Shown in pieces: positions 1 through 25,937 of a stretch of 25,937 nt of DNA. Made by a program: the position numbers and the translations under genes. Location of the stretch: IMG/VR virus record IMGVR_UViG_3300020465_000085, positions 1 to 25,937 of that record, one strand, 5' to 3'. The stretch is from a virus. The notes below the pieces were generated by a model. The model did no database searches and had not been told where the DNA came from. It saw only the letters and a list, made by a program, of their open reading frames with translations. How positions within the stretch are numbered: position 1 is the first letter of the stretch; every line of letters starts with the position of its first letter.

Positions 1-41
1 ACGACCATCGACCTTGTGCTTAGTTCATCTAGTGTATGCCT

Positions 42-84
42 TATCTTGCATAATGCAACTTTCTTAATATATAAGTATCTTGCA
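42..84 (+). promoter_or_regulatory. Two TATCTTGCA boxes upstream of first gene
   Basis: TATCTTGCA occurs at 42-50 and again at 76-84. The second copy ends eight bases before the ATG at 93. The spacer is AT-rich, and no Shine-Dalgarno sequence precedes that ATG. The same nine bases lie just before the starts of the genes at 9379 and 18918, in gene orientation. It may be a promoter or operator element; the role is inferred from position only. Confidence 0.4.
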
Positions 85-92
85 AACTGAAA

Positions 93-578
93 ATGGCCGA
101 AGTCGAAGAAAAGAAGAAATTATCTGAAGAGGAAAAGAAAAAGGCAGAAGCTGCTAAAGCTAAGAAGAAGAAACAAGAAGAGGAAGACGAGCCTCTATGG
201 CATGACCTTTTGGCTGCAACTCTGAAGTGCATAGTCCTTGGGTGGGCGTTGACCATGTTAACTCTTTCATACGTGCGATTGCCTGAGAAAATTACGATAG
301 GAAGGGCAAATGGTCAGATTGTTATTCCAATTCCAGAGCAAGGAAATATCGATCCGACTTTCCCTGCCAGCTTGCTCGGAAGTTTACTTTCGGCAATGGG
401 AATCGCTACGGCTACTCAAAAGAAGAATAATGGCAATGGTGGTGGTTTAACAGAAGAAAAGCTAATGAAAATACTTGCCATGCAAAATAGTAATGAACAG
501 GTTATTCGTGTGCAGACACCTATACACATCGTTGGTGGAGAACTCGTAAAATCAGAGAAGACAACTAAAGATAGTTAA
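93..578 (+). CDS. Small membrane protein with charged Lys/Glu N-terminus
   Basis: This encodes 161 residues. Residues 1-35 are almost entirely Lys, Glu and Ala and should form a cytoplasmic charged helix. One hydrophobic segment follows at about 39-60 (from LLAATL to TLSYV), then a Gly/Asn-rich linker and a C-terminal segment ending near residue 160. I do not know its function. It opens a run of membrane and secreted proteins, and its stop shares a base with the start of the next gene (578), so the two are probably translated together. There is no clear ribosome binding site before the ATG; a TATCTTGCA box sits there instead. A role in the virion envelope-facing module or in host membrane alteration is only a guess. 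Confidence 0.75.
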   Translation: MAEVEEKKKLSEEEKKKAEAAKAKKKKQEEEDEPLWHDLLAATLKCIVLGWALTMLTLSYVRLPEKITIGRANGQIVIPIPEQGNIDPTFPASLLGSLLSAMGIATATQKKNNGNGGGLTEEKLMKILAMQNSNEQVIRVQTPIHIVGGELVKSEKTTKDS

Positions 579-787
579 TGTCTGATTCAGGATTAAATCT
601 TGATGCTTCCCAAGAGGTCAAGATTACAGTGATGCAGCTAAAGATAGAGCGTCTAGAAGAGAAGCAAGCAGACCTGAGAGAGAGGTTAAAGGTAGTTGAG
701 AAGTGGGTTGTTGGAGCTGCAGCAGTATTAGCAGCGGGAGTTACTCTGATTGGATTCGCTACAAACATTTCTAAGGCATATCTATGA
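578..787 (+). CDS. XhlA-like coiled-coil/membrane-anchor protein
   Basis: This is a 69-residue protein with an amphipathic coiled coil at about residues 12-42 (KIERLEEKQADLRERLKVVE). A single C-terminal membrane helix follows (WVVGAAAVLAAGVTLIGFA, about 43-61). This order and size match the haemolysin XhlA-like family of phage proteins, which often accompany holins. The match is by architecture only. It overlaps the gene before it by one base and the next by four bases (784-787), so the three are likely one translational unit. It could assist lysis or simply be a membrane-tethered scaffold. Confidence 0.7.
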   Translation: MSDSGLNLDASQEVKITVMQLKIERLEEKQADLRERLKVVEKWVVGAAAVLAAGVTLIGFATNISKAYL

Positions 788-1041
788 TTTTCCTTTCAAG
801 ACCATCGGTATACTCCTTACCAGGTACATGGGAAAAGCAACCCATGATTGATCATTTTCATCTCACTCCAGACCAGGGTTTTATTCTGTTTCTTTCTTTA
901 GTACTACTGGGGTTGGTTGGGTATGGTCTGTATTACACTATTGGATCTGGGAAGAAAGAATTAAGGGATGCGATTGATGAGCATGCAAAGATGCATGAAC
1001 TAGGAATTGCACACGGTCATAGAGGTAAAAATAATCTTTAG
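784..1041 (+). CDS. MIFLS-PSV-LPGTWE family membrane protein, long form
   Basis: This encodes 85 residues. The N-terminus MIFLSRPSVYSLPGTWE is nearly the same as that of the protein at 5122-5289, which identifies a small paralogous family. A membrane helix follows at about 34-54 (FILFLSLVLLGLVGYGLYY), then a charged tail rich in Lys, His and Asp. The conserved first 17 residues precede the helix and are not a classical signal peptide. It overlaps the previous gene by four bases (ATGA). No function is recognised; it belongs to the membrane-protein cluster at the left of the window. Confidence 0.75.
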   Translation: MIFLSRPSVYSLPGTWEKQPMIDHFHLTPDQGFILFLSLVLLGLVGYGLYYTIGSGKKELRDAIDEHAKMHELGIAHGHRGKNNL

Positions 1042-1083
1042 AATTTAAAAATTCTCTACGATATAGGTAAATTAACGAATTTA

Positions 1084-1611
1084 ATGATGAAGCGGTTCGC
1101 TGTTTTTATTGGGTTGTTGTCGATATGTGGACCGGCTTATTCCGAAGTTCATCATCGTATAAGCAATTCTGTTCAATTAACGGTGGACGGAGCTTCGTCA
1201 ATTGCAACCCGTGTGCCGTCAACGATATCGGTAAGTGGCTCAAATATTAAAGTAGGATCGGGTAATAATGATACATTCGCAGGATTAACAGCTGGCTCTG
1301 CAACCGCTGCACCGACTGGAATAATGGGTAATTTTGATATCCATACAACTGGAAATGCATTCACGTTCAGCAATAGCTACTTGCAAGGTGACCCGATAGC
1401 TACGTTAAATGCAGGTTCAACAGTATCGACTACCACTGGTCAGGTACAGTCCATCCCTGCTTACGGCATAACCTCGACTTTTGCTGGCGGAACTAAATCG
1501 ACGTTAGCTGGAACTCTGACTTCGGCTAATGGTGGCAGCTCGGCGGTAGTGGCTGGAGGGGCTGGTACCACTGCGATTATGCAGTATACACAAGAAATTT
1601 CCGTGCGCTAG
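1084..1611 (+). CDS. Secreted Ser/Thr/Gly-rich protein with signal peptide
   Basis: This encodes 175 residues with a clear signal peptide at 1-20 (MMKRFAVFIGLLSICGPAYS, then EVHHR). The mature chain is rich in Ser, Thr, Gly and Ala, with few charges and no Cys, as expected for an extended beta-rich exported protein. I recall similar short signal-peptide proteins in marine cyanophages but cannot name a function. The next gene starts one base after its stop and also carries a signal peptide, so the two are probably made and exported together. The likely destination is the periplasm or outer surface of the infected cell, or the virion. Confidence 0.8.
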   Translation: MMKRFAVFIGLLSICGPAYSEVHHRISNSVQLTVDGASSIATRVPSTISVSGSNIKVGSGNNDTFAGLTAGSATAAPTGIMGNFDIHTTGNAFTFSNSYLQGDPIATLNAGSTVSTTTGQVQSIPAYGITSTFAGGTKSTLAGTLTSANGGSSAVVAGGAGTTAIMQYTQEISVR

Positions 1612-1612
1612 G

Positions 1613-2053
1613 GTGAAGCGTTTTATTGGTTTATTATTTATTTTATTTGGCTGGTCCAACCCCAGTTATGGAGTTCCTATAGCACCAAATTATACTTCAG
1701 GGAAATTAGATAGTACTACCACCCAGCGTCAGGTGATATCGGAGGTGATCGTGTCAGAAGACTATAATTCTGGATTTGTTCATTCTGTGTCTGGGACAGG
1801 TATTTCGCCTAGCACTGGTCACATTAATCCAACTGATACAACTACAATTAGACATACGACGACTTCAGGTGGTACGTCCACATGGACTGGACTCGATTTA
1901 GATACATCTCCAAACTGGTCTCTAACCCAGCCAGGAGGAACCTTTACATACACAAGCTCATACCAAGGACCAGGACTTCGGAATCGCACATCCATAACGA
2001 GGCAAACCGAAATCGAAACGACAATAGTCAGTTCAAGCGTGTTCAGTCAGTAG
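1613..2053 (+). CDS. Second secreted Ser/Thr-rich protein (GTG start)
   Basis: This encodes 146 residues. The first codon is GTG at 1613, immediately after the previous stop (TAG 1609-1611), which suggests re-initiation. A signal peptide is visible at about 1-20 (KRFIGLLFILFGWSNPSYG). The rest is rich in Thr, Ser and Gly with no recognised domain. Its stop at 2053 lies inside the start of the next secreted-protein frame, whose signal-like segment begins at about 2032. That makes this junction unusual. A possible −1 shift from this frame into the next is discussed in the findings. Confidence 0.75.
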   Translation: MKRFIGLLFILFGWSNPSYGVPIAPNYTSGKLDSTTTQRQVISEVIVSEDYNSGFVHSVSGTGISPSTGHINPTDTTTIRHTTTSGGTSTWTGLDLDTSPNWSLTQPGGTFTYTSSYQGPGLRNRTSITRQTEIETTIVSSSVFSQ

Positions 2054-2841
2054 CTTCTGGGCTTCTTAGTATATTCTTATTACCTGTTAATGCATTAGCA
2101 GACGTAGGTGGCGTATCGGCTACTTCCAACCCTGTCGCGAACAGTTCAGGGTCAGCAACTGTGAATGCATATCAAGTGTTGACTGGAAATTTTATAAACT
2201 CGACGTTTGGTAAAAATGGTGTGATTTGTCAGGCAGAAACTATGACAATATCCCCATATGTTGGATTGAATCATAATATTAAACGACCATACGAAAAATC
2301 TTATAAAGAGCCTGTTTATGACATGAGGGCGGATGATTCAGGTAATTTGCTTAACCCTGGCGGAATATTGTTTGAGAAAGATGTTCTTACACAACAACGG
2401 GATAATCACGGGGCTTCCTATGGCCTAACTATCCAATGGTCTAAGCCCTTAGATCGAGAGCTACAATCACTGTGTAGAGAAGCAGGACGAACAGAAATTG
2501 CTCTAAGAAAGGCAGATTTAAATTTAAGAATTTTAGACTACGAAATTTCACGGCTCAAGCACTGTGGAACTCTCAAGAAAGAGGGAATCTCCTTTGCCTC
2601 TCATTCTAAATACAAGCTGATCTGCGACGATATTCATGTTGCAATAAGTCCATATTCAGTACCTAATCACTCACATCAAATCAACGTCACAAAAACACCA
2701 GCCATAGAAGAGTTAAAACAAAAGCAATTAAACAGCAAAGATACAGACCAACAAATAAACGCATCTACTTCTTCAGAGCCTTCTGCGCTAATCGGCGTTC
2801 ACGAACTGAAAGCACCTTGGGCTTCTTCCCTAGACGACTAA
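1882..2841 (+). CDS. Secreted cyanophage-type protein; true start unclear
   Basis: The open frame spans 319 codons, but only the part from about 2032 looks like real protein. A signal-peptide-like stretch (KRVQSVASGLLSIFLLPVNALA, with cleavage expected before DVGG) starts near residue 52. It is followed by a mature domain of about 245 residues with paired Cys and a helical stretch near residues 190-230. The first 50 residues are read out of frame through the 3' part of the previous gene and look like a shadow. No ATG, GTG or TTG lies at the expected start: the codon before AAG CGT is TTC. I recall this family (ADVGGVSATSNPVANSS-type) from marine cyanophages; its role is unknown. The 3' end overlaps the opposing gene by 77 bp. 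Confidence 0.65.
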   Translation: MDWTRFRYISKLVSNPARRNLYIHKLIPRTRTSESHIHNEANRNRNDNSQFKRVQSVASGLLSIFLLPVNALADVGGVSATSNPVANSSGSATVNAYQVLTGNFINSTFGKNGVICQAETMTISPYVGLNHNIKRPYEKSYKEPVYDMRADDSGNLLNPGGILFEKDVLTQQRDNHGASYGLTIQWSKPLDRELQSLCREAGRTEIALRKADLNLRILDYEISRLKHCGTLKKEGISFASHSKYKLICDDIHVAISPYSVPNHSHQINVTKTPAIEELKQKQLNSKDTDQQINASTSSEPSALIGVHELKAPWASSLDD

Positions 2842-3562
2842 GCACACGTTTAACCAGACGTTTAGTAAGGGGTTTGACGATTTTGAGCAAGGCATCCGAT
2901 AGGGGCTTAATCAACACAGAACTGGTTACTGCTGTGGCAGCTATTGCCGCTGTGGTAAGAGCGACTGGAGGAGGGGGCAGATATGTAAAAGCTATGTCCT
3001 GCGGCTTCTCTGAAGTCCAATTGGTTATGCATTCACCATTAGCGTTTAAGCGATAGGATTCAACACGAGCTGTTCCAAATTTACCCTTGCTACCTATCGG
3101 AGGATCGTCTGGACGTGGGCAAGGGTTAGGTTCAGTAAAGCCATCTGTAGGTAAGCCAGGTTTGCTAGAAGCAACTCCTGAAGTTTGTGAATTTTTATTC
3201 TCTTCTTTCTTTGTTTCGGATTTAGGCTGCTCCATCGGTGGTGGCAGCATTACTCTTTCTTGTTTCTCTATTACTGGTTCTAAATTATTAGGATTCCAAT
3301 CCATCGGTTCGAACACAGGTTGTTTACCCGGATCGCAGACGATAAGATTTCCGACCTCATCATCCACAATAAGACTTTCATTATTCCTCGTCTCACGAGC
3401 CTTCACACAGCCAGGAACGTCAACGATGGGAAAACCTATTTGACCTGTAATTATCTGCTGCGTGACGACTGGTAGGGCAGGTATGCTTTCAGGTCTATCC
3501 AATCCCCACTGAGGTATGTCTGGGACAAATACCTCTCTAATCTTGATCTCTTTTATCTCCAC
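2765..3562 (-). CDS. Proline-rich protein with C-terminal membrane segment
   Basis: This encodes 265 residues. The N-terminus is short and proline-rich (VPDIPQWGLDRPESIPALP), followed by a PGCV-ARE segment, an acidic/Pro linker with Lys/Glu runs at about 110-130, and a GECITNW segment. A hydrophobic helix lies at about 200-218 (VALTTAAIAATAVTSSVLI). The tail is very basic (LLKIVKPLTKRLVKRVLSRLGKKPK). I recall this arrangement as a conserved hypothetical of marine cyanophages; the function is unknown. It starts next to the stop of the small membrane protein at 3563-3784, so the two form a minus-strand pair. The last 77 bp lie antisense to the 3' end of the secreted protein. Confidence 0.75.
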   Translation of the reverse strand: MEIKEIKIREVFVPDIPQWGLDRPESIPALPVVTQQIITGQIGFPIVDVPGCVKARETRNNESLIVDDEVGNLIVCDPGKQPVFEPMDWNPNNLEPVIEKQERVMLPPPMEQPKSETKKEENKNSQTSGVASSKPGLPTDGFTEPNPCPRPDDPPIGSKGKFGTARVESYRLNANGECITNWTSEKPQDIAFTYLPPPPVALTTAAIAATAVTSSVLIKPLSDALLKIVKPLTKRLVKRVLSRLGKKPKVLSVRERRLAQKALKK

Positions 3563-3784
3563 CTATAACTGGATTGGTATAACCCCTCCAGTGACTTCAG
3601 GTAATTCTGGTATAGATTCACCAACTTGCTTTTGTATATCAGGTGTCATGCTCTTCAAGAAAGCCTTCTTAATTTTCTCCTGTGCTGCTGGTGTTCTTAT
3701 ATAGAAATAGGCTCCAATTGTTCCTCCAATAATTGAAAGATTCAGAGCAATGCTAGCTATAGCAACAATTTTTATAGCCTTCAT
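3563..3784 (-). CDS. Small single-pass membrane protein
   Basis: This encodes 73 residues. A basic MKAIK start is followed by a hydrophobic segment at about 5-28 (IVAIASIALNLSIIGGTIGAYFYI), which could be an uncleaved membrane anchor. The tail is a charged amphipathic region of about 40 residues. Its stop adjoins the start of the proline-rich protein downstream, so co-expression is likely. Similar short anchors precede that family in cyanophages as far as I recall. No function is known. Confidence 0.7.
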   Translation of the reverse strand: MKAIKIVAIASIALNLSIIGGTIGAYFYIRTPAAQEKIKKAFLKSMTPDIQKQVGESIPELPEVTGGVIPIQL

Positions 3785-3877
3785 ATTATTGAGAGTGATA
3801 CTTTTAATTGTAGGTGTTTTAAAAATTAAACTCGTATGTAGAGGTTTAAATTTGTTTAGTGTTTAAGCAACTGAATA

Positions 3878-4423
3878 TTGCTCTTGATACCAGACAGCTG
3901 GGAGACCTATCGCTACGGCCTAGTAGAGATATCCAAAGGAGCAGCAATGAAACGCTTCAGACAATCAATTAAAGATGAATGGGGCTGCTGTGCTTATTGC
4001 GGGGACAAGGAAGATGGGAAAGGCGTTAAAATTCACTTAACAATTGATCATGTAAAACCCAAAGCATATGGAGGTGGAAGCTTACGCACGAATTTAGTTC
4101 CAGCCTGTGTGGCTTGTAACTCCAACAAAGGTTCGAGTCGTGACTGGTTAGCTTGGTATAAGACACAAAAGTTTTACTGTGAGCAAAAAGCAGCCAGAAT
4201 AAAGAAATGGATTACACCTCTTAATAACGATTTATTTGATCTATGGTGTTTATCAGGAGCAATTAATCATGAACTTACCCGATCTGACCGACGAGCAGAC
4301 ATTCATGCTTCACAGGATTGCAATAGAGACGAGGGGTTATTCAAGGGACGAATTGATCGAGGAATTACTAGGTTGCTGGGAGGACAAATTCAGGCAGAAG
4401 CAAGCCTTTCTTGCAGCCAGTAA
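3878..4423 (+). CDS. HNH endonuclease
   Basis: This encodes up to 181 residues. The HNH core is clear: CAYCG (about 38-42), IDHVKP with the catalytic His, an Asn in RTNLVPAC, and CVACN. The paired CxxC motifs hold zinc and the DH/N residues cut DNA. Such free-standing HNH nucleases are common in cyanophages as homing or packaging-associated enzymes. The start is uncertain. TTG at 3878 is the first available after an in-frame stop, and I prefer it because SWETYRYGLVEISKGAA reads like coding sequence. The ATG at 3947 has an excellent AAAGGAG five bases upstream. The C-terminal 155 bp overlap the next gene in another frame, so the tail after about residue 125 may be dispensable. Confidence 0.85.
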   Translation: MLLIPDSWETYRYGLVEISKGAAMKRFRQSIKDEWGCCAYCGDKEDGKGVKIHLTIDHVKPKAYGGGSLRTNLVPACVACNSNKGSSRDWLAWYKTQKFYCEQKAARIKKWITPLNNDLFDLWCLSGAINHELTRSDRRADIHASQDCNRDEGLFKGRIDRGITRLLGGQIQAEASLSCSQ

Positions 4424-4595
4424 AAATGCAGGCTTTGCGTTTAAGTTCAACGAAGGGATTGCTGTCACTTCTTTTGCAGACGAAGATGGCGATGAAGTAG
4501 ACGTTGACGGAGACACAAATGCCTTAGAGGAAATTGTGAATACAGCCAATTTTGAACTAGATATGGATGCGATTGTTCTAGGTAATGACGAATAG
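4269..4595 (+). CDS. Small acidic protein with NblA-like helical N-terminus
   Basis: This is a 108-residue protein starting at ATG 4269, which has AGGAG at 4255-4259. A longer in-frame start at 4236 lacks this site. Residues 1-45 (LTDEQTFMLHRIAIE, then SRDELIEELLGCWE) resemble the NblA/Ycf18 pattern in which a Leu-x-x-Glu-Gln-x-Phe helix is followed by a second amphipathic helix. NblA proteins target phycobilisomes for degradation and are known in some cyanophages. The C-terminus is very acidic (EDGDEVDVDGD), which NblA lacks. The assignment is tentative; a generic helical-hairpin phage protein is the alternative. The first half overlaps the HNH gene in a different frame. Confidence 0.6.
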   Translation: MNLPDLTDEQTFMLHRIAIETRGYSRDELIEELLGCWEDKFRQKQAFLAASKNAGFAFKFNEGIAVTSFADEDGDEVDVDGDTNALEEIVNTANFELDMDAIVLGNDE

Positions 4596-4645
4596 TGGCA
4601 GTTCAGGCGTATATCAATTAGATTACATTTTGCAAGACATAGTTT

Positions 4646-5116
4646 ATGGAAATTCTTATAGCCAGTGCCGCTGCGGTTGTGGTTGGTTTAGCAACAGGTC
4701 AGTTCGTTACGATCGGTTTAAAGGGAGAGAGCAAGGATGAGGAACTAGCGAGAAGAGTTCAAACCATAGAGAAGGTAATACCAGGGTTAATACCAAGAAC
4801 AGAAGTACAGGAAGTTATTAATAAAGTTCCGCCATTAGTTGCTCAGCAAGTGCAGTCTGAAATAACAGAACTTGCTACTCGATTACAGGCAGCCCAACCT
4901 CCAGCTCCGGTACCAGCTCAGCCGGTCATGCCTCCTATGCCGCCTGCTTTCGTTGAACTTCAACAGCAAAATGCAGCTCGTCAAAAAGCATTAGATGACC
5001 TCGAAGGACAGATGGATAGTTTTACGAAACAAATGAATATGGATATTCCTCAAGTCAATCAAATGGAAGCCTTACAAAAACAAATGAAACCTAGAAATAG
5101 GAAACCTAGACAGTAA
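4646..5116 (+). CDS. Membrane-anchored coiled-coil, proline-rich protein
   Basis: This encodes 156 residues. The N-terminus is a short hydrophobic helix (about 3-24, ILIASAAAVVVGLATGQFVTI) with no charged residue before it except Glu2. A long helical region follows (about 30-80), then a Pro/Ala/Gln hinge (PPAPVPAQPVMPPMPP, about 90-107) and a second coiled coil rich in Gln, ending in a basic tail (RNRKPRQ). The gene is followed five bases later by a paralogue of the 784-1041 protein, so this block repeats the plan of the first three genes. No function is assigned. Confidence 0.75.
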   Translation: MEILIASAAAVVVGLATGQFVTIGLKGESKDEELARRVQTIEKVIPGLIPRTEVQEVINKVPPLVAQQVQSEITELATRLQAAQPPAPVPAQPVMPPMPPAFVELQQQNAARQKALDDLEGQMDSFTKQMNMDIPQVNQMEALQKQMKPRNRKPRQ

Positions 5117-5121
5117 CTATT

Positions 5122-5289
5122 ATGATTTTTCTATCAAAGCCCTCAGTATTTTTCTTACCTGGAACATGGGAAGCGCAAGAACCTATAGCCGCTGATTCTA
5201 CTAATTGGGTCGTGACTATAGGAGTAGTTATTTTACTTTTGTATTGGGCTATTTATATTTTGCCTAAGAAAATGAAAAGGGATAGTTGA
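5122..5289 (+). CDS. MIFLS-PSV-LPGTWE family membrane protein, short form
   Basis: This is a 55-residue gene. Its N-terminus, MIFLSKPSVFFLPGTWE, matches residues 1-17 of the protein at 784-1041 at 14 of 17 positions. A membrane helix follows at about 29-46 (WVVTIGVVILLLYWAIYIL), and the tail is basic (PKKMKRDS). Compared with the long form it lacks the His-rich tail. It begins five bases after the previous stop, and its TGA overlaps a TTG that may start the next gene. Two copies beside similar membrane/coiled-coil genes suggest an ancestral duplication of a small gene block. Confidence 0.8.
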   Translation: MIFLSKPSVFFLPGTWEAQEPIAADSTNWVVTIGVVILLLYWAIYILPKKMKRDS

Positions 5290-5426
5290 AAAAAGAATTA
5301 AGTCTTCACGAAAGAATAACTGAAGCATATAAAAATTATCATTCCCCTTGGACTGATGGTTCCGAAAAAGAATATTGGTGGAATAAAATTAAAGAATTAT
5401 CCAAAGAAAGAGCCTTAGAGTCTTAG
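5286..5426 (+). CDS. Tiny charged protein (TTG start)
   Basis: This is a 46-residue frame beginning at TTG 5286, which overlaps the TGA of the preceding gene (TTGA). GGG is present about six bases upstream. The peptide (KKELSLHERITEAYKNYHSPW, then a Trp-Trp-rich helix) has the look of a small helical phage protein. It has no recognised family. Its 3' end overlaps the opposing gene 5415-5570 by 12 bp. It is supported only by its placement and protein-like composition. Confidence 0.5.
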   Translation: MKKELSLHERITEAYKNYHSPWTDGSEKEYWWNKIKELSKERALES

Positions 5427-5570
5427 CTCAGGCTTAACATCTGCTGCCTTTTCTTCTATGAAACGATAGAAATCATGTCGTTTGCTTTGCCATGATTGAA
5501 GACGATCCTGTTGTCTCTCAATCTCTTTGCAATGATCACAATCACATTTACAAGTAAGACTTTTGTTCAT
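5415..5570 (-). CDS. Tiny Cys-cluster protein
   Basis: This encodes 51 residues. The N-terminus carries a dense Cys motif (CKCDCDHCK, residues 7-15), which could bind a metal. A helical segment rich in Arg, Gln and Lys follows. The ATG at 5570 overlaps the stop of the upstream gene in a TAATG junction, which argues for translational coupling and for the reality of this short frame. The function is unknown. Confidence 0.6.
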   Translation of the reverse strand: MNKSLTCKCDCDHCKEIERQQDRLQSWQSKRHDFYRFIEEKAADVKPELRL

Positions 5571-5962
5571 TAATCTAATCCCAAATCTATAGGATCTGCT
5601 TTCTTGATTTGGGTGTATAAATCTATATTAAAACCTTCAGATTTCAGTCCATCATCTTTCGTAAATTCCTGACCATCTGGACCAGTAAAACGATCATCAG
5701 TTCCCCAATTATTTCTTTGATATTCCATTAAAAAGAGCAAGCAGCATCCAGCGTGGGCGAGGTGTGACTTTCCTGTTTCCCTATCAAGATCCTCTCCTCT
5801 CCACCAAGCGAAGATATGTCTGCATAGTGCTGCGAAATATCTTCCCCACTCGGTGCCCCTGCACCAGTTATTAGCAGTGTACTTTCGAGCACCAATACTG
5901 AGAACGTCAGCGATGTCTCCAACAGCTTCCCAAGGCACGAGATCAAAACGGGTTTTCTCCAT
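5570..5962 (-). CDS. DUF5664-type (dATP/dGTP diphosphohydrolase-like) protein
   Basis: This encodes 130 residues from the ATG at 5962. The open frame runs further up to 6034, but the family pattern begins at RFDLVPWEAV. The sequence follows the DUF5664 plan: RFDL-P, then a helix with SIGARKYTANNW-GTEWGRYFAALCRHIFAWWRGED, then HLAHAGCCLLFLMEY. Members are common in phages and are annotated as N-terminal domains of dATP/dGTP diphosphohydrolases or MazG-like pyrophosphatases. The His and Asp/Glu residues in the helices are consistent with a metal-binding nucleotide hydrolase, but the substrate is not shown by sequence. This would fit with the dCMP deaminase and ThyX-like genes in managing nucleotides. 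A tiny Cys-rich gene is coupled directly downstream. Confidence 0.75.
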   Translation of the reverse strand: MEKTRFDLVPWEAVGDIADVLSIGARKYTANNWCRGTEWGRYFAALCRHIFAWWRGEDLDRETGKSHLAHAGCCLLFLMEYQRNNWGTDDRFTGPDGQEFTKDDGLKSEGFNIDLYTQIKKADPIDLGLD

Positions 5963-6018
5963 TCCTTGGATGTCTATTACGCTTAGGATAGGGTTAAGTA
6001 TAAGATAGATCAAGCGTA

Positions 6019-6267
6019 TTGAGTGATAAAACACACGCAGAAAGGAAGAAGCTCCTGACTCTTGCAGTTATGGAAAGGCAATTGCTTGAAGGTTACGCTT
6101 TATGCGATGCCTTGCTGCGTGAACATCGAGGTCTAACTCCGACCTTGGTCATTGTAATGTTCACCTTGATCCACAACTTCCATTTCTATTTGATGATTAA
6201 GTATGTCCCAAGAAAGAAATGGCCTGAGAAACTATTAATTTTAGGAGCTGAATATGGCATTGAATAG
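6019..6267 (+). CDS. Small hypothetical protein (TTG start)
   Basis: This encodes 82 residues if TTG 6019 is used; an in-frame ATG at 6070 gives 65 residues. The chain begins with a charged helix (AERKKLLTLAVMERQLLEGY). A hydrophobic stretch follows near residues 41-60 (LTPTLVIVMFTLIHNFHFYLMI) that could be a membrane helix. Neither start has a good ribosome binding site. The gene overlaps the next one by 14 bp in another frame. No family is recognised. Confidence 0.55.
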   Translation: MSDKTHAERKKLLTLAVMERQLLEGYALCDALLREHRGLTPTLVIVMFTLIHNFHFYLMIKYVPRKKWPEKLLILGAEYGIE

Positions 6268-6508
6268 ATCAAAAAACGCACTAGTCAGACGACATCTTGC
6301 TAAAGCGAGGAAGGAAAATCATCGGGCTCAAAACTACGGTGGAAGTACTGGTGGCAGAAAATCATTAGATGGTAGTGGTGGTATAAGAATCCTGAATCAA
6401 AGAACAACGCAGCAGGCAATAGATAATCAGGTCTTTAAGGAAGATCTTGAAAAGTATGGAGCAAGGAGAGCTTTATTTGATGCAAGATATGGGAATCTAG
6501 GAACTTAG
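6254..6508 (+). CDS. Small basic Gly/Arg-rich protein
   Basis: This encodes 84 residues with a strongly basic N-terminus (RSKNALVRRHLAKARKENHR), a Gly/Ser linker (YGGSTGGRKSLDGSGG), and a helical C-terminal half. TAGGAG lies just upstream of the ATG at 6254. The composition would suit nucleic-acid or virion binding, but no motif proves it. The stop overlaps the opposing zinc-ribbon gene by 4 bp. Confidence 0.6.
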   Translation: MALNRSKNALVRRHLAKARKENHRAQNYGGSTGGRKSLDGSGGIRILNQRTTQQAIDNQVFKEDLEKYGARRALFDARYGNLGT

Positions 6509-6651
6509 TCTTGCTTCTTGTGATAGACCTCAACATGTGACTCACATTCTGGACACGACAGAAAAGTAACGAAATCATATTCGTCGCTTGGAATAGGAAG
6601 ATCTGAATCGCTTCCCCAGATCAATTCGGTCTTGCAGTGCCAACAGTTCAT
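6505..6651 (-). CDS. Zinc-ribbon mini-protein, copy 2
   Basis: This is a 48-residue protein with two CxxC knuckles: CWHC at residues 3-6 and CPEC near residue 33. They frame a short acidic loop, and the chain ends SHVEVYHKK. It is a paralogue of the protein at 12963-13115 (shared pattern: Met-x-Cys-x-His-Cys, LIW, Cys-x-x-Cys, VEVY, Lys). Four Cys are expected to bind one zinc ion. I recall this family as a frequent small hypothetical of marine cyanophages. Its ATG lies four bases after the stop of the upstream gene, so they are probably coupled. Confidence 0.8.
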   Translation of the reverse strand: MNCWHCKTELIWGSDSDLPIPSDEYDFVTFLSCPECESHVEVYHKKQD

Positions 6652-6655
6652 GAAA

Positions 6656-7093
6656 TTATTTGGCAGGAATTTTTGCTTCGACCATGCGATGGGTCATAGG
6701 CTTTACGTCTAACTTATTAGCTTTCTTGAGTCTGCTGTAATACTCAATTTCTTCGGCAGTAAAATCGTTGATCATAAACCTACACATCTTTCCTTGATTC
6801 CAATTTGGATCTGAATCAAGGGGATCAAACCAAAGTACAAATTCAAATGGTGACTCGGTTAATGCCTTGTATCCTGGCATAGATTGATGAAGCTTGTGGA
6901 TGCGTGTAGCTAATTCAACAATATTGTCGTAGATCTCTTGAGTTAACATCGAACGCAAGTGCATATCGAATGGCAATGCATCCTGCCAAATGATCCATGA
7001 GTCGTAGACAACGGATCGAATTGTTAAATATTTACTCCCATCAGGAGCTAGGAACTGATCAGAGTCAGCCCCTATAATCATAGTTTTTGCCAT
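6656..7093 (-). CDS. Hypothetical protein
   Basis: This encodes 145 residues with mixed alpha/beta composition and no signal peptide or membrane segment. The start at 7093 lies 29 bp inside the 3' end of the upstream methyltransferase-like gene. Visible features are a beta-rich N-terminus (SKYLTIRSVVYDSWIIWQD), a central helical part (LTQEIYDNIVELATRIHKLH) and a C-terminal EEIEYYSRLKK helix. I do not recognise the family. Neighbours suggest a role in DNA or nucleotide modification, but the sequence itself does not show it. Confidence 0.65.
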   Translation of the reverse strand: MAKTMIIGADSDQFLAPDGSKYLTIRSVVYDSWIIWQDALPFDMHLRSMLTQEIYDNIVELATRIHKLHQSMPGYKALTESPFEFVLWFDPLDSDPNWNQGKMCRFMINDFTAEEIEYYSRLKKANKLDVKPMTHRMVEAKIPAK

Positions 7094-7691
7094 AAGCTGC
7101 TCTGTAGGTTTCTTCCCAATCGCCTTCTCCGCTGTATTCGTTGAAGACGACTCTTCCTATGGCAGAAAAGACATTATGAAATCTCGAAAGCATCGTCTGA
7201 AAACGTGCTGGATCTGCTGGAGGAAGGTAAACAATTGCCGACCAATCCGAAGGAGAGATCCCACGGAAGGTCTCCAGTTCTTCGTCCCACCATTGGGGTC
7301 GAAGCCTTCGAAAAGGAATACATATGGGAAAGTCCCATAACCAAGGCGCACGAATAATCGCTTCGTTATGAGCCATCCAGATAACTGCATGACTAATACG
7401 CCCTTGCCTGTATTCCGTTAAAGTTTTATTAATAAGCCGCCTAGTTAGGGCAGCACCCGTGGGAGCTCCAACAAAGACTCTTCCTTCTCCTGGAACATCC
7501 CACTGCTTCCTAATAATTTGATCAAGTGTTTCATTGTCTCGATCAAAAAACCGCGAAGCTATCACCGATCGATTGATGTCTGTAGTTGAATAGGGATCTA
7601 AATCAATTGTGCCGAGGACGCTACGTGCTCCTTGTATGACATCAGCTGGTGGTGCTAGGTCACATCTATTAACTCTTCTTGGCTCTGGCAT
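7065..7691 (-). CDS. Degenerate phage N6-adenine methyltransferase-like protein
   Basis: This encodes 208 residues. The overall plan resembles the phage Dam-type N6-adenine methyltransferases: an early TIDLDPYS where the family has a Leu-Asp-Pro-Cys-Ala/Ser SAM-binding motif, then a Trp-D segment, then GRVFVGAPTG where a VFVNPPYS catalytic motif is expected. WMAHNE and DWSAIVYLPP strands follow. The catalytic Asn/Asp-Pro-Pro-Tyr is therefore replaced by Gly-Ala-Pro-Thr. If the homology is right, the enzyme probably cannot methylate adenine and may bind DNA or SAM only. An unrelated Rossmann-like protein is the alternative. It sits between two unknown genes in a minus-strand run with the ThyX-like gene. 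Confidence 0.55.
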   Translation of the reverse strand: MPEPRRVNRCDLAPPADVIQGARSVLGTIDLDPYSTTDINRSVIASRFFDRDNETLDQIIRKQWDVPGEGRVFVGAPTGAALTRRLINKTLTEYRQGRISHAVIWMAHNEAIIRAPWLWDFPICIPFRRLRPQWWDEELETFRGISPSDWSAIVYLPPADPARFQTMLSRFHNVFSAIGRVVFNEYSGEGDWEETYRAAYGKNYDYRG

Positions 7692-7694
7692 AAC

Positions 7695-8150
7695 TTAGAG
7701 CTCATCCATCATTGCCTGTATTCTTTTGGCCGGATGATCCCTAGGAATGATTGCCGCTGAGCCTCCTGAGTTATCTAGTAAAAGAATGCAAATCTCCTCG
7801 TCAAACTGACATTTTTTGACTTTGTTTAAAACATCTTTTAAAAATTCTTCGACAGTCGTGTCACCTGCTTTCTTTGCTTCTGCTAAATCTCTTTCAAGTT
7901 GAAAACGATTAATAAAATTTTGCTTTTGTATGGTTTCTTTTCCGTGATGGGTGGCGAGCTTCACGATTAAAGCTCCTTCCCCCAGGTAGCTAAATAAAGA
8001 GTCGAACGTTCTGATCAGGTCAGATATAATCGCTTCGCAGACTCTGACGTTTAATTCTTTTGATGCTTCCTTATTCTTAGTGGGTAAGGACTTGTCAATT
8101 AGTTCTGGAAAGAACTTGACTAAAAGTTCTGTAGGCTTCGGTCTTGCCAT
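7695..8150 (-). CDS. Hypothetical helical protein
   Basis: This encodes 151 residues, mostly helical, with a coiled-coil-like centre (RFQLERDLAEAKKAGDTTVEEFLKD). It ends in a short strand-rich segment (EEICILLLDNSGGSAAIIP) and a basic helix. It overlaps the gene upstream by 56 bp. The four-base spacing to the methyltransferase-like gene suggests one operon. No family is recognised. Confidence 0.65.
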   Translation of the reverse strand: MARPKPTELLVKFFPELIDKSLPTKNKEASKELNVRVCEAIISDLIRTFDSLFSYLGEGALIVKLATHHGKETIQKQNFINRFQLERDLAEAKKAGDTTVEEFLKDVLNKVKKCQFDEEICILLLDNSGGSAAIIPRDHPAKRIQAMMDEL

Positions 8151-8310
8151 GCAGTTTCATGTTCTGGGTTGTGACTAATAGATGGTCTGCGATGTATTCC
8201 GCTTGACTAAGCAGAGGTACGTATTGCCTGTATCTTGAATCTTTTAAAAAAGAATCAATCAACAAAGAGATCGAAGAATGTAATTCAAACAATTCATTAG
8301 AAATCTCCAT
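8095..8310 (-). CDS. Small hypothetical helical protein
   Basis: The open frame extends to 8436, but the first 42 codons lie over the end of the ThyX-like gene. I place the start at ATG 8310, giving 71 residues (MEISNELFELHSSISLLIDS...), with GAGA about seven bases upstream and ten bases after the preceding stop. The sequence is mainly helical and lacks known motifs. Its 3' 56 bp overlap the next gene in the run. Confidence 0.55.
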   Translation of the reverse strand: MEISNELFELHSSISLLIDSFLKDSRYRQYVPLLSQAEYIADHLLVTTQNMKLHGKTEAYRTFSQVLSRTN

Positions 8311-8320
8311 CGAAACGATC

Positions 8321-9106
8321 TCATGCTGCAACTGTTTTTGGTTCACTACTTCTTGATCTTTTCTTTTTAAACCCTGAATACCACCATCTATAAATCTCGG
8401 GAACCCATTTGCGAATTTCTTCGCCAATCTTGTCAACGATCGTCTTCATTTCGTAGCTGCTACGCATCAAGCTAGCACGCTCTAGTAGACGAAGCCAATC
8501 ACCGAGACTTGCAGTTACTGTAGCGTTAATAATTAAATTTTGTGGCAAAGATTCCTGAGCTACTTCCTTCGCAATCCCTCTCTCCCGTGCGGCATTGAAG
8601 TCAATTAATGATGAATAACCCGACGCTAATTGTTCATGACGATCTTCTTCTGTCCACTTAAATTCAGTACCGTCATCTGGGCTATAGAAGCCAACGGTTC
8701 TTGAATAAACATAGTCTTCTATTGATTGGTTGAAGTCTTTGACAGGCATACGATAGCTGTCAGCAGTTTCGTAAATAGACTGAGAATTAAAGCAAAGAGC
8801 CTGGCTTATTTCTTTTAACCCATGAATTGTTGTTTTATCACCTCTCAAGTGTAGGGATAGATGAGGATGATCGAATGGAATAAATGCTTCCTGAGTGATT
8901 TTCTGCTGCTTCTTAATAGCAGGTGCCCATTGCTCGATAAATTTCGCACCACTTTCGTCCTCAGCTAATGATTTATCGTTCTCAGCCATAACAGTACTTG
9001 ATGGCTTGAAGGTGCGATCAGTTAATGTTTTAAAGACTGAATATAAAAGCTTTTGAGGTTGCTCTTCTCCACCAATCCTATGGACACAGAATTGATTGAA
9101 AGCCAT
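8321..9106 (-). CDS. ThyX-like protein with erased signature motif
   Basis: This encodes 261 residues from ATG 9106 (a TTG three codons upstream also exists). ThyX enzymes make dTMP from dUMP with FAD and folate. The family framework is recognisable: PFDHPHLSLHL (about 77-87), then a helix with the signature region, GFYSPDDG, EVAQESLPQNL, and a C-terminal helix pair LGDWLRLLERASLMRSSYEMKTI. However, the signature Arg-His-Arg-x-x-Ser-x-Asn-Glu-x-Ser-x-Arg-Tyr reads Cys-Phe-Asn-x-x-Ser-x-Tyr-Glu-x-Ala-x-Ser-Tyr. The Arg of the usual Ala-Arg-x-x-Leu-Pro is Gln. FAD and dUMP contacts should be lost. The C-terminus is extended and basic (KKKRSRSSEPK). It may be non-catalytic or act on another substrate. 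The alignment was made by eye. Confidence 0.65.
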   Translation of the reverse strand: MAFNQFCVHRIGGEEQPQKLLYSVFKTLTDRTFKPSSTVMAENDKSLAEDESGAKFIEQWAPAIKKQQKITQEAFIPFDHPHLSLHLRGDKTTIHGLKEISQALCFNSQSIYETADSYRMPVKDFNQSIEDYVYSRTVGFYSPDDGTEFKWTEEDRHEQLASGYSSLIDFNAARERGIAKEVAQESLPQNLIINATVTASLGDWLRLLERASLMRSSYEMKTIVDKIGEEIRKWVPEIYRWWYSGFKKKRSRSSEPKTVAA

Positions 9107-9164
9107 GATAAGCAACCGTACTATTAATAAGAAGGTACGGTCCTTAACAAATTAATGCAAGCCC

Positions 9165-9183
9165 TAGCACACAATATGTGCTA
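9165..9183. other. Perfect 7-bp hairpin
   Basis: TAGCACA (9165-9171) pairs with TGTGCTA (9177-9183) around a five-base loop. It lies between the ThyX-like gene and the small DUF4214 gene, 11 bp beyond the latter's stop. A T-rich tract (9191-9202) follows on the + side only, where no gene is read. It could be a 3' RNA-stabilising hairpin or an operator for the ThyX run. Confidence 0.35.
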
Positions 9184-9193
9184 ATCCAGATTA

Positions 9194-9379
9194 TTATTTT
9201 TTTAGATTTTTATATTCTTCGCTTAGCTTAATATTGGAAATTACATTGTCTCTAGTCTGCCCTCTTTCTTCAATATCAGCGATCCAATAGTCCAACCCTT
9301 CAGTGTCAGGCTCTCTTTTTAATAAGTCTCTATAAGCTTGAGTTACGAATTCAGAATTTGTCACTGTATGAGATGTCAT
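9194..9379 (-). CDS. Single-unit DUF4214 protein
   Basis: This is a 61-residue protein consisting of one DUF4214 unit (FVTQAYRDLLKREPDTEGLDYW, then a Gly-x-T/S-R-x-x-V-x-x-x-I-x-x-SEEY helix). DUF4214 occurs in cyanobacterial and phage surface or adhesion proteins, often as repeats. The neighbouring gene 9416-10312 carries two units, so these may assemble together. The start ATG is preceded by a TATCTTGCA box at 9386-9394 and not by an evident ribosome binding site. Confidence 0.8.
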   Translation of the reverse strand: MTSHTVTNSEFVTQAYRDLLKREPDTEGLDYWIADIEERGQTRDNVISNIKLSEEYKNLKK

Positions 9380-9385
9380 ACAATT

Positions 9386-9394
9386 TGCAAGATA
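9386..9394 (-). promoter_or_regulatory. TATCTTGCA box before DUF4214 gene
   Basis: Read on the minus strand the sequence is GTATAGTATCTTGCAA, seven bases before the ATG at 9379. It is the same nine-base element as at 42-50, 76-84 and 18921-18929. It may act as a promoter or regulatory site; it is not complementary to the anti-Shine-Dalgarno sequence. Confidence 0.4.
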
Positions 9395-9415
9395 CTATAC
9401 AAAGTTTAACGGAAC

Positions 9416-10312
9416 TCAGACTTTAATGCTGTACTTCTTCTCCAGCTCATCAAGTCTCTGGGTCAAGGTCTTAACTGCATCTGAATCATTATCATCGTCA
9501 TCATCAGAATCACCGCCACGATATTTTTTAAACAGATCTGCTGGATCAATGTAATCAGGTGGCTTTCCTTCATACCTAGATTCGTGGTATCGGTCTGCTG
9601 CTCCTATTTCGTCGATACCAAGCATGACTTCTTTTTTCATTTGAGGTAAGAATCTCTGGTAGTAATCGTCTGTCATCCGATTACCAGCATCAGCGGCAGC
9701 ATCAATTGAATCCCAGTACTTGTTATATGGCCTATTTGGATCTGGCGTATATCTTGGATCTTTCTCTTTAGGTTCTTTGATTTTTACGCAACCGTCACCA
9801 GCTGCGTTGACCTTATATCCGTTAGCGCAATCAATATCAATTGGTAGGTCAGGGTCTACAACGCATCCATCTCCTGCTGAGTTTGTGACCATGCCAGGTC
9901 CGCAAACGATTGGATCTGGATCGTCAATTTCAATTGGATTACCTCCTCCTTGATATTCTTTATATTCATCACTACGTCGGATATTGGCTAAGACATCCTC
10001 TCTGGACTGCCCTCCCTCTCTCATATCATTCATCCAGTACTCCCTACCTTCGTCTCTAAGTTCTCGACCAAGCTCTGTTTTATAGGTATCACCAAGCCAT
10101 TTCTCGTCGCTACGGCGAATGTTTGATAGAACTTGATTTCGGTTTTGACCACCTTCATGAATATCTTTAGTCCAGTAGTCAAGTCCTTCTTGTCCGATTT
10201 CTCGACCCAGCTCTTTTTTATAAACGCCACGCAACCATTCTTGAGTACGTTGCCTTGCTTCCTCTTGTGGGTCAATATTTTGTCCCGGAATATAAGATAA
10301 TATCGCTGACAT
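9416..10312 (-). CDS. Two-repeat DUF4214 protein with Cys-Gly motifs
   Basis: This encodes 298 residues. Two tandem DUF4214 units at about 28-68 and 73-114 share the pattern YK-ELGRE, then EG-x-x-YW, DI/M-EGGQ-R, and IRRSDE. They are followed by two short Cys motifs of the form Cys-x-x-Gly-x(8-9)-Gly-Cys-Val (CGPGMV and CANGYK). After these come a Lys/Pro/Asp linker, an acidic stretch (DSDDDDDND) and a C-terminal coiled coil (TLTQRLDELEKKY). It is probably a virion or surface-associated structural protein, inferred from repeat type and domain order. It lies in the same orientation as its one-unit relative and the Asp-rich protein upstream (10338-11213), which has a similar Cys-Gly motif. Confidence 0.75.
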   Translation of the reverse strand: MSAILSYIPGQNIDPQEEARQRTQEWLRGVYKKELGREIGQEGLDYWTKDIHEGGQNRNQVLSNIRRSDEKWLGDTYKTELGRELRDEGREYWMNDMREGGQSREDVLANIRRSDEYKEYQGGGNPIEIDDPDPIVCGPGMVTNSAGDGCVVDPDLPIDIDCANGYKVNAAGDGCVKIKEPKEKDPRYTPDPNRPYNKYWDSIDAAADAGNRMTDDYYQRFLPQMKKEVMLGIDEIGAADRYHESRYEGKPPDYIDPADLFKKYRGGDSDDDDDNDSDAVKTLTQRLDELEKKYSIKV

Positions 10313-10337
10313 ATTGTCGTTAATGTTTTTTTATAGT

Positions 10338-11213
10338 CTAATAAGAACGATTATTTTTATATCCAGAGGCTCTTAGAACACTTTCAATCTGCTCTTTTGA
10401 GTGGTCATAGTCGTCTCCAGTAATATATCGATGAAATTTACCTTCAGTAATTGATGGATTATATTTTGATGAGCTACCAGATATTGAAGTCATTGTTGGT
10501 GTCCAATAAGGAATACTTCCCAATTCAGATGGATCGTTTACTTTACGAGTTGGATCCCAGTTAGCATCCCAATCTTCTCTTTTATCTTTTAGTGCCCTCG
10601 GAGTCTTTTCTGGTTCTTCCCATGGGTTGTCAGCATATTCTTTATCGTCAATACATTTACCAGATAAACCTCTTTTTTGACCATCAGGGCAGTCTTTAAC
10701 CGGGTCAACTGGATCTACTGGATCAACTGGATCTTCTTCTTCTTTAGAAGTATCTGCTCCTGACCATCTCCAAAAAGCATGACCTTCATCGTCGCCTTCA
10801 TCAAAGCTACCCATGTGCGTAACCGAGTCAGCGTAGGCACGATTTGGACCTACATCGCCAGCATCTAGTCTTTGAATAATATCTTTTCCTTCATAAACTA
10901 AATTATTCTGTTTAAGAGCTTCGTCATCAATAGTCACTCCAGAGGTGGAAGCAAAACGTGCTAATGCATTAGATGTTGTGTCAGGCCCATATGCGTATTG
11001 ATCAGGTCTACGATTCAAGATAGCTGACACGTACTCGTCATAGCTAAGACTCCCGTCATCACCAGCAGCCTCTTTAAATTTATCGGATAAATAATTAGTT
11101 CTTGCTAAGCTGCCCGTGTCGTATATATCTCCATCGTCTCTTGGTGAATCCCAACGAGTTCCTGACCAGCCTTGGCTTCTGTAAAAACTCTCTAATTCCT
11201 TAGCTATCGACAT
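10338..11213 (-). CDS. Acidic protein with Pro-Asp-Val repeats
   Basis: This encodes 291 residues, very rich in Asp, Gly and Ser. Residues 43-67 (DKFKEAAGDDGSLSYDEYVSA) resemble an EF-hand-like calcium loop, although spacing was not tested. Residues 161-172 contain a DPV triplet repeated four times. A Cys-Pro-x-Gly-x(8)-Cys motif follows at 175-187 and matches the motifs in the neighbouring DUF4214 protein. The C-terminal third is Trp/Tyr/Ser-rich. This looks like an extracellular or virion-surface protein, but no signal peptide is present. The function is unknown. Confidence 0.7.
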   Translation of the reverse strand: MSIAKELESFYRSQGWSGTRWDSPRDDGDIYDTGSLARTNYLSDKFKEAAGDDGSLSYDEYVSAILNRRPDQYAYGPDTTSNALARFASTSGVTIDDEALKQNNLVYEGKDIIQRLDAGDVGPNRAYADSVTHMGSFDEGDDEGHAFWRWSGADTSKEEEDPVDPVDPVDPVKDCPDGQKRGLSGKCIDDKEYADNPWEEPEKTPRALKDKREDWDANWDPTRKVNDPSELGSIPYWTPTMTSISGSSSKYNPSITEGKFHRYITGDDYDHSKEQIESVLRASGYKNNRSY

Positions 11214-11239
11214 CTTTGAAAAATACTATTAATTCTATT

Positions 11240-11923
11240 TTACTTATTATTATCAGTCATAAATTTAGGAACCATCATCGAGGACACAGGTTCAGAAGAG
11301 CCCATACGCCAATCGATCCAAATCTTATTTGTTTTCTCTAACCTTTCGAATGTTTTAGGGTCTTTATCAGCTGTTGTCTCAAGGAAACAAAGAGTTTCGC
11401 TTTCTAATTTTCTAGTACTAAATTCAATATCAATCGTGTCTAATGTTCTGCGATGATGAAAATGGGGGACTCCTTTTATCTTCATGTGAAGTGGATTGCA
11501 GCAGTTGTTGTCACCGCAAACCATTTTCATTGGTAGCCGTCCAATATCGCCCCAAGTAAACCACGCTGCCACTCGTGCTGCAGAGAATTGACGACCAGAA
11601 TTCCAATGACGAGGAATGGGAAAGTAACTTGAATTGCAGCGAGAGTGAAACTTGCCACGCCAGGGCCAGCAATCATCTGGTCCCTGCATCTCAACGAAAG
11701 ACCAAAATTCTAGAAATCTTCTTCTGTGAACCTTTTCTATTTTGTGTACATCAAGAGAAAGTCTTCCTTCTGTTAAAGCACTAACACACCTGACACAGGC
11801 ATGGCTGTCTGAATAACGAGGGATTTGACCATCCCTTGATCCGATGCTGTGCTCGTGAAAGAAGCAAATCGGTCCACTTTCAATTTTTGTGTGAAGATCT
11901 GGAGGGAGAGCCCATTGTGCCAT
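11240..11923 (-). CDS. HNH-like protein, active site uncertain
   Basis: This encodes 227 residues. An N-terminal Cys-rich part (CFFHEHSIGS..., SHACVRCV) could bind zinc. The centre has the HNH_3-type layout: DDCWPWRGK, then AARVAAWFTWGDIGRLPMK, then VCGDNNCCNPLHM. In the usual family a catalytic His precedes the first Cys (His-x-Cys); here that position is Met (MVC). The fold is probably kept and zinc bound, but cutting activity is in doubt, unless this belongs to the sub-type where the His is moved. Free-standing HNH-type genes are often mobile in phages. It lies between the acidic protein gene and a small barrel-like gene, all on the minus strand. Confidence 0.7.
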   Translation of the reverse strand: MAQWALPPDLHTKIESGPICFFHEHSIGSRDGQIPRYSDSHACVRCVSALTEGRLSLDVHKIEKVHRRRFLEFWSFVEMQGPDDCWPWRGKFHSRCNSSYFPIPRHWNSGRQFSAARVAAWFTWGDIGRLPMKMVCGDNNCCNPLHMKIKGVPHFHHRRTLDTIDIEFSTRKLESETLCFLETTADKDPKTFERLEKTNKIWIDWRMGSSEPVSSMMVPKFMTDNNK

Positions 11924-11925
11924 AT

Positions 11926-12168
11926 CTATTTGGTGTTAAAAGGAAAGCCTTTAGGTGGATTGAAATCTCCACCTAATGCAGTCAGCTGTAACTTTTTAGG
12001 TAACAGTTCAATTTGATCCAGCGGCCAAAGCTCCTTACGAGTCGATTCCTCGATCGCGATAGGAACAAGAATGTCCTTGACACCAGTAGCTTGATGAGCG
12101 CCAATAACCATTCCTTGGCGTTGATCAACCTTGTGCTTAACCCGATGACCTAGTTTTAGGTCTTTCAT
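11926..12168 (-). CDS. Small barrel-like (KOW/Tudor-type) hypothetical protein
   Basis: The open frame begins at 12225, but the first 19 codons are Cys/Leu-rich and unlike the rest. I therefore place the start at ATG 12168, giving 80 residues. The core (LGHRVKHKVDQRQGMVIGA, then VPIAIEESTRKELWPLDQIELLP) follows the strand-turn-strand layout of small beta barrels such as KOW, Tudor or S1-like folds that bind RNA or proteins. No specific family is claimed. It sits next to dCMP deaminase and reads in the same direction. Confidence 0.6.
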   Translation of the reverse strand: MKDLKLGHRVKHKVDQRQGMVIGAHQATGVKDILVPIAIEESTRKELWPLDQIELLPKKLQLTALGGDFNPPKGFPFNTK

Positions 12169-12228
12169 TACATTGCTTAACTTGCATATTGATAGATACA
12201 GTAAGCACTTTAATTGATTTAGCAAGTA

Positions 12229-12726
12229 TCAGTCGTTATCTTCTGCTGGTTCTAGAGGTCCACGGATAGGAATTCGATGTACTGCGATACCAGCTTCGAT
12301 GAACATTTCACGAGCAGTATCGAATGATTCCTGCCATCTCATTGGTTCTACGAAGTCCGGGACAACGATCTTATTAATATCAGCTTGAATTAAAACTGCG
12401 GCACAATTACTGCAAGTCATTAGCGGCCAGATGTACATCGTCGAGCCTGCTAAACAGACTCCAGACTTAGCAGCAAAAGCAACACAATTCATCTCTGCAT
12501 GGACGGTCATTGAAAGCCTGGTATCCCTGTCCTGTAAGCGAGCATCTGTATCTGTAATTCCAACAGGTAATCCATTGAAACCTTGAGCTAATATTCTTCG
12601 ATCTCTAACAGCAACTGCTCCTACTTTTGTACTGGGATCTTTACTCCAACCAGCAATATTAGAAGCGATAACAAGAAAACGCTGATCCCAATGTGCGGGA
12701 GCTTTAGGTGGTTTTAAGTTTTGCAT
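12229..12726 (-). CDS. dCMP deaminase
   Basis: This is a 165-residue zinc enzyme that converts dCMP to dUMP, the substrate for thymidylate synthesis. The zinc and catalytic residues are visible: HAE at 76-78 and CSNC at 105-108. The early WDQRFLVIASNIAGWSKDPSTKVGAV is typical of phage dCMP deaminases. The residue before the first Cys is Thr instead of the usual Pro. Its presence beside a ThyX-like protein that has lost its signature raises the question of what the dUMP is used for. The gene is divergent from the + gene at 12751, with 24 bp between them. Confidence 0.93.
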   Translation of the reverse strand: MQNLKPPKAPAHWDQRFLVIASNIAGWSKDPSTKVGAVAVRDRRILAQGFNGLPVGITDTDARLQDRDTRLSMTVHAEMNCVAFAAKSGVCLAGSTMYIWPLMTCSNCAAVLIQADINKIVVPDFVEPMRWQESFDTAREMFIEAGIAVHRIPIRGPLEPAEDND

Positions 12727-12750
12727 AGAATGTAAACGGGAGGTTAATTA

Positions 12751-12966
12751 ATGATTGAAGTAATTTCTGTTATCGGCGTCGCAACTGCTGGTGCTTTGTG
12801 GCGCATTGCTTTCACTCAAGGAAGCATGAAGAGAGGTATGGAGGCAATACTTAGAGAAGTTCAATTACTAAGAAGTGAAGTATCTAAAGACCTCATTATT
12901 GTAAAAGAGGAATTAAAAGATCACGAGGTACGTATTAGGAAATTAGAAACTGGTAAAAGAAGATGA
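12751..12966 (+). CDS. Membrane-anchored short coiled coil
   Basis: This encodes 71 residues. An N-terminal hydrophobic helix (IEVISVIGVATAGALWRIAF, about 2-21) is followed by a long charged coiled coil (MEAILREVQLLRSEVSKDL...). GGGAGG sits about 10 bases before the ATG. The architecture is the reverse of the 578-787 protein. Its TGA overlaps the ATG of the zinc-ribbon gene (ATGA), so the two are coupled. No function is known. Confidence 0.75.
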   Translation: MIEVISVIGVATAGALWRIAFTQGSMKRGMEAILREVQLLRSEVSKDLIIVKEELKDHEVRIRKLETGKRR

Positions 12967-13115
12967 AATGTTATCACTGCCAAGGACAATTGATCTGGAA
13001 GAACGAGAGCAATTGTTCAGAAGATTTTCCTGACGGAGAATTCAACTTACACACAACATTAACCTGCGAAGGATGTAATTCTTTCGTCGAGGTTTACTAC
13101 AATAAAACCTCCTAA
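12963..13115 (+). CDS. Zinc-ribbon mini-protein, copy 1
   Basis: This encodes 50 residues, too short for most automatic calls. CYHC at 3-6 and CEGC near 35-38 form the expected zinc site. The frame reads MKCYHCQGQLIWKN, then an acidic loop, then CEGCNSFVEVYYNK. It is a clear paralogue of the minus-strand protein at 6505-6651. The four-base overlap with the preceding gene supports the start. I recall this family from marine cyanophages without a known function. Confidence 0.8.
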   Translation: MKCYHCQGQLIWKNESNCSEDFPDGEFNLHTTLTCEGCNSFVEVYYNKTS

Positions 13116-13160
13116 TTATTAAGGAAATCTAAGGACACGACTGGCCTTTAGACTAGGGCC

Positions 13161-13328
13161 ATGATTATTATCTATCAAGAGCACATCGACGTGCTGGAGA
13201 CAGAGCTGATTGAGCTGAAGGCTGAGAATAGATTCTTGAAAAAATTACTGGAATATAAATCGTTGGGTTGGCCTTACGAGCCGAATTCAACATCAGCACC
13301 AGAGCCGACTTCTGCGTCTTCTAAATAG
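13161..13328 (+). CDS. Tiny leucine-zipper-like protein
   Basis: This encodes 55 residues. The first half is a regular heptad helix (IYQEHIDVLETELIELKAEN, then RFLKKLLEY). The second half is a low-complexity Ser/Pro/Glu tail. Directly before the start there is a short hairpin (TGGCC ... GGCCA, 13142-13162) that could cover the start codon. The last 55 bp run antisense to the opposing gene 13274-13576, and in both genes this shared DNA encodes a loose tail. The function is unknown; such helices often mediate dimerisation. Confidence 0.6.
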   Translation: MIIIYQEHIDVLETELIELKAENRFLKKLLEYKSLGWPYEPNSTSAPEPTSASSK

Positions 13329-13576
13329 CCTGGCCTCCAGCCGCTTTGCCAGATCTCCCTTGATTTAATGTGGAGTTGTTCAGGTGTTTTATTGTTCTCG
13401 TGTAAGTAAGCAATAATTATATCTTTGAGATGATCGTTCGTTGCGTTATACCGATTGAGCAACCTTGCTAGGTCAACGATATTTTGCTTGGTTAATTCTT
13501 TAAGACTCTTAGAGACTATCTCCTCGATAAGAGGTCGATCGTAAAGATGCATAGGATGAGAAGCCAAACCATTCAT
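13274..13576 (-). CDS. Hypothetical helical protein
   Basis: This encodes 100 residues, largely helical (IEEIVSKSLKELTKQNIVDLARLLNRY), with a Trp-Arg-Pro-Gly segment near the end and a flexible Gly/Asp tail. It ends in the 55-bp overlap with the tiny + gene. A TATCTTGCA box lies 14 bases upstream of its ATG but in the opposite orientation to the gene. No family is recognised. Confidence 0.65.
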   Translation of the reverse strand: MNGLASHPMHLYDRPLIEEIVSKSLKELTKQNIVDLARLLNRYNATNDHLKDIIIAYLHENNKTPEQLHIKSREIWQSGWRPGYLEDAEVGSGADVEFGS

Positions 13577-13589
13577 TTTTTGCGTGCTT

Positions 13590-13598
13590 TATCTTGCA
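13590..13598 (+). promoter_or_regulatory. TATCTTGCA box at edge of repeat block
   Basis: This is another copy of the nine-base element. Unlike the copies at 76, 9386 and 18921 it points away from the nearest gene start (ATG 13576, minus) and towards the GGTACC cluster. It may serve the non-coding block and not the gene. Confidence 0.35.
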
Positions 13599-13611
13599 TT
13601 TTGTACGAAAA

Positions 13612-13864
13612 GGTACCAGGGTAACCGGGGTACCACGCTTTTCTTAACCTTTCTGAGAAATTCCCCCTCCTTTTCTTATTCCTTCTATTCGATTTGTTCC
13701 TTAATCATAGTTGATCTGTAAAGGGTAAAAAGAGAAAGCAGGGTGTCTATTTTCTGAATAAAGGTTAAGAGAAGTCTGGAACCTCGGTACCTTAAATGAG
13801 ACTCATTTATTGACAACTATTTTCAGGAGGCGATAGTGGTACCTGAAACAAAAAGCCTGGTACC
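13612..13864. repeat. Cluster of five GGTACC sites
   Basis: GGTACC occurs at 13612-13617, 13629-13634, 13786-13791, 13838-13843 and 13859-13864, and a related GGTAACC lies at 13620-13626. The same hexamer appears only at two other places that I found (about 1564 and 4909). The block is the main gene-free stretch (13577-13936) next to the 3' end of the primase-helicase gene. Repeated short palindromes beside a replication gene suggest an origin or protein-binding array. No other gene or RNA is visible in this gap beyond the palindrome and terminator listed. Confidence 0.5.
13793..13809. promoter_or_regulatory. Perfect 17-bp palindrome
   Basis: TAAATGAG and CTCATTTA are perfect eight-base arms around a single A. 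It lies inside the GGTACC block, directly beside the third copy. The short spacer favours a site for a dimeric DNA-binding protein over an RNA hairpin. It is a candidate operator or origin-binding site; which protein binds it is unknown (the regulator at 16748 is one candidate). Confidence 0.5.
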
Positions 13865-13867
13865 TAG

Positions 13868-13899
13868 ACAATAAAAAAGACCGCCATTACAGCAGTCTT
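13868..13899 (-). terminator. Rho-independent terminator of primase-helicase gene
   Basis: On the minus strand AAGACTGC (13899-13892) pairs with GCGGTCTT (13884-13877), eight pairs including one G-T. The loop has seven bases and a run of T follows. It lies 38 bases past the stop of the primase-helicase gene and should end that transcript before the GGTACC block. Confidence 0.75.
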
Positions 13900-13936
13900 A
13901 AAGCAAACAGTATTAGGACTCAACGATAATAGACAG

Positions 13937-16282
13937 TTAAGACTTAATCCAAATACGTTTTGGAGCACCATTCTCCTTAATTCTTTTAGGTTTGCAGTTC
14001 ATTCTTTTCATGCAATCAGTGATTTCCCGAGTCATTTGTCCGTGCTGAGTAACAGGAACATCTAAATGTCTAAACATATCAGCAAGAGTTACGTAAGGTA
14101 ATCCCTGATGCCAACCGCTGGTTTCCTTAATTAGAACATTAGCTACAGCAAGTTCGATAGGACTGTCCTTAGTAAATGAATCGGTGTACTCAGAAATGTG
14201 ACTTAATTCGTGGCTGCTAAATACATTGACTGGGTTATCTAAGTAATGCTTGTAAGCAGCATGCCAAATAGAATCACGATCTTTTTTGAGACGATCTAAA
14301 TCAATGATCTTGATATTAGGGTCTTCTTTAGAAGCAACCTTACCAAGTACTTGAATAGGAAGGAATCTTCTATTACCTGTTGGGTCGGAAAGGAAATCAG
14401 GACTGTTAGTAGCACCAGCTAGAACAAACGCTCTGGGATAAGACTTCTCGTTTTCATATTTACGAGCAGATCTATCAACGCTAACTGATATCAAGTTCTT
14501 TAATTCCTCAGAGAATTTGCGTTTTGTGTATCTTTCAAATTCATCCATTACAACAATAAAGCCAGCATGAAGAGCATGAGGTCTGGAACTCAGGTACTCA
14601 ATCGACTGCTGCATTGTTGTAACCCAAGGATAAGTTCCGTCGAGTGGGTTGGGTGGAGTGAGGTATTGGAAGAATGTTGACTTACCACAATTCTGACTAC
14701 CAATAAGAATGGGCATCCAGTCATGACGACAGCCTTCCGACATCACCCGATTAACAGCACCAATCAGGAATCGTTTAAGAATGAGATCTGCTAACCGAGT
14801 ACCGCAGGGCATGATTGGATTTTGAACTGGATCTGGAGAAACTCCAAGCAGTTCAGTTGCTAGACGATCAAAGTAAGGACAAGGATCAGTGGAAGAAGCA
14901 CAAGCAGTTAGATACTTCTTAACTGGGTGGTATCTATTTTCGTAAGCAACTTCGGTAGCAATATCAAAGACTAATGTTTTAGGAAAGACTGTTCCTTCTG
15001 TCCTGCTGACATTGAGGTACATCAACGTCGGGTCATGGATTGGACGTGGACTTCCTTTAGGTCCAAACTCCAACTGCTGGTTCATGACATTTAGTCTTAA
15101 GCCGTTGAAGTTTCTATTAATAACTTCTCTTATGCGATCAACTTGGTTCTCTCCACGACGACCTCGACCTGCGTCTGGAGGATCAAAAGAATCTGGATCT
15201 TCTTCTTGACCATCGTAAAAAGCATCGACTTGGTTATCTGGTTCCTCAGTTTCTATAACTGCTGTTTGTGACCAAGAAGGTTGTTCGCTAAATAGTCCTT
15301 GAGTAACAGTATCAGCAGGAATGAAATCTTCATCCTCATCTAGTCCCAAGAAAGCAGAGTGTTCGTAGCCTGCAAAAGATTTGCCGTAGATACCTGTAAG
15401 AAAATTACCGCCATCACTTTTTAGTTCGGGCGGCAAATTCTTCCTCCATTCGGAATCACTTTCTGTAGCAGCAGTGAAGATTGCTCCTAAGTGATCACCT
15501 CTGAATCCACGGAAAAACTTTTCACTAGTCTGTCCTCTCTTCTTGCCGTGATGCCCTCGACTTGCCCAGTCAGACCAATAAGGAAATACTTCATCACCTC
15601 CAGCTCGAGCAGCAGTTGTTATTCGCAGGAACTTTTCACGGTCACCATCTTCTGTTGGTGCAATGACATTTTCTAAACAGTAAATAGCAAGTTGGATGGA
15701 ATGATCATCAATATCTTCTTTGCGGCGGTCATATGTATTACGTCTAATAACTAATGCTTTTTTCGCGTCCTCAATAATAGTGTGATCTAAAACAGCATCT
15801 TCGTTGAACAGAGGTTCGCTTGCTTTATCGTTTCCATAGAAAGTACGGCAGCAATCAGTACATTGTTTATCTCCTCCAGTTTGAGCAACAAGCAGAGTAA
15901 CGATCTCCTTATATAGGTCAGGATCTTTTATAAATTCTGGAAGTTGAAATACAACGCGAAATCTTTCCTTATTAATAGCAGGGTCATGACTGGTGGTTGT
16001 ATAGACCCATGCTGCTTTGTCTGCTAATGGTTTCGATAAAAAGCCCTCAATAGTTAAGCCATCATCTACATCAACAACAGCAAGAGAACTTCCATTAAAA
16101 GCAGCACTGTTTCGATGATCTCCCTTCATCTCGGCTGCTACAAAAGCAGACCCTTGCATCACTTGTTTACGTAGGTCTTCTAATGTGCCGGTATGTTTCT
16201 GCCAGTTAAAAGCAAATTTACTTTCCCAGTGGGGTGGTTTGTTCTTTATTGAAGGGTGAATACTGAAGCTTAATTCGCTCAC
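13937..16282 (-). CDS. Primase-helicase: AEP-like N-terminus plus VapE-type ATPase
   Basis: This 781-residue protein is expected to prime and unwind DNA at phage replication forks. The N-terminal third has the archaeo-eukaryotic primase pattern: AVVDVDDG with metal-binding DVD at 71-73, TTTSHDPA with His99, RFRVVFQLP, and CCRTFYG at about 144-150. The middle (160-385) is a linker with an acidic stretch. The C-terminal part is a VapE-type helicase: Walker A GSQNCGKST at 528-536, Walker B VVMDE at 577-581, sensor ATN at 624-626, and TGNRRFLPI at 635-643. It is divergent from the XRE-type regulator, which may control it across the 465-bp gap. A terminator follows the gene, and beyond it lies the GGTACC block. 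No polymerase gene is seen beside it. Confidence 0.9.
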   Translation of the reverse strand: MSELSFSIHPSIKNKPPHWESKFAFNWQKHTGTLEDLRKQVMQGSAFVAAEMKGDHRNSAAFNGSSLAVVDVDDGLTIEGFLSKPLADKAAWVYTTTSHDPAINKERFRVVFQLPEFIKDPDLYKEIVTLLVAQTGGDKQCTDCCRTFYGNDKASEPLFNEDAVLDHTIIEDAKKALVIRRNTYDRRKEDIDDHSIQLAIYCLENVIAPTEDGDREKFLRITTAARAGGDEVFPYWSDWASRGHHGKKRGQTSEKFFRGFRGDHLGAIFTAATESDSEWRKNLPPELKSDGGNFLTGIYGKSFAGYEHSAFLGLDEDEDFIPADTVTQGLFSEQPSWSQTAVIETEEPDNQVDAFYDGQEEDPDSFDPPDAGRGRRGENQVDRIREVINRNFNGLRLNVMNQQLEFGPKGSPRPIHDPTLMYLNVSRTEGTVFPKTLVFDIATEVAYENRYHPVKKYLTACASSTDPCPYFDRLATELLGVSPDPVQNPIMPCGTRLADLILKRFLIGAVNRVMSEGCRHDWMPILIGSQNCGKSTFFQYLTPPNPLDGTYPWVTTMQQSIEYLSSRPHALHAGFIVVMDEFERYTKRKFSEELKNLISVSVDRSARKYENEKSYPRAFVLAGATNSPDFLSDPTGNRRFLPIQVLGKVASKEDPNIKIIDLDRLKKDRDSIWHAAYKHYLDNPVNVFSSHELSHISEYTDSFTKDSPIELAVANVLIKETSGWHQGLPYVTLADMFRHLDVPVTQHGQMTREITDCMKRMNCKPKRIKENGAPKRIWIKS

Positions 16283-16747
16283 GACTGATAACTCTATACG
16301 AATACTTAGTGTGCCTTGGTTAACGCAAAGAACAACTAGTTTTAATAACTTCTATGGTATTCGGTATGCATATTTGATTACTAAGTTACATTTTCTCGTC
16401 TGTTATAGGTAACGAAGTGTTACTGATTAAGTAAAAAAACGCACTCAAAACCCCTAAAATTAGTCATTCTCCTGTGGAAAAAGTCATTTAAATATAAATT
16501 TTTCTTACTAAACGTTCAATTGTCATTAATTTTGCATCTTTGGATGTAGCGCCATGACTGCCTTTTTCGTATTATTGAACCTAAACACCTTTATGAACAG
16601 TTTGTATTGGCGATCGTACAGAAATGTACAGGTGCTATACGCTTATAGATGAAGGTCTGCCTATTGCATACTCCAACTGTCACTTCCATAGAGTGAACTT
16701 CGACCTGAGGAGAACAATTCCCCAATTAACTCCACTTTTTCTCAACC
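16283..16747. promoter_or_regulatory. Divergent intergenic control region
   Basis: This 465-bp gap separates the primase-helicase start from the regulator start. It is AT-rich and must hold both promoters. Visible elements are GTAAC-n5-GTTAC at 16409-16423, a GGCGATCG at 16609-16616, and two GTACAG copies ten bases apart (16616-16621 and 16626-16631), the spacing of one helical turn. No convincing protein gene or structured RNA was found in it. A 32-codon frame at 16553 was rejected. Confidence 0.5.
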
Positions 16748-17563
16748 ATGCAATCTAAAAAACCTAACAAACCTATTGGTGAGGGCGACAACGCCACAGA
16801 GATTAGAAGGTTTATTGAATCTCTGAACCAAGCAATGGTTATGCATGACATCTCTCAAAGAAAACTTGGAGATGAAATTGGAGTATCGATTGGTACTGTT
16901 ACTAAATATTTAAGGGGTGAAGTTAATCCTTTTGATGTAAGGTCAAGAATCACGAGAAACCTTGCTAGTAAATTAGGTATTACAACTGAAGCTCTTTATA
17001 ATTTTTACGATACTGGTGAATATAAAGATACTCTTACTATTAAAGATGTGGAGAGTTGGATTAGAAGTACCAGCGAGTCAAAAGATTTACCTCGCATCTT
17101 ATCAGCCTTATCTGTTAGTCAGAAGAAGTTACAAGGAGATGACTCGTCTGAGTCGAAGGTAGTAGTGGAGAAGAATGCAGAACCTCCTAAACCTTCAAAA
17201 GCTGATATAGCAAAATTTGGAAAACAATTAGCTATTCATTTCCAAAAGATAAGAAAGTATGAGGCGTTAAATACAAGAGAGACTTGGAAGTTATTCCTAA
17301 AACAGGATTATGCGAAAAGTATTAGTAAAAAACACCTGGAACAAATACAAGATGTTCTTACGGGAGAAATTGAATTAACGTTAGACATTCTCATAGGTTT
17401 TGGTAAAGCCCACGGAAGATGCCCTATTTATATGGTCTTTAGCAGAATGAGTGAAACACCTTTTAGCACTGAACTAGAAACAATTCACAGTAAAGTTGTT
17501 ACATGGCATTGCTTCCATCTAACTGGTCAAATTCCAGAAAATGTAGAATCCATTTACGAGTGA
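16748..17563 (+). CDS. XRE-family (helix-turn-helix) transcription regulator
   Basis: This encodes 271 residues. Residues 22-85 form a typical Cro/C1-type helix-turn-helix: ISQRKLGDEIGVSIGTVTKYLRGEV is the core, with the recognition helix at about 48-57. The remaining 185 residues are helical with a charged linker (about 140-165) and no recognised ligand domain. It faces away from the primase-helicase and probably controls early or replication genes from the shared gap. No integrase is nearby, so it need not be a lysogeny repressor. Its stop overlaps the opposing gene by 10 bp. No clear ribosome binding site precedes the ATG; GGAGA is 30 bases away. Confidence 0.85.
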   Translation: MQSKKPNKPIGEGDNATEIRRFIESLNQAMVMHDISQRKLGDEIGVSIGTVTKYLRGEVNPFDVRSRITRNLASKLGITTEALYNFYDTGEYKDTLTIKDVESWIRSTSESKDLPRILSALSVSQKKLQGDDSSESKVVVEKNAEPPKPSKADIAKFGKQLAIHFQKIRKYEALNTRETWKLFLKQDYAKSISKKHLEQIQDVLTGEIELTLDILIGFGKAHGRCPIYMVFSRMSETPFSTELETIHSKVVTWHCFHLTGQIPENVESIYE

Positions 17564-17733
17564 GGTTCGACTGTGCTTAAGTGTTTGGCTGCTTCATCTA
17601 AATCGTTATTAAATTGACAACTACCTAGGTAACAACTCAAGTAACGATTGAAGTCACTCTTGCCACCAGTAAGTTGATAAGTATGTACAGTCCCTCCTTT
17701 GTCAGTTGTATATAAAAGCTTTGGCTTGTCCAT
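17554..17733 (-). CDS. Small hypothetical protein opposite the regulator end
   Basis: This encodes 59 residues starting at ATG 17733. The sequence is protein-like: LYTTDKGGTVHTYQLTGGKS, then RYLSCYLGSCQF with two Cys, then an acidic helix (LDEAAKHLSTVE). It has the look of a small beta-sheet protein with a helical end. It overlaps the regulator's stop by 10 bp tail-to-tail. No family is recognised. It lies between the regulator and the HLIP genes, in a gap that otherwise looks empty. Confidence 0.55.
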   Translation of the reverse strand: MDKPKLLYTTDKGGTVHTYQLTGGKSDFNRYLSCYLGSCQFNNDLDEAAKHLSTVEPHS

Positions 17734-17804
17734 TAATACTGCTTGGATTTCAATTTAATTCTATTAAACAGTACGGCTATCACATCGCAAGCTTTAACAT
17801 TCAG

Positions 17805-17811
17805 TATAAAT
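17805..17811 (+). promoter_or_regulatory. Candidate -10 box of HLIP genes
   Basis: TATAAAT lies 41 bases before the first HLIP start. The preceding region (17734-17804) is AT-rich, but no clear -35 hexamer at the correct distance was found. This is a weak candidate promoter for the two light-stress genes. Confidence 0.35.
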
Positions 17812-17851
17812 ACCTATTAAAATAGAAAGGAATTATTAAATTAAGAGTTCG

Positions 17852-17959
17852 ATGACACCTGAAGCAGAGAAGTTCAATGGCTGGGCGGCAATGCTCGGAA
17901 TCGTTGCAGCGTTTGGTGCTTATGCCTCTACTGGTCAACTTATCCCTGGAGTTTTCTAA
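17852..17959 (+). CDS. hli: High-light-inducible protein (short)
   Basis: This is a 35-residue one-helix protein of the chlorophyll a/b-binding superfamily. The helix motif reads EKFNGWAAMLGIVAAFGAY, where the usual Glu-x-x-Asn-Gly-Arg-x-Ala-Met has Trp (residue 11) in place of Arg. The typical tail TGQLIPGVF is present. HLIPs sit in thylakoid membranes, bind chlorophyll and dissipate excess energy, and phage copies help keep photosynthesis running during infection. It is followed by a second HLIP in a TAATG overlap. The changed Arg might affect pigment binding or pairing. Confidence 0.9.
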   Translation: MTPEAEKFNGWAAMLGIVAAFGAYASTGQLIPGVF

Positions 17960-18156
17960 TGACAGATTCCTCTATTACAACTGAATATGGCAAACAAAAC
18001 ATCTTTGGTAAAGAGACTCAACCACGATTAGTAGAGGAATATAAGGGTTATATCAAAGAAGCAGAACTAGCTAACGGTCGCTGGGCAATGATGGGTTTTA
18101 TCGGCCTTCTTGGTGCTTACATCACTACTGGGCAAATCATCCCTGGAATCTTCTAA
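17959..18156 (+). CDS. hli: High-light-inducible protein (long)
   Basis: This encodes 65 residues. An N-terminal polar extension (TEYGKQNIFGKETQPRLVEEY) precedes the canonical motif EAELANGRWAMMGF (Glu36, Asn39, Arg41) and the tail TTGQIIPGIF. The intact Glu/Asn/Arg set supports chlorophyll binding. It pairs with the short HLIP directly upstream; the overlapping TAATG suggests equal production. Its last 90 bp are antisense to the C-terminus of the exonuclease gene. Confidence 0.95.
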   Translation: MTDSSITTEYGKQNIFGKETQPRLVEEYKGYIKEAELANGRWAMMGFIGLLGAYITTGQIIPGIF

Positions 18157-18918
18157 CTCTTGCTTTAGCTCTTTCAGAATATGTTTGGCTTTCTCTTCTT
18201 CCTCTTTTATCTCTTGATAGCGTCTAATCTTTTGCAACCACTTAGTTCGATGTCGATCTAATTCTTCACTTGTAAGAATAAAACTTTGATTGATTTCTGG
18301 AGTGGAAACAATAATTTGAGCGCAATCAATATGGATACCTAGAGTTTCATCAAGAGCTTGTGCATATGCTGCTAATTGCATTGCACATTTGTTGAATTTA
18401 TTCCATCCAGTAAACCTAGAACGATCAGCCTTTGCTTTGGGATAATACCGAGAATAAGGCTGGTTACTGGTTTTAAAGTCAGCAATAATATAAGTTCCGT
18501 TGCGTATTCCTACTAAGTCTGGGCATCCGCAATAACCATACTTATGAGACCAGACGCGACTGATTCCATCTTCTCCTGTGCAGTAACTCCACTCAGGACG
18601 TAGTGGCATTTCACTCCAAATAAAAGAATCAAATTTATCTAAATGTTGGCTAATTCCATTCCAAAATGGTTGGTATTCTGATTCTATTGTTATTTCTTTC
18701 CCTCGAATATAGTCCTCGCAGGCTGCATGTACCGCTGAGCCTCTTTTGGCTGCGGCTGCGCTACCCCCAGGGTTCTTAAGTATCCAATTCTTTAATGCTT
18801 TCTTGCTACTTTCTGTGGCGCATTTACTAAGAATAGTAGTAACTGAAGGATAAGCTTTTGTCGGATCGTCTGTTCGATAATGCCGTTCGCCGTTTACTTC
18901 GAAGCGTGTAGCTGGCAT
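18067..18918 (-). CDS. RecB/Cas4-type PD-(D/E)XK exonuclease
   Basis: This encodes 283 residues. The nuclease motifs are in order: YPSVTTIL near the start, RGSAVH at 59-64, CPDLVGI with the metal-binding Asp at about 134, IIADFKTS with Asp147 and Lys149, and QLAAYAQAL at about 181. This is the phage exonuclease plan for recombination and degradation of DNA ends, and in cyanophages it sits with replication genes as here. The C-terminal 60 residues are a Glu/Lys-rich coiled coil and a loose tail (KKADKTHHCPATVS). That tail is encoded by the strand opposite the second HLIP, so it may be a late extension. A TATCTTGCA box and a 17-bp dyad lie just upstream. Confidence 0.88.
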   Translation of the reverse strand: MPATRFEVNGERHYRTDDPTKAYPSVTTILSKCATESSKKALKNWILKNPGGSAAAAKRGSAVHAACEDYIRGKEITIESEYQPFWNGISQHLDKFDSFIWSEMPLRPEWSYCTGEDGISRVWSHKYGYCGCPDLVGIRNGTYIIADFKTSNQPYSRYYPKAKADRSRFTGWNKFNKCAMQLAAYAQALDETLGIHIDCAQIIVSTPEINQSFILTSEELDRHRTKWLQKIRRYQEIKEEEEKAKHILKELKQELEDSRDDLPSSDVSTKKADKTHHCPATVS

Positions 18919-18920
18919 AT

Positions 18921-18948
18921 TGCAAGATATTGTTACATATAATGTAAC
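18921..18948 (-). promoter_or_regulatory. TATCTTGCA box and GTTACAT dyad before exonuclease gene
   Basis: TGCAAGATA at 18921-18929 reads TATCTTGCA in gene direction, three bases before the ATG. Next to it is a perfect inverted repeat GTTACAT-ATA-ATGTAAC (18932-18948). The dyad is a likely operator for a dimeric repressor. The box matches those before the genes at 93 and 9379. Confidence 0.5.
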
Positions 18949-19006
18949 GCTTTCTTACAAAATATAACGATTAGTAGACAAGAATAGTTGGGACTTACAC
19001 CATTTA

Positions 19007-19111
19007 ATGCATCCTTATAGCAAGCCCCTAATGGGGAATCTCAACCCTGGAACCACTTGCTATCCGCGAACAGAACACAGATTAGAACGACAACTTCTCT
19101 TTCTCCAATAG
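19007..19111 (+). CDS. Possible 34-residue micro-protein
   Basis: A short + frame reads MHPYSKPLMGNLNPGTTCYP followed by RTEHRLERQLLFLQ. The composition (Pro, Tyr, Arg, Gly and a final amphipathic helix) is more protein-like than random AT-rich DNA. It has no ribosome binding site and no recognised family. It is the only candidate gene in the stretch 18919-19241, which otherwise holds the dyad above and a small CCCC-TAAT-GGGG hairpin at 19025-19036. Confidence 0.3.
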   Translation: MHPYSKPLMGNLNPGTTCYPRTEHRLERQLLFLQ

Positions 19112-19241
19112 ATCACAATACATGTCTCCTCATGTACTGAACTTAATTATCGGTCCGAATAATCAAGGATCTAAGGAAATGTTCTAATAAGGCAGGTATG
19201 CTCTCAGGTCATGCAACCCTGTAAATGGAAGCCCAGCCTAA

Positions 19242-19607
19242 TTAGTTGTCCTTGCCTTTGCTTAAAAACTCTAAAGATTTGTAGATCTGATCCTCTGGTG
19301 TCTGACAGGAACTGAATGCGGAGAACTCATCAATCAGGCTTTTGCCCAGATGAACTCCGCCTTTTTTAATTTCCTCTACACCAATTGTGTCGTCCAGGTG
19401 CCGAGCGAGTGCTGGACCAACAACACTTAAGTACGCAAGAAATGCGTTTGTAGGTACAACTGTTTGAAGATTGGCCCCACTATTGGTAAAGCCATTCAGT
19501 GTGTTTACCAGCTCTTTTAATAAGAGATTGGTTTCTTTGTGTGCCTTAAGCTGTTCCAGCTGGATGGCATATTGATTCATTGAATCATCATCCTTCTTTG
19601 TAGTCAT
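19242..19607 (-). CDS. Hypothetical protein
   Basis: This encodes 121 residues (or 112 if the second Met is used). It is helical overall, with an N-terminal amphipathic stretch (YAIQLEQLKAHKETNLLLKEL) and a central hydrophobic part (VVPTNAFLAYLSVVGPALARHL). There are no recognised motifs. The start overlaps the preceding gene by 20 bp, consistent with one operon with the two genes upstream. It is transcribed towards the exonuclease. Confidence 0.65.
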   Translation of the reverse strand: MTTKKDDDSMNQYAIQLEQLKAHKETNLLLKELVNTLNGFTNSGANLQTVVPTNAFLAYLSVVGPALARHLDDTIGVEEIKKGGVHLGKSLIDEFSAFSSCQTPEDQIYKSLEFLSKGKDN

Positions 19608-19785
19608 GAATAATTTCTCCGTTAAATTCTTTGGCTAAAAGTAAAGATGCTTTTTCAATTTCGGACAGTTCTTTCCATGCAGCATTACATATTTGGTGTC
19701 CATAAGCATCTAAAAGTCTTTTGACTTCTTTACTAGTTTTAGCCGTTTGAAGTGCTGCTAGAACTGGATGGTGGGAACTCGACAA
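19588..19785 (-). CDS. Small hypothetical protein
   Basis: This encodes 65 residues, mostly helical (AALQTAKTSKEVKRLLDAY, then WKELSEIEKASLLLAKEF). It overlaps the upstream gene by 47 bp and the downstream one by 20 bp in different frames. It has no recognised family. The helical content and operon packing support it as real. Confidence 0.55.
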   Translation of the reverse strand: MSSSHHPVLAALQTAKTSKEVKRLLDAYGHQICNAAWKELSEIEKASLLLAKEFNGEIIHDYKEG

Positions 19786-20032
19786 GAATTTGTTCTGGTG
19801 TAATATCGTGGATAAATGTATAAGAAATAATCTTGTCTTTTGATATCAGTTTATCTAGCACTTGCTTCCAGACGGTAACAGCAATACTGTTATCGGCGTA
19901 TTTATAGGGAAGCGGAACTATCTTGCAAATCAGCCCTTGAGCCATTCGGACGAACGGTGTCTTCTGAAGGGCATAAAGGCAATCTGAGATGTGAATAGTC
20001 GCCTCGGATGAGATGTTAGGTTCTTCTTCCAA
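19739..20032 (-). CDS. Hypothetical protein
   Basis: This encodes 97 residues with mixed alpha/beta composition (IHISDCLYALQKTPFVRMAQ, then ICKIVPLPYKYADNSIAVTVW). It ends in a Ser-rich tail whose DNA overlaps the next gene. It has no recognised motif. It lies 127 bp downstream of the putative ssDNA-binding gene, with an inverted repeat between them. Confidence 0.6.
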   Translation of the reverse strand: MEEEPNISSEATIHISDCLYALQKTPFVRMAQGLICKIVPLPYKYADNSIAVTVWKQVLDKLISKDKIISYTFIHDITPEQILVEFPPSSSSSTSNG

Positions 20033-20111
20033 TTTAGTGACCTTGTGAGACAGAACTTACATCCGTGGTAACCGAAGATAACACATTAAAAAAATTTATT
20101 GTGTGCCGAAA

Positions 20112-20156
20112 ATGAACATCGTATTCATAATATGCGTAGGTGTATAAAATGTTCAT
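20112..20156. promoter_or_regulatory. Wide inverted repeat ATGAACAT ... ATGTTCAT
   Basis: Perfect eight-base arms at 20112-20119 and 20149-20156 enclose 29 bases, in the gap between 20032 and 20160. The two arms are about 3.5 helical turns apart. They could be paired protein sites or a weak transcript hairpin past the 20160 stop. The function is unproven. Confidence 0.35.
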
Positions 20157-20159
20157 AGC

Positions 20160-20981
20160 TCAGCTCCAGTCATCTCCGATTTCGTCTTTGCTAGTTGAGG
20201 CACTCGCAATATCTTGATCAGCTCCATAGTCATCCCGTTTAGTGGGAGGCAAGCCACAAGCTGGTTCTTTTGGTTCTGCTGGCTTCCCTTTGAATGGATC
20301 TCCTTGCTCATACAAAGCAGGCAGCCAGATTGTATCTTTAGATTCAGCCCATGCTTTACTAACGGCAGCAGGTGTTTTTTGTAATAACTCAGGAGTCAAA
20401 GTATAAGAAGTGTCAGTTCCAGTACCTTTTCTTTTTAGTGTGACTTTAAAGTTGTGAATACCTGTGGGATGAGCAAAGTAACTCTCCATAGAAAGAGTAT
20501 CTTCTAAAGATTCACGAAGATCATTCCTGTCGAAAGTAACGATCTTAAATGAACTTTGCTCCAGCAGGTCTGGGTACTTTTCTAAAACATTCAACTTGTT
20601 CGTATTGTTTGCTTTATTGAAGTAAGCAACGAATGAAACGAAGCTTCTTGGGTAGGCAAGATCTTTTTCGGTGTGCTGTCCATAGACAACATTCCTTTTA
20701 TTAGCATCAAAACTAAGTTGGATCTCATCCTTGTAGTTAGAAGGAACTCCCTTATGGAAGGGAAATTTCTTTTGAACTGCACGCTCACCATCTTTAGCTT
20801 GAGTCCAATAACTCTTACCGCTGATGACATGATCTGGGTATTGACCACAGATAATCATCACCGCTTTTTCTCCATCACCAATTCTTGATTGGTCAATGTA
20901 GTTGGTATTAGCAGTTGGCTTATCATCAGCTTTGGTGTTGGCACCAGCGGCTGGTTTGTAATCAGGTGGAAAAAATGACAT
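20160..20981 (-). CDS. Putative phage replication accessory protein with acidic tail
   Basis: This encodes 273 residues from ATG 20981; a TTG four codons upstream is in frame but overlaps the stop of the SSB gene. The central 180 residues are beta-rich with Phe/Tyr/Lys (SFVAYFNKANNT, FKVTLKRKGTGT), compatible with an OB-type or DNA-binding fold. The last residues (DEIGDDWS) resemble the acidic C-terminal tail of the SSB-like neighbour (DDDDQMPTSDW). Such tails recruit partner proteins in SSBs and T4 gp32. It follows the SSB gene directly, so a role in handling ssDNA is likely, but the family is not recognised. It could also be a non-enzymatic scaffold. Confidence 0.65.
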   Translation of the reverse strand: MSFFPPDYKPAAGANTKADDKPTANTNYIDQSRIGDGEKAVMIICGQYPDHVISGKSYWTQAKDGERAVQKKFPFHKGVPSNYKDEIQLSFDANKRNVVYGQHTEKDLAYPRSFVSFVAYFNKANNTNKLNVLEKYPDLLEQSSFKIVTFDRNDLRESLEDTLSMESYFAHPTGIHNFKVTLKRKGTGTDTSYTLTPELLQKTPAAVSKAWAESKDTIWLPALYEQGDPFKGKPAEPKEPACGLPPTKRDDYGADQDIASASTSKDEIGDDWS

Positions 20982-20986
20982 GTGTT

Positions 20987-21703
20987 TTACCAATCAGAAG
21001 TGGGCATTTGGTCGTCGTCATCTGCTACGAACTGGGAATGCTCGTAACCTGATGCGGCTTTTTCTTTTGCTGGATCTGCTTTAGAACCACCAGATCCGGT
21101 CTTATGTGTACGCATCCTGCGAACCTTGATCACTGGGTAAGTGCTACCGTCCTTACTCTTTTCAGTGGTCATCATTCCGTTAATCTCTACCAGTGTTCCT
21201 TTAGGTGCTTTAGCTATACGCTCGCCCCATGAACTTCGACCTGGAGTAGCAGACTTGTAACCTCGAATCCTAAAGAAATCAGAGATCTGTTCCTTCTGCT
21301 TGTAGCGATTAACAACAACGCTACGGCTGCAACTCTTTTCTGCTTCTTTTGTTTCACCGACAAATCTGCCGACGAGAGTTACTTCATTAAAGAATTGCTG
21401 GTCCGTTGCATCACAACAGGCTGAAACCCTGATAATTGGTTTTCCGTCAAGTTCGTGATTTTCTTTCCAACCTGAATCTCCTTTAGAGAAGAGAGTTAGT
21501 TCTCCACTCAAGATGATTAGGTCGTCAGCCTTTTTATTTTTGAGGTGATTGGCTGGTCCCTCTTGGGTTGCAGGTGCTCTAAGTACGACTTCGAAACCTT
21601 CGTTCCCCACAGTTTTTGCGTTGACGACAAGAAATTCTTTGCCGTCAATAACAATTTGACTGGGCTGAGACGCTAGAGCTGCAACAAGAATTGCATTAGA
21701 CAC
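20987..21703 (-). CDS. SSB-like single-stranded DNA-binding protein
   Basis: This encodes 238 residues with a GTG start (21703). Residues 104-199 match the bacterial SSB pattern: FFNEVTLVGRFVGETKE, then DFFRIRGY, WGERIAKAPKGTLVEINGMMTTE, and IKVRRMR. Residues 15-97 have a similar beta-rich look (FLVVNAK, DDLIILSGELTLF) and may be a second OB fold. The C-terminus is an acidic tip (DDDDQMPTSDW) like that of SSBs, which end in Asp-Asp-Ile-Pro-Phe. It binds ssDNA and recruits replication proteins. The start codon lies in an imperfect ACACAAA/TTTGTGT dyad, and a second dyad is 65 bases upstream, so translation or transcription may be autoregulated. Confidence 0.8.
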   Translation of the reverse strand: MSNAILVAALASQPSQIVIDGKEFLVVNAKTVGNEGFEVVLRAPATQEGPANHLKNKKADDLIILSGELTLFSKGDSGWKENHELDGKPIIRVSACCDATDQQFFNEVTLVGRFVGETKEAEKSCSRSVVVNRYKQKEQISDFFRIRGYKSATPGRSSWGERIAKAPKGTLVEINGMMTTEKSKDGSTYPVIKVRRMRTHKTGSGGSKADPAKEKAASGYEHSQFVADDDDQMPTSDW

Positions 21704-21768
21704 AAATTTAAGTTTTGTGTTGGGTTACCAGACACTAGCGTGCTGTGGCATACACGCAAGTATTTTTA

Positions 21769-21784
21769 ACACCATCTATGGTGT
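21769..21784. promoter_or_regulatory. Perfect ACACCAT-CT-ATGGTGT dyad
   Basis: Seven-base arms are separated by two bases, in the 109-bp gap between the clamp stop and the SSB start. No T-run follows on either strand, so it is not a terminator. It could be an operator for the SSB gene or an RNA hairpin in its leader. Confidence 0.5.
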
Positions 21785-21812
21785 AGTGCATACCTGAGCA
21801 ATCACTAAAGAA

Positions 21813-22427
21813 TTATTTTTGTGCGTATTTCTCAAGCCAATACGGGACTTTCGGAACAGGTTCAGCAGTCTGAGGCATAACAAGAATAATTAAATTGTTA
21901 TCGGCTCCTTGAATCCTGAGTGGACCTCCATCAAATGCTGATAAAGAAATTGAGGAATCAAAACTACTTAAAGATTTAATTGCTTTATTTATATAGTTGA
22001 GACCATATCTTCCTGCTGTTGCAGAAGTGGCAGGAGTGTTGCTCCATCTATCCAAGCAACTTTTAATTGCTTTTGAAAGAGGAGCAAAAGCTACTTGAGA
22101 TCTCATTACAGGTACTTCTATGACTTGATTCGCTGTGGTCTTTTTATACGTTGTGACCACTGCCTGATCATTATTGATTTGAATATTCCTATCCCCGGTT
22201 TTAATACCTTTAGTGGCTTTAATTAAATCCTTGCTTGGAATAATACAAGTAGATTCATCTGCTGTTCCAGAGGGATCATAAGCGAGGCAGGCAATATTAC
22301 CCTTATCTGTAGAGGCCAGAAAAACGCCTCCTTCAGGAGCTGGTGTGATCTCGACTGATTGATATGGAGCGAACTGTCCTACGAAGTCAGACGCTACAGA
22401 CAGTAGGGCTGAATTGAAGCTGAGCAT
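21813..22427 (-). CDS. Short DnaN-like sliding clamp
   Basis: This 204-residue protein shows motifs of bacterial beta clamps. GGVFLASTDKGNIA (33-46) corresponds to the ATDGHRLA region, IIPSKDLIKATKGI (62-75) to the VPRKGVIELMRML region, and YGLNYINKAIKSL (141-153) plus GPLRIQGADNNLIILVMPQ (168-186) to the C-terminal end that normally closes with VVMPM. Bacterial clamps have about 366 residues in three domains; here only two fit, as in T4 gp45, which forms a trimer. It would tether a polymerase to DNA. The start ATG has GAGAGAGA upstream. The last residues (VPKVPYWLEKYAQK) are an unusual extension. It precedes the SSB gene, so it belongs to the fork machinery. The homology was made by eye. Confidence 0.7.
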   Translation of the reverse strand: MLSFNSALLSVASDFVGQFAPYQSVEITPAPEGGVFLASTDKGNIACLAYDPSGTADESTCIIPSKDLIKATKGIKTGDRNIQINNDQAVVTTYKKTTANQVIEVPVMRSQVAFAPLSKAIKSCLDRWSNTPATSATAGRYGLNYINKAIKSLSSFDSSISLSAFDGGPLRIQGADNNLIILVMPQTAEPVPKVPYWLEKYAQK

Positions 22428-22626
22428 TGTCTGATCTCTCTCTCATCTCGACTGCTCCAGTAAGATTAGTAACTTTGTTCAACCAACGCAACCTCCATCT
22501 ACAATGAGCTTTTTCTAGATTCTTATTGCCTTCACTAAGTTCCCATGCAGATATCAATGGCTGATAGTTTGGATCAACTGGTTCGTTAGTTAGATAGTTA
22601 ACTAGCAAGGCTCTCTTTCGTAGCAT
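22387..22626 (-). CDS. Small basic hypothetical protein upstream of clamp
   Basis: This encodes 79 residues, basic, with an Arg/Trp-rich centre (HCRWRLRWLNKV). Its 3' 41 bp overlap the clamp gene, and GAGAGAGA (the clamp's ribosome site) lies in its coding sequence. This is typical translational coupling and supports it as a real gene. No family is recognised. The gap upstream (22627-22713) shows nothing convincing. Confidence 0.55.
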   Translation of the reverse strand: MLRKRALLVNYLTNEPVDPNYQPLISAWELSEGNKNLEKAHCRWRLRWLNKVTNLTGAVEMRERSDNAQLQFSPTVCSV

Positions 22627-22713
22627 TCTCTATCTTTTCGTGGATAAATAGACTACCAAGGATTAGTGCTAAGTGTGATTACTTAGCTACTTTTTTGTAG
22701 TAGAATCTCAGAC

Positions 22714-22974
22714 TTAGTTCTCCTTAGCCTCCCTCATAGCCTTTAGAATTTCCCAATCTGCTTTATTTAGCACACGTCGATCTGGGATAAAATCTCCGTT
22801 CTTAGAGAAGATCCATTCCTCAATGATGGCATCAATCCTAGATCGTAGGAATATTGCATCCTCTACTGATACTGTAAAGTTAGGTAAAGGACCGGAGCAA
22901 TCGCAATAAAGTTCATCTGTTACAGCCTTATTGACGTAACCATCTTCTTTGTTGTTGGGAGCAGGAATCGACAT
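22714..22974 (-). CDS. Small hypothetical protein
   Basis: This encodes 86 residues with a mixed composition and two Cys near the N-terminus (YCDCSGPLPNF). Two helices follow (EDAIFLRSRIDAIIEEWIF and NKADWEILKAMREA). The ATG lies two bases after the upstream stop, so the genes are coupled. It has no recognised family. Confidence 0.65.
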   Translation of the reverse strand: MSIPAPNNKEDGYVNKAVTDELYCDCSGPLPNFTVSVEDAIFLRSRIDAIIEEWIFSKNGDFIPDRRVLNKADWEILKAMREAKEN

Positions 22975-22976
22975 GT

Positions 22977-23231
22977 CTATGCGGCAAAATAGGCTTTAAC
23001 TTCTTTGACGTGTTTCTCGTAAACCTTTAGAGGAACTTTGTAAGTATTCAAGGCTTTAGATCGGAAATGGTATTGGTTCTTCTTGGCATCTTGTCTACTG
23101 AGTTCATTAGCAAGACGATCCCTTATTTCTTCAGTTGTCATTTGATCAATAATGTAGTCGTAGGTTTTTAATTTAAGAAGTTGAGTCTGTCCGACCTCTT
23201 TGTCTTTATAAATACGAGTCTCGTGACGCAT
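22977..23231 (-). CDS. Small basic hypothetical protein
   Basis: This encodes 84 residues, Lys/Arg-rich and helical (TTEEIRDRLANELSRQDAKK, then YKVPLKVYEKHVKEVKAYF). Its ATG overlaps the TAA of the upstream gene in a TAATG junction. No family is recognised; basic helices could bind nucleic acid. Confidence 0.65.
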   Translation of the reverse strand: MRHETRIYKDKEVGQTQLLKLKTYDYIIDQMTTEEIRDRLANELSRQDAKKNQYHFRSKALNTYKVPLKVYEKHVKEVKAYFAA

Positions 23232-23440
23232 TAATCATTCTCCTTTGGTAGTTGTGGTGTTTTAACTGCATGCCAAGTCACTTCAATTGGACGGAACCCT
23301 CGTTGCTTAGCATGATATTCAATTTGTGATTGGAATTCTCTAAATAAGAAAGCGAGTGGTGATAGGTTTTGACGACCGTGAAGATTGTCTTGTGGTGTAT
23401 CCGTTTGAACTTGGATACGCATCTCGTAGGTGTAGGACAT
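23231..23440 (-). CDS. Small hypothetical protein
   Basis: The open frame runs to 23647, but its first 69 codons lie over the next gene in another frame and are Arg-rich shadow. I place the start at ATG 23440, five bases after the upstream stop, giving 69 residues. The peptide (MSYTYEMRIQVQTD..., then SQIEYHAKQRGFRPIEVTWHAV) looks like a small alpha/beta protein. No family is recognised. Confidence 0.6.
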   Translation of the reverse strand: MSYTYEMRIQVQTDTPQDNLHGRQNLSPLAFLFREFQSQIEYHAKQRGFRPIEVTWHAVKTPQLPKEND

Positions 23441-23444
23441 TCTT

Positions 23445-23705
23445 CTACGCCGCCTTATCTGGATAGCATTTAAAAGGGTGCTTCCACTCGGACTCTTTTT
23501 CCCAATTTTCGTATTTATCGGGATTGTCTCTGTACTCAACAATGTGGAGTCTACGTCCACGTACCTCCCTCGGAATCTTTTTCTCAAATTTGTACCACGC
23601 TTGATTCTCTGTACAATTTTCGGCATAGAAAAATTCATGGTGTTCATTGGGTTGTTTGTACATAATTTCCCAGTCCGCTACATAAAGACTTTTAGTTCCT
23701 TTCAT
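23445..23705 (-). CDS. Small aromatic-rich hypothetical protein
   Basis: This encodes 86 residues, rich in Trp, Tyr, Phe and Glu. The strand-like start (KSLYVADWEIMYKQP) is followed by FFYAENCTENQAWYKFEKKI and LHIVEYR. It resembles small alpha/beta phage proteins of the type that carry a DpnD/PcfM-like domain, but this is not certain. It starts next to the upstream stop (23705) in a minus-strand run. Confidence 0.6.
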   Translation of the reverse strand: MKGTKSLYVADWEIMYKQPNEHHEFFYAENCTENQAWYKFEKKIPREVRGRRLHIVEYRDNPDKYENWEKESEWKHPFKCYPDKAA

Positions 23706-23938
23706 TAGGATGCAATCGCGGCACCAGAGGCAAGGTCTTTAATGTAGGATCTTTGGGCGATTGTTATTTCTTGTGGGTTACTGAGTCTTTGAACCCAGTA
23801 CTTTCCACTCTTACTTTCAGTCTTGATAATTTTGTAAACACCGTTTTTGTGATAACGATTGCTTGGAAACTTAATGTCTACTAATTGGTTTCTCTGCAGG
23901 AGGACACTCTGAGGAAGCATAGATGTGGTTGATTCCAT
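23705..23938 (-). CDS. Small hypothetical protein
   Basis: This encodes 77 residues from ATG 23938; a longer frame from a TTG at 23989 is less convincing. The centre (VDIKFPSNRYHKNGVYKIIKT, then YWVQRLSNPQEITIA) suggests a small beta-barrel or SH3-like fold. No ribosome binding site is obvious. It ends with a one-base overlap with the next gene. No family is recognised. Confidence 0.55.
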   Translation of the reverse strand: MESTTSMLPQSVLLQRNQLVDIKFPSNRYHKNGVYKIIKTESKSGKYWVQRLSNPQEITIAQRSYIKDLASGAAIAS

Positions 23939-24081
23939 AGATCTAGTGTTATGTGTACTTAAGTATGCAATATGAACGCTAAATATCAACGAGTGTTAGG
24001 AAGTATTACAACCCGTATGCTCAGATAAGTAATATTAGATACAATAAAAGTGTGAATCGTCGGACTTCGGTCGCATGAAAC

Positions 24082-24105
24082 CAACACCAGACGACGGGGG
24101 TGTTG
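24082..24105 (+). promoter_or_regulatory. Leader hairpin before DUF4278-like gene
   Basis: CAACACC (24082-24088) and GGTGTTG (24099-24105) are perfect arms around ten bases, 19 bases before the ATG at 24124. A TACAAT box at about 24042 could be its promoter. The hairpin would lie in the untranslated leader. It may regulate the mini-cassette. Confidence 0.4.
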
Positions 24106-24123
24106 CTTATCAAGAGGACGAAC

Positions 24124-24231
24124 ATGACTAAACGAACGGTCAGGGTTCCAGAGAGAACCACCAATCTTTGCTACAGGGGTATCCCCTACAAGCAAACAAC
24201 TAAGACAGTCAGAGTTCTAGTTAGTAGGTAA
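24124..24231 (+). CDS. DUF4278-like micro-protein
   Basis: This is a 35-residue frame with AAGAGGA about seven bases upstream. It contains YRGIPYK, the core of the cyanobacterial DUF4278 family (Tyr-Arg-Gly-x-x-Tyr), and is otherwise basic (TKRTVRVPERT ... KTVRVLVSR). DUF4278 proteins in cyanobacteria are short, and their function is unknown. It is transcribed against the surrounding minus-strand genes, together with the next frame. It fits in a 24000-24372 stretch bounded by a terminator. Confidence 0.6.
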   Translation: MTKRTVRVPERTTNLCYRGIPYKQTTKTVRVLVSR

Positions 24232-24236
24232 AAGTA

Positions 24237-24323
24237 ATGAACAATCTAGTTTTCATCCGTAAAAGGATGCAACGCAGGAATCGCCTGCTCTCAGCTCAGT
24301 TGCTGATGGTTAAACGTCATTAG
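24237..24323 (+). CDS. Very basic 28-residue micro-protein
   Basis: A short frame begins five bases after the preceding stop; GTAGGTAAAAG lies just before its ATG. Residues (FIRKRMQRRNRLLSAQLLMV) are strongly basic and helical. It ends 13 bases before the terminator hairpin. It was called mainly from its position and the absence of any other gene in the stretch. Confidence 0.4.
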   Translation: MNNLVFIRKRMQRRNRLLSAQLLMVKRH

Positions 24324-24336
24324 TTTTACATCACTT

Positions 24337-24376
24337 AAAGAGCCTTGGACTGCTACTGTTCAGGGCTCTTTTTTAG
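24337..24376 (+). terminator. Strong rho-independent terminator
   Basis: AAAGAGCC (24337-24344) pairs with GGCTCTTT (24364-24371). The stem extends inward through TTGGAC and GTTCAG with two G-T pairs, the loop is seven bases, and a T-run follows (24370-24375). It ends the + mini-cassette 24124-24323. It also lies next to the end of the opposing gene, and it is the only convergent junction here without gene overlap. Confidence 0.85.
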
Positions 24377-24528
24377 TCCTCTGGTCCATCTTTAAACCAT
24401 CCACGGTTTTCTTTAAACCAGTCAAGGGCTTCGTCCTGCTGCCAATCAAACCATTCTTTCCCAATAATCATTTCCAGTGCTTCCTTTTCAGTCTTGCAAG
24501 ATTTGTACTCTTCAGGGTTGAAAGTCAT
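24373..24528 (-). CDS. Small Trp-rich acidic protein
   Basis: This encodes 51 residues. The open frame extends to 24576, but the TAATG junction at 24528 with a GAGGAAAAC site marks the start at MTFNPEEYK. The chain (KEWFDWQQDEALDWFKENRGWF) is rich in Trp, Phe and acidic residues, typical of a small helical phage protein. No family is recognised. It is last in the minus-strand run that starts right of the window. Confidence 0.65.
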   Translation of the reverse strand: MTFNPEEYKSCKTEKEALEMIIGKEWFDWQQDEALDWFKENRGWFKDGPED

Positions 24529-24539
24529 TAGTTTTCCTC
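24526..24539 (-). promoter_or_regulatory. GAGGAAAACTAATG coupling junction
   Basis: On the minus strand GAGGAAAACTAATG codes for Glu-Glu-Asn-stop of the upstream gene while it supplies the ribosome site and start of the next. It fixes the start of the 24373 gene. Near-identical junctions exist at 25058-25071, 25327-25340 and 25785-25798. Confidence 0.8.
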
Positions 24540-24752
24540 TGGTAGTTTTAACGTCCAATCCTTTAGTCCTGACCACGGAAGAGTGGTTGGACCTTCTGTT
24601 CGAGTAGCATCTTCAATCTCAACAAAGATTTCAGCAGGATCACGAACTTCTACACAGAAGCTTTTGATAATAAATTTTGCATGATCAGGTCTAGTAACGG
24701 AAGCACCTACAAGTTTTTGCAGAGCTATCTGTGAATTAGGGTCAAGTTTCAT
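24528..24752 (-). CDS. Small hypothetical protein
   Basis: This encodes 74 residues with a beta-like centre (AKFIIKSFCVEVRDPAEIFVEIED), a Pro-Trp segment and a final Glu-Glu-Asn that forms the coupling junction. Its ATG overlaps the TGA of the upstream gene (ATGA). No family is recognised. Confidence 0.65.
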   Translation of the reverse strand: MKLDPNSQIALQKLVGASVTRPDHAKFIIKSFCVEVRDPAEIFVEIEDATRTEGPTTLPWSGLKDWTLKLPEEN

Positions 24753-25060
24753 TGGTTGTGTCTTGCAGTATCTTCGTTGAAATTAGTTTCAAATTCCAAA
24801 GCCCGAAGAATAAATCCTTGCTTGAATTCCAGCATGTTAACTGCGCTCATTATTTTTTCTACCTCTTGATACCAATCGGAATTTAGAACTTTTTCTTGTA
24901 ATTCTGGTTGAGACTCTAGAAGTTTTTGGAGCGCATCCTTTCTATTCTCTGCTCGAACTTTTTCAGAAGCTTCGAATAGAAATTCAAGATCTTCGACGAT
25001 GCCATCTTTTATGGATCGACTTAGATCAGGGAAGGGGATTACTTTCTTTTCTTTAGTCAT
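24749..25060 (-). CDS. Small helical hypothetical protein
   Basis: This encodes 103 residues, almost entirely helical and charged (IVEDLEFLFEASEKVRAENR, then WYQEVEKIMSAVNMLEFKQ). The ATG is preceded by GAGGAAACCTA, a variant of the junction motif. It overlaps the next gene by four bases. No family is recognised. Confidence 0.65.
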   Translation of the reverse strand: MTKEKKVIPFPDLSRSIKDGIVEDLEFLFEASEKVRAENRKDALQKLLESQPELQEKVLNSDWYQEVEKIMSAVNMLEFKQGFILRALEFETNFNEDTARHNQ

Positions 25061-25071
25061 TAGGTTTCCTC
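25058..25071 (-). promoter_or_regulatory. GAGGAAACCTAATG junction variant
   Basis: This minus-strand ribosome site and start of the 25060 gene has the same layout as its relatives, but the previous stop (25072) lies just before it. The segment is thus kept even where it no longer encodes the end of a protein. Confidence 0.65.
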
Positions 25072-25329
25072 TTAAAGAGCATCATGCCATTTCGTGCCAA
25101 AGGCAGCCATCATTTCTTGATCTGATGGTTCGTCATCAGTCTCGTCTTCTTCTTTTGGTTCTTCGCCTTCGATCAGGTAAACGTCAGACATTTCCCAGTC
25201 AGAACCAGACTCCTCGAAGTAACCACCATCCATTTCACAACCTTTTTTCCAAGCTTCTTCCTTGTTTTTTGCTTCAATCTCTACGAATAAAGTCGTCATT
25301 GAAGTAGCTGTCACTTTGTATTTAGGCAT
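25072..25329 (-). CDS. Small acidic DpnD/PcfM-like protein
   Basis: This encodes 85 residues. The N-terminal half (YKVTATSMTTLFVEIEAKNKEEAWKKG) has the strand-strand-helix pattern of DpnD/PcfM-type domains, where a Lys-x-x-Glu-Ala helix follows the sheet. The second half is a long acidic stretch (GEEPKEEDETDDEPSDQE). A similar N-terminal pattern is seen in the partial gene at 25787. The function of this phage family is not known. The ATG is in a GAGGAAAACTAATG junction with the kinase gene. Confidence 0.65.
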   Translation of the reverse strand: MPKYKVTATSMTTLFVEIEAKNKEEAWKKGCEMDGGYFEESGSDWEMSDVYLIEGEEPKEEDETDDEPSDQEMMAAFGTKWHDAL

Positions 25330-25340
25330 TAGTTTTCCTC
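25327..25340 (-). promoter_or_regulatory. GAGGAAAACTAATG coupling junction
   Basis: This junction ends the kinase gene (Glu-Glu-Asn-stop) and starts the 25072-25329 gene. It is identical over 14 bases to the junction at 24526-24539. Confidence 0.8.
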
Positions 25341-25787
25341 CATAACGGTGAGTAGTTGTTTGAATCCTTCGTCTTTACTTGGTGGTTCTAAACGTAGACT
25401 TGTGTTCATGGAATAAATGATATGCCTAGGTACTGATCTTGACCTGCGTTGGTTTCTTCTGTAACAAGTGTCCACGTTAGTTTGAAAGTAATAACCTGTC
25501 CAACTAATACGCTCATCAAGATCTAGCAGTACCTTTCTATGTGCCCTTATGCAATGAGTTGCGTCAACAATAACGCTTTGACCTTTAGATACATTCTTTA
25601 AGATCTGCTCATGTAGAACTGCTTCGATTTCTTTCCATTCTCCTTGGACTGCTTCTAATCCATAGAGTTGCTTTCTAATCTTGTCAGTTGAAATAACCAC
25701 AGCTTTTTTAGCTACAGCCAATTCCTTGCTTGCTGTTGTCTTGCCACTAGCTGGAAGACCGATGAGTAAATAACAATTAGTAGTCAT
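25329..25787 (-). CDS. P-loop kinase of the polynucleotide-kinase type
   Basis: This encodes 152 residues. Walker A is GLPASGKTT at about 9-17, followed by VVISTDKIRKQLYG (the Asp/Arg region typical of T4 polynucleotide kinase and AAA_33 kinases) and SVIVDATHCIRAHRKVLL with a catalytic Asp. The C-terminal part has NVDTCYRRNQRRSRSVPRHII, a likely lid with Arg residues. Such kinases in phages phosphorylate 5' ends of RNA or DNA, and some related ones act on nucleotides or modified bases. It is shorter than T4 Pnk and lacks the phosphatase domain. Start and stop lie in coupling junctions with both neighbours. Confidence 0.85.
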   Translation of the reverse strand: MTTNCYLLIGLPASGKTTASKELAVAKKAVVISTDKIRKQLYGLEAVQGEWKEIEAVLHEQILKNVSKGQSVIVDATHCIRAHRKVLLDLDERISWTGYYFQTNVDTCYRRNQRRSRSVPRHIIYSMNTSLRLEPPSKDEGFKQLLTVMEEN

Positions 25788-25798
25788 TAGTTTTCCAT
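25785..25798 (-). promoter_or_regulatory. GATGGAAAACTAATG-type coupling junction
   Basis: The upstream partial gene ends Met-Glu-Asn-stop and its TAA overlaps the ATG of the kinase gene. The ribosome-site part is GGA and not GAGGA, a small variant of the recurring junction. Confidence 0.7.
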
Positions 25799-25937
25799 CG
25801 CTTCTTTTTCAGTCTTAACAGAGTAGCGATCAATTGTAAGTTTGACAAAGTCCTCACAGAAATGATCAACCATGCCATCTCTGACTAGTTGAATAGCTTC
25901 TTTCTTGGAGTTGGCTTCGACTTTGTAGTCTCTGTTG
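25787..25937 (-). CDS. DpnD/PcfM-like protein, 5' end outside window
   Basis: The last 49 codons are present; the frame enters from the right edge (first full codon at 25936). The visible part reads YKVEANSKKEAIQLVRDGMV, then a helical acidic segment and TIDRYSVKTEKEAMEN. The Tyr-Lys-Val ... Lys-Glu-Ala pattern matches the N-terminal half of the protein at 25072-25329. The start is missing, so full length cannot be stated. Confidence 0.65.
   Translation of the reverse strand, partial: NRDYKVEANSKKEAIQLVRDGMVDHFCEDFVKLTIDRYSVKTEKEAMEN

Follow-up and report, generated by a model that had tools for sequence, protein, structure and literature searches.

A putative ThyX pseudoenzyme at a conserved locus of ocean viruses

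Introduction

The locus described here raises the question of what a viral protein does when it follows the thymidylate synthase ThyX along nearly its whole chain but has lost the residues on which ThyX depends. The gene lies at 8321-9106 (minus strand; start ATG 9104-9106, stop 8321-8323) of a stretch of 25,937 nucleotides referred to below as the window (IMG/VR record IMGVR_UViG_3300020465_000085), and encodes 261 amino acids. ThyX is an obligate tetramer. An earlier note on the sequence had described the product as a ThyX homologue with an erased FAD/dUMP signature, and had proposed several changed functions which are considered here together with other explanations.

Results

Homology and fold

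The protein scored above the gathering threshold of the Pfam Thy1 profile (PF02511; 38.2 bits vs. 24.8, E 1.7e-9, residues 110-237), and in tblastn comparisons with annotated phages it matched only cyanophage ThyX (best E 4e-12, 26% identity). An AlphaFold2 model made with the family alignment as input (pLDDT 80.9, pTM 0.79) had strong structural matches to ThyX and PolB only (Z 14.7-17.6 over 172-212 residues; next unrelated chain Z 3.5), with a Z of about 17 over about 200 residues for Thermotoga maritima ThyX. The alignment contained intact ThyX rows and the fold evidence is therefore partly dependent on the sequence evidence, with which it agreed. The homology proposed in the earlier note was thus borne out by profile search, by the cyanophage matches and by structure prediction, and is virtually certain.

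Loss of active-site residues in the window protein

Active-site positions are numbered as in T. maritima ThyX and, Ser88, Arg90, Tyr91 and Arg174 apart, are those which we take to form the active site of that enzyme. For these four, Arg174 activates dUMP, and the substitutions S88A, R90A and Y91A strongly slow the dUMP-triggered step (PMC8316439).

In an alignment bridging the window protein and cyanophage ThyX, in which the relative L011 reads LSFNTQSLYETVDSYR, CFNSQSIYET of the window protein aligned with SFDVQSQRYT of cyanophage ThyX (within ISFDVQSQRYT) and with SYNELSGRYS of T. maritima. The register first proposed, in which RHRxxSxNExSxRY was read as CFNxxSxYExAxSY and CFN was equated with RHR, was off by about 4 residues, since L011 and other relatives align CFN elsewhere; the counterpart of RHR is about E99-I100-S101. 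The former motif therefore corresponds to residues 99-113 (E-I-S-Q-A-L-C-F-N-S-Q-S-I-Y-E; 8768-8812, minus strand), where His79, Arg80, Arg90 and Tyr91 are replaced by I100, S101, Y112 and E113, and where the Ser88 equivalent, S110, is the sole remnant of the motif in this protein and its sub-clade. A weak second match at the N-terminus (E 5.6) was a colinear alignment with the N-terminus of cyanophage ThyX, and a shift of the motif to another part of the chain was rejected.

Outside the motif, His53 is replaced by A74 (H80 corresponds to His59), Arg147 by Q184 in QESLP (residues 184-188; 8543-8557, minus strand), and, within residues 200-217 (SLGDWLRLLERASLMRSS; 8456-8509, minus strand), Arg165 by G202 and Arg174 by A211, with R215 at the His178 position. 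The change from Ala-Arg to Ala-Gln before Leu-Pro had been read correctly, Arg165 and Arg174 being additional losses. The basic C-terminal tail, by contrast, is not new as had been supposed: intact cyanophage ThyX ends in EKRLHKARLAP and is likewise basic.

An eroded clade with the same losses

IMG/VR was scanned with the window protein and its alignments. Relatives that were 78-80%, 70%, 67%, 43-46% and about 28% identical to the window protein all had the same losses, and overall the eroded form was found in 22 contigs representing 20 distinct sequences, the lowest identity being 27%. No relatives were retrieved from GTDB genomes with narrow patterns (one for the eroded family and a cyanophage ThyX pair).

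Five of six key residues were retained in none of the 20 distinct eroded sequences, and in this respect the signature has indeed been erased. Equivalents of His79, Arg90 and Tyr91, which belong to the motif (cyanophage form RTHRxxxSFDxQSxRY), were absent throughout, and neither of the dUMP-binding residues Arg147 and Arg174 was kept in any eroded sequence, while both were present in all 12 intact copies compared. Of the columns invariant in intact copies, the eroded clade retained 14% over the 15 in the active site vs. 36% over all 66 (permutation p 0.004), so that the loss at the ligand site exceeds general divergence.

These counts bear on whether the protein could still be a thymidylate synthase acting through displaced residues, as might be suggested by its passing the Thy1 gathering score and by the Ser88 equivalent retained in the window's sub-clade. 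Such an activity is very unlikely: none of the 20 sequences had Arg147, Arg174, Arg90, Tyr91 or His79, nor was a conserved replacement present. Judged by its residues, the window protein is very probably not a thymidylate synthase, and it was classified as a ThyX-derived pseudoenzyme because the defining catalytic features of the synthase were tested for and were absent.

Intact, relocated and missing copies in the same lineage

The lineage was also sought independently of ThyX, using as queries two conserved neighbours, ORF151 (151 amino acids; 7695-8150, minus strand) and an HNH-like protein (11240-11923, minus strand). Among the 60 loci obtained, 21 contigs besides the window carried the eroded form, and 12 carried an intact ThyX, with every key residue, in the same colinear place. 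Four records (G031-G034) had no ThyX-like gene, and the slot of G031, which was read, was empty. One further record, G035, had a partly eroded and relocated copy on the opposite strand, in which His79, Arg80, Tyr91, Arg147 and Arg174 were lost and Ser88, Arg90 and Arg165 kept; it is apparently an independent, intermediate instance of ThyX loss. This copy is located at 12172-12813 of its record (minus strand; L189 4119-4838), downstream of the dATP/dGTP diphosphohydrolase gene. Thy1 scores at these loci separated the three forms cleanly (intact 101-129 bits, G035 59 bits, eroded 28-42 bits); eroded copies in records nearer the window scored 26-39 bits, and the overall ranges were 101-145 bits for intact copies and 25-42 bits for the eroded clade.

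A branch supported at 100/99 set all 20 distinct eroded sequences apart in the ThyX tree, where the intact copies of the same locus stood next to them. Fast-evolving sequences may attract each other in such a tree, and a second tree was therefore built from the HNH-like neighbour. The eroded phages grouped again, with weaker support (87/79; 90% of bootstrap trees), the phages without the gene formed a separate group (99/99), and G035 was placed elsewhere, beside a phage with an intact ThyX. Long-branch attraction is thus disfavoured as the cause of the eroded clade, the neighbour gene being immune to it. Since both trees agree, the most likely history is a single main loss, after which the clade diversified widely, with a separate second erosion in G035. 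Catalytic residues were lost clade-wide, and active ancestry is supported by the 12 contigs with an intact ThyX at the same locus: the slot between the DUF4214 gene and ORF151 would ancestrally have held an active ThyX, from which one clade would have lost the FAD, dUMP and catalytic residues.

Selection on the eroded gene and its pocket

Among the window's close relatives the eroded gene had a dN/dS of 0.07-0.14, similar to the adjoining enzymes, and clade-wide it was 0.065-0.19 vs. 0.036-0.12 for intact copies; some pairs were near dS saturation, which makes single values rough, and none approached 1. Selection for some function very probably maintains the eroded gene. A decaying pseudogene or an artefact of assembly or sequencing, as might be suspected from the absence of the gene in related phages and from the partly eroded, relocated copy in G035, is scarcely credible with dN/dS far under 1 in every scored pair, a frame open in all 22 contigs from many metagenomes, and a colinear placement.

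The residues P17, Q18, H80, R136, G139, Y141, W204, L205, E219 and P236, considered structural, were fixed in the eroded clade, and where 19 or more of the 20 sequences agreed, the residue was nearly always one that intact ThyX also has. In the pocket, column conservation across the 20 sequences revealed no newly fixed polar signature; positions differed among sub-clades (Arg174 to A, V, S, H, N or C; Arg90 to Y, H, F, E, K, Q, S or G), and were nearly constant inside the window's own sub-clade. A drifting pocket, together with conserved columns shared with intact ThyX, favours a role of the fold or surface. The free variation of pocket positions, with no new residue fixed, speaks against persisting dUMP binding and against a single new enzyme.

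Loss of catalysis with a retained framework and purifying selection across a diverse clade agrees with the changed function suggested in the earlier note. Two of the specific functions named there fared less well: silent binding of dUMP or folate is at odds with the variation of the former dUMP/FAD contacts among sub-clades, and action on another pyrimidine with the lack, clade-wide, of a new residue marking a new active site. More generally, the old pocket might bind or transform a different small molecule, the protein being a repurposed enzyme or a ligand sensor. Strong purifying selection and the near constancy of the pocket within the window's sub-clade are in keeping with this, and PolB, whose structural Z tied with that of ThyX at the top, demonstrates that the fold can change substrate. 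This explanation is nevertheless rather unlikely: no new polar pocket residue is fixed and the catalytic columns vary, so that any new chemistry would need to vary from one sub-clade to another.

Neighbouring genes

The slot is part of a colinear block, ordered as dCMP deaminase, HNH-like protein, DUF4214 proteins, ThyX slot, small ORF, ORF151, methyltransferase-like protein, ORF145 and dATP/dGTP diphosphohydrolase. The DUF4214 protein upstream of the slot (9416-10312, minus strand; Pfam E 1.5e-16) had the same order in relatives. The small ORF (8095-8436 as called, minus strand) overlaps the 3' end of the pseudoenzyme gene; it was present in the window's close relatives and was weakly constrained (dN/dS 0.23-0.71).

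Two members of the same nucleotide module belong to the block. The dCMP deaminase (12229-12726, minus strand; Pfam E 2.5e-18) had been pointed out in the earlier note, and it is indeed encoded in the window, but its presence is not specific to erosion: it occurs in eroded relatives, in those without ThyX and in most of those with an intact copy. The dATP/dGTP diphosphohydrolase (PF18909; 5570-5995 as called, minus strand, the true start being downstream; Pfam E 4.4e-31) was found in 8 of 8 relatives tested, with or without active ThyX. A halogenase/oxidoreductase-like gene absent from the window was inserted after the diphosphohydrolase in G003 (L004 9748-10884) and G006/G007, and G003 also had 2OG-oxygenase-like genes at this insertion (both named by eye).

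The product of 7065-7691 (minus strand) is similar to DNA adenine methyltransferases of the Dam type, a Vibrio phage protein that contains NHPF being matched by tblastn at E 3e-3, and has GAPTG in place of the catalytic motif D/NPPY. Its relatives at more than 50 loci throughout the lineage have GAPTG or APPVG, GPPAG or AVPNG at this site; near the window they were 65-87% identical, with dN/dS of 0.03-0.07. The model was weak (pLDDT 62) and resembled SAM methyltransferases with Z up to 6.8. Going by its motif, this protein is possibly a second pseudoenzyme.

Replacement synthases, genome size and host

The earlier note had asked whether an intact thyX or thyA lies elsewhere in the genome. Neither the window nor the larger related records, among them G011, which has 85,211 bases and carries the eroded gene alone, were found to contain a second thyX or a thyA. 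Four records of the lineage with an intact ThyX measure 84.98-85.26 kb, and the matching sizes suggest that about 85 kb is the full genome size. A phage ribonucleotide reductase and a dUTPase were not found in the related records either, and compensation by any of these four was rejected.

The window encodes an Hli-type (high-light-inducible, chlorophyll-binding) protein (PF00504; 17959-18156, plus strand), the product of a photosynthesis gene of host origin such as cyanophages typically carry. This gene, the presence of cyanophage-type proteins and a terminase in the relative G004 with 52.7% identity to the Synechococcus phage S-EIV1 terminase suggest a cyanobacterial host; these ocean viruses probably infect cyanobacteria. 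The cyanobacterial control genome, Synechococcus elongatus, scored for ThyX and not for ThyA. G004 (1-56206) begins and ends at gene boundaries and has an integrase-like gene (named by eye) at its right end, as though it had been cut as a provirus out of a larger contig; part of the lineage may be temperate.

Discussion

The reading to which we incline, with some reserve, is that the product of 8321-9106, well supported as a ThyX pseudoenzyme, persists because of a structural or regulatory function, most likely through contact with host ThyX or with nucleotide enzymes of the phage. It would make no dTMP and its present function would be non-catalytic, and contact with a protein partner, as opposed to chemistry, is a reasonably probable mode of action. 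Regulation of a synthase, one of the functions raised in the earlier note, is a possible part of this reading. ThyX forms a tetramer with active sites where three subunits meet (Leduc 2004, as reported in PMC8316439), and a dead subunit could therefore join or touch the host ThyX and stabilise, retune or cap the host enzyme. Host ThyX is a plausible but tentative choice of partner. More speculative still is the full scenario, in which an inactive subunit, derived by the phage lineage from its own ThyX, would assemble with the cyanobacterial enzyme and retune dTMP synthesis during infection. Alternatively, the protein may be a scaffold for the phage module of dCMP deaminase and dNTP hydrolase, a role which the active ancestor could already have had.

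The same subunit geometry might serve a dominant-negative inhibitor that poisons host ThyX, so that the host is deprived of dTMP or the phage is protected against a host defence: with active sites at a junction of three subunits, as Leduc 2004 is summarised in PMC8316439, one dead subunit could disable several. This is improbable, however, as the phages retain a dCMP deaminase, which feeds dTMP synthesis, and no other thymidylate synthase was found in the phage records examined.

Three observations weigh against the pseudoenzyme reading that we prefer. With only 23-31% identity to intact ThyX, the formation of mixed tetramers with the host enzyme is less certain; G031-G034 lack the gene, so that in some backgrounds at least the phages can do without it; and keeping a dCMP deaminase would be strange for a phage whose protein simply inhibited dTMP synthesis.

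All tested members of the eroded clade exceed the Pfam cut-off, and automatic annotation would label their genes as thymidylate synthases and count them as auxiliary metabolic genes making dTMP, almost certainly wrongly. At a single syntenic position the gene may be intact, partly eroded and relocated, eroded yet under selection, or missing, and this unusual natural series makes the retention of a disarmed metabolic enzyme by a virus directly testable. Should the protein act on host ThyX, a viral pseudoenzyme would be acting on the family from which it originated. No earlier description of an inactive ThyX in phages was found in the literature searched, from which most subscription journals were left out.

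Comparison with known systems

The window protein shares with ThyX (PF02511; T. maritima TM0449, PDB 1O26; cyanophages ACG-2014f and S-SRM01) the fold along nearly the whole chain, and with the cyanophage enzymes also the N-terminal PQxL and the C-terminal helix pair, but equivalents of His53, Arg78-80, Arg90, Tyr91, Arg147 and Arg174 are missing. The intact ThyX of relatives occupies an identical genomic slot, and identity is only about 23-31%.

In its proposed way of working, the protein is comparable to the dead paralogue of trypanosomatid deoxyhypusine synthase, which joins active subunits in a heterotetramer and activates its enzyme (PMC3663545), though enzyme family and organism differ and the interaction is proven there and only proposed for the eroded ThyX. 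The atypical ThyX of Corynebacterium glutamicum (PDB 3FNN, 3GE9), likened here by fold and entry titles, is dispensable for thymidylate synthesis according to those titles, but its source bacterium also scores for ThyA. PolB of Streptomyces cacaoi (PDB 4P5A/4P5B) is reported to methylate UMP/dUMP, an activity not expected of the window protein; it is, however, likewise derived from ThyX with an altered role, and it gave the top structural match (Z 17.6).

Follow-up and report, generated by a model that had tools for sequence, protein, structure and literature searches.

A conserved iteron block directly behind a primase-helicase gene is a candidate replication origin in putative cyanophages

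Results

A probable iteron origin lies behind its initiator gene

We analyzed a 25,937-bp stretch of viral DNA (the window, which is probably a fragment of its genome) and conclude that the non-coding block directly behind its primase-helicase gene is probably an iteron replication origin, read by the product of that gene as initiator. We observed a layout of two repeat sets that is conserved beside the gene, a repeat whose sequence changes lineage by lineage, and a primase-helicase whose domain make-up includes a predicted C-terminal winged helix. These observations, together with the position of the block and its parallel with known origins, support the original prediction that an origin is located here. 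The features are collected in Table 1. A cyanobacterial host is suggested by the presence of a high-light-inducible protein gene (phrog_178, 17959-18156), which shares about 90 bp with the 3' end of an exonuclease gene convergent to it.

Table 1. Coordinates of the block, its repeats and the neighboring genes within the window
Feature	Position	Strand	Basis or remark
DUF3288-like protein gene	13274-13576	-	PF11691, E 1e-6; starts just past proximal iterons
Proximal iteron set, three tandem copies GGTACCCC / GGTTACCCT / GGTACC, 8-9 bp period	13612-13634	-	sequence
Long inverted repeat, right arm, 29 nt	13624-13652	.	83% complementary to 13760-13788
Spacer between iteron sets, candidate melting region, about 120 nt	13651-13770	.	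34% GC
Promoter-like TATGAT, weak -35	13709-13704	-	by eye; not called by program
Long inverted repeat, left arm	13760-13788	.	
Distal iteron set, inner part: GGAACC (13778), GGTACC (13786)	13778-13791	+	inverted relative to proximal set
Dyad TAAATGAGACTCATTTA	13793-13809	.	conserved
Distal iteron set, outer part: GGTACC at 13838 and 13859	13838-13864	+	
Intrinsic terminator of primase-helicase gene	13877-13899	-	pattern; T run conserved
Primase-helicase gene: primpol-like N-terminus, VapE-like helicase domain (PF05272), predicted winged helix at the C-terminus	13937-16282	-	
XRE-type regulator gene	16748-17563		

A palindromic hexamer is clustered in the block

The block carries five GGTACC sites within 253 bp (at 13612, 13629, 13786, 13838 and 13859), a GGTAACC at 13620-13626 and a 17-nt inverted repeat with an odd centre (TAAATGAG-A-CTCATTTA, 13793-13809). 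All of these elements were located where they had been described, between the DUF3288-like gene and the terminator of the primase-helicase gene, and the terminator itself is borne out by its pattern (13899-13877 on the minus strand). The earlier count of only two further GGTACC copies in the window was also confirmed, these lying at 1564 and 4909. The total of seven compares with 2.17 expected and was reached in none of 100 shuffles, while the probability that five of seven random sites fall within 253 bp was 1e-6 by simulation and 9e-7 analytically. When all 350-bp windows were scanned for 6-mer clusters, the block ranked first in the whole window; in larger relatives, coding repeats score above the block, and in five records (G004, G006, G011, G013 and G016) it falls outside the top five. 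The idea that this restriction-type palindrome is otherwise avoided in the phage found no support, since the two sites outside the cluster match the roughly two expected by chance.

The sites form two oppositely oriented sets on either side of a spacer, the proximal set spanning 13612-13634 and the distal set 13778-13864, and positions 13856-13865 match 13611-13620 perfectly over 10 bp in inverted orientation.

Relatives retain the sites and change their sequence together

Comparison was made with 17 further viral or genome-bin contigs of up to 85 kb, whose primase-helicases are 53-91% identical. A non-coding block of 250-350 nt occupies the equivalent position in 17 of the 17 other contigs read, and 17 blocks, the window's included, were used for the alignment, with the most distant (L033 and L035) judged by eye only. 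Searching named phages at the DNA level, with the block and the primase gene as queries, gave no match.

The nearest relatives (L005-L007) retain four of the five GGTACC, with GGTGCC replacing the third in L005 and L006. More distant relatives are without the GGTACC cluster, showing single copies at most, and GTACCCC, GTCACCC or GGCACCC substitutes for GGTACC in most copies at once. The proximal sites align as GTCACCCCC-GGCACCCT-GGTACT in L008, GTCACCCTT-GGCACCCT-GGCACC in L010 and GTGTACCCC-GCGTACCCCT-GTACCC in L012, and beyond the spacer the copies of relatives are inverted (for example, GGTGCCAGGGTC versus GACCCTGGCACC). Conservation of the hexamer, proposed earlier as a check on the origin, thus holds among near relatives, whereas distant ones lack the hexamer cluster and keep the sites, in a different spelling that is mostly uniform within any one genome. 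Because the alignment reveals the sites of distant relatives in another sequence, the hexamer GGTACC is not itself the repeat unit; judged from the aligned blocks, this unit spans 8-9 bp, with the consensus GG(T/C)ACCC(C/T), and the KpnI-type palindrome, which the repeat happens to include in the window's lineage, is incidental.

Among sites in the predicted orientation, T occupies the variable position of this consensus in 30 of 34 from three lineages (window-type, L012/13 and L014), and C does so in 39 of 47 from the other marine lineage, the relatives behind both counts not being independent of one another. Most sites of the non-palindromic lineages lie in the predicted orientation. Within a genome, the copies tend to vary in concert. 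This is expected for the binding sites of a single co-evolving protein and suggests that one protein recognizes them all.

Two contig-level observations were made along the way. The L033 record (G013; 85,174 bp) has a 114-bp exact direct repeat at both ends, which suggests that this phage group is represented there by a full-length genome, although the ends of the record are listed as classed by IMG/VR. Relatives of the primase-helicase also occur in L039-L041, contigs binned as the Euryarchaeota MAGs SP67 and SP338, and these are likely mis-binned phage contigs.

The spacer, the conserved dyad and a possible promoter

The gap had been described as AT-rich, and this applies well to relatives, most of whose spacers have 18-37% GC and rank within the top 0.01-2% of AT-rich 100-nt windows of their genomes, the G+C-rich L033 genome being an exception with a spacer of 54% GC. 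The window conforms only mildly, at 38.6% GC for the block and 34% for its core, and its spacer falls in the top 4% of 100-nt windows for AT-richness. Within the distal half, the dyad is a candidate second protein-binding site: a relaxed form, (T)GAGTCT(CA), lies 129-150 nt past the primase stop in 11 of the 12 records scanned and is the sole copy in several records of up to 85 kb, and the twelfth record (G003, the same sequence as L005 in this region) carries variants of it.

A promoter-like TATG in the spacer is conserved among the aligned relatives. This TATGAT/TATAAA-like element points to the DUF3288 gene, which the proximal iterons precede and whose start codon they directly adjoin in many relatives, as would be expected if the block were the operator and promoter of that gene, with the repeats serving as sites for the XRE regulator or for the primase-helicase acting as repressor, and with no replication start. 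We consider such a purely regulatory block unlikely: at least seven sites, distributed across some 250 bp to either side of the spacer, are more than an operator usually has, and in phages whose downstream genes are different, this position is occupied by unrelated iterons. Dual use of the block as origin and promoter is possible, and the promoter-like element may have a regulatory role alongside origin function or instead of it.

Two other non-coding stretches of the window were noted. An AT-rich gap of 465 nt (16283-16747) separates the divergent primase-helicase and XRE-type regulator genes and is possibly an operator set of the latter; GTTACAT is found at 16385 and likewise at 17498 and 18932. 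Upstream of the exonuclease gene, a non-coding stretch of about 320 nt (18919-19241) contains the palindrome GTTACATATAATGTAAC (18932-18948) and the inverted repeat GATAGCAAG...CTTGCTAT, both of which are present in relatives G002 and G003, and the single-strand fold of GATAGCAAG...CTTGCTAT was no better than that of shuffles.

Secondary structure varies among relatives

The window's block contains 29-nt inverted arms and folds as DNA far better than shuffles (z -6.2), and stem-loop origins have precedents in the plasmid pRN1 and phage BIP-1 (PMC4234260). The primase-helicase could accordingly recognize a large DNA stem-loop rather than iterons; we find this quite improbable, however, given how unevenly the structure is kept. 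The long stem-loop 3' of the gene is strong in the window and in L012 but weak or absent in several relatives, with fold z-scores of -0.8 in L005, -1.0 in L034 and +0.4 in L039, and in the second marine lineage the arms are mismatched (AACC versus AAGTTT). Variant forms of AACCTTTnTTAGA are present in both arms of relatives, and the tandem copies on one side change too, a change that pairing would not call for.

The same inverted repeat, matched by an Rfam miRNA model at 28 bits, could be read as a structured non-coding RNA, which is very improbable: that match stems from the repeat itself and lies far under the gathering score of 90, no Rfam family reaches threshold in the window and the pairing is not kept across relatives. 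The clustered inverted motifs and the dyad would also suit a parS-like partition site, which the original prediction had allowed for, or a recombination or attachment site. We give this reading hardly any credence, as the position of the block is tied to the primase-helicase gene and a search of 14 related records, possibly fragments, revealed no ParA-type ATPase (AAA_31) and no integrase (PF00589) over threshold, with one weak integrase match in G012. DNA polymerase A likewise had no match over threshold in the 14 related records.

The primase-helicase ends in a predicted winged helix

The N-terminal part of the protein is matched by phage primase families and has primase-polymerase-like motifs by reading, and the helicase domain matches by sequence the PDB entry 7pds, 'similar to D. 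nodosus vapE' (E 2e-19). Whole-protein structure prediction, from 11 sequences, was poor in the helicase part, and therefore only the C-terminus was used for structure. AlphaFold2 predicted this segment as a winged helix (pLDDT 86) comprising residues 708-781, encoded by about 13940-14161, and its fold matches were generic winged helices, with no close relative among those listed. The recognition helix starts with TRE, SQD or SRN in proteins accompanied by T-type iterons and with NIP or TTP in those accompanied by C-type iterons, a pairing that may reflect a link between these residues and iteron specificity.

Taking the block as an iteron origin, the C-terminal winged helix would bind the 8-9 bp iterons, and the two oppositely oriented sets would lead to the loading of two helicase hexamers face to face across the spacer. 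The opposed hexamers could then melt the AT-rich spacer, and the N-terminal primase domain would prime replication in both directions from this site. GC skew, proposed as a further check, showed no switch at the block in 12 oriented records, which neither helps nor hurts the origin reading.

Iteron clusters follow VapE-type helicase genes in other phages

We scanned 19 named phages and satellites with a VapE-type helicase for 6-mer clusters and observed that the cluster ranked first was a set of iterons just 3' of that gene in nine (the Javan86 satellite, S-LBS1, LfeSau, Fontainebleau, FutureBee, SamW, Emery, bIL312 and PS3), against a chance expectation of well under one, a rough estimate derived from about 1/115 to 1/882 per record and uncorrected for intergenic bias. 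The other ten were without a rank-1 cluster there; S-2L and VarioGold had weak clusters only, and Haddon, PM708P3, LNTR3 and SJC09 had none in the same scan. Lactobacillus phage LfeSau, Acutalibacter phage Fontainebleau, Marinobacter phage PS3, Paenibacillus phage FutureBee and Corynebacterium phage SamW thus resemble the window in layout but differ from it in their hosts and in their unrelated downstream genes, and their clusters are not annotated as origins. The PS3 iteron, GGTCACCCC, is close to the repeat of the second cyanophage lineage.

The Synechococcus phage S-LBS1 is a cyanobacterial phage with iterons (GCCTAACCT) in two sets behind its primase-polymerase gene, although the iteron sequence differs, the copies are more numerous and the genome is richer in G+C. 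In its unannotated region 34236-34641 (record L086), at least nine copies flank a purine-rich spacer on both sides and a stretch of about 100 nt is duplicated, which makes the region a candidate for the origin of a cultured cyanophage. An origin of a Streptococcus thermophilus phage was reportedly described by Foley in 1998, and we found no open-access text on Sfi21-type origins or cyanophage iteron origins. For the terms searched, the S-LBS1 paper mentions no origin or repeats of its own (PMC6157547).

Discussion

By analogy, the block fits a kind of origin described before in phage satellites and plasmids. In PICIs, rep is followed immediately on its 3' side by the origin, in which two iteron sets surround an AT-rich region (PMC6092414), and the C-terminal domain of SaPI Rep recognizes its origin (PMC7581432). 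The PICI/SaPI rep-ori units (SaPIbov1, EcCICFT073; SaPI5 Rep) share with the window two iteron sets flanking a spacer, a location immediately 3' of a VapE/D5-type helicase gene and a C-terminal DNA-binding domain, which here is predicted. The present system differs in that it occurs on phage contigs of 20-85 kb rather than on a small satellite with an integrase, in that primase and helicase are fused, in the modest AT-richness of the window and in the extra conserved dyad TGAGTCTCA.

The Sulfolobus plasmid pRN1 provides a second parallel, as its essential origin, a stem-loop, lies 3' of ORF904 (PMC4234260). ORF904 likewise joins a primpol domain, an SF3 helicase and a C-terminal winged helix and has its origin directly 3' of the gene; pRN1 requires the stem-loop and has no iterons, whereas here the iterons are the conserved element. 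In phage P4, short repeats are recognized by the winged helix of the alpha primase-helicase (cited in PMC4234260), although the P4 primase is of the Toprim type.

If the origin reading is correct, the block would provide an uncultured group of putative cyanophages with a candidate origin defined at the sequence level, and the lineages with differing repeats would constitute natural initiator/iteron pairs for studying how a winged-helix initiator reads its origin. It would also be evidence that ordinary phages share an origin layout that the literature presents as a peculiarity of phage satellites.
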